Shown piece by piece: positions 1-50,498 of a stretch of DNA of 50,498 nucleotides (positions within the stretch are counted from its first letter, which is position 1; each line of letters begins with the position of its first letter). The position numbers and the translations under genes were made by a program. This DNA comes from Cyanobacteriota bacterium SRBZ.bins.94.201705 (GTDB lineage: Bacteria > Cyanobacteriota > Cyanobacteriia > Cyanobacteriales > Cyanobacteriaceae), in contig JAUQQP010000010.1 in NCBI GenBank assembly GCA_030549855.1, positions 1 through 50,498 of the forward strand, read 5' to 3'. The notes beneath the pieces are model-generated. The model did not search any database, was not told the DNA's origin, and saw only the letters and a program-made list of their open reading frames with translations.

Positions 1-27
1 CTGAGCCAGGATCAAACTCTCCATGGT
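1..27 (-). rRNA. rrs: 16S ribosomal RNA, 5' end only (partial)
   Basis: The reverse complement of the first 20 bases is the universal 16S 5' segment (the 27F primer site, AGAGTTTGATCCTGGCTCAG). By alignment with E. coli numbering the mature 5' end lies near position 27; the rest of the gene is outside the window. The gene reads leftward out of the window, so a ribosomal operon begins here. The exact mature end is inferred from the E. coli offset. Confidence 0.95.
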
Positions 28-115
28 GGTCTTCCGACCTTACCTATTTCTTTGGGGCTTTCGGCTAGAACTATTCTCTTTTCTAGGTTCCTGCGCGGCC
101 TTTCTTCACCGCACG
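28..115 (-). other. 16S rRNA leader (transcribed spacer)
   Basis: This is the stretch between the inferred transcription start of the rRNA promoter and the mature 16S end. It contains a small hairpin at 65-86 with six-base arms (CTAGAA and TTCTAG) around a ten-base loop. Leaders of this kind normally pair with sequence after 16S for RNase III processing; the partner lies outside the window, so that role is inferred. Confidence 0.6.
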
Positions 116-121
116 TTATCC

Positions 122-150
122 ATTCTAACTTATGTTTTTTTGTTTGTCAA
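122..150 (-). promoter_or_regulatory. rRNA operon promoter, near-consensus -35/-10
   Basis: On the minus strand there is a perfect -35 hexamer TTGACA (145-150), a 17-base spacer, and a -10 hexamer TAGAAT (122-127), one base from the TATAAT consensus. The start site would be near 115, about 88 bases before mature 16S. Strength and position fit a major rRNA promoter. The -35 lies only 20 bases past the stop codon of the TPR gene on the same strand. Confidence 0.85.
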
Positions 151-169
151 GGTCAAGGGGAGAAAATTG

Positions 170-802
170 TCATTTTGCTTGACTGGGCTTGTGATAGAGG
201 TGAAGATGGACTCTGGCAAGATACCACATGTAATTTTCTATTTTGCAGTCTAGGGCTAGGCTTATGTACTTGTTGGCACTAGCCTCGTCCTGATGGACAA
301 AATAATACAGTCCGGCATAGAGATACCGGAAAAAGAGGTTTTTCTTGTCTTCGGCAGTGGTATAGTTTAGGAGGGTTTTCACATCAGCCATACCCGCATA
401 TACTTGGTATATCTGGCGCATAAAGACACGAGAATCCCTTTTAATGGCAGGCAAATATTTTCTGGCCTCCTCTACCCCCTCTAGTTTGGCCATGGAAAGG
501 TATATCCATAGGCTGTCTTCTATGTTTTGTTGGCTGATAGTGTGCACTAGTTCAAATTGCCTATAGGCTTTGGCGTATTTCCCCAAATAGTAATAAGTCA
601 ATCCCCTTTGCCAGAGATAGGGTGTTATTTGTGGATTTAGTTCCTCCGCCTTGTTAAAATCTCTAAGGGACTCCTTTAAAAGTGCTAGCTTGAAATGGAT
701 GGTCCCCCTTTGGATATAAAGGCGGGGGGAAAAGGGGAACATCCTCAATTTCTTGTTACAGAGGTTTAATTCCTTCACCAATGTACTATCATCGATGGTC
801 AT
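170..802 (-). CDS. TPR-repeat protein, function unknown
   Basis: A 210-residue protein with helical repeats of tetratricopeptide type. Residues about 25-58 (PRLYIQRGTIHFKLALLKES then LRDFNKAEELNP) and 59-92 (YLWQRGLTYYYLGKYAKAYR) have the alternating small/large pattern of TPR helices, and weaker repeats continue toward the C-terminus. There is no signal peptide or membrane segment, so it is probably a cytoplasmic protein-protein interaction scaffold. It lies directly upstream of the rRNA promoter on the same strand and is divergent from murC by 252 bases. The partner is unknown. Confidence 0.75.
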   Translation of the reverse strand: MTIDDSTLVKELNLCNKKLRMFPFSPRLYIQRGTIHFKLALLKESLRDFNKAEELNPQITPYLWQRGLTYYYLGKYAKAYRQFELVHTISQQNIEDSLWIYLSMAKLEGVEEARKYLPAIKRDSRVFMRQIYQVYAGMADVKTLLNYTTAEDKKNLFFRYLYAGLYYFVHQDEASANKYISLALDCKIENYMWYLARVHLHLYHKPSQAK

Positions 803-915
803 AAGGGGGCAACATTCTAGTCTTCCTGCCTCATTTCCTCCGGCAGCGATGGTTTTTTCTCCTGGGGTATAGAGGTAAAAAAACTTGCTTAGCCTCGGCC
901 ACCTAATTTCAACTG

Positions 916-943
916 GTTAAATGGTAACAGTTAAATGGTAACA
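916..943. repeat. Perfect 14-bp tandem duplication
   Basis: GTTAAATGGTAACA occurs twice back to back between the divergent TPR gene and murC. It could be an operator with two equal half sites for one of the two promoters. I cannot assign a regulator. Confidence 0.7.
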
Positions 944-961
944 GAATATGGAAAAAAGTTT

Positions 962-980
962 TTGTGATAATTGACCACAA
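962..980. promoter_or_regulatory. Inverted repeat TTGTG-N9-CACAA upstream of murC
   Basis: A dyad with five-base arms at 962-966 and 976-980, about 75 bases before the murC start, in the same gap as the 14-bp tandem repeat. It is reminiscent of dimeric regulator sites, but the spacing is one base off the CRP consensus (TGTGA-N6-TCACA). It is a candidate operator only. Confidence 0.3.
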
Positions 981-1054
981 TAGTTATATGATTAGAACAA
1001 ATTTCTAGTATTCTATTCTCGAAAATTTGGTGTGAGAGGAGCTAGTCGAGGAAA

Positions 1055-2470
1055 ATGTCAGAAGTTAACTTATTCGATGCGCCATTCCACTTCATAGGTG
1101 TTGGTGGGATAGGCATGTCCGCCTTAGCCTACATTCTAGCCAAAAAAGGACTTCGGGTCTCAGGCTCTGATCTTCGCTCCACTCATATTACTCATCGACT
1201 ACAGTCTCTGGGGGTAACTATCTTTACAGAACAGAGTGGTGCTAACTTTGAAAAACTAGATGCTAGCTTTCCAGGCTTGCGGCCACAGGTAATTTGTTCT
1301 ACGGCAATTGGACAGGAAAACTCAGAATTTTTGGCGGCAAAGGAAAGGGGCTATCCCATATTCCATAGGGCCGACGTTTTGGCTGCCCTAATCAGAGAAT
1401 ACTGCAGCGTAGCAGTAGCCGGCACCCATGGCAAAACCACCACTAGTGGCTTGATCTCCTATATCCTCTGGGATGCAGGATTAGATCCTACAGTAATTAT
1501 CGGTGGGGAAGTCTCCGCCTGGGAAGGTAATGCCCGTCTCGGTACTGGTAATTACCTGGTGGCAGAGGCAGACGAATCAGACGGCTCCTTGGTCAAGTAC
1601 TTTCCTCACATTGGGGTTATAACCAATATAGAATGGGATCACCCTGACCACTACCAGTCTGTACACCAGTTAGTGGGGGTATTCCAACAATTTGCTCACC
1701 AGTGTAAGACAGTGGTAGCCTGTCTCGACTGCCCCGTCGTAGCTAAGTCTATCACCGCAGACATCACCTATAGTATAAAACCGGAGTCAAAAGCCAATTA
1801 TATTGCCACTAATATAGTACATGGTCCCCTTGGCAGTCAGGCAGACATTTGGGAGAATGGAAGTCTTCTGGGTAGTATTTCCCTGCAACTGTCGGGCAAC
1901 CACAACATCAGCAACTCTCTAGCTGCCATCGCCGTCGCCAGAAAGTTGGGCCTAGATTTTGCTACTATTGCTAAGGCTTTGGCCTCCTTTAAAGGGGCTA
2001 AAAGAAGGTTCGAGTATAGGGGGAGTTACAGGGGGGCTACTCTAATAGATGACTACGCCCATCACCCCTCGGAAATAAGATGCACCCTGGCAGCGGCCAA
2101 CTCAAGACTGTCCCAATATGGGGCAGAAAGGATAGTAGCAGTATTCCAACCCCACCGTTACAGCCGCACGGCCACCTTTATGGAAGACTTTGCCGCCAGT
2201 TTCCAGGAGGCCGACGTATTGATTCTTACTGACATATATAGTGCTGGGGAGGCCCCCATCGAGGGAGTCAGTGGCGAAAAATTGGCAGAATGCGCCCGAA
2301 AATACCATCCCCAGGTGTACTATTTTCCTCAATTGTCCAATCTGACAGACTTTCTCTCCGGCTTCCTACAAAAAGGTGACCTGGTTTTGTTTATGGGCGC
2401 CGGTAATCTGAATCAGGTTATTCCCAGTCTCCTCAGCCTAGAAGAAAAATCCCTCCTGCAGGCTGCCTAA
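1055..2470 (+). CDS. murC: UDP-N-acetylmuramate--L-alanine ligase
   Basis: Adds L-alanine to UDP-MurNAc with ATP, the first peptide-adding step of peptidoglycan synthesis in the cytoplasm. The 471 residues begin with a Rossmann-like UDP-binding motif (HFIGVGGIGMSALA, about 12-25), then the ATP-binding loop GTHGKTTT at 123-130, the central metal/ATP region (EADESDGS) and the C-terminal motif DDYAHHPSEI typical of Mur ligases. Length is normal. ATG is preceded by a purine-rich GTGAGAGGAG at 1031-1040 and by CGAGGAAA nearer the start. murB follows 71 bases downstream on the same strand (92 from the preferred start), forming a probable murC-murB operon. Confidence 0.97.
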   Translation: MSEVNLFDAPFHFIGVGGIGMSALAYILAKKGLRVSGSDLRSTHITHRLQSLGVTIFTEQSGANFEKLDASFPGLRPQVICSTAIGQENSEFLAAKERGYPIFHRADVLAALIREYCSVAVAGTHGKTTTSGLISYILWDAGLDPTVIIGGEVSAWEGNARLGTGNYLVAEADESDGSLVKYFPHIGVITNIEWDHPDHYQSVHQLVGVFQQFAHQCKTVVACLDCPVVAKSITADITYSIKPESKANYIATNIVHGPLGSQADIWENGSLLGSISLQLSGNHNISNSLAAIAVARKLGLDFATIAKALASFKGAKRRFEYRGSYRGATLIDDYAHHPSEIRCTLAAANSRLSQYGAERIVAVFQPHRYSRTATFMEDFAASFQEADVLILTDIYSAGEAPIEGVSGEKLAECARKYHPQVYYFPQLSNLTDFLSGFLQKGDLVLFMGAGNLNQVIPSLLSLEEKSLLQAA

Positions 2471-2562
2471 TTTTTCCCCCCACTTTTCCTGCCAACATCC
2501 AGGGAAAAAGGCAACAAAATAAAATAAATTTCGTCCTCTGAGTGTTATTCTGGGCAAAAGAA

Positions 2563-3498
2563 ATGATTGTGTCCTCCAATTACGAGCTATCTGCACCATC
2601 CTCTATTATTCTCAAGGGGAGTGATTGTATAATACAACGTAATGTGCCTCTTTCCGGATATACCACCTACCGCGTGGGAGGGAAAGCACGGTGGTATACT
2701 GAACCAAAATGTTGGCAGGAGGTGGAAGCCCTTTTCCAATGGGTGGAAAAACAACAAATCCCCTTTTTGGCTATAGGCGCCGGCTCAAACCTACTGGTAA
2801 GTGATAATGGTTTTGAAGGACTAGTTATAAACACTCGTCATCTTAAGGACTGTTCTATAGATGAGGAGAATAGGATAATAACAGTAGGTGCTGGCTATCC
2901 CTTGCCCAAATTGGCCTGGAAAGCTGCTAAAAAAGGATGGTTGGGACTAGAATGGGCTGTGGGTATACCTGGCACCATTGGCGGCGCCGTGGTGATGAAT
3001 GCCGGGGCTCACCAAGGTTGTATGGCGGATGTTGTAATAAATGTTACAGTTGCCTACCCCGATGGCAAAATAGAAACTATCCCAGCCTCACAATTGGACT
3101 ACTCCTACCGTCACTCCCGACTACAACAGCAACCCTGTGTGGTATTGCAGGCAACCCTAGCCTTAAAACCAGGCACAGGGAAAGATGAGGTGATGGCATT
3201 AACCAGTAAAAACTTTAAACTGAGAAGGGAAACTCAACCCTACGACAAACCCAGTTGTGGCAGTGTATTCCGTAACCCCAAACCCTACGCTGCAGGCTGG
3301 CTAATTGAAAAAACCGGTTTGAAGGGGCATCGCATCGGTGGGGCTATGGTATCCCATCAGCATGCCAATTTCATCCTCAACATGGGAAATGCCACTGCAA
3401 GGGATATATTTGACCTGATTAGATACGTACAAGAGAAAGTAGAAGCTACCTGGTCAATCTTTCTCCAACCTGAAGTTAAATTCCTGGGACAATTCTAA
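2563..3498 (+). CDS. murB: UDP-N-acetylenolpyruvoylglucosamine reductase
   Basis: FAD- and NADPH-dependent reductase that converts UDP-GlcNAc-enolpyruvate to UDP-MurNAc, the substrate pool used by MurC. FAD-binding motifs are visible: TTYRVGGKA, then GAGSNLLVSDNGFEG, then GIPGTIGGAVVMNAGA. The catalytic serine is in SCGSVFRNP, and the C-terminal part holds HRIGGAMVSHQHANF and a QPEV motif before the end. YRHS marks the type II form. I prefer ATG at 2563 (311 residues); a GTG in frame at 2542 would add seven residues. It follows murC, and the order murC-murB is common in bacteria. Confidence 0.96.
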   Translation: MIVSSNYELSAPSSIILKGSDCIIQRNVPLSGYTTYRVGGKARWYTEPKCWQEVEALFQWVEKQQIPFLAIGAGSNLLVSDNGFEGLVINTRHLKDCSIDEENRIITVGAGYPLPKLAWKAAKKGWLGLEWAVGIPGTIGGAVVMNAGAHQGCMADVVINVTVAYPDGKIETIPASQLDYSYRHSRLQQQPCVVLQATLALKPGTGKDEVMALTSKNFKLRRETQPYDKPSCGSVFRNPKPYAAGWLIEKTGLKGHRIGGAMVSHQHANFILNMGNATARDIFDLIRYVQEKVEATWSIFLQPEVKFLGQF

Positions 3499-3677
3499 CA
3501 CAAACCCCAGCCGGTGTAAACAAGCCCCACCCTCCACCAGTTAAGATTATGCCACAAAACAAACCATCCCGCCGGAAGGGGTCTAAGATGGAAATGGAGG
3601 GATAAAGACCAAATTGGGGTATCATGAGGCGACAATGAACATTTTCATCTTGTCCGGGCCTTCGTGTGAGGAGTAAC

Positions 3678-5060
3678 ATGTCATACAATAAGGTTAGTGG
3701 GAAAAAACATGAGAAATTTACCTGGCGATGGATATTGTTAGGATTCGCCTTTAGTGGTATCGCAGTAGTATCGGCTAGCCTTGGTGCCTTGTTGGCCCTA
3801 TCTTTATCCCATACCCCCCTCTCCCAAAGAAAACTAACACCCCTGGAAGCTGCAGTCTTCAACCAAGAAGAAACTATCAGTTTTGACAGTCTTAACCTCC
3901 CCAAATTAAGTCGTCCTGTAAATATACTTGTATTAGGGATAAAGGTACTCACCTCGGACCTTCCAGAAAAACCCCCCTCTAATCTAGGTTACCATGCCCT
4001 GGTCAATTCTTTTGAGGGTCTGTCGGACACCATGTTACTAGTGCGTTTTGACCCAGAAAAGGACTCTGTAACAGTACTGTCAATACCACGGGATACAAAA
4101 GCCCTAATCCCAGGAAGGGGCGTGGCAAAAATTAATGAAGCTAATGCCATAGGAGGGCCAGCCAAAGCCGCAGAAACAGTAAGTTTGCTGTTAGATAACG
4201 TGCCCATTGACCGTTATGTGAGAATTAATATTCAGGGGGTGGAAAAGCTAATCGATGCCTTAGGGGGTATAACTATCCATGTACCCCAGGATATGAAATA
4301 TACTGACCACAGTCAACATCTTTATATTGACCTGAAAAAGGGAAAACAACATCTGGATGGGAAAAAGGCCATTGACTTCCTCCGTTTCCGCTACGACGCC
4401 TATGGGGATATTGGCAGGGTACAACGACAACAAAGTTTCATGCGTGCTTTAATAGAACAAACCCTAAACCCGAAAACAATTCTTAGAATGCCGGAAATTC
4501 TCCGGATTATTAGGGCTCATATAGATACTAACCTGACTACCAACGAATTGATCGCCCTAGCTGCCTTCGCCGCCCAAAAAAATAAATCTGACATTAAAAT
4601 GCTTCTGTTACCAGGAGACTTCAACAGCCCCAAGGAAGGAGAATTAAGTTATTGGCTGCCCAATCGTGCTAGAATAAGAGAAGTCATGGCCTCCTACTTT
4701 GGACAAGATTCCGGCTACTATGCCAACTATAGGGAGGTAGAACCCCGGCGGATTAAAATTGCTGTACAATGCACAGAAGAAAACCGAGAATATGCCCAAC
4801 AACTAGTCCAGTTTTTACAAGAAAACGGCTATAGAAGAAGTTATTTGAGCACTAAATGGCTGCCAGAAACCCCTGAAAAAACTCGAATTATTGCCCAACA
4901 GGGAGATGGCTATGCCGCGGCTAAACTTAGGGCAGATATAGGAGTAGGGGAAGTAATAGTGGAAAGTACAGGCGTACTCAACTCCGACGTCACCATCCAG
5001 GTGGGGAGAGACTGGCAAAATCCTCCATCCCCCCCCAGTCTTCAAAATGTCTTGTATTAG
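3678..5060 (+). CDS. LytR-CpsA-Psr (LCP) family cell-wall glycopolymer ligase
   Basis: LCP proteins transfer lipid-linked glycopolymers onto peptidoglycan at the outer face of the membrane. The 460 residues have an N-terminal cytoplasmic stub, one membrane segment (about residues 14-38, [20 protein letters not shown]), the LCP catalytic core with conserved arginine/aspartate motifs ([37 protein letters not shown]) and a LytR_C-type C-terminal domain starting near [20 protein letters not shown] at 3678 is chosen because GAGGAG lies at 3668-3673; a GTG at 3666 would overlap that ribosome-binding site. It continues the murC-murB cell-wall block. Its stop overlaps the convergent tsaD stop by four bases. 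Confidence 0.88.
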
Positions 5061-6109
5061 TTGGCCGTCACATATAACTGGTGAATGTCCTCCAGTCTCA
5101 TTCTAGATTTTACCCCTAAACTGAGGGGAGAGACCTGGCCACATAAAAAATGCTCCTCAGCAGCACAGGCAATCATGGCAGCATTGTCAGTACAATACTT
5201 CAAAGGGGGGAAAAATACCTGAAATTGATACTGCTTTGCCGCCTCCGTTAGGGTTTTTCTTAGGGCACTATTGGCGGCAACCCCTCCCCCTACCGCAATG
5301 GTATTCAACTGCAAATCTAAACAGGCTTGGATAGTCCTTTTAGTCAGCGCCTGGGCTACGGTATACTGGAAACTGGCACACAAGTCAGCCACAGGTATTT
5401 CCCCTCCCTCCTGCCTCAAACGTTCAACCAAACGCAACATGGCAGTCTTCAAGCCGCTAAAACTGGTGTCGTAGGGGTGATAACCCTGATTGTTAGGCAG
5501 AGAGATTTTTCCCTCCGGCAACTTAAAGGCAAGAGGATTCCCCTGTTGTGCCATCTTATCAATAATGGGGCCACCAGGATATGATAATTCTAGTATCCTT
5601 GCTACCTTGTCAAAGGCCTCCCCTACTGCGTCATCTCTCGTACTACCAAGTGTACTATATTTTCCCTTTTCAATTACATGGATAATACTGGTATGGCCTC
5701 CTGAAACCAGAAGACAGAGAAAAGGGGGTTTTAGGGAGGGTTCACCTAAGTAAGATGCGTAAATGTGTCCCTCTAAGTGATGAACCCCCAAGAAAGGCTT
5801 GTTATGAACCATAGCCAGTGTTTTTGCGGCAGTGGTACCAACTAGTAATGAACCAACTAAACCGGGGGCAACCGTAGCAGCAACCCCATCTATCTCCCCC
5901 CAACCTACCCCTGCCTGTGACATAGCTTCCTCCAAACAGAAGTTAATCGTCTCCAAGTGGCGTCTGGAGGCTAATTCCGGCACTACCCCACCAAACTCCT
6001 CATGTAGGTCTATTTGGGAGGCTACTACATTGGCTAAAACGTTACGATTTGTTACAATAGCCACCCCAGTCTCATCACAACTGCTTTCTATGGCTAAAAT
6101 AATAGGCAT
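5057..6109 (-). CDS. tsaD: tRNA N6-adenosine threonylcarbamoyltransferase
   Basis: Transfers the threonylcarbamoyl group from TC-AMP to A37 of ANN-decoding tRNAs. The 350-residue protein starts with [15 protein letters not shown] and carries the metal-binding HxxxH pair (H111 and H115 in GVHHLEGH), the ASKH-fold SGGHTSI motif and [11 protein letters not shown] near the end. The reading frame is open upstream to 6202, but ATG at 6109 gives the family start and has a GAGAGG ribosome-binding site just upstream. TsaC/Sua5, which supplies the substrate, is also in this window (13804-14388) but unlinked. Convergent overlap of four bases with the LCP gene. Confidence 0.96.
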
Positions 6110-6225
6110 TATCCTCTCAATTTGTTTAAAAATAATAAGTTTTCTTTCTATTACTTTACTGTACTTCGATATCAGAGTAAAATCCCATTGAGAGTCTATC
6201 ACAACTGCCTCATATCATCCCGTTT

Positions 6226-6732
6226 ATGAAAAAACTACTTGGTTTCCTACTGGCTTTTGTAATTTCCCTGAGTCTGTGGTGTAATTTCGCCCCAGCAGCC
6301 AAGGCGGATTTGTCCCACCTCACCCCCTGTAGTGAGTCTCCCGCCTTCCAGGCTAAGTCCAAAACCTTCAGGGATACTACAGCTGATCCCAATTCCGGTG
6401 AAAATCGTGCCGCCCGTTACAGCCAAGCCTTGTGTGGCGAAGAGGGTTATCCTCACCTGATAGTGGATGGCAGACTTAGCCATGCCGGAGATTTTGCCAT
6501 CCCTGCTATCCTCTTCCTCTATATTGCCGGTTGGATTGGTTGGGCTGGAAGGTCATATCTAATCGCCATCAGGGAAGAAAAAGACCCAGAAATGAAGGAA
6601 ATTATCATCGATGTGCCTCTGGCCCTCAGTAAAATGTTATTTGGTTTCCTCTGGCCTTTACAGGCTATAGCTGAGTTTACCACCGGCAAACTGGTGGTCA
6701 AAGACGAAGAAATTTCTGTTTCTCCCCGTTAA
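6226..6732 (+). CDS. psaF: Photosystem I reaction centre subunit III (PsaF)
   Basis: A photosystem I subunit on the lumenal side and in the thylakoid membrane, involved in the plastocyanin/cytochrome c6 docking side. The 168-residue precursor has a signal peptide (residues 1 to about 27, ending in AAKADL), the conserved N-terminal LTPCSES segment, the paired cysteines (C36 and the [15 protein letters not shown] motif), and a membrane helix [20 protein letters not shown]. It is divergent from tsaD. psaJ follows 41 bases downstream, the usual psaF-psaJ operon. Confidence 0.97.
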
Positions 6733-6773
6733 TTTTAGTTATTCTTCCGCTATTTTAATTAGGAGAAAAAGCT

Positions 6774-6902
6774 ATGAAAGACCTCACCACTTTTCTCTCA
6801 ACTGCCCCTGTTTTGCTCACCGCTTTGATGGTTTTTACAGCTGGTTTACTGATAGAAATTAATCGCTTCTACCCTGACCTTCTTTTCCACCCCCTAAAAT
6901 AG
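6774..6902 (+). CDS. psaJ: Photosystem I subunit IX (PsaJ), 42 residues
   Basis: A very short gene read directly from the sequence: it begins [15 protein letters not shown], continues through one membrane helix (residues about 12-30, [19 protein letters not shown]) and ends in [10 protein letters not shown] before TAG. Length and the [12 protein letters not shown] tail are characteristic of PsaJ, a small membrane subunit that stabilises PsaF in photosystem I. An AGGAGA ribosome-binding site at 6761-6766 precedes ATG. It is immediately downstream of psaF and is co-transcribed with it by inference. Confidence 0.95.
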
Positions 6903-7681
6903 TCTAAAAGAGGTTTTTCCCCGTGTTTTCCTCCATTACGGTTGCCCTGGCGGCGGCCGTACTTTTTTTATTATCACTTTTTGCCCCTTTTTTCCCTCTT
7001 TTTACTCTGGTATTCCCAAAGAAAAAACACTAGGGCTAACAGTTTTACTAGGGACATGTTGGGGTCATTCACCCATAAATTTTTGGCAAATAACATTATT
7101 AACTGGGCAATCCTAGATAACAGTGATAATAAATATCCATATACTTTTAAAAAAAATCAGTGAATGAATCCGCCAAAAGGTCAATGAATCTGGGAGTGGT
7201 CACAAGACTGGGGTTTTTGTTATAATCCTAGGATAAAATGGCCTCTTCCTTGTCCTTTACGAAGGGTAGCTGTGGCACTGCTGCGGCAAAACAACAAATC
7301 TCCACTGGTGGGGAAGAGTGGGCAGTGGGTTTCAAAGTGGGGGTGGTTAGAAGGCTAGGATTTCCCCCGGTAAGGGAAACTAGGTGATCAATCCCAAAGT
7401 ATGGCCTATTTCCGTTCGGGGGTTACTGGGGGGCTAGGATGTTGTTGCAGGCAAGACTTCTCTATAAATTTCAAGGGAGAATTGGTTGCAATACTGATCT
7501 CTTTGTTATAATCATAGAAAGAGAGAATAGAATGGGGGCGTGTCTGCATTTTAGGGGCTGCTTTGGGGTTACTGTGAAAACCTGTGGTGGGGGAATGAGT
7601 CTAGCTAAAAGTCTGTGGAAAAATGACAACAGAGAAAAACAATACGAGTAGGGGGTGAATGTAAAAAAATAAACCCGGCTG
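6903..7681. other. 779-bp gap with no convincing gene; possible small RNAs
   Basis: No ORF here looks like a real protein; the short frames (for example a 49-codon frame from 7238) resemble nothing I recognise. Two TATAAT boxes within a shared TTGTTATAATC context occur at 7220-7225 and 7506-7511 on the plus strand. CTAGGAT occurs three times (about 7229, 7355 and 7434). A hairpin with TTTCCC/GGGAAA arms sits near 7360-7379. GGGGTTACTG is also repeated (about 7430 and 7565). This fits one or two non-coding transcripts, but no known RNA family was recognised. Confidence 0.35.
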
Positions 7682-8791
7682 TCAGGAAAAAGTCTGTTGG
7701 GAAACAACAAAGCGGGAAAAACAATCCCAGTCGACTTCTACGCCAATGCCAATCCCCTGAGGCACATCAATGGTAGAATCATCAGAATTCAAAACAAAGG
7801 GTTGTGTTATAATGTCCTGGGCAAAGTAGCGACTAGAAGCAGAAATGTCGGCAGGGAAAACGAAATTGGGCAAACTGGCTATATGTAAATTAATAGCCCT
7901 GCCTATACCTGATTCTAACATGCCACCACACCAAAGTTTTATTCCTGCTTCCTGACAGAGATGGTGAATGGCTAAAGCGTTGGTGATACCCCCCACCCGT
8001 GATACCTTAAGGTTAATTGCCCTTGCCGCTTGTAACAGGATTGCTATCCTGGTGTCATGGGGTGAATTTATACTCTCATCTAAACACACGGGGGTTTTTA
8101 TTAGGGATTGCAACTTGGCATGGTCTAAAATATCATTATAGGCAAAGGGTTGTTCAATCATCAGTAAATTCAATTCTTCTAAAGCCAGAAACAGGTTAAT
8201 ATCATCCAGGGTAAAGGTACAATTGGCATCAGCCATCAACAGCAAATTGGGATAACGATGGCGAATTGTCTGTAGTGGAAGAAGACAAAAGTCAGGGGAA
8301 ATTTTGAGTTTTACCCGCCGGTAACCCATCGACAAGTAAGACTCTACTACCTCTAATAATCCACTCAGACTATCTTGAAGGGAAATGCTAACCCCCACTG
8401 GTATTCTTTGTCTTTTACCCCCCAAGAGTTTATAAAGAGGAAGATTCTCACTTTTGGCAAATAAATCCCATAGGGCACATTCTACACCAGCCTTGGCCAT
8501 GTTATGCCCACGAATGTTACCCCAAAAGGCAAAACAGTGAGAGGGAGAAGTCAAATTCTTGCCTAGAATCTGGGGAATGAGAAAGTCAGTAAGAATGTGA
8601 GAGGCAGTTTTCAGGGTTTCATAAGTATAACAGGGATTGGGAAAAACTGGACACTCCCCCCAACCAGTTAAACCGTCGCTTTTTACTGCTACAATCAAAC
8701 AGTCATGGCTTTTTAATTCCCCATGGCTGAATCGGAAGGGGGAAACGAAAGGCAAAGACAGATGATATAGGGTGATTTCTTCAATTATCAT
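7682..8791 (-). CDS. menC: o-Succinylbenzoate synthase (enolase superfamily)
   Basis: Dehydrates SHCHC to o-succinylbenzoate in menaquinone/phylloquinone synthesis; in cyanobacteria the product feeds photosystem I phylloquinone. The 369 residues show the enolase-superfamily barrel: the KLKISP lysine strand, metal ligands in MADANCTF, LMIEQPF and VCLDESI, a further lysine in INLKVSRVGG, and CGGMLESGIGRA, typical of the NSAR/OSBS subgroup. Enolase homologues can have racemase side activity, so the exact substrate is family-based. It is divergent from lepB across 92 bases. No other men genes are visible here. Confidence 0.88.
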   Translation of the reverse strand: MIIEEITLYHLSLPFVSPFRFSHGELKSHDCLIVAVKSDGLTGWGECPVFPNPCYTYETLKTASHILTDFLIPQILGKNLTSPSHCFAFWGNIRGHNMAKAGVECALWDLFAKSENLPLYKLLGGKRQRIPVGVSISLQDSLSGLLEVVESYLSMGYRRVKLKISPDFCLLPLQTIRHRYPNLLLMADANCTFTLDDINLFLALEELNLLMIEQPFAYNDILDHAKLQSLIKTPVCLDESINSPHDTRIAILLQAARAINLKVSRVGGITNALAIHHLCQEAGIKLWCGGMLESGIGRAINLHIASLPNFVFPADISASSRYFAQDIITQPFVLNSDDSTIDVPQGIGIGVEVDWDCFSRFVVSQQTFS

Positions 8792-8883
8792 ACTCCCTCC
8801 CTTGGGACTATTATGAGTATAACTATGGCAAATGTCAGTTTAAGCTAAACTAAGTAGCAAAAGCTAGAGTTTATAAGAAAACT

Positions 8884-9519
8884 ATGAGTCGAGATTGTTT
8901 TCAGCCACAAGGTGGGGAAAATCTGGAGAAACAACAACAGGTAGGCAAGGAGAATTTTCTAGTAGAGATTGCCAAAACCCTAGCAATGGCAGTGGTTTTA
9001 TCCATAGGCATCAGGACATTTGTAGCTGAAGCGCGTTACATTCCCTCTTCTTCCATGGAGCCTACCCTCCAAATCAATGATAGGCTTATAATAGAAAAGG
9101 TGAGTTATCGCTTTAGCAAACCGCAACGGGGAGATGTTATTGTCTTCAATGCTACCCCGGCATTAGAGGCACAGAATTTCCGCGAGGCTTTCATCAAAAG
9201 GATAATAGGTTTGCCAGGGGATACGGTGGCAGTGAAAAATGGACAGGTGATAGTAAACGGGAAGGTCTTAAGAGAATTTTACATCAAAGAGCCCCCTAAT
9301 TATGAATATGGGCCAGTAAAAGTGCCAGAAAATGAATACCTGGTTTTGGGAGATAATCGGAATAACAGCTACGATTCCCATTATTGGGGATTTGTGCCAG
9401 AGGATAAGATTATAGGTAGGGCGATTATCCGTTTTTGGCCGCCTCAAAGAATTGGTATGATAAATGAACACCCAGTATTCGCAGAAACAGGAAAACCAGC
9501 CACCGAAAACTCCAAATAA
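8884..9519 (+). CDS. lepB: Signal peptidase I
   Basis: Membrane-bound Ser/Lys endopeptidase that removes signal peptides on the outer or lumenal side. In 211 residues there is one N-terminal membrane segment (about 27-48, IAKTLAMAVVLSIGIRTFVA), the catalytic serine S57 in PSSSMEPT, the catalytic lysine K105 in FIKRIIGLPGD, and box E GDNRNNSYDSHYWG. Length is usual for cyanobacterial LepB. The stop is one base from the stop of the convergent sensor kinase, so transcripts must run into each other unless terminated within genes. Confidence 0.95.
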   Translation: MSRDCFQPQGGENLEKQQQVGKENFLVEIAKTLAMAVVLSIGIRTFVAEARYIPSSSMEPTLQINDRLIIEKVSYRFSKPQRGDVIVFNATPALEAQNFREAFIKRIIGLPGDTVAVKNGQVIVNGKVLREFYIKEPPNYEYGPVKVPENEYLVLGDNRNNSYDSHYWGFVPEDKIIGRAIIRFWPPQRIGMINEHPVFAETGKPATENSK

Positions 9520-9520
9520 A

Positions 9521-12500
9521 CTAACCGGCAAAAGGGTAAAAACAAATACGAAAAGAGACGCCTTGGTGGGGATGACTGCTAACCTCAATGGAGGCGTCTA
9601 ATTGTTGACACAACAGTCTGACTAAACGTAACCCCAGAGAATTACTCTCCTCCCAATTGAAATTTTCAGGGAAACCAACACCATTGTCACTGACTTGCAA
9701 CAGGATTTTTCCTGTATCTTCCACTCCAAGACTGATTTTTATCTCCCCCCCTCCCTGGGGAAATGCGTGTTTAAAGGCATTAGTAACTAACTCGTTGACA
9801 AGCAAACCGGCAGGAATAGCCGTTTGTATGCTGAGACGACACTCTTGAATATCAGTCACTAAGGTGATTTTTGGGTGGTTGGTATAACCGGTTTCATCCT
9901 GGAGAGGGGTTGTAGGAGAAAGATGGTGGCAAAAGGAGAGAAAAAGATTAGAAACTAAACGGTTAAGGTATTGGGTGAAGTCAATTTCTGAGAGAGCCTC
10001 TGATTGGTATAATTGTTCGTGAATAATGGCCATTGTCTGAATACGATTCTGACTGTCTTCAAATAGACTTCTTATCTTCTCGTCTTCCACATATCTGGCT
10101 TGAAGATTGAGAAGACTGGAAATAACGTAGAGATTGTTTTTTACCCGGTGGTGAATCTCTTTGAGGAGTATTTCCCTTTCCCGAAGAGACTTAAAAAGTC
10201 TTTCCTCGGTGGCATGTCTTTCAGTGACGTCGGAGACAATCCCATCTACACTCACTACCTCTCCATTTTGATCATAAACCATATAGGCCCGTTGTCTTAG
10301 CCAGCGATAATTGCCGTCAGGCAACTGAATTTTATATTCAACTTCCCAGGTTTTGTTTTTTCCTTTCTCCCCCCTCCAACAACAATCCCTAATTTCCTGC
10401 CAGGTTTGTTGCACTTTCTGTTTATGTTCTGGTACTATACAGTCAAATAGAAGTTCAGGATTGGCAAGTATCTGATGAGGGGCATAACCATAAACCCTTT
10501 CACAGGCGGGATTAATATAATGCAACTGCCAAGAAGGTAAGGAGAAGGACCAAACCACATCCTGTAAAGAGTTTAGTATACTATTAAGACGGGCTTCACT
10601 TTTTTGGAGAGACTCTTCCGCTTTTTTCCTGTCACTAATATCATTGATTACAGCAATAAAGTAAGAAGGCTCAACGGCAACCCAGACTATGGATATGGTA
10701 AGATTAACCCAGAGGTAACAATTGTCTTCCCCCCCGTGTTTGCCTCGACGACACTTGATTCGGATTTCCCCTTCAAAGGTGGTTTGACTACCGTTTAAAA
10801 TGTGGGATAAATCCGCAAGGGTGGCAGAGACATCCTCAGGGTGGATAAGGGAGGGGAAGTCGCAATTAAGTAAATCTTCCCGGCTATAGCCTAGCATTTT
10901 TACCAGTTTGTCATTGACTAGGACGAATTTCCCCTCTAAACTAATTTGGGCAATACCCACTGCCGCCTGATGGAAAATGCTACGGAATCTTTCCTCACTG
11001 AGTTTCCACCGGAATTGGGCTAATTTTATCTCTTCTATGTCCTGTCCACAAGCAATAAGGCCAATATTAGCACCACTTTCATCAGTGAATCGGTTAATAT
11101 TCCATAGTATAGTCCTTTCGCCTCCATCCGCCAGCAAAACTTTTGTCTCTATATTTCTTTGAATTTTGCCTGTGGAGAGGATGGCGGCAAAAATCTGTTT
11201 TAGATTTTTCTGACGTCTGGGGGGGATAAGTAAAGAGAAGTAGTCTTCCCCTATAACACAATCCCTTTTCCAACCAAATACTTTTTCCGCCTCTTCATTC
11301 CACTCCACTATACGATAATCCTGGTTTAACACTATAATGATTATCCCCGCTGTTTGCACAAAAGTCCTTAATCTGTTTGCTATCGTCTGTAGCTCTTTTG
11401 TTCTCTGTTGTACTATAGACTCTAATTCCTGATTCAAATTCAAAAGTCGGGCTTCATTTTGCTTTATTTCAGTAATATCTCGAGCCACAGCATAAATTAC
11501 ACCATCTTCATGGGGGAGACATTTCCAGGCAAGCCAACGGTAACTCCCATCTTTAGTTAGCCAACGATTTTCAAAGCCAATACTGCCAAAGCCTAGGTTA
11601 ATTTTAGCAATTTCTTGTTTAGTCTTTTCCAGGTCGTCTGGGTGAATGAAAGATAATATATTTTTCCGGCCAAATTCCGATTCTGAATAACCTAAGCTGT
11701 CTAATAGACTATAATTAAATCGTTTAAGGGAACCATCCATCCCCAGAATACAGAATATATCTGGGGAGAGACTGAAGAAACAATCCAACTGTCTTTGGCT
11801 TTTAATCTTTTCAATAGCGGTGGCTAAGACGCTGGCAAAAGTTTGGAGAAAATCTATTTCTTCAGGGGTAAATTTGCGGGGTTTTTGACTATAAACTCCT
11901 AAAACCCCATAACAGTTATCGCCACCACCGATACTAACAGTGACGGCACTGACAATTTTGCTATTATGTAGTAGAGGACAAGGGCTAAAACGGGTTTCTA
12001 CCAGTAAATCATCACTAACTACTGGTTGCATAACCTGGAGGGTGTATCCCGGCTGCCAACGGGGAGAGTTGCTGATTTGTGCCTTTCCTAGCCACTCTGA
12101 CTTCCAACCCTTCCCCGCTTTTAGAAGAAAGGAGGCTTGATTGCTTTGCAACTCCAGAATGGCTACAAATTCTACTTTTAGTGTCTCCCTGACAATTTCT
12201 ACCGCTGCATCTAGTAGTTTTTGTATCTCTGTGTTGACTAGAGTGGTTTTAGCCAATTGGGCAATAGCAGTCTGATAATTGGCTATTTTTGCGGTTTTTT
12301 GGGCATATTCTGACTGTTGGATGGCAATAGCTACTTGAGAGGCTAACTTAAGTAGTAAATTTAATTCTTCCTCTTGCCAATGACGTGGTTTTTGACAGTT
12401 TTGGGCGGCAAGTAGTCCCCAGAGATGGTTATGGAATATAATAGGCACTACTAGGTTGGCTTGTACTTGTAAGCCCAAAAGCAAATCCCGATAGCAGGGG

Positions 12501-13687
12501 TTGAGATTCGCCTGGAAGATGTCATCTATTGCCTGGATTTTGCCACCAAGATAGGGTTGAATGGAGTCTCTAGTAAAACAGTCATCCCGTACTATTCTAC
12601 CCTTAATGGAGACTACCCCCTCTTTGACTGACTCGGCAACCACCATCCCATCCCCTTCTGGGTAGAGTTGATAGATTATTACTCGGTCACAGTCTAAAAA
12701 GTTTCTTATTTCTGTTACAGTACTATCTAGTATGGTGTCTAGGTTTAGAGTTTGGCGGATTCGTTGACTTAATTGTAATAGCAATTTTTCCTTTTCCAGT
12801 CGTCTTTTTTCCAGGGGAAAAGCGGTTTTAAGACGGATGATTGTCTGCTGCTGTTGTTGCAGAAACTGGTATTGCCAATAGGGGGACAAAACCTTTATTA
12901 TACCACTGGGAGTTAGGAGGGAAAAGTGTGGGCAAATTCTCCTATCAAACCCCCTGTTATCTTCACTGTTATACGTAGCCTCTCTTTGGGTTAAAGTTAT
13001 CAGCAAACAGGGGTAATCTTCTAGTATTTCTAGGGCACAATTAATATTTTCATTGTCAGAAACGCAAGGCAAATTATCGGGAGGTAAATCGCCGATGGTC
13101 TTACTCTGCCAGTTATTCTCTAACAGAATCCTGAGAAGAGAAGAGATAGTAAATATATGATGATCATGAGCTTTTTCTACTACGAAACCTGCTATTTGGG
13201 CTTCTTCTACTAGCAGGCTGATGAGAGATGTAATGGGAGAGTCTGGCGGCGATAATTTCAAGTTATCTTCAGTAATTTCCGCCACAGAGACATGGTGATA
13301 AAAGGGGTTGTCTTTGAGAAAATTACAAAGGCTTTTTGCGGTAATAATCCCCCGGAATTTTCCCTGATGCCAGCAACTGTAAACGGGTGTTTTATTTGTA
13401 TGGATACTATGTGCGATGGAGAAGATGTCCACATTATCAAAATAGACAGGGGGAAACTCTTGACAAAAATCCCCAGCACAGAGAGAATATGAATCATTGC
13501 CCCCATAGACTTGTTTTAATACAACACGGGGGCAGATGTAGCCGAGAGGGTGGCAATTGTTAAATACAATTAGAATGTCACAACCACTGGCTAGTTTCCT
13601 AACCACATCCGCAAAGGGGGTTTCCGGAGGGATGTAGACGGGGTTGGAGTCGACAATTGTGGGTGGTGACAAAGACTGGTAAGACAT
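9521..13687 (-). CDS. Multi-sensor histidine kinase (CBS-GAF-GAF-PAS x4-HisKA_2-HATPase)
   Basis: A 1388-residue soluble sensor kinase. Order: CBS-like N-terminal region (about 1-270), GAF (about 316-457), GAF (about 480-627), four PAS/PAC units (about 635-743, 770-890, 897-1024, 1030-1158), HisKA_2 dimerisation domain with the phosphoacceptor box KEIHHRVKNNL (H1179/H1180), and HATPase with N1298/N1303 (LLVNELVTNAFKHAF) and DNGVGF at 1334-1339. No membrane segment is seen. Neither GAF shows an obvious bilin-type cysteine context that I would trust. No response regulator is adjacent, so the partner is unknown. A hairpin lies just upstream of the start. Confidence 0.92.
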   Translation of the reverse strand: MSYQSLSPPTIVDSNPVYIPPETPFADVVRKLASGCDILIVFNNCHPLGYICPRVVLKQVYGGNDSYSLCAGDFCQEFPPVYFDNVDIFSIAHSIHTNKTPVYSCWHQGKFRGIITAKSLCNFLKDNPFYHHVSVAEITEDNLKLSPPDSPITSLISLLVEEAQIAGFVVEKAHDHHIFTISSLLRILLENNWQSKTIGDLPPDNLPCVSDNENINCALEILEDYPCLLITLTQREATYNSEDNRGFDRRICPHFSLLTPSGIIKVLSPYWQYQFLQQQQQTIIRLKTAFPLEKRRLEKEKLLLQLSQRIRQTLNLDTILDSTVTEIRNFLDCDRVIIYQLYPEGDGMVVAESVKEGVVSIKGRIVRDDCFTRDSIQPYLGGKIQAIDDIFQANLNPCYRDLLLGLQVQANLVVPIIFHNHLWGLLAAQNCQKPRHWQEEELNLLLKLASQVAIAIQQSEYAQKTAKIANYQTAIAQLAKTTLVNTEIQKLLDAAVEIVRETLKVEFVAILELQSNQASFLLKAGKGWKSEWLGKAQISNSPRWQPGYTLQVMQPVVSDDLLVETRFSPCPLLHNSKIVSAVTVSIGGGDNCYGVLGVYSQKPRKFTPEEIDFLQTFASVLATAIEKIKSQRQLDCFFSLSPDIFCILGMDGSLKRFNYSLLDSLGYSESEFGRKNILSFIHPDDLEKTKQEIAKINLGFGSIGFENRWLTKDGSYRWLAWKCLPHEDGVIYAVARDITEIKQNEARLLNLNQELESIVQQRTKELQTIANRLRTFVQTAGIIIIVLNQDYRIVEWNEEAEKVFGWKRDCVIGEDYFSLLIPPRRQKNLKQIFAAILSTGKIQRNIETKVLLADGGERTILWNINRFTDESGANIGLIACGQDIEEIKLAQFRWKLSEERFRSIFHQAAVGIAQISLEGKFVLVNDKLVKMLGYSREDLLNCDFPSLIHPEDVSATLADLSHILNGSQTTFEGEIRIKCRRGKHGGEDNCYLWVNLTISIVWVAVEPSYFIAVINDISDRKKAEESLQKSEARLNSILNSLQDVVWSFSLPSWQLHYINPACERVYGYAPHQILANPELLFDCIVPEHKQKVQQTWQEIRDCCWRGEKGKNKTWEVEYKIQLPDGNYRWLRQRAYMVYDQNGEVVSVDGIVSDVTERHATEERLFKSLREREILLKEIHHRVKNNLYVISSLLNLQARYVEDEKIRSLFEDSQNRIQTMAIIHEQLYQSEALSEIDFTQYLNRLVSNLFLSFCHHLSPTTPLQDETGYTNHPKITLVTDIQECRLSIQTAIPAGLLVNELVTNAFKHAFPQGGGEIKISLGVEDTGKILLQVSDNGVGFPENFNWEESNSLGLRLVRLLCQQLDASIEVSSHPHQGVSFRICFYPFAG

Positions 13688-13690
13688 GTC

Positions 13691-13730
13691 AGTCAGGGGG
13701 TGGGATAAGTTAGATATACTAACCCTGACT
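13691..13730 (-). promoter_or_regulatory. Two-stem hairpin just upstream of the sensor kinase start
   Basis: Outer arms AGTCAGG (13691-13697) and CCTGACT (13724-13730) enclose inner arms GTTAG (13709-13713) and CTAAC (13719-13723), with an asymmetric internal loop. The structure begins four bases upstream of the kinase ATG, so it would sit over the ribosome-binding region of the mRNA, or act as a dyad operator in DNA. Function is inferred only. Confidence 0.4.
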
Positions 13731-13803
13731 CTAGTTTAGTACTTTAAACAGTTGCCCTTACAAATATTTTTTATGTCTAACACTCTGACTACAGGTTGCC
13801 GCC

Positions 13804-14388
13804 TTACACAGCTTCCTCTACAACTATTTGTCCTTGCCTTAAAACCTGCCAGCCTGTGCCTGTCCATTTTATCACAGTGGAGGCAATACCGGAGGAGGGG
13901 GGATTGTCGGCATCCAAGACGTAGACAGAGGGGAATTTATCAGAAATGGCCTTCATGGAGGTTAATGGAGCCTCCCCTGATATATTAGCACTAGTGGTGG
14001 CCAAGGGACCTGCTTGTTTTAAGATTTCGATAGCTACCTGACAATCAGGGATGCGAATGCCAATAGTTTTGGGATTAAGGGGATTCATAGTGGGAGGAAT
14101 CTTCTCAGAGGCAGGCAATACCATAGTCAACGCACCTGGAAGATACTTGTATGCTATCATACTCCAGATTTTCAATTCTTCCTCACTCCCCTTGACGTAG
14201 TCCCACATTTCGTCTACACTGCTGGTCATTAGGATCAGCGGTTTTTCGTAACTTCTTTGTTTTAGCTGAAAAATTAAATCACTGTTAACCGGTTTCACTG
14301 CCAAAGCGGGGATGGTGTCGGTGGGGAAACTAACTACATTTCCCGCTATAGCCTTTTCCACCAGGGTTTCCAAACTCACTAACACCAT
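13804..14388 (-). CDS. L-threonylcarbamoyladenylate synthase (YrdC/Sua5 family)
   Basis: Makes threonylcarbamoyl-AMP from threonine, bicarbonate and ATP, the donor used by TsaD for tRNA t6A. The YrdC-fold motifs are FPTDTIPALA (family F/YPTDT-Y-GL), LKQRSYEKPLILM (K-R motif), PGALTMVLPA, GIRIPD and TTSANISGEA. I choose ATG at 14388 (194 residues) because GGAGGA lies about 12 bases upstream; an open frame extends to 14508, but the extra 40 residues (with CSCGGCDGVFC) look unlike the family. It lacks the C-terminal Sua5 domain, so it is TsaC length. The sensor kinase follows downstream on the same strand. Confidence 0.88.
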   Translation of the reverse strand: MVLVSLETLVEKAIAGNVVSFPTDTIPALAVKPVNSDLIFQLKQRSYEKPLILMTSSVDEMWDYVKGSEEELKIWSMIAYKYLPGALTMVLPASEKIPPTMNPLNPKTIGIRIPDCQVAIEILKQAGPLATTSANISGEAPLTSMKAISDKFPSVYVLDADNPPSSGIASTVIKWTGTGWQVLRQGQIVVEEAV

Positions 14389-14602
14389 AATACTGTTTTG
14401 TCCTCCTTTATCACAAAAGACACCATCACACCCGCCACAACTACAAACACCCGTTTTAATCTCCATATCCCCCTGGGGGTTATTAGTTATTCTAGCCTCC
14501 TTATACAACCGTTTTCATTCCCCATAGAGAAATTGTTAGTTAAACTGGTTATCCTATTGCTGATTTTACCTGCCTACAATTGTCTAGGCAACCGTATGCC
14601 TT

Positions 14603-14660
14603 TGTCTTGCCTTCCCCACGAATACCAGCCACTGTCTTGTCTTTCCCACAAATAGCAGCC
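14603..14660. repeat. 30-bp tandem repeat, two copies
   Basis: The 28-base stretches 14603-14630 and 14633-14660 match at 24 of 28 positions, both beginning TGTCTTG and ending CAGCC. The period is 30 bases. Confidence 0.7.
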
Positions 14661-14895
14661 AATCCAGCCAACTCATGCATTTGTTTTCCCTCTCTGCTTT
14701 CCCCAGGGGGGTATATAATTTATCCTGGCTGGCTTATGCCCTTTACCTTTTCTACAAGAAAGCTGTAGTTAGTCTAGTTTTTTCACACTCCCTTTGTCAC
14801 TTTAATGGGGGTTTATGTCAGTCTATTCGTCTCCACCCACCCGCCTCCCCACTAGTATTAGTAACCCCATGCCTGTTTTTGTCTTGCTTTTTCAT

Positions 14896-14919
14896 CAGTC
14901 ACCTCGGCTACCTCATACA
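14896..14919 (-). repeat. Displaced copy of the folP 3' segment
   Basis: These 24 bases match 15548-15571, inside the folP coding end, at 23 of 24 positions (plus strand begins CAGTCACC and ends CCTCATACA). The similarity fades on either side. The copy lies about 650 bases downstream of folP and is not in a gene. Confidence 0.7.
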
Positions 14920-14940
14920 CTGGCATTTGTAGCCGGGTAT

Positions 14941-14966
14941 TAGTAAATTCAGTTATCCTCCTTCAC
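14941..14966. repeat. Dispersed repeat, copy 1 (partner 15395-15420)
   Basis: The 26 bases here and at 15395-15420 agree at 23 positions, sharing the core CAGTTATCCTCCTT. Both are followed by a pyrimidine-rich run and a CTCATAA segment, so the repeated unit is longer but more diverged. Confidence 0.65.
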
Positions 14967-15077
14967 TTGTTTCCCCTCCACCCTGGCAATCTCATAATTT
15001 TGTCTTCGCCTTCTCGGCAATTCCCAGTCAGTGTGTTTATTTTTCCCGCCTATTTTACTTTTCTCCTTTCCCCCCTT

Positions 15078-15200
15078 ACTCGCCTATGTCTCTCTGATGA
15101 ATTTCACTAAACCAGGTGGCATCATACACTCTCTTTTCCTCCCTCTGACTCGCCTATATCTCTTTGATGAATACCAATCAACCAGGTGGCATCATTCACT
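15078..15200. repeat. Tandem repeat of about 53 bp with 70-bp period
   Basis: 15078-15130 and 15148-15200 match at 46 of 53 positions. Both begin ACTCGCCTAT and carry the shared core AACCAGGTGGCATCAT. The 17 bases between them are pyrimidine-rich. It is the best preserved tandem pair in this non-coding stretch. Confidence 0.8.
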
Positions 15201-15257
15201 TCATCGGCTGTGGTGTTAGTCATTGTGGTTATTTCATCTACTTGTTTCACTCCTGCT

Positions 15258-15462
15258 TACCCTAGCCGTCTTAGACACTTGTTTTATCTGCCTACAAATA
15301 CCAGAGTCGTCTCAGTAACCCCATACCTTTTTTTGTCTCGTCTTTCCATTAGTCACCTTGCTGTTTCATGTATAGGCTGTCACCTCAGTAGGGTAAGTAA
15401 ATCCAGTTATCCTCCTTTACCCTGACTATCTCATAAGTTTGTTTTACCCTGCTACAAATGCC
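15258..15462. repeat. Diverged direct repeat with 160-bp period
   Basis: 15258-15302 and 15418-15462 align without gaps at 31 of 45 positions. Both start TACCCT, contain TTGTTTTA and end CTACAAATRCC, and both are followed by GTCTCAGTAA-type sequence (around 15308 and 15467). The second copy is 53 bases from the folP stop. Confidence 0.6.
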
Positions 15463-15515
15463 AGTTGTCTCAGTAATCCCAAGTCTCTGTTTTCATCTTT
15501 CTCCCAACTGCCACC

Positions 15516-16370
15516 TTATGGGTTAGTTACCCCTCTACAAAGGGTGTCAGTCACCTTGGCTACCTCATACATTTGCTTTACATCGTGGACTCGGATTATG
15601 TCCGCTCCCTGAAATATCGCGTAACTACAAACAGCGGCAGTGCCCCAAACTCTTTTTTTTGGGTCTTCTTGTTGTAGAATTTTACCGATAAAACTTTTAC
15701 GAGAGGGGCCTATTAGTAGTGGAAAACCCAGCTGCCTGACCTCAGGAATTTTTCTTAGAATTTCCAAGTTTTGATAATAATCTTTGGCAAATCCTAGGCC
15801 TGGATCGAGGATAATATGTTCTCTTTTGATTCCTTCCTCAGATGCTTGAGAAATTCTATCCAGAAAGAAGCTTTTTATTTCTCCTATTAAATCCTGATAG
15901 TCAGTGAGAGACTGCATGGTTTGAGGAGTACCACGAATATGCATTAAAATAATGGGCACACCTAAAGAGGCAGCAGTAGGCAACATTTGGGAGTCATAGG
16001 TAGCACCAGAAATGTCATTGATAATGTCGGCACCAGCCCCAATGGCCTTCTCTGCTACAATGGCACGAGTGGTGTCAATAGAAAGGGGAATGTCGGTATA
16101 TTGGCGGAGGGAAGAGATAACGGGGATAACGCGATTCAACTCTTCCTCTACCGGTATAAAGGTAGCACCGGGACGGGTAGACTGTCCACCAATGTCAATA
16201 ATATCAGCACCATCCCTCTCCATCTGTAGGGCATGGGCAATGGCATCTTGGGGGTTGTAAAACTGGCCACCATCACTGAAACTGTCAGGGGTGACGTTTA
16301 AAATGCCCATGATGTAGGTGCGTTTGCCCCACTCAAACACTCTGTTTCTAATCTTGAGGGGTTGAAGCAT
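15516..16370 (-). CDS. folP: Dihydropteroate synthase
   Basis: Joins p-aminobenzoate to the pterin pyrophosphate in folate synthesis. The 284 residues contain the two Pfam signature segments: MGILNVTPDSFSDGG near the N-terminus and GADIIDIGGQSTRPGA, plus ISGATYD, LMHIRGTPQTMQ, DPGLGFAK and GPSRKSFIGKI. I prefer ATG at 16370; an in-frame ATG at 16430 would add 20 residues unlike the family. tpiA lies upstream on the same strand. folK, the preceding enzyme of the pathway, is at 22736-23221. The 3' end of this gene resembles repeats in the non-coding stretch downstream. Confidence 0.95.
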   Translation of the reverse strand: MLQPLKIRNRVFEWGKRTYIMGILNVTPDSFSDGGQFYNPQDAIAHALQMERDGADIIDIGGQSTRPGATFIPVEEELNRVIPVISSLRQYTDIPLSIDTTRAIVAEKAIGAGADIINDISGATYDSQMLPTAASLGVPIILMHIRGTPQTMQSLTDYQDLIGEIKSFFLDRISQASEEGIKREHIILDPGLGFAKDYYQNLEILRKIPEVRQLGFPLLIGPSRKSFIGKILQQEDPKKRVWGTAAVCSYAIFQGADIIRVHDVKQMYEVAKVTDTLCRGVTNP

Positions 16371-16457
16371 CTTCTTGTAAAATATAGTCCTACTAGTAAT
16401 AGGGTTGGCCAAAACGCCAAAAGTGGGCAAAACCCCCTAGGGGGCATGGGGAAGATG

Positions 16458-17189
16458 CTAGAGAGGCTGGTAGTTTACAATACGGCCAAAACTGTCAGGA
16501 TTTAAACTAGCCCCACCCACCAACACTCCATCGATTTCCGGTTGTGCCATGAGTTCATCAATGTTGTTGGCGTTGACGGAGCCCCCATATTGGATTGTAA
16601 CATTTTTATTGGAAAGGAGGGAACGAATAAAGGCAATTACCCGGTTAGCCTCCTTGGCCTCACAGGTGTCACCAGTACCAATGGCCCAAATAGGTTCATA
16701 GGCTATAATTAGATTATCCTGGGAGACATTAACTAAATCCTTCTCTATCTGCTTGGCAATAACCGCCTCTGTCTCACCGGCCTCCCGTTGTGCCTTGCTT
16801 TCCCCCACGCAGAGGATGGGGGTGATACCATGTTTTTGGGCAGCCAGCAAACGGCCATTAACGGTTTCATCCGTCTCGCCGAAGTACTGACGACGCTCGC
16901 TGTGTCCTACAATGACATAATTGACGTTGAATTCCTTCAACATGTTAGCAGAGATCTCCCCTGTAAACGCCCCTTCCTCGGCCCAATGGACGTTTTGCGC
17001 ACCTAATTTTACCCTTGTGCCATGGAGAATCTTACACATGAAACTCAACGCAGTGAAGGGCACACATAACACAATCTCTCTATCCTCTGGTGTGTTTTCT
17101 AGGTGGGGGAGAAAACCCTTCAAAAATTCCCCAGATTCCACAGTAGTCTTATGCATCTTCCAGTTGCCTGCAATTACTACCTTTCTCAC
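16458..17189 (-). CDS. tpiA: Triosephosphate isomerase
   Basis: Interconverts dihydroxyacetone phosphate and glyceraldehyde 3-phosphate in glycolysis and the Calvin cycle. The 243-residue TIM barrel has the N-terminal GNWKMHKT (catalytic lysine), [14 protein letters not shown] (catalytic histidine), the signature [11 protein letters not shown] (catalytic glutamate) and the phosphate-binding QYGGSVN and GVLVGGASL loops. Length is slightly short but within the family. folP follows downstream, a pair I infer to be co-transcribed. Confidence 0.97.
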
Positions 17190-17294
17190 TTTGCTTTCCT
17201 ACCTACTCCCGAACTACCTTACTACTACATTGTCTTCAATAACGACCTTTCTATTTTATAGTCTTTGGCTTTTCCGCACAAGTTTCTCTGCCCT

Positions 17295-17310
17295 GTTAAG
17301 AATTGTTAAG
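17295..17310 (+). promoter_or_regulatory. Direct repeat GTTAAG-N4-GTTAAG upstream of cpcB
   Basis: Two identical hexamers start 10 bases apart, one helical turn, as for OmpR/PhoB-type regulators. RpaB/RpaA control of phycobilisome genes is known in cyanobacteria. Binding here is an inference. Confidence 0.4.
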
Positions 17311-17410
17311 AAAAATGAGAAAAATCTTAACAAGATGTAATAAAAAAAAGTACCAGAAGGAGTTATAAATTTATCTGGAGCTACTCCGAGAGGGAGAAAA
17401 ATCTCCAAAG

Positions 17411-17426
17411 GTTAAGATTTATTAAG
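17411..17426 (+). promoter_or_regulatory. Direct repeat GTTAAG-N4-ATTAAG upstream of cpcB
   Basis: A second pair with the same 10-base period, 116 bases downstream of the first, differing in one base. It may be a second site for the same regulator, or lie within the transcribed leader. Confidence 0.4.
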
Positions 17427-17546
17427 AAATCCTAACAAAGTATTGGGATTAGGCACAAAATAGGAGAAACTAACCTAGGAGAGGAACTCCAATCGGAGTG
17501 GCCAAAAAAAAAACAGGTCTGACAGGAAAGAGGAGAGGAAGTAAAC

Positions 17547-18065
17547 ATGTACGACGCATTTACAAGAGCAATAGCCCAAGCAGACGCCCGCGGTGAATTC
17601 CTAAGCACCGCTCAACTGGACGCCCTAACCCAATTCGTAAAAGACAGCAACAAGAGAATGGACGTAGTAAACCGCATTACTAGCAATGCTTCTGCCATTG
17701 TAACTAATGCGGCTCGCTCCCTGTTTGCTGAACAACCCCAATTGATCGCCCCTGGCGGCAATGCCTATACCAGCCGTCGCATGGCAGCCTGTCTCCGTGA
17801 CATGGAAATCATCTTGCGTTATATCACCTACGCTATCTTCGCCGGTGACGCCAGTGTATTGGAAGATCGTTGCCTAAACGGCTTGCGCGAAACCTACCAA
17901 GCTTTGGGTGTGCCTGGGGCTTCCGTAGCAGTGGGCATCCAAAAAATGAAAGATGCTGCTATTGCCATTGCTAATGACCCCAATAATATCACTCTGGGTG
18001 ACTGCAGTGCCCTAATGGCTGAAGTGGCTAGCTACTTCGATCGTGCTGCCGCTGCCGTAGCCTAG
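17547..18065 (+). CDS. cpcB: C-phycocyanin beta subunit
   Basis: Light-harvesting rod subunit of the phycobilisome. The 172-residue globin-like protein carries the two bilin-binding cysteines, C82 (MAACLRDME) and C153 (GDCSALM), and the methylated-asparagine position N72 (GGNAY). A strong AGGAGAGGA ribosome-binding site at 17531-17539 fits high expression. cpcA follows after 88 bases. The usual rod linker genes (cpcC, cpcD) and lyase genes cpcE/F do not follow here. Confidence 0.98.
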
Positions 18066-18153
18066 TAAGGCCATAATAAAATTCCTGGTTGACAACAGCG
18101 TTAGTTTTCCCCAAGTTAACAAGGTAAACCATAAATAGGAGAAAGAAGGTAAC

Positions 18154-18642
18154 ATGAAAACCCCATTGACTGAAGCTATCGCCGCTGCAGATTCTCAAGG
18201 CCGTTTCCTCAGCAGCACCGAAATTCAAGCCGCTTTTGGTCGTTTTCGTCAAGCTACCGCCGGCTTGCAAGCTGCCAGGGTGTTGACTGAAAATGCCCAG
18301 CGTCTCATCGAAGGGGCAGCCAATGCAGTATATGCCAAGTTTCCCTATACTACCACCACCCCTGGCCCTCAATATGCCTCTACTCCCACCGGCAGGGCTA
18401 AATGTGCTCGTGACATCGGTTACTACCTACGTATGATTACTTACTGCTTGGTAGCCGGTGGCACTGGGCCTATGGATGAATACCTAATTGCTGGGCTGGA
18501 TGAAATCAACCGCAGCTTTGAATTATCCCCCAGCTGGTATATCGAAGCCCTGAAATACATCAAGGCTAATCACGGCTTAACCGGTGATGCCGCTGTAGAG
18601 GCTAACTCCTACATCGACTACGCTATCAACGCCCTCAGCTAA
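18154..18642 (+). CDS. cpcA: C-phycocyanin alpha subunit
   Basis: Partner of CpcB in the phycocyanin heterodimer. The 162 residues start [20 protein letters not shown] and carry the phycocyanobilin cysteine C84 ([11 protein letters not shown]). Length is exactly that of the family. An AGGAG ribosome-binding site lies 11-15 bases upstream. The operon appears to end here: the next gene is an unrelated peptidase and a long hairpin stands between them. Confidence 0.98.
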
Positions 18643-18719
18643 TCCCCTCTCTGTTGTAATTTTCTCCTTCTGAACACACCTTGTGTTAAGACAAGGTTAA
18701 AAAAAGATAAAACAGGTGT

Positions 18720-18787
18720 TATTGCCTGAGAAAATTAGCGAATACAATCTTATTAGGGATTGTGTTTGTTAGTTTTTTCAGGCAATA
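18720..18787 (+). ncRNA. Uninterrupted 30-bp RNA hairpin after cpcA
   Basis: 18720-18749 pairs with 18758-18787 over 30 consecutive positions around an 8-base loop: 25 Watson-Crick pairs and 5 G-U pairs. The G-U pairs work only in plus-strand RNA; on the minus strand they would be A-C mismatches. After one mismatch a few more weak pairs follow, then TTTTATTTT. It starts 78 bases after the cpcA stop. It is probably a terminator, mRNA 3' stabiliser or RNase III-type processing element for the cpc transcript. It covers the alternative early start of the next gene. Confidence 0.75.
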
Positions 18788-18806
18788 CCGTTTTATTTTG
18801 GGGTTT

Positions 18807-19256
18807 ATGTGGATTAGTGGCAATAATCTGGCAGTAATCAAAAAAGAAGCGTTGAAAAGCTATCCCCATGAATGCTGTGGTTTGTTGTTGGGGGTGATAG
18901 GAGAAGACAAGGAGAAGAGAGTGATAAAGGTAGTGCCTACAAAAAATGACTGGGAAAACCAACGTTACCACTTTAACCGTTTTCAGGGCACTTTGAGAGA
19001 TAGTTTTGCCATTAACCCCCTTACCTTTCTCAGGATACAAAAAAAGGCAAGACAGAAGGGCTTACAAATAGTGGGAGTGTATCATTCCCATCCCTGCCAC
19101 CCCGCCATCCCCTCCGAGTTTGACCGAGCTGTAGCTTGGCCTGTATACTCATATGTTATTGTATCCGTGGAAAAAGGGCAGGTAAAAGACTTAACCAGCT
19201 GGTGTTTGAATGACAAGGGAATTTTTCTAGAGGAGAAGATTTTTGTGGAGGGGTGA
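18807..19256 (+). CDS. M67/JAMM-family metallopeptidase (Mov34/MPN/PAD-1)
   Basis: A 149-residue zinc isopeptidase-like protein. The JAMM motif is complete: the upstream glutamate in PHECCGLLLG (E22), then VGVYHSHPCHPAIPSEFDRAVA with HxH and the S-x-x-D pattern. Prokaryotic JAMM proteins cleave ubiquitin-like or cysteine-synthesis carrier proteins; the substrate here is unknown. An upstream in-frame ATG at 18762 lies within the 30-bp hairpin, so ATG at 18807 is preferred. hemJ follows 47 bases downstream. Confidence 0.85.
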   Translation: MWISGNNLAVIKKEALKSYPHECCGLLLGVIGEDKEKRVIKVVPTKNDWENQRYHFNRFQGTLRDSFAINPLTFLRIQKKARQKGLQIVGVYHSHPCHPAIPSEFDRAVAWPVYSYVIVSVEKGQVKDLTSWCLNDKGIFLEEKIFVEG

Positions 19257-19303
19257 AAAGAGGGTTACAATTGAGGGAATTAGAGCGTGATTGCATTTAG
19301 CTT

Positions 19304-19870
19304 ATGGCTTACTACTGGTTTAAGGCATTCCACATTGTTGGTGTCGTTGTCTGGTTTGCTGGCTTGTTTTATCTGGTGCGTCTATTTGTCTATCATGCCG
19401 AGGCTGAAGAGAAAAGTGAACCAGCTAAGTCTATTCTCAAGAAACAATATGAGTTGATGGAGAAACGATTATACAACATTATCACCACCCCGGGAATGAT
19501 ACTTACTGTCTCTATGGCTATTGGTTTGATTACAACTGAACCACAAGTTCTAAAGGCAGGATGGCTACACGTCAAACTGGCTTTTGTTGCCCTCCTCCTC
19601 ATTTATCATTTCTGGTGTGGTAGAATTATGAAACGGCTGGAGAGGGGAGAAAATACCTGGAGTGGGCAAAAATTTCGTGCCCTTAATGAAGCCCCTACTG
19701 TACTATTAATCATAATTGTCCTGCTGGCCATCTTCAAAAACAGTTTACCCCTCGATATCACTACCTGGTTGGTTGTGGCTTTAGTCATCCTCATGGCGGC
19801 TAGTATTCAATTGTATGCCAAAATCCGTCGTCAAAACGAGGCCAAACTCACCCAATCCCTAAGTGACTGA
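19304..19870 (+). CDS. hemJ: Protoporphyrinogen IX oxidase, HemJ type
   Basis: Oxidises protoporphyrinogen IX to protoporphyrin IX in heme and chlorophyll synthesis; HemJ is the usual form in cyanobacteria. The 188-residue membrane protein begins WFKAFHIVGVVVWFAGLFYL with the conserved N-terminal histidine (H10), and has four hydrophobic helices (about 4-26, 60-78, 84-104, 128-165 as a hairpin) and the RLERGENTWSGQKFRALNE segment of the family. It follows the JAMM peptidase gene on the same strand. Confidence 0.92.
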   Translation: MAYYWFKAFHIVGVVVWFAGLFYLVRLFVYHAEAEEKSEPAKSILKKQYELMEKRLYNIITTPGMILTVSMAIGLITTEPQVLKAGWLHVKLAFVALLLIYHFWCGRIMKRLERGENTWSGQKFRALNEAPTVLLIIIVLLAIFKNSLPLDITTWLVVALVILMAASIQLYAKIRRQNEAKLTQSLSD

Positions 19871-20077
19871 GGGGGGTTTTTAATTGTAATCTCACCTCTA
19901 TCCTTCCCTCCATCTTCCCACCCTCTGGTTTTCTCCCATTTTAGAGAATCTTCCTGCCATTGACATTATTTTTCCGGAAAGATTCCTCTATCTGCCAATT
20001 TTCCCGACAGATTGCTAACCCTCTTCCTCTCTTTCTCATTTACCATCTATCCCCAAATATAAACTGATTTTTACACT

Positions 20078-20109
20078 GGAGTAGTCATTCCCCTGTCTAC
20101 TCCTTTTTT
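20078..20109 (+). terminator. Intrinsic terminator downstream of hemJ
   Basis: A stem with seven-base arms GGAGTAG (20078-20084) and CTACTCC (20097-20103), a 12-base loop and six T residues (20104-20109). It ends the upstream unit just before the promoter of the CHAD gene. Confidence 0.75.
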
Positions 20110-20114
20110 CTAGC

Positions 20115-20120
20115 TATAAT
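20115..20120 (+). promoter_or_regulatory. -10 element TATAAT of the CHAD gene
   Basis: A perfect TATAAT box five bases after the T-run of the terminator; transcription would start near 20127, about 28 bases before ATG. No good -35 hexamer is present at the expected position. The ribosome-binding site AAGGAGGT at about 20140-20147 is near consensus. Confidence 0.5.
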
Positions 20121-20154
20121 ATAAAAATAGACTTAGAAAAAAGGAGGTGGGTAA

Positions 20155-21156
20155 ATGTCTTATGATGTCTCTATAGAAAACCCTCGCACCATGGCTGATT
20201 ATGCCTACCTGGGTATAGCTAAACATGCAAAAAAAATCTTTAAATATGAAGGGAAAATACTAGAAGAAAATGACCCAGAAAATCTCCACCAAATTCGGGT
20301 GGGAATGAGGAGACTAAGAAGTGTTTTAGCTAGCTTCTCCTCTGGGTTAAAACTTCCTGGCGTTATTACTGACAAAAAAATAGGAAAAATTGCCAGAATC
20401 CTCGGCTTGGAAAGAGATGCTGACATTATACAAATAAACCTGGAAACCAAGTACAAACCCCAATTAAGCCAGGAAGAATGGGCAAAATTTGAGGAAATCA
20501 ATGAAAAACACCTGGAGAAAAACGGCAAACAATTCCCCAGCAGCCGTGAGATACTAAAAGGAGACGACTATCAGGAATTTAAAGAGGCATTACAACACTG
20601 GCTAAAAAATCCTCAGTTTCGAGGGTTAGCCAGGGTGAAAATAGAGAAATTGTTACCCAGCATCCTTTTACCACAAATCAGCAATTTCTGCTTGGAATCC
20701 GCCTGGATAGTAGGTGCCACCATAGATGAAAATGGCGAGGTAGCCGTGGTTGATAACCTCACAGAAGAGGAAATTGAAACTATCATTGACAAAAAGGGAG
20801 AAGACTTACATACTCTCAGAAAACAGGCGAAGAAAGTCCGTTATCAACTAGAATTGTTCCAAGATTTTTATCCTGCCGAGTATCAGGATTATATCAACTT
20901 TGCCAAAGAAATTCAGACAGTATTGGGCAATATTCAAGACAATATTTGTTTGCTAAACTACTTGGACAATTTGACGGAAAAATGGCAACGGAAACTGCCA
21001 GGATTACAGCAGTTAATCAGAGAATCTCAGAAACAGGAATGGCAAAAATGGCAACAGCTACAAAAACGATTCTTTGAAACCAACTGTCTTTTCAGTCTCA
21101 GACAAATTATCAGTCAACCATCCCACCCAAAAACCAACGGGGATGAAATAGAATAA
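20155..21156 (+). CDS. CHAD domain-containing protein
   Basis: CHAD domains are histidine-rich helical bundles associated with inorganic polyphosphate. The 333 residues show the typical start ENLHQIRVGMRRLRSVLASF and the repeat HTLRKQAKKVRYQLELF, with alternating basic residues that would bind phosphate chains, and the LGNIQDNICLL helix. No membrane segment. It has its own promoter and a strong ribosome-binding site. Biochemical role in this organism is unknown. Confidence 0.85.
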   Translation: MSYDVSIENPRTMADYAYLGIAKHAKKIFKYEGKILEENDPENLHQIRVGMRRLRSVLASFSSGLKLPGVITDKKIGKIARILGLERDADIIQINLETKYKPQLSQEEWAKFEEINEKHLEKNGKQFPSSREILKGDDYQEFKEALQHWLKNPQFRGLARVKIEKLLPSILLPQISNFCLESAWIVGATIDENGEVAVVDNLTEEEIETIIDKKGEDLHTLRKQAKKVRYQLELFQDFYPAEYQDYINFAKEIQTVLGNIQDNICLLNYLDNLTEKWQRKLPGLQQLIRESQKQEWQKWQQLQKRFFETNCLFSLRQIISQPSHPKTNGDEIE

Positions 21157-21258
21157 AAAACAATCCCCCGCCATGCCACTGTTGACAGCCTGGGGAGGAA
21201 GATATACCATAGTCCACAAACACAAAAACCCCAACGGCTGTCAGGAAAAGACGAGTCT

Positions 21259-22764
21259 GTGAAGACGGAAATAGTAATTATCGGCAGTGGTATCGGCGGA
21301 TTGTGCTGTGGGGCAATTCTCGCCAAATACGGCTATGATGTGGTAATATGTGAGAGTCATAACCTACCCGGCGGTTGCGCCCACAGTTTCACCTACCAGG
21401 GATTTAAATTCGAGGCTGGACCTTCCCTTTATTCGGGACTATCCTATTCTCCCTCCCCTAATCCCCTTCGTCAAGTGCTAGACATGATAGGGGAGGAGAT
21501 ACAATGGAAAAACTACAATAGCTGGGGATGTTGGCTGCCAGAGGGTTATTTTGAAGTAGCCGTGGGAGAAGAGTCTTTCTACCACTTGCTACTGGATTTG
21601 AGGGGAAAAGAAGCCGCCAATGAGTGGCGACTGTTGCAGAAAGTAATGAAACCCCTGTCAGATGCGGCAACCAAAATCCCCATCAAAGCCTTCCGTTATG
21701 ACATGGGGGTGGTTTTGACTCTCCTTCCCTATCTACCATCCCTGCTACCCTATGTCTTTTTTGCCAACAAGCTGACGGCCAGTTTTGGGGCTATCATGGA
21801 TGAGGTAGTCTCCGACGAGTTTATCCGCAACTGGCTAAATCTCCTATGTTTTATGTTATCAGGATTGCCAGCCCATGGCACCAGTGCGGCAGAGATGGCT
21901 TTTATGTTTGCCGACTGGTATCGTCCAAATGTTACACTAGACTATCCCGTAGGTGGCAGTGAAGCTATAGTCAACGCCTTGGTAAGGGGTGTAAAAAAAT
22001 TTGGCGGCAAACTGCTACTATCCTGTCATGTGAAAGAAGTACTAGTAGAAAACAATAAGGCAATAGGTGTAAAACTGGCCAATGGGGAAATAATTTCCGC
22101 CAGCAAAGCCGTGGTTTCCAACGCCTCTATCTGGGATACCGCTTCCTTGATTCCAGTCTTGCCTGCCAGTATACGCCAAAAATGGCTTTCCACCCCCGCC
22201 AATGGGAGTTTTATGCATCTACACCTGGGTATAGAGGCTAAAGACATCCCTCCAGACTTACCCTGTCACCACCTGGTTGTCAACCACTGGCAAATAACTG
22301 CCCCACAAAATGTAGTTGCCGTGTCAATACCTACACTCCTGGATTCTTCCCTCGCGCCCCCAAGCAGTCATAGTATACACGCATACACGCCCGCTACAGA
22401 GCCTTACCAGTTATGGGAAAATCTAACCCCCAATACCCCAGAATATGAAGAGATGAAGGAGAAAAGGGCATTGGTGATGTGGCAGGCTTTGGAGAGATTT
22501 ATTCCAGATATAAGAGAAAGATGTAAGGTAAGGCTGATTGGCACACCCTTAACCCATAGTCGTTATCTTAGACGATACCGGGGTACTTATGGCCCGGCTT
22601 GGGATGCCAGTAAGGGTTTCTTCCCACCAGCCACTACCCCCATCCGCAATTTCTACCTGTGTGGGGATTCCACCTTTCCGGGAATAGGAGTACCGGCAGT
22701 GGCTGCCAGTGGTATGATTACTGCTAATACCATTGCTAGTGTGTGGCAGCAGTTGTCAGTCTAG
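21259..22764 (+). CDS. FAD-dependent oxidoreductase, carotenoid isomerase/desaturase-like
   Basis: A 501-residue flavoprotein of the phytoene desaturase/CRTISO superfamily. The N-terminal dinucleotide fold is IVIIGSGIGGLCCGAILAKY followed by VVICESHNLPGGCAHSF; the C-terminal FAD motif is NFYLCGDSTFPGIGVPAVAASG. The segment FEAGPSLYSGLSYSP matches the CRTISO-like branch better, by recollection, than the prolycopene isomerase CrtH. The substrate may be a carotenoid but is not established. The start is GTG at 21259, with no good alternative. Its last 29 bases overlap the convergent folK. Confidence 0.8.
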   Translation: MKTEIVIIGSGIGGLCCGAILAKYGYDVVICESHNLPGGCAHSFTYQGFKFEAGPSLYSGLSYSPSPNPLRQVLDMIGEEIQWKNYNSWGCWLPEGYFEVAVGEESFYHLLLDLRGKEAANEWRLLQKVMKPLSDAATKIPIKAFRYDMGVVLTLLPYLPSLLPYVFFANKLTASFGAIMDEVVSDEFIRNWLNLLCFMLSGLPAHGTSAAEMAFMFADWYRPNVTLDYPVGGSEAIVNALVRGVKKFGGKLLLSCHVKEVLVENNKAIGVKLANGEIISASKAVVSNASIWDTASLIPVLPASIRQKWLSTPANGSFMHLHLGIEAKDIPPDLPCHHLVVNHWQITAPQNVVAVSIPTLLDSSLAPPSSHSIHAYTPATEPYQLWENLTPNTPEYEEMKEKRALVMWQALERFIPDIRERCKVRLIGTPLTHSRYLRRYRGTYGPAWDASKGFFPPATTPIRNFYLCGDSTFPGIGVPAVAASGMITANTIASVWQQLSV

Positions 22765-23221
22765 CCAACAATTCCCCTACTGTAATTTTAGTCACAGGGT
22801 CTCGCCAATTGGGGGCAATTTCTGCTAGGGGGAGTAAAACAAAACTCCTCTCCCTCATCCTGGGGTGGGGGATTTGTAACTGGGGAGTATCTAATACCAA
22901 TTCCCCATAGAAGATTATATCCAAGTCTAAAGTCCTAGCCCCCCATCTTTCTTTCCTTACCCTCCCAAACTGCTTTTCAATAGCCAAAAGGGCGTCTAAA
23001 AGTTGTTGAGGGGCAAGAGTAGTCTCGATTATAGCACAACCGTTGAGATAGTCCGGCTGCTCCGGCCCGACAGGTTTAGTTTCTAGCCAACGGGAATGAC
23101 AAATTACCCTTATTCCCTCCGTTTGGTTAAGGGTAGCCAATGCCTGATTAAGAGTATTTTCCCTATCCCCCAAATTGCTTCCTAGGGCGATCACCGCCTG
23201 AGTTGGACAATTTTCGGTCAT
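22736..23221 (-). CDS. folK: HPPK: hydroxymethyldihydropterin pyrophosphokinase
   Basis: Transfers pyrophosphate from ATP to hydroxymethyldihydropterin, producing the substrate of FolP. The 161 residues show VIALGSNLGDRENTL, the P-loop-like ETKPVGPEQPDYLNG, the signature RWGARTLDLDII and PHPRMRERSFVL. Length is that of a single-domain HPPK. The last 29 bases overlap the 3' end of the convergent oxidoreductase gene. It is divergent from the HEAT-repeat gene by 46 bases. Confidence 0.95.
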   Translation of the reverse strand: MTENCPTQAVIALGSNLGDRENTLNQALATLNQTEGIRVICHSRWLETKPVGPEQPDYLNGCAIIETTLAPQQLLDALLAIEKQFGRVRKERWGARTLDLDIIFYGELVLDTPQLQIPHPRMRERSFVLLPLAEIAPNWRDPVTKITVGELLARLTTAATH

Positions 23222-23267
23222 AATATACTATTAACCACTCCCGGCCAAGGGTACATGTTTAAATTTT

Positions 23268-24014
23268 ATGAATGAACCAACGAGAAAGCAAATCGCTGTG
23301 GAGTTAGACTCCTACCTCAACCCCCTAGACGAATTGGAAAAGGAGAAGAAATCTCCCCCCGACCCGGAACTTATGTTACAATGGCTCCACAGTGATAACA
23401 AACAGGAACAAATCTTTGCCGTAAGGGCCTTTTGCGAAATTGTTGAGCCTCGTGCTATTCCCACCCTTATACAATTTTTACACAACAGTTGTCCTCTTTT
23501 ACGGGTTGCCGCTGCCTATGCTCTAGGTAGAAATACTCATCCTTCTGTAGTAGAGCCCCTGATTGATGTCCTATACAATGATTGGAATGGGTATGTGCGT
23601 AAGGGGGTAGTTTGGGCGTTGGGCAACAGTGGCGATTCTCGCGCCTTTCAGCCTCTCCTCCACGCCTTGAAGACTGACATAGGCGCAGTACGGTTGTGGG
23701 CAGCTAGTAGTTTAGCAAATATCGCCAGACTAGACTATGATAACATTGTAACTGCCATTCCGGTTTTGATTCGTACCCTTCGACAGGATGAAATCCCCGC
23801 TGTGCGTAGCAATGCCGCTTGGGCGTTGGGCAAACTGTGTCGGGAATTGCCTTATAATGTGGTTTATGCTACTGCCATTGATGCCCTTATTGAAGCCTTA
23901 GTGGAAGACGAGGATTTGGGTGTCAAAGAAGATGCTAAGACTGCCTTGTTAAAATTAGGCGACTTGAGAGGCTTACAGATGATTGAAGAGTTGGAGTTAG
24001 AGGGGTTAATCTAG
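23268..24014 (+). CDS. HEAT-repeat protein (PBS-lyase-like repeats)
   Basis: A 248-residue all-helical repeat protein. At least four HEAT units are visible: EQIFAVRAFCEIVEPRAIP, LLRVAAAYALGRNTHPSVVE, YVRKGVVWALGNSGDSRAFQ and AVRSNAAWALGKLCRELP. Relatives include phycobilin lyase subunits (CpcE/CpcF), NblB and the IscA-interacting protein IaiH of Synechocystis; overall length and layout remind me most of IaiH, but this is from memory. It starts an apparent operon with the phosphopantetheinyl transferase, whose start is two bases after the stop. Confidence 0.8.
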   Translation: MNEPTRKQIAVELDSYLNPLDELEKEKKSPPDPELMLQWLHSDNKQEQIFAVRAFCEIVEPRAIPTLIQFLHNSCPLLRVAAAYALGRNTHPSVVEPLIDVLYNDWNGYVRKGVVWALGNSGDSRAFQPLLHALKTDIGAVRLWAASSLANIARLDYDNIVTAIPVLIRTLRQDEIPAVRSNAAWALGKLCRELPYNVVYATAIDALIEALVEDEDLGVKEDAKTALLKLGDLRGLQMIEELELEGLI

Positions 24015-24016
24015 CA

Positions 24017-24757
24017 GTGAGTTTTCTCCACCTAGTCTCTCTTTCCCCTCATTTTATTTTTCCCCTCGAACCTCCCCAATTGTACCCCAATGATGTCTTG
24101 CTGTTTTTTCTAGATACCTCTGTTTACTCCCATTTAGCCCCAGAATTATCTTGTTTTCTGGCTACAGAAGAAATTGAAAATGCACAGGCAAAACGGCATT
24201 ATGCTAGGGTAAGGTATATCATAAACAGGGCAATTTTACGTCTAATTCTTAGCAACTATTTAGGTATTCACCCCCGGCAGATAACTTTGTTTTATAATTC
24301 CAAGGGAAAACCTAGTTTAATACCAGAAATAAACAGGATAAACCTGCATTTTAACCTTTCCCACAAGTACGATTATACTGTTTATGCTCTCACTCTAAGT
24401 ACAGTGGGTGTAGACTTAGAGAAGATAGGGGAGAAAAAAGGGGTTTTGGCAATAGCTAAAAGGTTTTTTACTAGCCATGAGTGGGAGTATTTAGGGAAGT
24501 TAAAACCTCAAGATGCTATTGTAGAATTTTTCCGTCTCTGGACAGCAAAAGAAGCCTATCTGAAAGCCATAGGTGAGGGGATAGCCGGAGGTTTGAAGAG
24601 TATAGACTTAGTGACAAATAGCCAGCCTAACTGGCAAATATATAATGCCTTTATCAGGGAGAATTATTTGGTTTCAATTGCCCTAAAAAAGAGTAACTAT
24701 AAATTCCAATGGGTAGAAGTATCTGGTAAAATGCTATCATATCTGCTGAACAGGTGA
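24017..24757 (+). CDS. 4'-Phosphopantetheinyl transferase (HetI/Sfp family)
   Basis: Transfers the phosphopantetheine arm of CoA to acyl or peptidyl carrier proteins. The 246 residues include the CoA-binding KGKPSL and LSHKYDY segments, the magnesium site GVDLEKIG and the signature RLWTAKEAYLKAIGEG. Sfp-type length. Cyanobacteria often have only this type of transferase, which then serves fatty acid synthesis as well, by inference. The start is GTG at 24017, two bases after the upstream stop, suggesting translational coupling. Confidence 0.9.
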   Translation: MSFLHLVSLSPHFIFPLEPPQLYPNDVLLFFLDTSVYSHLAPELSCFLATEEIENAQAKRHYARVRYIINRAILRLILSNYLGIHPRQITLFYNSKGKPSLIPEINRINLHFNLSHKYDYTVYALTLSTVGVDLEKIGEKKGVLAIAKRFFTSHEWEYLGKLKPQDAIVEFFRLWTAKEAYLKAIGEGIAGGLKSIDLVTNSQPNWQIYNAFIRENYLVSIALKKSNYKFQWVEVSGKMLSYLLNR

Positions 24758-24773
24758 AGGGGATGACTGCAAT

Positions 24774-25058
24774 ATGGCAAAGGCAATTTGGCGGGGGGTG
24801 GTGATTGCAGAAAGCGATGACTGTCAGATAGTGGAGGGAAATTACTACTTCCCGCCGGATAGTATTAAAACAGAATACCTCATCCCCAGTGACACTCAAA
24901 CCGTTTGCAGTTGGAAGGGAGTAGCCAATTATTACACCATAGTAGTCAACGGGGAGGAAAACAAAGACGCAGCCTGGTATTATCCCAATCCCAAAGAGAA
25001 GGCAAAACACATCAAAAATTATGTTGCCTTTTGGCGGGGTGTTGTCATTGAAACATAG
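24774..25058 (+). CDS. DUF427 domain protein
   Basis: A 94-residue single-domain protein with the DUF427 pattern: MAKAIWRGVVIAESDDC, then VEGNYYFPPDSI, then SWKGVANYYTI and AAWYYPNPKEKAKHIKNYVAFW. The two ends share a repeated WRGVVI(A/E) strand. No catalytic function is established for the family. It is 16 bases after the Sfp gene and its stop abuts the next gene. Confidence 0.88.
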   Translation: MAKAIWRGVVIAESDDCQIVEGNYYFPPDSIKTEYLIPSDTQTVCSWKGVANYYTIVVNGEENKDAAWYYPNPKEKAKHIKNYVAFWRGVVIET

Positions 25059-25070
25059 GTGACAGGGGAA

Positions 25071-26192
25071 ATGGGAAGGGGATTTAATTTCATCAGATGG
25101 CTAGAATACAATTGGGCGACTCCAGCCTTTGGGGGATGGGTGTTGATGGGCATAGCCTTGAGTTTTTTTGGCGCCGCTACCAACACTATGGCAGGATGGT
25201 TGTATGTATTGAGTGGCACTATTTTTGCCCTTTTGGGGTTAAATATGGTGGAAGCGGCGAGAAATCTCAAGGGTATTGCCATAAAACGTCTACCTATTTC
25301 CCCCGTTTATGCTGGCAATGAGTTGACTCTTATTCTGTCTGTTAGTAACCCCACTAATAAGCCGAAAAGCCTCATCCAAATCCAAGACGAAATACCATCC
25401 CTTCTGGGTAAGCCGATTATACACAATCTGGAGTTTTTAGCACCACATCAGGAAATCCAGGTAGCCGCCTACATCCCCACCGAGAAAAGAGGAGTGTACC
25501 ATTGGCAATATATTACCCTAAAAACTGCGGCCCCTTTTGGTTTATTCTATGCCAGTCGTCTGTGTAAAACTTCTGCCAAGGCTACGGTTTATCCCCAAAT
25601 TCTCCCTCTTCAGTCTTGTCCTCTAATTGATGATATAGGCAATGAGGACTTAAAACAACAAGAAAATCGCCTGGTATATTATAGCGCCACAGAGGGGGTT
25701 ACTAAAACTATAAGGCCCTATCGTTATGGCGATGCCTTTCGTCTGATTCATTGGCGCACCAGCGCGCGTATGGGAGAATTAAAAGTGAGAGAATTAGAAA
25801 CTACCACCAGTGGGGAGGAGGTTATTATCTGTCTTGACAATTCTGGCGAGTGGGGGGGGGATGATTTCGAGAAGGCGGTTATTGTCGTAGCCTCCTTATA
25901 TTCCTATTCCCTCCGGAAACGACTAAATGTAAAGGTTTGGTTGGCAGACATTGGTTTAATTCATGGCAACACAACGGTTATGGAAACCCTGGCTGCCGTC
26001 AACTATGGGGTGAATATGACAGCCAGTATTCCCGAATTGCCAGTGATTTGGGTGTCTTGTCATGGGGAGAAGTTGAATAGTTTAATGGCTGGCAGTCGTT
26101 GTTTCCTTTTTACTAAACCCCCCTTTCCCTATCCAGGGATTGTTTACAACAGGGAAGAAAGTCTGCTTAAACAATTACAACAGCCTATTTAA
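25071..26192 (+). CDS. DUF58 domain membrane protein
   Basis: A 373-residue protein with two N-terminal membrane segments (about 14-32 and 36-56) followed by a large domain. The DUF58 signature is clear: IRPYRYGDAFRLIHWRTSAR, then VIICLDNSGEWGG, a VWA-like MIDAS-type start. DUF58 proteins usually work with MoxR ATPases, but none is adjacent. ATG at 25071 is preceded by AGGGGAA; a GTG at 25059, directly after the DUF427 stop, would add four residues. Last gene of the HEAT-Sfp-DUF427-DUF58 run. Confidence 0.87.
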   Translation: MGRGFNFIRWLEYNWATPAFGGWVLMGIALSFFGAATNTMAGWLYVLSGTIFALLGLNMVEAARNLKGIAIKRLPISPVYAGNELTLILSVSNPTNKPKSLIQIQDEIPSLLGKPIIHNLEFLAPHQEIQVAAYIPTEKRGVYHWQYITLKTAAPFGLFYASRLCKTSAKATVYPQILPLQSCPLIDDIGNEDLKQQENRLVYYSATEGVTKTIRPYRYGDAFRLIHWRTSARMGELKVRELETTTSGEEVIICLDNSGEWGGDDFEKAVIVVASLYSYSLRKRLNVKVWLADIGLIHGNTTVMETLAAVNYGVNMTASIPELPVIWVSCHGEKLNSLMAGSRCFLFTKPPFPYPGIVYNREESLLKQLQQPI

Positions 26193-26234
26193 TTTTCCAA
26201 AATACCTTCCCCTGACAACACCTTTTTATTTATA

Positions 26235-27419
26235 TCAAACAATAAAATACTCTTTTATCCCCCGAGACTCCTTTTTTATTTCTATCTGAAACTCGAAATT
26301 TTCTGCCACCTTAAATCTTTGAATAGCTATACAGTTATCTTTTTCTCTTGCTTTAATTTGTTTTAGAATTTCGCCATATTTAGACAGTAAAATCAACTGG
26401 GTAGATGGGGGGATATACAGGTTTCCACCTCCTGGATACAATTCCACTTTTACTGCAAATTTACCTGCTTCCTCCTTGCTTACTTCCAGACACAAAAACA
26501 GTTTACAATCGCCTATTTCTACTTGCTTACACCTCACCAGCTTTTTGTCAAAACTGCGGAGGCCAGTGGCGAATATACCTAGTTTCTCGGGAGGTTGCCA
26601 GGATTCGGTTAAGGAATTTTTTAGCCACTTTCTTATGACAGTAACGGCATTTTTAGCTAGAGGTTGGCAACCAATCCTGGCTTGAGCTATTTTTGTGATA
26701 TATTCCCGATTTTCTAGTAGATATGCCCAGATTTTAAATGGCAATTCTAACCTAGGGTATACATCAGGATTTGCTAACCGGGAAATTAAATTTTCCGCAT
26801 GATTAGAGTCTATAGCCGGCAGAGGCTCAACCTCCTGTCTTGTGATTTCCTCTGGACAAAATTCTAGGATGGCCCCTAAGATACCTGGGGGGAATAATTC
26901 ATTTTTTGATACAACATAACACCTTTCTTCGTAGGAGAGAAATGCCTGTTGTTTAAGCCTTTTGTGAGTAGTAAAACCCAGGATTCTCAGCCAATGCTCA
27001 TCAGGATTAACCTCAGAAATGATATAATAGTCGCCCAGCCAGCTAGGGATATCTACCCATTCCTGAGGGATATATACCTCCTCATCATCGAGGATTTCCG
27101 TAGGCAAAAGAATTAATCTTCTCTCGCCAATATTTACAGCTGTGCCGTTTAACAATACCCAGACAGATTCTAACACCTCCATGGGAGCAGTGTGAGGATG
27201 GAGAGAGTATTCCTGTTGTAGGTAGTGGCAGAAGGTTTCCCACAGGAGGCGATTAAGATACACCTGCCACCGGCTAACGGCGTCGGGGATATACTCACTC
27301 CTTTTCCAGGCTTTTTCTGGTAACTGGGAAGGAATTTCCAGATATAATTGTTGTTGAGGGTCGGGTATTAGGGTTAACACCGGTCTATTTTTTTCATTCA
27401 CCTTATTGCTTTCTCTCAC
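26235..27419 (-). CDS. DUF1822 family protein (cyanobacterial)
   Basis: A 394-residue soluble protein found, as far as I know, essentially in cyanobacteria. Family-like features are the N-terminal RWQVYLNRLLWETFCHYLQ, the central LPTEILDDEEVYIPQEWVDI with WLGDYYIISEVNPDEHWLRI, the TTHKRLKQQA segment and the C-terminal beta-rich VELYPGGGNLYIPPSTQLIL. No known function. It is convergent with the DUF58 gene, and lies downstream of recN on the same strand across 115 bases. Confidence 0.8.
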   Translation of the reverse strand: MRESNKVNEKNRPVLTLIPDPQQQLYLEIPSQLPEKAWKRSEYIPDAVSRWQVYLNRLLWETFCHYLQQEYSLHPHTAPMEVLESVWVLLNGTAVNIGERRLILLPTEILDDEEVYIPQEWVDIPSWLGDYYIISEVNPDEHWLRILGFTTHKRLKQQAFLSYEERCYVVSKNELFPPGILGAILEFCPEEITRQEVEPLPAIDSNHAENLISRLANPDVYPRLELPFKIWAYLLENREYITKIAQARIGCQPLAKNAVTVIRKWLKNSLTESWQPPEKLGIFATGLRSFDKKLVRCKQVEIGDCKLFLCLEVSKEEAGKFAVKVELYPGGGNLYIPPSTQLILLSKYGEILKQIKAREKDNCIAIQRFKVAENFEFQIEIKKESRGIKEYFIV

Positions 27420-27534
27420 AAGTTTTTATAGAATCCCTTGTATCAGGGAATGCTATAGATAAAGCTGTAAGCAATTGTGTATACAGGTTCTAACTAGGGT
27501 GTGTGGGAAGGAAGCAGTAAGGGGGGATTGTCAA

Positions 27535-29271
27535 TCATAAACCTGTATTCTTCTTACGTGCGGCTGTTGCCAGGAGGGAGTCGGCAAAAGCCATAGCCTC
27601 TTGTGCGGAGTTTCCCCCGGTTAATTCTGCCAATTCTCGTTTGCGAGGTTCTTCATGTTCTAGGTGTATTACGCGGATAACAGTGCGAATCTCCTGGGTG
27701 TCGGGGGATTGGGTTAATTGTTTTTCCACCCGGAAGTGGTAGTCAGCCATAGCAGCTACTAAGGGTTGGTGGGTGACGCACAAAACCTGATGGTGACGAC
27801 TGAGTTGATGGAGTTTGTCGGCGATGGCTTGGGCTATTTTACCAGAAACCCCGGTGTCGATTTCGTCAAAGATAAGGGTTTTGGGGGAAAAGTTGCTATG
27901 GTTGGAGGAGAAACAGGATTTCAATGCCAGTAGGAAGCGACTCATTTCCCCGCCGGAGGCGATAGCGGCAAGGGGTTGTAATGCCTCACCAGGGTTGGGG
28001 CTAAAGTAGAATTCTACCTCGTCGGCGCCAGTGTTACTGGGGTTGGTAGGGGTTATTTTACATTGAAATTGCACCTTGGCCATTCCCAGGGGTTTTAACT
28101 CTTCCGTCAACTGTTTTTCTAACTTTCTAGCAGCCTCTTGTCTCATAAGGGTGAGTTGGTGACATTTTTCCCTAAAAGAAGCCTCTGCTGCCTGGTATTC
28201 CTTTTCCAATTTTTCAACAGACTGACTATTGTCTGTCAAAGTCCTTAATTCCTGTTGTAGCTTATGATAGTAATCAATAACTTCGGCCAAAGAGGTGCCG
28301 TATTTGCGGCAAATGCGCTTTAGTAGTCTTATTCTCTCTTCTACCTCTTCCAAACGCTCAGGATTAGCTTCTAGAGATTCCGCATAACTGTAAAGCTGAT
28401 GTCCAGCCTCTGTTACCTGATGGAGGGCCGATTCTACCATTTCTAGTATAACAGCTAATTGCTTGTCATAGCTGACCATCTGGGTGAGAATTTTTTGGGC
28501 TTGGCTGAGAATATCTGCCGCTGCCTCAGTTTGGTCACAATCCCTTTGATAAAGTAGCTGATAGGCCTGATAAGCCAATTGTTGTAATTCTACCACATGG
28601 GTGAGACGTGCACTCTCTATTTCCAGCTGGGTTAACTCATCAGGGGATTGTAACTGGGCACTAGCCAATTCTTTGATTTGATGGCTAATTAAATCCAAAC
28701 GTTGTAGTCTTTCCCTTTCCCACTGTTGATAGGATAGCAATCTAGCTAAGGCTTCTTGCCTAGCATTAAAAGCCTCAGATACCAGTTGTCTTTGTGCCAA
28801 CAATTCCTTGCCACCGTAGTTATCCAGTAAATCCCTTTGACTGGCGGCGGAAAACAATTGCCCAGTTTCGCCTTGGGCGGTAAATTCTAAGAGGAGACTA
28901 CGGAGTTGGAGAAGAAGACTCTTATTAACCAGGGTACCATTGAGACGACAGCGGGAGCGGAAGTTATCCTTGCCTGCAATCAACTCCCTACTACAGACTA
29001 GAGTGTCATCCTCAAGACAGTCTATTTCCTGAGACTGCAACCAGGAGTATAAATAGGGGTTAAGGGAGAAGGTAGCCTCGATTACAGCCTTTTTGGCACC
29101 ACTGCGAATCATTCGCTGATGGACTTTGCCACCCAATACCACATCAATAGCTTCTAGGATGATGGATTTGCCTGCCCCTGTTTCTCCCGTCAAGACATTT
29201 AAACCCCTTCCCAATTCTAACTCCAAATGTTCCACTAGGGCGAAATTGTCAATGCGTATGGTCATTAACAT
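27535..29271 (-). CDS. recN: DNA repair protein RecN
   Basis: An SMC-like ATPase that acts on double-strand breaks. The 578 residues have an N-terminal ABC half with Walker A GETGAGKS (about 28-35), long coiled-coil arms (about 150-370), and a C-terminal half with the ABC signature ASGGEMSRFLLALK, Walker B TLIFDEIDTGVSG and the switch histidine in VLCVTHQPLVAA. Length is normal. It is divergent from secG by 117 bases. A second in-frame ATG two codons later (M3) could be the true start. Confidence 0.95.
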   Translation of the reverse strand: MLMTIRIDNFALVEHLELELGRGLNVLTGETGAGKSIILEAIDVVLGGKVHQRMIRSGAKKAVIEATFSLNPYLYSWLQSQEIDCLEDDTLVCSRELIAGKDNFRSRCRLNGTLVNKSLLLQLRSLLLEFTAQGETGQLFSAASQRDLLDNYGGKELLAQRQLVSEAFNARQEALARLLSYQQWERERLQRLDLISHQIKELASAQLQSPDELTQLEIESARLTHVVELQQLAYQAYQLLYQRDCDQTEAAADILSQAQKILTQMVSYDKQLAVILEMVESALHQVTEAGHQLYSYAESLEANPERLEEVEERIRLLKRICRKYGTSLAEVIDYYHKLQQELRTLTDNSQSVEKLEKEYQAAEASFREKCHQLTLMRQEAARKLEKQLTEELKPLGMAKVQFQCKITPTNPSNTGADEVEFYFSPNPGEALQPLAAIASGGEMSRFLLALKSCFSSNHSNFSPKTLIFDEIDTGVSGKIAQAIADKLHQLSRHHQVLCVTHQPLVAAMADYHFRVEKQLTQSPDTQEIRTVIRVIHLEHEEPRKRELAELTGGNSAQEAMAFADSLLATAARKKNTGL

Positions 29272-29330
29272 TGTGTTTGTTTGGTGATAGCCCCTTCTGG
29301 TTGCTACTCCATGTTATACTATCACTAGGT

Positions 29331-29336
29331 TATAAT
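29331..29336 (+). promoter_or_regulatory. Probable -10 element of secG
   Basis: A TATAAT box 52 bases before the secG start in the recN-secG gap. The region 17 bases upstream does not match TTGACA, so confidence is limited. Confidence 0.4.
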
Positions 29337-29388
29337 GGCCACTGGTGACCGTTTTTACTGTACACCCTTTTTGGCATACTAAAGACAA

Positions 29389-29619
29389 ATGACAGTTTAT
29401 CAGATAGTCCATGCCATTTGGCTAGTATCGGCGATTTTTTTGATCATCCTAGTATTGTTACATTCTCCTAAGGGAGATGGTATTGGGGGGATAGGGGGAC
29501 AGGCGCAACTGTTTACTAGTGCGAAAAGTGCCGAAGCTGCCCTCAACCGGGTTACTTGGATTCTCGGTATTACCTTTATTCTAATGACAATAGTATTAAG
29601 TGCCGGCTGGGTGAAATAA
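29389..29619 (+). CDS. secG: Preprotein translocase subunit SecG
   Basis: Small membrane partner of SecYE. The 76 residues have two hydrophobic helices (about 4-23 and 56-74) joined by the family loop HSPKGDGIGGIGGQAQLF, with SAKSAEAALNRVTWILG. Length is typical for SecG in cyanobacteria. It stands alone between divergent recN and the convergent pentapeptide gene. Confidence 0.93.
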   Translation: MTVYQIVHAIWLVSAIFLIILVLLHSPKGDGIGGIGGQAQLFTSAKSAEAALNRVTWILGITFILMTIVLSAGWVK

Positions 29620-29643
29620 AGGCTAGGGGGAGAAACAGGAGGG

Positions 29644-29662
29644 AAAAAGGGGGCACCCCCCC
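29644..29662 (-). terminator. Possible terminator of the pentapeptide gene
   Basis: On the minus strand a G-run and a C-run around TG form a short GC stem followed by five T residues (29644-29648), six bases after the stop of the pentapeptide gene. The stem is short and needs a small loop. Confidence 0.45.
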
Positions 29663-29668
29663 TGGGGA

Positions 29669-30175
29669 TTATGGACAACCTAGGGATTGACGGGTGCTGG
29701 CGCCAGTGACAGGGTTGATGCCCTTTGCCCGTTTACACAGTTGGATGACTTGGTCTTTGTCCAAGATAGCCATGGTGAAGTCGGCACCGTCTATTTTAGC
29801 ATCCTTGAAGGTGGTGCGCTTCATGATGGCCTCTCGGAGTATAGCATCTGTGAGGTCAGCTTTGTCAAAACTGGTAACATAAGTTAATATATTGCTCATG
29901 TCGGCGCCATGGAAGTTAGCCTCCTCAGCCACGACGCCGTTAAAAACAGCACCAGTCAAGTCACTGTTGCTGAAATTGGCCTTTATTAGTTTTACCTTGG
30001 TGAAGTCTGCCGACTGAAGATTGCGGGAGGAGAAGTCTTCGCCGCTTAAATCCTTACTTTCGAAGGTAGAGGTGACGGCGGAGGAACTTGCTGCCAAGAC
30101 GGTTTTGGCACTGGTTATCATTATCAGGGAGACTATTAGGAAGATGACAGCAAGACGGGCTATCAGGGTTTTCAT
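29669..30175 (-). CDS. Exported pentapeptide-repeat protein
   Basis: A 168-residue precursor with a signal peptide (about 1-28, [19 protein letters not shown] then KTVLAA) and a right-handed quadrilateral beta-helix region of A(D/N)LxX pentapeptides: [39 protein letters not shown] and [13 protein letters not shown]. The C-terminal tail holds two cysteines (C152 and C167). This layout resembles thylakoid-lumen pentapeptide proteins. ATG at 30175 is chosen since the open frame to 30295 would overlap ahcY and hide the signal peptide. Confidence 0.85.
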
Positions 30176-30200
30176 AGGTGTACTTGTAGGATTAAAAACT

Positions 30201-31484
<1,284 letters not shown>

Positions 31485-31694
31485 TTAGTGCTCAATAAAA
31501 GTTTACATTCCCCATCATACCCGATTCTGGTACGTCATTATGTTAATTGTCCGGGAAGAGGGCCGGTTTTTCTCCCGCCTCACCCTAGGGGGAAAACAAC
31601 CTCCATCCCTAATCCTTCTTACCCAGTCCCCATAGAAAAAAACCATTGTTAGACTAATATTAGAAGAGAAGCGCACAAATCCCTGTCTGTTGTC

Positions 31695-34600
31695 ATGAAT
31701 CCACTAAATCGAGCCCATCAACAGTTGTTAGATGAAGCCCCCGAACTGTTGCAAGAAATAGAAAATAAATTAATAGGGTTACAAGCCAATGACACAAGCC
31801 GGGTAGAAGAGTTACTACAGGCCATTCAATCTTTGAAACAAAAACTGGCCAATGGGGGTTTAATTCATTTTACCAGAGCGGTACACCGACTGGAAAACCT
31901 GTTGAAAGCCCTGTGTCATAATCATGTGACAATAGACACCTCCCTAGAGAGTTTGTTGTTGGAGGCGTTTGACTGTATAGCCATCCCTCTGAGGGAGGAC
32001 TTTAAGTGTGGTAAAATCCCCCCACCCTCTCAAACGGTAGACGGAAAAATAGAAGAAATCTGGCGGCAAATAGAGACTAGGTTAGCAGAGGGAAGAAACA
32101 ACAATGGTTCTCATTTTCAGGGGCAAGACTGGGACACAGACATAGTAGTAGAATTGTTTACGGGGGATGTGGCTCGAGTAATTGACAACCTGAGGGGATT
32201 AGTGGCGCAGGAAGAAGACAGTTATGCCAAAAGACAACAGTTACAACAATGGTTGGATAGTCTGGAAAGCATTGCCCAGGTGACAGAATTGCCAGGCTTC
32301 TCTCTGATTGTCTCTGTAGCAAAGGAAGCCCTAGAAAAACACCCCCATCAGGTTAATACTATTGCCTCCCTCCTAATAGAGGATTTAGAGAGAAGTCTAA
32401 TGGCAGTGTTAGCGGGAGACAGACAACAGGGAGGGGCGCCTTCTAGTGGTCTTTTGGCTTTGGGGGAATCTGAAACCCCCAAGGAGACACAAGTAGAGGC
32501 AACAGCTTATAGGACTAAAGGGGAGAGGAAGGTAGAAGAATTTTCTTATGTGTCAGACACGGTTAGCATAGATGAACCGATGTATGAATTGTTCATGGCG
32601 GAGGTGCCAGAATTACTGGATACCATTGAACATGGCTTGCTTTCCCTGAAAACGGAAAAGACTACTGCCCGTGTCAACGAAATCATGAGGGCAGCACATT
32701 CCCTCAAGGGAGGGGCCGCCAGTGTTGGCCTCCATGGTATAAAAGATTTGGCACACCGTCTAGAGGATTATATCAAGGCCCTTTTTAGTGAACAAGTAGT
32801 ATTTGACGACGAACTGGAATCCCTCTTCCTCTCTGCCTTTGATTGTCTCAAAAATGCTCTTTTGGAACAACAGTCTACCGGTAGATATTCTCATCGCTGG
32901 CAGGAAGAAGCAGAGGCCGTCTGGACACAACTGGAGGCCAAATTGGGTAGTATAGAAGACATTCCTTCCTTCATCCCTTCCTCCAGTGACTTGGGTGTGG
33001 ATATTATTAAATCCCTCTTTGAGGTGGATGTCCCTCAGATTATTCAACAACTACAAGAGCATCTACAAAACACCCCCACCTCCCAACTCCCTGCGGCTGT
33101 CTCCCCCCTTCTAGATGTCCTCATGGGCTTTGGTGAATTGGGCAATGAGAAGCAATTGAAGCAGATTGTCAATAGGACCAGGGAGGCTATTGCAAGTAAT
33201 ACTCAGGAGACGAGAGAAGCCATAAGCCACCTCCTAGAAGATTTGATAAGTCTGAGGGAGAAATACATAGGCGGAGAAACTGCAGCGGAAAAAACCCCTG
33301 ACTGGCAAGAGTTAATGGAAGAGGTAAACAACAGTGTGGACAAAATGGAGTTGGAAGATACAACGGAAGAAACAGGAGAAAGTCCCGACTTTTTGTCCCT
33401 CTTGGAGGATTCCCAACAAGAAGAGTTGCAAGCCCAGTCCTATCAATTTTTCCTAGAAGAAGCCCCAGAATTAATTGCCATTATTGACAGCAAATTAGAG
33501 AAAGTTTTCCAAGAAAGGAATATAAGTGACATCAACGAGGCGGCAAGGGCAGCCCATTCTCTCAAGGGAGGGGCAAGGACTGCCGGGTTGGAAGACTTGG
33601 CTACTATTGCCTTGAGGGTGGAAAAGAGTCTAAAAGCCCTTTTTAATGATAATATACCCTTAGACGAAAAAATGCAAGCCTACCTGCGGGAGCTCTACGG
33701 GCTACTGCGGCAGGCGGTTTTAGCAAGGCTGGAAAGGACAGAGTTTGACGAGAAAACGGCAGTAGAAATAGTTAATAGCAAGTGGGCGGAATTTGAGGGA
33801 GAATACGGGGAAGAAATAGCAAAAGCGGAGGAATACCTGCCTTCCTCCAGCGATTTGGGGGTAGATATAGCTTCCTCCTTGTTTGAAATTGATGTGCCCC
33901 AGGGGATTGCCACTCTCCAAACGGCCCTAGAAACGGAAGACGACGCAACCCTGATAAATACAGTCACCAGCCAACTGGAAGTATTCACCGGCTTCGGGGA
34001 AATGTTAGGCCTCCCGGGCTTTGTCTCTATATGTCAGACGGCACAAAAAGCTTTGCAACAATACCCCCAGAGGGTGAGAGAAATTACCTCGGCGTTGATA
34101 GAAAACCTGCAACAGGCACAAGCCCAAGTCCTAGCAGGCGATCGCACCAGGGGGGGTGAGGTGAGTGCCTCCCTACAAGCCCTCTTGTCTCCCCCCTCTA
34201 GCCCCTCTGTCGCCGAAAAACCAGTAGATACCAGTGATCCAGCCTATGGTTTCTTTGTAGAGGAGGCGCCGGAATTACTGCAAGTCATAGAAAGTGGCTT
34301 GCTTACTCTTCGGGAAGACAGAAGTACAGCTAAAATACACGAGATGATGCGCGCCGCCCACTCCCTCAAGGGGGGTGCAGCCAGTGTCGGTTTGGAAGCT
34401 ATCAAAACCATCGCCCACCAGTTGGAGGACATCTTTAAAGTCCTTTATAATCCGGATATACCCATAGACACCGACTTGGAAACCTGGCTGTTAGAGGGGT
34501 ATGACTGTCTGGCTAATGCCCTCAACACCCAAATAGAAACAGGACAATACAACCCCCAAGAGGCACTGGCTAGGGCAGAACAAATCTGGGCTAAAATCAA

Positions 34601-37600
34601 AACTAAATTGGGGCCTTATCTAGAAAGGGCAGACGACTACATCCCCTCCTCCAGCGATTTGGGCATAGACATGGTAAAATCCATGTTCGAGGTGGATGTG
34701 GCCCAAGAATTAGACCGTCTTAAGGCTGTTGTGGCTAACCCCACCGGCTTACCTCTGGCAGGAGAATTAAGGGCCACCCTGGAAGTCTTTGCCGGCTTCG
34801 GGGAAATGCTTAACCTCCCTGGCTTTGCCGAAATCGCCCGTCTGGGGTTGAAAGCTGTCGAACTACAACCAGATCAAGTTATCAACATAATAAACATAGT
34901 AATCAGGGATGTAGAAAGGGCAAGAGAGGCAGTACTAGCAGGCGATCGTCATCAGGGAGGCCAACCTAGTGAGGAATTAAAACGTCTAGCAGAAGGTAAA
35001 AGCCTGGTGGAAGCAGAAGAAGAAATCCCTGAAGCCGCTGGAGACGAAATCCTGGGCGAGGTTTTGGCTACCCCCGAGGAAATTTTTCCCCCCGTCTACA
35101 GGGAAACCCAAACTGTTGCCAATCCTCTGAGCGAAATCCATTTGTCGACAACAGATATACAAAGTCTAGAACAATTGGATCAAGGCATCCCAGAAGAGGA
35201 AGAAAACCTGCCCGACTTAGAACAGCTCCTTTCTGCCACCATAGAAGTGGATAAGGGGCAAACCATCCCCTCTATTAGTGAAATACTAGCACCCCCCCAA
35301 GAAGGCGAAAAAACAGGGGAAACTACTACCCCCCCACCACAGCAGGGAGAATTACAAGAAGAAGTGCCCTCTTTGGAAGAAGTTTTTGGGGATATATCTG
35401 AAATTGTCCAAGTGTCGGAAGAAACCCCCAGCGAAGAAGAAACCACCGCCGAAAGCAAACCCCCCACTCCTACCATCCCCGAAAGTCACAAGGAAGAAGT
35501 AATCATCCTCTCGGAGGCGGAAAGAGAAGCCTTGTTACGGGCAGAAGGAGTAGAAGAAACTGTTGAATCTATCACTAGAATCTATGAAAAACTACCCCCT
35601 GTAAAGGATATTAGCCAAATCTCCCCCAAAAAAGGCGATTCTGTCCCCAAAAAGGCTACCACAGACAAGACACAGGAAACAAAGGCCGCACCTGTTGCCC
35701 CTAAGACTAATTTAACCATACGGGTGGACCTGGAGCGCCTGGAGAGGATGAATAACCTCATTGGTGAATTGTCTATCACCCGTAATAGTTTATCCCTGCA
35801 AAACGAGAAACTACAAAGTGCCCTCAGGGAATTACTCTCCCGCTTTTCCCAATTCCAACAGATGGCCAATGCCCTCCGGTTATTATCCGATAAAATGTTA
35901 GTCTCCCCCTCTAGATTCACCTCCAAAAAGAGTCATCGTCTAGAAGAAACACTGAATATTTCTGGCGAGGAAGGAGAAGACACTAATCTCACCGCCGCCT
36001 TTGACGTGTTGGAAATGGATCGCTACGACGATCTTTACAGCGTAACTCAAGCCCTGCTGGAACAAATTATCCAGTTAGAAGAGGCGGTGGAAGACATTGC
36101 CCTATATGCCTCTCAATCCGGACAAACCGTAGAAAGTCAAAAACAAATGCTTAACCGCCTAAGGGATGAGTTGATGTGGGCGAGAATGCTTCCCCTGGGC
36201 GAAATCCTCAACCGCTTCCCCCGCGTCTTGCGAGATTTGTCTGTTAAATACAACAAAAAGGTCAATCTTAAACTCAGTGGCACTAATGTACTGGTAGATA
36301 AGGCAGCCCTAGAAAAATTATATGACCCCCTGGTGCACCTGATCCGCAATGCCTTTGACCATGGTATAGAAACCCCGGAAGTCCGTAAACAAAGAGGGAA
36401 GCCGGAAGTAGGTACTATTGAGGTAAGAGCATACCACCAAGGTAATCAGACTATTATTGAGGTAAGAGACGATGGGGGAGGGATTAATCTGGCCAAGGTA
36501 GGACAAAAGGCAGTAGAAAAAGGACTCCTTACACCTGAACAATTGGCGGTTATTAGCAAGGAAAACCTGCTAGACTTGATTTTTGAGCCGGGTTTTTCTA
36601 CCGCCTCTAGTGTAACTGAAATTTCTGGGCGGGGTGTGGGTTTGGATATTGTCCGTTCCCAACTGCGCTCTCTTAAGGGTACAATTGCTGTAGACTCGGA
36701 AGAAGGTCAAGGCACTACTTTCACCCTCCGACTACCCCTCACCCTCACCATCGACAAACTGTTAGTCTTATCCGCTGCTAATCTCTTATATGCAGTGCCT
36801 TCTGATAACATTTTTGAAATCCTGGTGCCAGAAAATCATCAACTAAAAGTCTCTGCTAACCAACGCTGGCTATACTATGAAAACCGCGTCATTCCCCTCT
36901 ACTCCCTCGCCGAGTTGTTGCACTACAACTGCTACTTGCCTCCCACTAACATCAGCCAGAATATAGAAATACTCCCCACTCCCCCAGAATGGAATAAACC
37001 GGTATTGTTAGTCCAGTTGGGGCAAGAATTGTTTGCTATCGAGGTTGATCACCTAGTAAGTGAACAAGAATTGGTCGTCAAACCCTTTGGCACTGCTATT
37101 ACTGCCCCCAGATATACTTACGGCTGTACTATACTCGGTGATGGCACTTTAATCCCCGTCATCAACCCCGTCATTCTCATCTCACACCAACTCCAACTCC
37201 ACCAGTCTACCCCTGTAATCCCCATTAGGAAAGAAAAAGAGGACACCCCCGTAGAATCCACCTCCCCTACCTACCGCAACGGCCATACTGCTACCCCTAC
37301 CACTGTTGCTAAGCCCTTCCAAGTTCAATCTATACTTGTAGTTGATGATAGTGCAGCCATGAGGCGGACTTTAGCCTTGTCTCTGGAAAAGGCTGGCTAT
37401 CGGGTAGTACAGGCTAAGGATGGCAAGGATGCCTTAGATCAACTTTTACAAGGCTTGAATGTGAATCTGATTATCTGTGACATTGAAATGCCTAACATGA
37501 ATGGTTTTGAATTCCTGAGTCAGAGGAGACGTCATCCCGAGTTGAGTAAAATCCCCGTAGCCATGTTAACTTCCCGCAGCAATGAGAAACACCGTCAGTT

Positions 37601-37694
37601 GGCAACCCATCTTGGTGCCAATGCTTACTTCACCAAACCCTATATTGAACAGAAATTCCTAGAGTCTATCCGTAACCTTCTGGCACAAAAGTAA
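31695..37694 (+). CDS. CheA-type hybrid histidine kinase with four Hpt units and a REC domain
   Basis: A 1999-residue chemotaxis-type kinase of the kind linked to type IV pilus motility or phototaxis in cyanobacteria. Hpt-like units: about 1-130 (decayed; QSLKQK replaces the histidine box), 292-415 (H335), 581-700 (H621), 850-975 (H889), the last three with AAHSLKGG. Each is followed by a second module (about 141-250, 423-527, 713-832, 981-1100), mostly starting PSSSDLG and ending LAGDR. Then come an acidic linker (1100-1335), dimerisation domain, HATPase (N1552, DDGGG 1592-1596, GRGVGLDIV), CheW-like domain, and receiver (D1884, D1929, K1981). No che or pil genes are adjacent. Confidence 0.93.
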   Translation: MNPLNRAHQQLLDEAPELLQEIENKLIGLQANDTSRVEELLQAIQSLKQKLANGGLIHFTRAVHRLENLLKALCHNHVTIDTSLESLLLEAFDCIAIPLREDFKCGKIPPPSQTVDGKIEEIWRQIETRLAEGRNNNGSHFQGQDWDTDIVVELFTGDVARVIDNLRGLVAQEEDSYAKRQQLQQWLDSLESIAQVTELPGFSLIVSVAKEALEKHPHQVNTIASLLIEDLERSLMAVLAGDRQQGGAPSSGLLALGESETPKETQVEATAYRTKGERKVEEFSYVSDTVSIDEPMYELFMAEVPELLDTIEHGLLSLKTEKTTARVNEIMRAAHSLKGGAASVGLHGIKDLAHRLEDYIKALFSEQVVFDDELESLFLSAFDCLKNALLEQQSTGRYSHRWQEEAEAVWTQLEAKLGSIEDIPSFIPSSSDLGVDIIKSLFEVDVPQIIQQLQEHLQNTPTSQLPAAVSPLLDVLMGFGELGNEKQLKQIVNRTREAIASNTQETREAISHLLEDLISLREKYIGGETAAEKTPDWQELMEEVNNSVDKMELEDTTEETGESPDFLSLLEDSQQEELQAQSYQFFLEEAPELIAIIDSKLEKVFQERNISDINEAARAAHSLKGGARTAGLEDLATIALRVEKSLKALFNDNIPLDEKMQAYLRELYGLLRQAVLARLERTEFDEKTAVEIVNSKWAEFEGEYGEEIAKAEEYLPSSSDLGVDIASSLFEIDVPQGIATLQTALETEDDATLINTVTSQLEVFTGFGEMLGLPGFVSICQTAQKALQQYPQRVREITSALIENLQQAQAQVLAGDRTRGGEVSASLQALLSPPSSPSVAEKPVDTSDPAYGFFVEEAPELLQVIESGLLTLREDRSTAKIHEMMRAAHSLKGGAASVGLEAIKTIAHQLEDIFKVLYNPDIPIDTDLETWLLEGYDCLANALNTQIETGQYNPQEALARAEQIWAKIKTKLGPYLERADDYIPSSSDLGIDMVKSMFEVDVAQELDRLKAVVANPTGLPLAGELRATLEVFAGFGEMLNLPGFAEIARLGLKAVELQPDQVINIINIVIRDVERAREAVLAGDRHQGGQPSEELKRLAEGKSLVEAEEEIPEAAGDEILGEVLATPEEIFPPVYRETQTVANPLSEIHLSTTDIQSLEQLDQGIPEEEENLPDLEQLLSATIEVDKGQTIPSISEILAPPQEGEKTGETTTPPPQQGELQEEVPSLEEVFGDISEIVQVSEETPSEEETTAESKPPTPTIPESHKEEVIILSEAEREALLRAEGVEETVESITRIYEKLPPVKDISQISPKKGDSVPKKATTDKTQETKAAPVAPKTNLTIRVDLERLERMNNLIGELSITRNSLSLQNEKLQSALRELLSRFSQFQQMANALRLLSDKMLVSPSRFTSKKSHRLEETLNISGEEGEDTNLTAAFDVLEMDRYDDLYSVTQALLEQIIQLEEAVEDIALYASQSGQTVESQKQMLNRLRDELMWARMLPLGEILNRFPRVLRDLSVKYNKKVNLKLSGTNVLVDKAALEKLYDPLVHLIRNAFDHGIETPEVRKQRGKPEVGTIEVRAYHQGNQTIIEVRDDGGGINLAKVGQKAVEKGLLTPEQLAVISKENLLDLIFEPGFSTASSVTEISGRGVGLDIVRSQLRSLKGTIAVDSEEGQGTTFTLRLPLTLTIDKLLVLSAANLLYAVPSDNIFEILVPENHQLKVSANQRWLYYENRVIPLYSLAELLHYNCYLPPTNISQNIEILPTPPEWNKPVLLVQLGQELFAIEVDHLVSEQELVVKPFGTAITAPRYTYGCTILGDGTLIPVINPVILISHQLQLHQSTPVIPIRKEKEDTPVESTSPTYRNGHTATPTTVAKPFQVQSILVVDDSAAMRRTLALSLEKAGYRVVQAKDGKDALDQLLQGLNVNLIICDIEMPNMNGFEFLSQRRRHPELSKIPVAMLTSRSNEKHRQLATHLGANAYFTKPYIEQKFLESIRNLLAQK
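34138..34145. other. HIP1 octamer GCGATCGC
   Basis: The only perfect HIP1 palindrome I noticed by eye in the window, inside the CheA gene at an LAGDR repeat. Many cyanobacteria have HIP1 at high density, so its near absence is a lineage character rather than a feature of this gene. Confidence 0.6.
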
Positions 37695-37744
37695 TATAAG
37701 CCCATGTTATCCTCATTAGTAGTCCCTTTTAATACCATAAAACC

Positions 37745-39082
37745 ATGAATGATTCCTCCCGGGAACTAGTACAAAAACAATATGATACTATCCCCTACCC
37801 CAATATTCCCATTGACAAATCTCCAAAGGACGATTACAATGCCCTATTCATCCACAACCTGGTGACTCCCTATTATCTTTATCGCCAGAGGGTGGCCGAC
37901 ACCGCCGACAAACTGATTCTAGATGTGGGATGTGGTAGTGGTTTTACTACCCTAACACTGGCCTTAGCCAATCCCAATGCCCGTATTTTTGCCATAGATT
38001 TATCCGCAGAGTCTCTAAAATTTGCCGAAAAACGTTTAAAACATCATGGTTTTGACAATGTAGAATACCATCAAATCCCCCTAGAAGATATTGCTAGTCT
38101 TGGCTACCATTACGATTACATTAACTGTAACGATGTCCTCTATCTTTGTGATAATCCAAGGGAAGCCCTAAGGAGTCTGCAGTCGGTTTTAAAACCAGAG
38201 GGGATTATAAGGGGTAATTTTCATAGTTACTATCAGAGATTTTATATCTATTTGGCCCAGGAATTATTCCGTTGTTTAGGATTATTAGAAGACAACCCAG
38301 GGGATTTTGAAATTGGAGTAGTTGCCGAGACGTTTCAAAACCTAAAACCCGATGTTATTCTCAGACGAAATGCCAGTATAGGACTGGAAAACAAAGGTAT
38401 AGATTTAGGGGATGTCAACGTCAAGCAAATGGTCCTAAATAATATTCTCCTTCAAGGGGACAAGGGTTATAATATCCCCCAGGTTTTTGAGATGTTAAGG
38501 GAGGCAAAACTTCAATTTCTTAGTATGACCGACTGGCGGCATTGGGAAGTGAGAGACTTGTTTCAAGACAAAAATAAAATTCCTACTACCTGGGAATTTG
38601 TGTTAGAAAATGCCACTGAAGAAGAAAGACTACACCTGTTTGAACTTTTGCATCCGGGCCATCGTCTTATCGACTTTTGGTGTGTAAATGAGGGGAGTAT
38701 TTTACCAATAAAACCTGTATCCCAATGGGAAGATAATGACTGGGAAAAGGCCACAATTTACCTCCATCCTCAACTAAAAACCACTGCTGTTAAGGAAGAT
38801 TTGCTAGACACAGTAAAGAAACAACAACCCTGGGAAATTAGTAAATACATCACTCAGCCGGCAGCTGGCCCTGTTTATATATCCCATAACCAAGCGGCTG
38901 CTTTACTTCCCCTGTTTAACAATTCTTTGTCATTTTTAGAATTAGTAGATTACTGGCAGAAAATCCAACCAATAAACCTGATAACAGGGGAAACCAAAAC
39001 CAAGGAAGAAGCCAGAGAAGAAGTAAAAACATTGCTGAAACAATTAGAAACATTCCTATATGTATTAGTAGAAAAAAACTAA
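37745..39082 (+). CDS. SAM-dependent methyltransferase with long C-terminal extension
   Basis: A 445-residue protein. The N-terminal half is a class I methyltransferase: motif I LILDVGCGSGFTTLTLA (about 57-73), FAIDLSAESLKFAEKRL and the YDYINCNDVLYLCDNP acidic/aromatic segment. The second half (about 180-445) is not a standard domain I recognise; it ends in a helical KTKEEAREEVKTLLKQLE region. The substrate is unknown. It starts 50 bases after the CheA gene stop and may be co-transcribed. ahcY, on the other side of the CheA gene, would recycle the product of methylation generally. Confidence 0.8.
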   Translation: MNDSSRELVQKQYDTIPYPNIPIDKSPKDDYNALFIHNLVTPYYLYRQRVADTADKLILDVGCGSGFTTLTLALANPNARIFAIDLSAESLKFAEKRLKHHGFDNVEYHQIPLEDIASLGYHYDYINCNDVLYLCDNPREALRSLQSVLKPEGIIRGNFHSYYQRFYIYLAQELFRCLGLLEDNPGDFEIGVVAETFQNLKPDVILRRNASIGLENKGIDLGDVNVKQMVLNNILLQGDKGYNIPQVFEMLREAKLQFLSMTDWRHWEVRDLFQDKNKIPTTWEFVLENATEEERLHLFELLHPGHRLIDFWCVNEGSILPIKPVSQWEDNDWEKATIYLHPQLKTTAVKEDLLDTVKKQQPWEISKYITQPAAGPVYISHNQAAALLPLFNNSLSFLELVDYWQKIQPINLITGETKTKEEAREEVKTLLKQLETFLYVLVEKN

Positions 39083-39172
39083 CATATAAGGAGGCAAAAT
39101 AACTGGAGAAGAGTGATAAAATGTCTTAGAATAGAATAAGATTTTTTTTGCCCCAAAAGCCCCACGAAAAAA

Positions 39173-40225
39173 ATGAATCCAGATGAACAACTATCTAGTT
39201 ACGACTACTATTTGCCCCCAGAATTAATTGCCCAAAACCCTGTCACCCCGAGAGACTATTCCCGTCTTTTGGTAGTATACCCACAAGGCCATATCAGCCA
39301 CCATCGCTTTTACGAATTACCACAGTTTCTCTCCCCCGGGGATCTCTTAGTACTAAATAACACAAAAGTCATACCAGCAAGGTTGTACGGCAAAAAGGCC
39401 ACTGGGGCACAGGTAGAGGTATTGTTGGTAGAAGAGAGGGGGAATAATTGCTGGTTAGCGTTGGTAAAACCGGGTAAACGTTTTTCCCTAGGAAGTGAAA
39501 TCTTCTTCACAGACGACAAGGATGAGATAGTCTTAAAAGCCACTGTTGTAGACAAAGACGAGGCTACTGGTGGCAGAATTCTCCAGTTTCAATGGCAGGG
39601 AGGGGAATCATTTTGGCTTCTGTTGGAAAAGATAGGCAAAATCCCTTTCCCCCCCTACGTTACCGACACCACCGCCTCCCCCCAACAGTATCAAACCATC
39701 TATGCCCAAAAAGAGGGGGCAATTGCCGCCCCTACAGCTGGACTACATTTTACCGAGAGACTATTCCAGCAATTGCAAGAAAAAGGGATAAACATCACCC
39801 AAGTTACCCTCCATGTGGGGATAGGCACCTTTCGCCCAGTGGAGGTAGAAAACATCCGTCAACACCAGATGCATCAAGAGTGGATTGAGGTGGGGGAGGA
39901 AGCCTGTCGTGCCATCAGCGACACCAAATCCCGCGGTAATCGTGTAGTTGCTGTAGGCACAACTGTAGTCAGGACTTTGGAGGGGGTATGTAAGGAGTGT
40001 GGCCAGTTACAACCCTTCCAAGGCAAGACGGATTTATTTATTTATCCCGGCTATAAATTCAAAGTCATTGACAGTCTGATTACCAATTTTCATCTACCCA
40101 AATCCAGTCTATTGATGTTAGTAAGTGCCCTCATTGGCAGGGAGAGACTATTGAGTATTTACCAGGAGGCAATCCGGGAAAAATATCGTTTTTATTCCTT
40201 TGGCGACGCTATGCTAATCCTATAA
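39173..40225 (+). CDS. queA: tRNA preQ1(34) S-adenosylmethionine ribosyltransferase-isomerase
   Basis: Converts 7-aminomethyl-7-deazaguanine in tRNA to epoxyqueuosine. The 350 residues open with YDYYLPPELIAQNPVTPRD, followed by VLNNTKVIPARLYG, the IAAPTAGLHFTERL signature, VTLHVGIGTFRPVE and the C-terminal NFHLPKSSLLMLVSA. Length is normal. It is downstream of the methyltransferase and convergent with petD. Confidence 0.97.
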   Translation: MNPDEQLSSYDYYLPPELIAQNPVTPRDYSRLLVVYPQGHISHHRFYELPQFLSPGDLLVLNNTKVIPARLYGKKATGAQVEVLLVEERGNNCWLALVKPGKRFSLGSEIFFTDDKDEIVLKATVVDKDEATGGRILQFQWQGGESFWLLLEKIGKIPFPPYVTDTTASPQQYQTIYAQKEGAIAAPTAGLHFTERLFQQLQEKGINITQVTLHVGIGTFRPVEVENIRQHQMHQEWIEVGEEACRAISDTKSRGNRVVAVGTTVVRTLEGVCKECGQLQPFQGKTDLFIYPGYKFKVIDSLITNFHLPKSSLLMLVSALIGRERLLSIYQEAIREKYRFYSFGDAMLIL

Positions 40226-40325
40226 AAAGGGGTATGGTTCTAGGTTTTAATGGCAAAAATTATAGTCTATTTCCTAAAAATAAAAACCGCCCATGTGCAG
40301 GGCAATAGAGATAGAAAACAGCCAC

Positions 40326-40356
40326 AAAAAAAGGCGACTCCCTAGGAGGAATCGCC
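40326..40356 (-). terminator. Intrinsic terminator of petB-petD
   Basis: On the minus strand a GC stem GGCGA...TCGCC (arms at 40352-40356 and 40333-40337) with an inner CTCC/GGAG pairing is followed by seven T residues (complement of 40326-40332). It begins 20 bases after the petD stop. Confidence 0.85.
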
Positions 40357-40375
40357 CGGTAGGTAGATTGATATG

Positions 40376-40864
40376 TTAGAATAGACCCAATGTCAGGGAT
40401 TTATCAAGAGGGAAAACTGCACCAGCACCCAACCAGAGGGTAACCAGTGTGCCAAAAAGGAAAACTGTCATGGCTACAGGGCGACGGAAAGGGTTTTGGA
40501 ATTTGTTAACACTCTCAATGAAGGGCACAAGCATCAACCCCAGAGGAATCGCCGCCTGACAGGCAATACCTAAAAGTTTGTTAGGAATAATTCTCAAAAT
40601 CTGGAAAACAGGATACAAGTACCACTCAGGGAGGATTTCCAGGGGAGTGGCAAAGGGATCAGCTGGTTCACCCACCATAGCTGGATCCATCACTGCCAAG
40701 CCCACAATCAACCCTAGGGTGCCCAGGATACAAATGGGGAACATATACAGTATATCATTAGGCCAGGCAATTTCCCCATAGTAATTATGACCCATATTCT
40801 TGGCCAATTTGGCCCTTAGTTTTGGGTCAGATAAGTCCGGTTTCTTATACAACTTGCTGGACAT
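40376..40864 (-). CDS. petD: Cytochrome b6f complex subunit IV
   Basis: Membrane subunit of the cytochrome b6f complex, contributing to the quinol oxidation site. The 162 residues have three hydrophobic helices and the family segments [35 protein letters not shown] (with the PEWY motif) and [12 protein letters not shown]. It follows petB after 52 bases, the conserved order of these genes. Confidence 0.97.
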
Positions 40865-40916
40865 AAGAAGTTATCTCCTTGTAAGTTAAGCCAGGCTTGT
40901 ATTGGGAGTATTATCA

Positions 40917-41585
40917 TTATAAGGGACCAGAGATGCCCTGTTTACGAATGAGGATAAAGTGTAACAACATGAAAACAGCCATCAACCAGGGCAACACAAA
41001 GGTGTGGATGGTATAGAAGCGAGTGAGAGTAGCCTGTCCTACACTAGCCCCACCCCTCAACAACTCTACCAACTGGTCACCTACTACTGGTATAGCAGCG
41101 GGCACCCCAGATACAATTTTAACCGCCCAGTAGCCCACCTGGTCCCATGGCAGGGAATAACCTGTAACACCAAAAGATACAGTTATTACGGCCATGATTA
41201 CCCCCACAATCCAAGTCAACTCCCGGGGCTTTTTGAAACCGCCGGTGAGATATACTCGGAATACATGGAGGATGAGCATTAATACCATCATGCTAGCAGA
41301 CCAACGGTGGATGGAGCGAATCAGCCACCCGAACTTCACTTCTGTCATGATATACTGGATGGAGCTGAAGGCCTCCGCTACCGTTGGCTTGTAATAGAAT
41401 GTTAGGGCAAAGCCCGTGGCAAATTGAATCAAAAAGCAAGTTAAAGTAATACCCCCTAGACAGTAAAAGATGTTTACGTGCGGGGGTACATACTTGCTGG
41501 CAATGTCGTCGGATATAGCGTCTAAGTCGACTCTTTCGTTAAACCACTTGTAGATGGGCGAATCCGTTACCTGTTTTGTAAACAT
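40917..41585 (-). CDS. petB: Cytochrome b6
   Basis: Heme-carrying membrane subunit of cytochrome b6f. In 222 residues there are four hydrophobic helices and the heme ligands lie in the pairs within [20 protein letters not shown] and [29 protein letters not shown] contains the cysteine that binds the extra heme c(n). Length matches cyanobacterial PetB. petD follows directly. The gene is preceded by a 412-bp gap. Confidence 0.97.
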
Positions 41586-41997
41586 TAATCCTACGCCTAC
41601 AATTGTTAAAGGAAATTAAGAATCTTTAAGGGGAGAGACTTAGTGCCTCCCGTCAGTCCGTGGATTATATCATGCCGTTGTCGCAGTGAAGGGGGCTTTT
41701 TTTGTTACCCCCCCTCAACTTACTAAATAAAATTTAACATATCTTCAAGGTCTTCGGCCACTATTCTCAGACTGACTTTTTTCTTTCTCCCCTCATGACC
41801 TTGGCCACATAAAAAAGAAAGCCAGTCACCCCCGCCGGGCAAGAATAATCATCCAGCTACTATAATCCCTTTTGCCAATTCCACAGACAACACAGGGACT
41901 CCCCTCCGGTTAGGGGGATAGCTATCTGGGGGGAGGGGTTACCAGCAGTTTTGAGACTAGTGGCGGAATTGGCCCAATTAACGCTAACTATTATGAT
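41586..41997. other. 412-bp gap between rpsU and petB with inverted repeats
   Basis: The petB promoter and leader and the end of the rpsU transcript should lie here. I see a nested inverted repeat at 41901-41938 (arms CCCCTCC and GGAGGGG around a perfect GATAGCTATC palindrome at 41917-41926), and a G5/C7 dyad with a T7 run at 41691-41714. The T-run lies between the arms, so a simple terminator is doubtful. No coding frame of substance. Confidence 0.5.
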
Positions 41998-42174
41998 TTA
42001 GCGAAAACGTTTTTTACGACGGGCAAGGGCTTTCCGTTTTCTCTTTTCGATGGGAGTCTCGTAGTGGCGCAAACGCTTGATGTCCGCAAAAATGCCTGCC
42101 TTAGAAACCTGTCTTTTGAAGCGACGTAGTGCTGATTCTATACTTTCATTTTGTCCCACTACCACTTGGGTCAT
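41998..42174 (-). CDS. rpsU: 30S ribosomal protein S21
   Basis: A 58-residue gene read from the sequence, starting [20 protein letters not shown] and ending in the basic [15 protein letters not shown]. Segment [14 protein letters not shown] is the S21 family core. It has a consensus AGGAGG ribosome-binding site about seven bases upstream of ATG. S21 is the small ribosomal protein near the platform, involved in mRNA binding. petB lies downstream on the same strand; the next gene upstream is divergent. Confidence 0.95.
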
Positions 42175-42264
42175 GCAATATCCTCCTTATTAGATTACCT
42201 TTCTGTTTCTCATTGTATCCCAACTAATATATTCTATCACAACCAGAAGAGGGCTGGCGGGCGG

Positions 42265-43500
42265 ATGGAAAATCTCAAAGGTGTGGGAAATAATATTATA
42301 TGGGAGACTTTACAGTTGGGATTAGCTGGTGTGAATAACAGAAACAACGAACAAAGGTGGGGCTGGTGGTTTTTGTTGCCCATTTACCCCTATCAAAAAC
42401 GTCCTACCATAAGACAGGAGATTGTAAAAAACCGGATTTGGAGTTTTGAGCAACCCCATGGCCTCCTCTATGCCATAGTCCCCATCCGCATGACCGTGAT
42501 TAGACTGGAAAAAGGGGGATTATTAGTCTATTGCCCCGTCGCCCCCACCAAGGAATGTGTCACCCTGGTTAGGGAATTAGAGTCTGTTTACGGCCAGGTG
42601 AAGTATATAATTCATTCTACCAGCTCCGGTTTAGAACATAAGGTATTTGTGGGTCCTTTTGCTCGTCACTTTCCTGAAGCACAGGTGTGGTGTGTCCCCA
42701 AACAGTGGAGTTTCCCCCTTTCCTTACCTTTATCCTGGTTGGGTTTTCCCCCAAGTCGCACCTACTTCCTACCGGCAGACTGGCGGGAGTCTCCCCTTGC
42801 CGAGGAATTTCAGTATGCCATCCTCCAGATTCCTTTGCCTAGGGGCTTCTTTGTGGAGTTGGCCCTATTACATAAACCTTCTCAAACCCTTTTGCTTACC
42901 GACACAGTTATAAAAATCCCCCACCATCCCCCTGCCATCTTACAAGTCAACCCCTTTCCCCTCCTCTTCCACGCCAGGGAAAACGCTTTTCAGCCACCCC
43001 AGGACACCCCTGAGAACAGAATCAAGGGCTGGCAGAGAATATGTCTGTTTGCCCTTTATTTTCGTCCCGCCATGGTAGAAACTCTCCCCTGGGCACAGGT
43101 GTTCCAAAATGCCCTAAAAGCCCCTAATCGCAGTCGGGAAAATTATTTTGGCCTCTACCCCTTCCACTGGTTACCCCAATGGCGACAATCCTTTGAAGCT
43201 ATCGCCAACTGGGAAACACCCCTGGTACCCCCTATTGTTCGCTATCTGATTCTACCACAGGACCCCGTCGCTGTCAAAAGGTGGGTGTCTGAAATTTCTA
43301 ATTGGGACTTCAGGCAAATCATCCCCGCCCACTTCGCCGCACCTATTTCCGCCAATGGTTACCAATTCCGCAAGGCTTTTTCCTTCCTGGAGACTTCTTC
43401 CCATTATCCCAGCGGCAATGAGCAAATTCTCCTGCGGGATTCTGCCTTTATCCAGCAATTGAGGGCAATACTATTATCACCACCGCCAGTCCTACCATGA
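42265..43500 (+). CDS. DUF4336 domain protein
   Basis: A 411-residue protein. The segment PHGLLYAIVPIRMTVIRLE, GLLVYCPVAPTKE, VKYIIHSTSSGLEHKVFVGPFAR and PSQTLLLTDTVI matches the DUF4336 pattern, which is a metallo-beta-lactamase-like fold by distant resemblance (the H-S-x-x-S-G-L-E-H spacing). No enzymatic role is established. ATG at 42265 is chosen because the longer frame (from 42151) overlaps rpsU start and its ribosome-binding site. NAD kinase follows. Confidence 0.7.
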   Translation: MENLKGVGNNIIWETLQLGLAGVNNRNNEQRWGWWFLLPIYPYQKRPTIRQEIVKNRIWSFEQPHGLLYAIVPIRMTVIRLEKGGLLVYCPVAPTKECVTLVRELESVYGQVKYIIHSTSSGLEHKVFVGPFARHFPEAQVWCVPKQWSFPLSLPLSWLGFPPSRTYFLPADWRESPLAEEFQYAILQIPLPRGFFVELALLHKPSQTLLLTDTVIKIPHHPPAILQVNPFPLLFHARENAFQPPQDTPENRIKGWQRICLFALYFRPAMVETLPWAQVFQNALKAPNRSRENYFGLYPFHWLPQWRQSFEAIANWETPLVPPIVRYLILPQDPVAVKRWVSEISNWDFRQIIPAHFAAPISANGYQFRKAFSFLETSSHYPSGNEQILLRDSAFIQQLRAILLSPPPVLP

Positions 43501-43605
43501 TGCCACTGCCATAATATTGTTCAAACTCTGATACAATAGGGTGTCAACCTTGTCCATACATCCTTACTTGTCCATCACCTCACTAGCAAGAGAGTAGAGT
43601 TATTG

Positions 43606-44523
43606 ATGCCTAAAATCGGCGTAATATACAATGACCTTAAACCCATTGCCTGTGAAACCGCCCAGCAACTAAAACAACAACTGTCTGCCCAGGGTTATGA
43701 GGTGCATCTTACCACGGGATTCGCCGGCATTCTCGGATACTCTCGTCCCGGTCGTCCTGTCTGTTATACTCCCATAGAGGAGATTGCCCCAGAAGCCTTT
43801 GACGAAAACATGAAGTTTGCTATTGTGCTGGGAGGTGATGGCACTGTCCTATCCGCCTCAAGGGTAGTGGCTCCCCACAATATCCCTATTCTAACCGTAA
43901 ATACGGGGCATTTGGGCTTTCTCACGGAAATCTATCTCAATCAGCTTCCTAAGGCGTTGGAAGCCCTCCTGGCGGGCAACTATGAGATTGAAAGACGCTC
44001 CATGATGAAGGTTCAAGTCATCCGGGATGGTGGTGTTCTTTGGGAAGCTCTATCTTTGAACGAAATGGTAATACACAGAGAGCCCCTGACAAGTATGTGT
44101 CATTTTGAAATTGCCATTGGCAGACATGCCCCGGTAGACATAGCGGCGGATGGTATTATTTTATCAACTCCCACTGGCTCTACTGCCTATTCCCTCAGTG
44201 CCGGCGGCCCGGTTGTAACACCTGACGTACCCGTATTTCAACTTGCCCCTATTTGCCCCCACTCCCTTGCCTCCCGTGCCCTAGTATTTTCTAATTTAGA
44301 GCCAGTTACCATCTACCCGGCTACCCCTAATCAGATGGTGATGGTGGTGGACGGCAATGCCGGTTGTTATATCCTCCCCGATGACCAGGTGAAAATAGTG
44401 CGTGCCCCCTACGATACCCAGTTTATTCGTTTACAGCCCCCTGAATTCTTCCGTATTCTCCGGGAGAAATTGGGTTGGGGCTTGCCTCATATCGCAAAAC
44501 CTACTGCCGTGGAATTACCGTAA
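43606..44523 (+). CDS. nadK: NAD kinase
   Basis: Phosphorylates NAD to NADP. The 305 residues contain the signature [51 protein letters not shown] and the C-terminal VVDGNAG. ATG at 43606 is preferred; an in-frame TTG one codon earlier is less likely. Cyanobacteria normally have two NAD kinases; I do not know which this is. The tldD gene begins seven bases after the stop. Confidence 0.95.
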
Positions 44524-44530
44524 TTTATCT

Positions 44531-45964
44531 ATGTTGGACTTGAAGAAGATTCTGGAAAACCTAAAGACTTCTGCCGACTGGGTGGGTTTAAGACATGTTG
44601 CTGAAACCAGTCACCTCCGTTTTTTCCGGGATGCCAAGCCGCAAGTTAATCATCGTCGTTTCAATGAGGGGGTGATGGTGGAGGTAAGCATAAATGGTCA
44701 TATGGGCTATTGTGCCACCAATCAGTTAACTTTTGAAGGAATACAGGCGGCAGTAAAGGTAGCTGAAAAACAAGCTAAAATAGCAAGCAAATGGGCAATA
44801 TTCTCCTTTAATCCCCATATTATTCGTCCACCCGTTGTCGGCAACTATCAGTCTCCTGTTGAAAAGTCTGCTCTTACTATCCCCCCTAGTGAGTTAAATG
44901 ACTTGCTAATCCAAATCTGTCATCATCTAAAGGTTTCTGACAGGGTGGTTGTTACCACTGCCATGGCGGAAATCAGCGAGGTGCGTTATCATTTTGTTAG
45001 CAGTAATGGGGCGGATATTGAGCAACTTTTTTCCTTTGTTGCCACCGACTATGCTGCCACTGCCCAGGATGGTAATATTGTCCAGAAAAGGAGTGACAAC
45101 GGTTATTTAGCTAGGTGTTATCAGGCAGGCAGAGAAGTTTTTGAGGCTTCTACTCTTTTTCCCCGGGTGCGACAAATTGGCGAGGAAGCGGTAGAATTAC
45201 TTTTTGCCCAAGACTGTCCTCATATTACCACTACTCTTGTACTTGCCCCTGACCAGATGATGCTACAAATTCATGAGAGTGTGGGGCATCCTTTAGAAAT
45301 CGATCGTATTCTGGGTGACGAGCGCAATTATGCCGGGGGGAGTTTTGTGAAGCCATCAGACTTTGGTAAACTGGTTTATGGGTCTCCTCTAATGAATATT
45401 ACTTTTGCTCCTACCGTAGAGGGGGAGATTGCCAGTTATGCCTTTGATGATGCCGGCATTAAAGCAGAGAAACAGTATTTGATCAAAGACGGGATTCTTT
45501 TGCGGGGATTAGGGAGTATTGAAAGTCAGATTAGGTCAAAAATTCCCGGGGTGGCCAATTTTCGTGCTTGTTCGTGGAATCGTCCCCCCATCGACCGTAT
45601 GGCTAATTTAAACTTAGAGTCAGGGGATAGTAGCTTTGATGATATCATTAGCTCAATAGAACATGGGGTGTACATGAAATCAAACAGGTCATGGTCTATT
45701 GATGATTATCGTCACAAATTCCAATTTGGTTGTGAGTATGCCAAGCTGATAGAAAATGGCAAGATAACTAAGACGCTACGTAATCCTAACTATCGGGGCA
45801 CCACTTTACAATTCTGGCACAGTCTCATAGCAGTGGGAGATGATTCTACCCGTGAGATTTATGGTAGTCCCTTTTGTGGCAAGGGTGAACCCAATCAGGC
45901 TATTAGGGTGGGACATGCTTCTCCTGTTTGTGCCTTCAAAGAGGTTGAGGTGTTTAGTGGTTGA
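44531..45964 (+). CDS. TldD/PmbA family metalloprotease (TldD-like)
   Basis: A 477-residue protein of the TldD/PmbA (modulator of DNA gyrase) family. The zinc-binding HExxxH motif appears in MMLQIHESVGHPLEIDR; further family segments are FVKPSDFGKLVYG, EGEIASYAFDDAG, GVANFRACSW and NPNYRGTTLQFWHSL. The HExxxH marks the TldD-like catalytic half rather than PmbA. ATG at 44531 gives the expected N-terminus MLDLKKILENLK; a longer frame from 44402 overlaps nadK. The partner subunit is not in this window. Confidence 0.88.
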   Translation: MLDLKKILENLKTSADWVGLRHVAETSHLRFFRDAKPQVNHRRFNEGVMVEVSINGHMGYCATNQLTFEGIQAAVKVAEKQAKIASKWAIFSFNPHIIRPPVVGNYQSPVEKSALTIPPSELNDLLIQICHHLKVSDRVVVTTAMAEISEVRYHFVSSNGADIEQLFSFVATDYAATAQDGNIVQKRSDNGYLARCYQAGREVFEASTLFPRVRQIGEEAVELLFAQDCPHITTTLVLAPDQMMLQIHESVGHPLEIDRILGDERNYAGGSFVKPSDFGKLVYGSPLMNITFAPTVEGEIASYAFDDAGIKAEKQYLIKDGILLRGLGSIESQIRSKIPGVANFRACSWNRPPIDRMANLNLESGDSSFDDIISSIEHGVYMKSNRSWSIDDYRHKFQFGCEYAKLIENGKITKTLRNPNYRGTTLQFWHSLIAVGDDSTREIYGSPFCGKGEPNQAIRVGHASPVCAFKEVEVFSG

Positions 45965-46136
45965 CTGTCTTGCCTTTGTGCCAGTTTGCCTTTTTTTCCT
46001 AGTTAATTTCCACATATCCAACTGTTTGTAAATCTGCCTTTTTTTTTGAACTTTTTTACCTGTATTGCCCTCTCGATTTTTCAGTATTTACCTACACAAA
46101 ATCTCTTTTTTTTTTAGTGTTTTTGTGTTTTTAGTA

Positions 46137-47957
46137 TTAGCACTTTTCCTCTCTGAAGTAGTTGTAGATAGTGGCAGCTAGTTGAGGGCCTATTCCGGAA
46201 ACCTCTTGTAATTGTTTAAGGGTAGCTTTGCGGATATTATCCACAGAGTTAAAATGAGACAGTAGCATTTTCTTTCTGACTTCCCCCAAGCCTGGTATGT
46301 CATCCAAAACTGATTGGTAACTTGTTTTCAGTCGCTTCTGACGATGAAAAGTTATGGCAAAACGGTGGGCTTCATCCCGAATTTGTCTTAACAATTTTAC
46401 TCCTATTTGTTCCTTGTTAACCGGTAGAGGAGAGGGGTTACCTGGGGCAAATATTTCTTCCCTCTTTTTAGCCAAACTAATAATCTTTATTTTGGGAAAC
46501 AAATTCATCTCCTCTAATACCTGGCAAGCGGATGAAAGTTGACCTTTTCCTCCGTCTATCATAACCAAGTCGGGGTAATTTTCCTCGTGGGAAAAACGTC
46601 TTTTTATTACTTCCCTTATAGCGAGGAAATCATCAGAATGACCGGGTTTTATATCAGGACTTTGGATATTATAATGACGATAATGTTGTTTGGCAGGTAA
46701 ACCATCAATAAAAACCACCCTGGAGGCAACAACAGTTGTGCCTTGGAGGTGGGATATATCGTAGCCTTCAATTCGTCTAGGGAGGGAGGGCAAACCTAGG
46801 ATATTTGCCAAGTCTTCCAAGGCGGAGATAGGACTATGATTCAACCGCTGATTCTTTTCTAATTCCCTCTGTGCGTTTTTAGCAACTAGGGCAATCAACT
46901 CTGCTTTTTGATGTCTTTTTGGTATAGTAATCGCGACTTTTTTACCCTTCCTTTCTCTCAACCAGTTGCTAAATATTTCCTCGTCTTTTAGGGGAAACTG
47001 AAGGAGGATTTCTGAGGGAATTTCTGCCGTTTCAACTTGGTGGTAATATTGTTCCAACACCCTTTGTAGAATCTCACCCCTGTCATCATTGCAACCATTA
47101 TCGGTAAAGAAAACCAGTCTGCCAATTAAATTGCCACCCCTAATCTGGAATAACTGAATACAACTCCGATTTTCGTCTTGGGCAATAGCTACCGCATCCC
47201 GGGATATTTTGTCATCAGGAAGGGCCACTTTTTGACTTTGACTGGGGTTAAAGAGATGCTGTATAGTTTTAATTTGATCTCGAAATTTAGCAGCCTTTTC
47301 AAACTCCAATTTCTCAGCAGCAGTTTTCATTTCCTCTTGGATTTTTGCCATTAATTCGTCTATACGTCCCTGAAAAATTAAGGCCACCTTTTTGACAGTT
47401 GCCAGGTATTCTTCAGGGGTAATTAAATTTTGACAGACGCCAGGACATTTTCCCAAGTCGTAGTTAAGACAGGGGCGATTTTTGTACAGAGGCTGTTTTC
47501 GCTGTCTTAGAGGAAAAATATTCTTGATAATTTCCAGGGTTTTTTTGATACCATTAACATCTACATAGGGGCCATAATAACGGTCTAATTTAGAAGTTTT
47601 CCCCCGTTTTCTGGTGAGAAATACACGGGGATATTTTTCGGAGAAGGAAATACAGACATAAGGGTATTTTTTGTCGTCTTTTAGCAAAACATTAAAACGA
47701 GGTTGGTGTTTTTTGATGAGGTTAGCTTCCAAAACCAAAGCCTCAGTTTCGTTGTCAGTGACTATATATTCAATGTCTCTTACCAAGGAAACCATCAAAG
47801 AGATTCTGGGGGGGTGTTTTGCAGATTGGCTAAAATAGGAGTTGACTCTTTTTCTCAAATTTTTAGCTTTGCCGATGTAGATAATATCCCCAGCCTCATC
47901 TTTCATCAAATAAACTCCCGACTCTTCAGGCAGATTGATTAATAAATCGGCCAACAT
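46137..47957 (-). CDS. uvrC: Excinuclease ABC subunit C
   Basis: Makes the dual incisions in nucleotide excision repair. The 606 residues have the GIY-YIG domain (GVYLMKDEAGDIIYIGKAKN), a cysteine cluster (CLNYDLGKCPGVC), the UVR motif (LEFEKAAKFRDQIKTIQHLF), the RNase H-like C-terminal nuclease (EGYDISHLQGT, VMIDGGKGQL) and the terminal tandem helix-hairpin-helix (LDDIPGLGEVRKKMLLSHF). Length is full. It is convergent with tldD; the intervening gap is T-rich on the plus strand. Confidence 0.97.
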   Translation of the reverse strand: MLADLLINLPEESGVYLMKDEAGDIIYIGKAKNLRKRVNSYFSQSAKHPPRISLMVSLVRDIEYIVTDNETEALVLEANLIKKHQPRFNVLLKDDKKYPYVCISFSEKYPRVFLTRKRGKTSKLDRYYGPYVDVNGIKKTLEIIKNIFPLRQRKQPLYKNRPCLNYDLGKCPGVCQNLITPEEYLATVKKVALIFQGRIDELMAKIQEEMKTAAEKLEFEKAAKFRDQIKTIQHLFNPSQSQKVALPDDKISRDAVAIAQDENRSCIQLFQIRGGNLIGRLVFFTDNGCNDDRGEILQRVLEQYYHQVETAEIPSEILLQFPLKDEEIFSNWLRERKGKKVAITIPKRHQKAELIALVAKNAQRELEKNQRLNHSPISALEDLANILGLPSLPRRIEGYDISHLQGTTVVASRVVFIDGLPAKQHYRHYNIQSPDIKPGHSDDFLAIREVIKRRFSHEENYPDLVMIDGGKGQLSSACQVLEEMNLFPKIKIISLAKKREEIFAPGNPSPLPVNKEQIGVKLLRQIRDEAHRFAITFHRQKRLKTSYQSVLDDIPGLGEVRKKMLLSHFNSVDNIRKATLKQLQEVSGIGPQLAATIYNYFREEKC

Positions 47958-48057
47958 TCACAGCTTAGGTTTCTTGCTACTTGATGTTTTTATTGTGTTA
48001 CAAGTTTTAGGGCGACAGGAAAGGGCAATTTTACTCTAGTGTAGCACGAAAAAAGGT

Positions 48058-48079
48058 AAAAAAAATGCCCCCCGGGGGG
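48058..48079 (-). terminator. Probable terminator of the exported-protein gene
   Basis: On the minus strand CCCCCCGGGGGG (48068-48079), which needs its middle bases as loop, is followed by CA and eight T residues (complement of 48058-48065). It lies 45 bases after the stop of the 187-residue gene. Confidence 0.6.
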
Positions 48080-48124
48080 ATATTTGCCGGAAAATCTTAA
48101 CAAAGTGTAATGTAGGAGGAAAAA

Positions 48125-48688
48125 TTAAGGGGAATAGATAGATTTCCAGGCACGGACGGTGGCACTGCCGATATAAAAATCAGTGGTGCTGCCATCAGCC
48201 CATACCAGGCGCACTAATAGTTTCTGGTCAGGGAGACTAATCAAAGCCCGTGCCAACTCGTCGCTGACTACTCCCCCCTCGTACTCATAAATCTTACCGC
48301 CGATGGCAAAAAGAATTTTTTCGGGGCTTTTCCTTTTCCGGATATACTTGTATACTGGTTCTTGATCCCAATAGACTTCTTCTTGCCATTGGTTATCCCG
48401 TTTAACTTTACGGGTGCGTTGTACCCGACGATAGTAGTCTAACTGCCTTTCCGTCCAGAAGTAGCTGAGACGGACACCCTGTTTTGACCAACTGCTGACT
48501 ATAGCGTAGCCTTCACCAAAGTCCTTGTCGTAGACTATTTTACCATCAAAGGGGTCTTCTACTACTTTTGACCAGGGCACAGGGGAATCCTGGTGGACGG
48601 GGGAGGGGGGTATAGTAGCGTTAGCGGGGCTAGTGGTGGCCAACAGGAAAAGGCCAAAAACAGAGGCAAGGCCGGTATTGACTTTCAT
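48125..48688 (-). CDS. Exported protein of unknown function
   Basis: A 187-residue precursor with a clear signal peptide (residues 1-24, ending SPANA). The mature part is rich in aromatic and charged residues: DKDFGEGYAIVSSWSKQGV, then FWTERQLDYYRRVQRTRKVK, EEVYWDQEPVYKYIRKRKSP, LFAIGGKIYEYEGGVV and LVRLVWADGSTTDFYIGSATV. I recognise no catalytic motif. Its ATG is three bases after the stop of the nuclease gene, so the two are almost certainly co-transcribed and probably translationally coupled. Link in function is inference. Confidence 0.75.
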   Translation of the reverse strand: MKVNTGLASVFGLFLLATTSPANATIPPSPVHQDSPVPWSKVVEDPFDGKIVYDKDFGEGYAIVSSWSKQGVRLSYFWTERQLDYYRRVQRTRKVKRDNQWQEEVYWDQEPVYKYIRKRKSPEKILFAIGGKIYEYEGGVVSDELARALISLPDQKLLVRLVWADGSTTDFYIGSATVRAWKSIYSP

Positions 48689-48691
48689 AGT

Positions 48692-50221
48692 CTATTTGGG
48701 GGATACTATGGTGTAGACGTTAAAACCGCCACGGTTTCCACAAAGGTCGTTTTCTAAGACGACGGCGTCGGCATGTTTAATTGTTCCAGTGGCATTGTAG
48801 ATGAAACAGATAAGGGTTTTTAGATAGGGATATTCCCGATAGCTTTCAAAGTCTTCGGCCAATTGACGGACTATTCCCTCCCTTTTTATATTTCCCCTAG
48901 GGTATTTAATTTCTATAAGGATACCATGGGAAGGGATAGCGAAGTCGACACGACTATTTTTGCCAGCATGATTGGGCACATCCACTTCCCTTCTTACATC
49001 ATCGAAAAATAATGCCAGCAAGACATGAAATAATCGTTGGACATCAGCCTCATTTTGGAGGGAAAAATTATAATCCCTTTCAAACACCTCGGCAATAGAC
49101 GGAAACTTTCTACAGAGAGTCTCTATAGTTTCAAAAGCTTCTGTTTCATTGAGTGTTGTCTGACGTAGGGGTTTAATTTCCTTTTTGATAACTCCCTGTA
49201 GGCCTTCTTGTATCCGGGTGGGAATAGAGTTTTCTATGGCATTTATATGGGATAAAAATTCTTGTGTGGATTGCTGAATATTGCTGTGGATGATTTCTTG
49301 TAATTGCTGTTGTAATTGCTGTTGTAACTGAGTCGGGAGGGAGTTTTGCAAAGCCTCAAGGGAAGGCACAAATTGGTTGGATACTATTTCCTTTAATTGG
49401 AGTTGTAGATGGGAGGGAAGGGAATTTTGGAAAGCATCGAGGCGAGATGATAATTGTTGACACAACTGATGATTAGTATTTTGGATAACCTCTTCTAGTG
49501 TTGGCTGTAACTCAGCGGGGATAGATTGTTGTAGCAGATTTAGGCTGGAATGTAACTGATAAACTGACTGTTGAATGCTAGAGATAATTGTTGTTAATTG
49601 CGCGATACTTTCAGACAGATTTTGTTGAATATTAGAGATGGAATTTTCTGAGGAATTCAGGGAGGATAACAACTGGTTTACCGGCGGTTGAATATTAGTG
49701 TTAAACTCCTCAATTTTACGAGAGAGGTTTTCAATATCCTTTTTTATGGTGGTATTGATAAACTCTTCCAGGCCTCCAATTCTTTGTAGAAACTGAACCT
49801 CTTGCCTTATAATAGTGTTGATGCCCTCTTCTAAGCCTTCAAGTTTGGAAAACTCGGACTGTAGCTGACTGTGGATGGCGTTTTGGAATTGTCGGGAGGC
49901 ATAGGTTAAATTTTGTAGGTTATCTTGGATGGTAGTCAGGGAGGGGCTAACGTTGTCCCTAATATTTGCCTCTAGGGGGGATAAGAGTGGGGGCAGTTGT
50001 CTGTTTATTTCTTCCAATTCTGCTATTGACTGGGAGACTTGGGAGACGGAATAGGAGAGGATTTGATGACGACGGCGGAGGGAATAATATCCCCCAGCCA
50101 TTCCTGCTGTCAAGCCTCCTAGGGCGACACTGTTATTCCGAATGCCTACTCCCACAAATCCACTAACCAAACCGGCAACCAGGAAAACCTCTCCCAGCCA
50201 GGAGAATACTGCCTGTTTCAT
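48692..50221 (-). CDS. Membrane-anchored coiled-coil protein with DpnII/MboI-like nuclease domain
   Basis: A 509-residue protein. Two hydrophobic segments (about 5-27 and 30-47) are followed by long coiled coil (about 60-365) with four copies of a LxxxQNSLPxxLQxxLxEI repeat (near 227, 261, 288 and 326). The C-terminal domain (about 390-505) has the PD-(D/E)XK core D426 with E437-x-K439 (RVDFAIPSHGILIEIKY), then LAEDFESYREYPYLKTLICF, as in DpnII/MboI-type restriction endonuclease-like domains. ATG at 50221 has AGGAGG just upstream. There is no methyltransferase beside it. An anti-invader role is possible, but not shown. Confidence 0.82.
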   Translation of the reverse strand: MKQAVFSWLGEVFLVAGLVSGFVGVGIRNNSVALGGLTAGMAGGYYSLRRRHQILSYSVSQVSQSIAELEEINRQLPPLLSPLEANIRDNVSPSLTTIQDNLQNLTYASRQFQNAIHSQLQSEFSKLEGLEEGINTIIRQEVQFLQRIGGLEEFINTTIKKDIENLSRKIEEFNTNIQPPVNQLLSSLNSSENSISNIQQNLSESIAQLTTIISSIQQSVYQLHSSLNLLQQSIPAELQPTLEEVIQNTNHQLCQQLSSRLDAFQNSLPSHLQLQLKEIVSNQFVPSLEALQNSLPTQLQQQLQQQLQEIIHSNIQQSTQEFLSHINAIENSIPTRIQEGLQGVIKKEIKPLRQTTLNETEAFETIETLCRKFPSIAEVFERDYNFSLQNEADVQRLFHVLLALFFDDVRREVDVPNHAGKNSRVDFAIPSHGILIEIKYPRGNIKREGIVRQLAEDFESYREYPYLKTLICFIYNATGTIKHADAVVLENDLCGNRGGFNVYTIVSPK

Positions 50222-50295
50222 GAACCTCCTGTTTGTCAGCCATCCCCCCATTATAACATATCATGCTCTCCCTTCTACTATCAGGGAGGCACATT

Positions 50296-50498
50296 CTACA
50301 TCGCCAGTTTTGTAACAGTCAACAGTAGGTGGTATATAACTTTCCCTGGGGAAGTAGGCTTTTGCTTTTGTTCAAATCTACCAAAGGGGGGGGATTGATT
50401 GTTGGTGTTTGCTGTGGTAGAAGGGACAGCTTGACAGAAGGGACAATTGATGCCCACTCCGGCGGCTGACTGCTTATAACAGGGGGGGGATGAGAAAA
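50296..50498 (-). CDS. 3' end of an ORF with CxxC motif, partial
   Basis: On the minus strand an open frame enters from the window edge and ends at TAG (50296-50298), giving about 67 residues: FSSPPCYKQSAAGVGINCPF followed by CQAV, then a Pro/Ser/Thr/Asn-rich linker and VIYHLLLTVTKLAM. The spaced cysteines (C-x11-C-x-x-C) suggest part of a zinc ribbon or similar. Codon-phase poly-C runs make the frame fragile. It precedes the nuclease gene on the same strand by 75 bases. Not identified. Confidence 0.4.
   Translation of the reverse strand, partial: FSSPPCYKQSAAGVGINCPFCQAVPSTTANTNNQSPPFGRFEQKQKPTSPGKVIYHLLLTVTKLAM

What the first reader, a model, noticed from the sequence alone, without database searches (positions are those of the whole stretch)
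48125..50221. Two-gene unit: membrane-anchored coiled-coil DpnII/MboI-like nuclease plus exported protein
The sequence shows an N-terminal double membrane segment, about 300 residues of coiled coil with four internal QNSLPxxLQ-type repeats, and a C-terminal PD-(D/E)XK core (RVDF...IEIKY) resembling DpnII/MboI restriction-like domains. The exported protein starts three bases after its stop. Solitary membrane-tethered restriction-like nucleases with no methylase are not a standard restriction-modification layout. A role in invader sensing at the membrane, DNA uptake control or chromosome tethering is conceivable. The functional link to the exported partner is inference.
Basis: partly seen in the sequence, partly recalled or inferred. 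Interest (0 to 1): 0.72.

Follow-up and report, generated by a model that had tools for sequence, protein, structure and literature searches.

The report
Membrane-tethered DNA-cutting enzyme in a cyanobacterium
A cyanobacterial gene encodes a DNA-cutting domain that seems to be held at the inner membrane on a long helical stalk, most likely a guard against incoming phage or plasmid DNA; a sister gene in the same genome carries the same membrane anchor on a different DNA-cutting domain.

Summary
The sequence observation holds. Window 48692-50221(-) encodes 509 residues: an N-terminal membrane segment (probably a hairpin), about 300 helical residues with four QNSLPxxLQ repeats, and a PD-(D/E)XK domain of Pfam PF18742 (E 6e-33) with D426/E437/K439 intact. 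The Pfam name misleads: the only clear relative of solved structure is EcbAgaN, the DNA-degrading effector of the BPAN Argonaute defence system, and 13 of 79 relative loci scanned have an Argonaute neighbour. A restriction-modification reading has little support.

The pair with the exported gene is adjacency, not a conserved unit: of 11 genomes (of 60 searched) with the exported gene, only this one and its congener have the anchored nuclease; 8 have no nuclease match.

The new facts concern the anchor. It recurs in the congener, in a cyanobacterium of another order on a shorter PF18742 protein, and in this genome on a PDDEXK_9 nuclease with homologous upstream DNA. I read it as a membrane-tethered DNase guarding DNA entry, laid out like SNIPE and ShdA but built from different parts. 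Defence function is inferred; no phenotype, defence-island context or trigger is shown. New variant of a known kind.

The parts
48692..50221 (-). Gene of the membrane-tethered nuclease (509 aa; alternative start ATG at 50251 gives 519 aa)
   Evidence: orthologue at 68% identity in the congener G001
50078..50215 (-). Membrane anchor, residues 3-48: strong hydrophobic segment 3-29 plus Gly-rich segment 31-48, followed by RRR
   Evidence: hydropathy; shared with the own-genome paralogue (78% over residues 3-53) and with L163 of another order (score 75; 0 of 5000 shuffles, and 0 of 983 hydrophobic control segments, reach it)
49172..50065 (-). Helical stalk, residues 53-350, hydrophobic period 3.59 in 53-233
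49208..49531 (-). Four QNSLPxxLQ-type repeats starting at residues 231, 265, 292, 330
   Evidence: looser counterparts in G001
48695..49129 (-). PD-(D/E)XK nuclease domain, PF18742, residues 365-509; active site D426, E437, K439 (and conserved E391, D393, Q395)
48125..48688 (-). Adjacent gene of a predicted exported protein, 187 aa, no Pfam family; probably co-transcribed, but not a conserved partner

Best explanation
P0001 is a membrane-tethered, probably sequence-nonspecific DNase that guards against incoming DNA (phage or plasmid). [quoted passage not shown] The roughly 300-residue helical stalk holds the nuclease off the membrane and probably oligomerises it (inferred). The C-terminal bAgaN-type PD-(D/E)XK domain cuts DNA (inferred from fold and intact active site). 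Tethering would serve two ends, as reported for SNIPE and proposed for ShdA: it keeps a toxic nuclease off the nucleoid and places it where foreign DNA enters. The anchor is a module that has been re-used on another nuclease, so what matters is 'nuclease at the membrane', not one cutting specificity. The trigger is unknown.
For: Shown here: PF18742 domain far over cut-off, confident fold model, D/E/K the same in 59 of 59 rows. The only clear solved relative by sequence is EcbAgaN (single-sequence E 7.6e-9; profile E 7.7e-13 and 9.3e-12), whose BPAN system degrades DNA collaterally (PMC10620215, abstract and passages). Argonaute neighbours at 13 of 79 relative loci (Piwi in 13 of 140 neighbours of 77 loci); no background rate was measured. 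Foldseek's top PDB row is the Shedu defence nuclease SduA (E 1.7e-3), then EcoO109I and Can2; no row is under 0.001. Orthologue with pN/pS 0.28 in the nuclease domain and 0.35 in the anchor between two species. Anchor re-used in the same genome on a PDDEXK_9 nuclease with about 104 bp of homologous upstream DNA, and in another order on a PF18742 protein. The layout matches two experimental systems: SNIPE, toxic without its membrane segment unless the nuclease is dead (PMC13190303, passages), and ShdA, which could not be cloned without its anchor (PMC10270631, passages). Patchy spread of PF18742 (13 of 291 genomes of the order; 14 of 386 of the phylum, 12 over the cut-off) suits a defence gene.
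Against: No activity or phenotype is shown. The locus does not look like a defence island: uvrC, tldD-like and nadK on one side in the window, lipB and infB on the other side in G001. The window gene stands 247-277 bp from the contig end, so its upstream neighbour is unseen here. The full anchor-stalk-PF18742 form was seen in two species only. The nuclease domain sits on a long branch (2.6 changes per column; placement 82/21, unreliable), and the window row alone departs from two positions that are the same in the other 58 rows (A392 for Tyr, R396 for Asp), so its activity may differ. The full-length model is poor (pLDDT 58). The protein had no match in 50,697 phage records, although 15 viral contigs encode relatives of the nuclease domain. 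The PADLOC models matched cover the nuclease and part of the stalk, not the anchor.
Confidence: 0.5

Rival explanations
1. An RmuC-like housekeeping nuclease: tethered to the membrane, it trims recombination intermediates or anchors the chromosome, with no role against invaders.
For: Same layout as E. coli RmuC: N-terminal membrane helix, coiled coil, PD-(D/E)XK domain (PMC1189080, passages). The genome has no RmuC match, so the slot is free. The neighbours scanned are housekeeping genes including uvrC. Purifying selection in two species.
Against: Rare: the anchor is in 2 of 291 genomes of the order apart from one AcrB-family chance match. No PF02646 match for P0001 at E up to 1. Swapping to a different nuclease family in one genome suits a fast-evolving conflict gene better. 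RmuC-type ShdA itself is a defence protein.
Confidence: 0.2
2. Control of natural DNA uptake: the nuclease processes or degrades DNA entering through the competence machinery.
For: Membrane position and DNase fold; ShdA lowers transformation efficiency.
Against: None of the neighbours scanned is a competence gene; the domain is in only 13 of 291 genomes of the order, while competence genes are, as I recall, far commoner (not searched here). Hard to tell from the main reading without experiment.
Confidence: 0.1
3. An effector acting in trans for the Argonaute encoded elsewhere in the genome (contig C41), a membrane-bound BPAN.
For: The nuclease is of bAgaN type, and the genome has a PAZ+Piwi protein (L147:61-2193) running towards its contig end.
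Against: The congener G001 (96% complete) has the nuclease but no Piwi match. At the 13 loci with an Argonaute neighbour it is a nearest neighbour of the nuclease gene. No sequence shared by the two contig ends was found. EcbAgaN has its own N-terminal domain where P0001 has anchor and stalk.
Confidence: 0.06
4. A true two-gene system in which the exported protein regulates, senses for or is immunity to the nuclease.
For: Adjacency and three-base spacing kept in G001.
Against: 8 of 11 genomes with the exported gene have no nuclease match, and the two such loci read show unrelated neighbours. No exported relative was found in the stretches held around the paralogue and L163 or in the 95 relative loci. 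The exported protein is more constrained than the nuclease (pN/pS 0.14 against 0.34), as for an independent gene.
Confidence: 0.08
5. A solitary type II restriction enzyme of the DpnII/MboI kind that lost its methylase.
For: The Pfam name; distant fold similarity to BglII and BamHI (Z 9.2 and 8.7, the best rows) and EcoO109I.
Against: The only clear solved relative by sequence is a collateral DNase; no methylase among the genes scanned beside it; that restriction enzymes are not normally membrane-anchored is recalled, not searched.
Confidence: 0.03

Closest known systems
bAgaN / EcbAgaN, nuclease of the BPAN long-B Argonaute system (PMC10620215; PDB 23wq)
   Same: Homologous nuclease domain by sequence (E 7.6e-9 single sequence); D-ExK active site; C-terminal position behind another N-terminal part.
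   Different: P0001 has a membrane anchor and long stalk instead of bAgaN's N-terminal domain, and no Argonaute gene beside it where the surroundings can be read (G001).
SNIPE (PD-lambda-1; PMC13190303)
   Same: Membrane segment, elongated middle region, C-terminal nuclease on the cytoplasmic side (the side is shown for SNIPE, inferred here).
   Different: SNIPE's nuclease is GIY-YIG and its middle region DUF4041; neither is among P0001's Pfam matches at E up to 1. Works-like, not a member.
ShdA of Shield, and RmuC (PMC10270631, PMC1189080)
   Same: Membrane anchor, long helical part, PD-(D/E)XK nuclease.
   Different: Nuclease is the RmuC family (PF02646), not among P0001's Pfam matches; Shield is reported only in Pseudomonas.
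PF18742 proteins with other N-terminal parts (zinc-ribbon DUF2321, a 'KWxRDT' type by eye, a 400-residue cyanobacterial type)
   Same: Same nuclease domain; found in bacteria, archaea and conjugative plasmids.
   Different: In 95 loci surveyed none has a 19-residue stretch over 1.6 in the first 80 residues; 5 of the 95 lack most of the N-terminal part, so 90 inform.
Own-genome paralogue, anchor plus PDDEXK_9 (PF08011), L022:6859-7656(-)
   Same: Same anchor and part of the stalk, with homologous upstream DNA.
   Different: Nuclease replaced by another PD-(D/E)XK family; stalk shortened by about 93 codons.

Membership tests
PF18742 (REase_DpnII-MboI) | Profile score over the curated cut-off | tested here: met
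   113.9 bits against 27
PF18742 (REase_DpnII-MboI) | PD-(D/E)XK active site D...ExK | tested here: met
   D426, E437, K439 the same in 59 of 59 rows of A2, window row included
Type II restriction-modification (DpnII/MboI) | Cognate DNA methylase beside the nuclease | tested here: not met
   Neighbours scanned: uvrC, tldD-like, nadK, DUF4336 in the window; lipB, infB in G001. The window's upstream neighbour lies beyond the contig end; in G001 about 1.5 kb without an ORF of 80 aa or more on that strand precedes lipB.
Type II restriction-modification (DpnII/MboI) | Sequence-specific cleavage | not testable with these tools
   needs enzyme assay
BPAN (long-B Argonaute plus bAgaN) | Nuclease homologous to bAgaN | tested here: met
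   EcbAgaN E 7.6e-9
BPAN (long-B Argonaute plus bAgaN) | Argonaute gene in the same operon | tested here: not met
   G001 has the nuclease and no Piwi match; upstream of it lie a gap and lipB. In the own genome the only Piwi match is on another contig; the window's own upstream side is unread.
RmuC / ShdA (Shield) | RmuC domain PF02646 | tested here: not met
   Not among the 22 P0001 Pfam matches at E up to 1; no PF02646 match in the own genome
RmuC / ShdA (Shield) | N-terminal membrane segment plus long helical region plus C-terminal nuclease | tested here: met
   hydropathy and prediction only
SNIPE | DUF4041 and GIY-YIG domains | tested here: not met
   Neither among the 22 P0001 Pfam matches at E up to 1
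SNIPE | Membrane anchor with cytoplasmic nuclease | tested here: inconclusive
   Hydropathy supports an anchor; topology is inferred only
Anti-phage defence gene (any) | Protection against phage or plasmid | not testable with these tools
   no phenotype data

The most novel reading that the evidence does not exclude
Cyanobacteria carry a mobile membrane-anchor cassette (a hairpin with a VGVGIxxNxxAxGG-like core, with or without a helical stalk) that has been put onto at least two PD-(D/E)XK families to make entry-guard nucleases: a third independent build of the 'nuclease tethered at the membrane' principle beside SNIPE (GIY-YIG) and ShdA (RmuC), here with bAgaN-type and PDDEXK_9 effectors.
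Probability: 0.4. Interest if true: 0.72.

Novelty: new variant of a known kind. Interest (0 to 1): 0.52.

Why it matters
If true, membrane tethering of an otherwise toxic DNase is a general, repeatedly invented way to tell incoming from own DNA, and cyanobacteria have their own version. It also gives an Argonaute-type collateral nuclease a second mode of control, place instead of guide RNA. The natural domain swap in one genome (same anchor, two nucleases) makes a clean test: does the anchor alone set the function, whatever the nuclease?

Tried and rejected
Exported partner as part of the system: tested by its spread and dropped as a conserved unit; P0002 had no Pfam match over its cut-off (one chance row, E 0.36), no PADLOC or NCBIfam match, and its family no PDB match at E up to 5.

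Argonaute joined across contig ends (C41 pAgo upstream of the nuclease): tested by comparing the ends; no overlap found, and the congener has no Piwi match. Left at low weight.

Weak Pfam, PADLOC and PDB matches of the stalk (Baculo_PEP_C, ATG17, Apolipoprotein, ZorA, JetC, LmuB, SecA) taken as helix-composition matches, not kinship; the Pfam rows are below their curated cut-offs.

Anchor match in G043: an AcrB-family pump, dropped as chance.

Tree placement of the nuclease: it falls next to Argonaute-associated nucleases, but on a long branch with 82/21 support; not used as evidence. The L163 domain is also a long branch, so whether the two anchored nucleases share one origin is open. Alignment A2 holds the window row and 58 of the 95 surveyed loci; of the 37 left out, L121 had a stop in the stretch and the others were left out by my own choice, for size, shortness or redundancy.

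Structure search: the rows have middling Z (best 9.2), which by the tool's own note may mean only a shared arrangement; DpnII and MboI did not appear among the rows shown, nor did EcbAgaN. Matches against viral predicted structures were weak and generic. The full-length model was too poor to search.

Neighbour scan: 79 of the 80 genome loci gave neighbours (L048 did not); 148 nearest neighbours, of which 140 (from 77 loci) were scanned. Left out: 2 over 1,200 bp away, 4 over 1,100 aa, 2 more for the size limit. Only the 25 commonest of 134 families are printed, so rarer families, methylases included, may be hidden; two Type I specificity and one Type ISP neighbour are among those printed. The 80 loci are the best of 216 and so not a random sample. 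The Argonaute profile was built from three of the 13 neighbours and run on all 278 neighbours of the 79 loci. No background control was run.

A script read a gapped copy of P0001; its window repeat and period figures are wrong and were redone. Its G001 and Argonaute-neighbour figures stand.

Literature: 'AgaN' with two further terms, 'DpnII-MboI', a six-term conflict-system search and 'PF18742' found 0 papers; some searches gave the precedents cited; two searches listed nothing nearer than SNIPE (107 listed 15 of 242). I found no report of a membrane-anchored PF18742 protein in these ten searches; most subscription papers are not in the library.
Full report
What is there. The window (whole contig C9 of a 2.87 Mb genome in 51 contigs) ends with two genes on the minus strand: 48692-50221 (509 aa, P0001) and, three bases on, 48125-48688 (187 aa, P0002). 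The neighbours scanned are uvrC, a TldD-like protease gene, nadK and a DUF4336 gene.

Anatomy of P0001. Residues 3-29 are strongly hydrophobic; 31-48 are Gly-rich and weakly so, then RRR. Residues 53-350 are predicted helical but at low confidence (pLDDT 58 for the whole), with a clear hydrophobic period of 3.59 in 53-233 (0 of 500 shuffles) rather than 3.5. Four QNSLPxxLQ-type repeats start at 231, 265, 292 and 330; none of 20,000 shuffles has more than one. Residues 365-509 are PF18742 (6.3e-33). The AlphaFold2 model of this domain (pLDDT 87.8, 59 sequences) has the expected order of strands and helices, and D426, E437 and K439 are the same in 59 of 59 rows; the window row alone departs at two other positions, A392 and R396, where the other 58 have Tyr and Asp.

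What the nuclease is. PF18742 is named after DpnII-MboI, but the evidence points elsewhere. By sequence the only clear solved relative is EcbAgaN (7.6e-9 from P0001 alone; by profile). PADLOC's three best models are Argonaute-associated 'Helical-REase'. Piwi proteins make up 13 of 140 nearest neighbours scanned around 77 relative loci, and a second profile search over 278 neighbours of 79 loci again gives 13 loci. EcbAgaN cleaves ssDNA and dsDNA but not RNA, and its system degrades genomic DNA after sensing a plasmid (PMC10620215: abstract and passages seen). Foldseek's first PDB row is the defence nuclease SduA at E 1.7e-3; below it come EcoO109I and Can2, and no row is under 0.001; VIA-align gives BglII Z 9.2 and BamHI 8.7, with Card1 and Can2 at about 7. 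These fold rows show the superfamily, not function. The domain is widespread: 216 confirmed relatives in one genome scan, of which the best 80 were kept, 15 in viral contigs, and 210 of 72,556 plasmid records, 160 of them predicted conjugative. In cyanobacteria it is patchy: 13 of 291 genomes of the order, 14 of 386 of the phylum, 12 of them over the cut-off (the two samples overlap).

What is unusual is the front half. In 95 relative loci (80 genome, 15 viral) no protein has a 19-residue stretch over 1.6 in hydropathy in its first 80 residues (highest 1.55); six have such a stretch further in, at residues 183-236, all six with an Argonaute neighbour. Starts were set mechanically, and five of the 95 lack most of the N-terminal part. 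Searching the first 72 residues in 291 genomes of the order gave only the own genome, its congener G001, and one AcrB-family chance match.

The anchor recurs in three places. First, G001 has a 68% identical orthologue beside the same uvrC and exported gene; pN/pS is 0.28 in the nuclease domain and 0.35 in the anchor, against 0.10 for uvrC, so both parts are under purifying selection but change faster than a housekeeping gene. Second, the own genome has a paralogue on C11 (L022:6859-7656, minus): residues 1-53 and about 146-220 of P0001 followed by PF08011 (PDDEXK_9, 1.1e-16), a different PD-(D/E)XK family. DNA similarity runs from about 104 bp upstream of the start codon, with an internal jump of about 93 codons: a duplication followed by replacement of the nuclease. 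PF08011 is otherwise seen in this genome as a short 127-aa gene (C10) and a copy with stops (C34), and in none of the 14 other genomes of the family. Third, in another order of the class, G586 (L163) has a 247-aa PF18742 protein (1.2e-26) whose residues 25-67 align with the anchor without gaps; score 75, against a maximum of 58 in 5,000 shuffles and 64 in 983 hydrophobic control segments. I found it by reading hydropathy over 24 loci, so it was picked after the fact. It has almost no stalk, and no exported relative lies in the 15 kb around it. The nuclease tree cannot say whether the two anchored PF18742 proteins share one origin, as both are long branches.

The exported gene. P0002 relatives occur in 11 of 60 genomes including the own one. 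Two of the 11 (G000, G001) have the anchored nuclease. One (G055, a weak match) has an unanchored PF18742 protein on another contig. The other eight have no P0001 match at E up to 1e-5. In two of those eight, read in detail, it lies beside unrelated genes, and uvrC was not found within the 14-20 kb stretches fetched for four. It is a conserved family (mean column identity 66% over nine rows) without a Pfam name. The pairing in this genus probably means co-transcription without a shared function.

Mechanism. Shown: architecture by sequence, intact active site, selection, modular re-use of the anchor. Inferred: DNase activity, inner-membrane place with the nuclease in the cytoplasm, stalk as spacer or oligomeriser, and a role against incoming DNA. 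Two experimental systems make the inference reasonable. [quoted passage not shown] PMC9519451 had noted a membrane-anchored protein with a DUF4041 coiled coil and a C-terminal DNA-cleavage domain, passages). ShdA is membrane-bound, has DNase activity in vitro, lowers transformation, and could not be cloned without its anchor (PMC10270631: passages seen; its TM helix and long coiled coil are described in PMC11090510, passages). P0001 shares neither nuclease family with them, so it works like them at most and is not a member. A review groups membrane localisation as one way to set nuclease specificity (PMC12904381: passages seen).

Against the reading: no defence genes among the neighbours scanned, no phenotype, only two species seen with the full form, a divergent nuclease, and an unread upstream side at the contig end. 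A housekeeping RmuC-like role is the main rival; the own genome has no RmuC match. Verdict: real, not restriction-modification on present evidence, probably a membrane-tethered defence nuclease; a new variant of a known kind.

Noticed in passing
L022:6859-7656(-) (G000 contig C11): Chimeric paralogue: the same membrane anchor and part of the stalk fused to a PDDEXK_9 nuclease, with homologous upstream DNA.
   Followed up: yes
L163:1144-1887(+) (G586, another order): 247-aa protein with a similar hairpin anchor almost directly on a PF18742 nuclease, with a bestrophin-type channel gene nearby.
   Followed up: partly
L147:61-2193(-) (G000 contig C41): PAZ+Piwi Argonaute of 710 aa ending 60 bp from its contig end, with a hisB-like gene (by eye) nearby; the congener G001 has no Piwi match.
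   Followed up: partly
L046:1474-3051(-) (G010): Protein with a QueC-like N-terminal part (by eye) and a PF18742 match just over the cut-off; may be another conflict-type fusion.
   Followed up: no
L144 (G000 contig C34), L143:1420-1803(+) (contig C10): A PDDEXK_9 copy with stops and a short intact one; no PF08011 match in the 14 other genomes of the family searched.
   Followed up: partly
Plasmid records: PF18742-type genes sit on many plasmids, mostly enterobacterial and predicted conjugative; the rows shown are annotated mostly as hypothetical, some as malate dehydrogenase.
   Followed up: no
L028:8233-8817(+), L029:6913-7479(+), L030:9700-10224(+): A conserved family of predicted exported proteins of cyanobacteria (about 190 aa) without a Pfam name, in varied gene contexts.
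   Followed up: partly
window 31695-37694(+): 1999-aa CheA-type histidine kinase with several Hpt domains, a CheW domain and a receiver domain.
   Followed up: no
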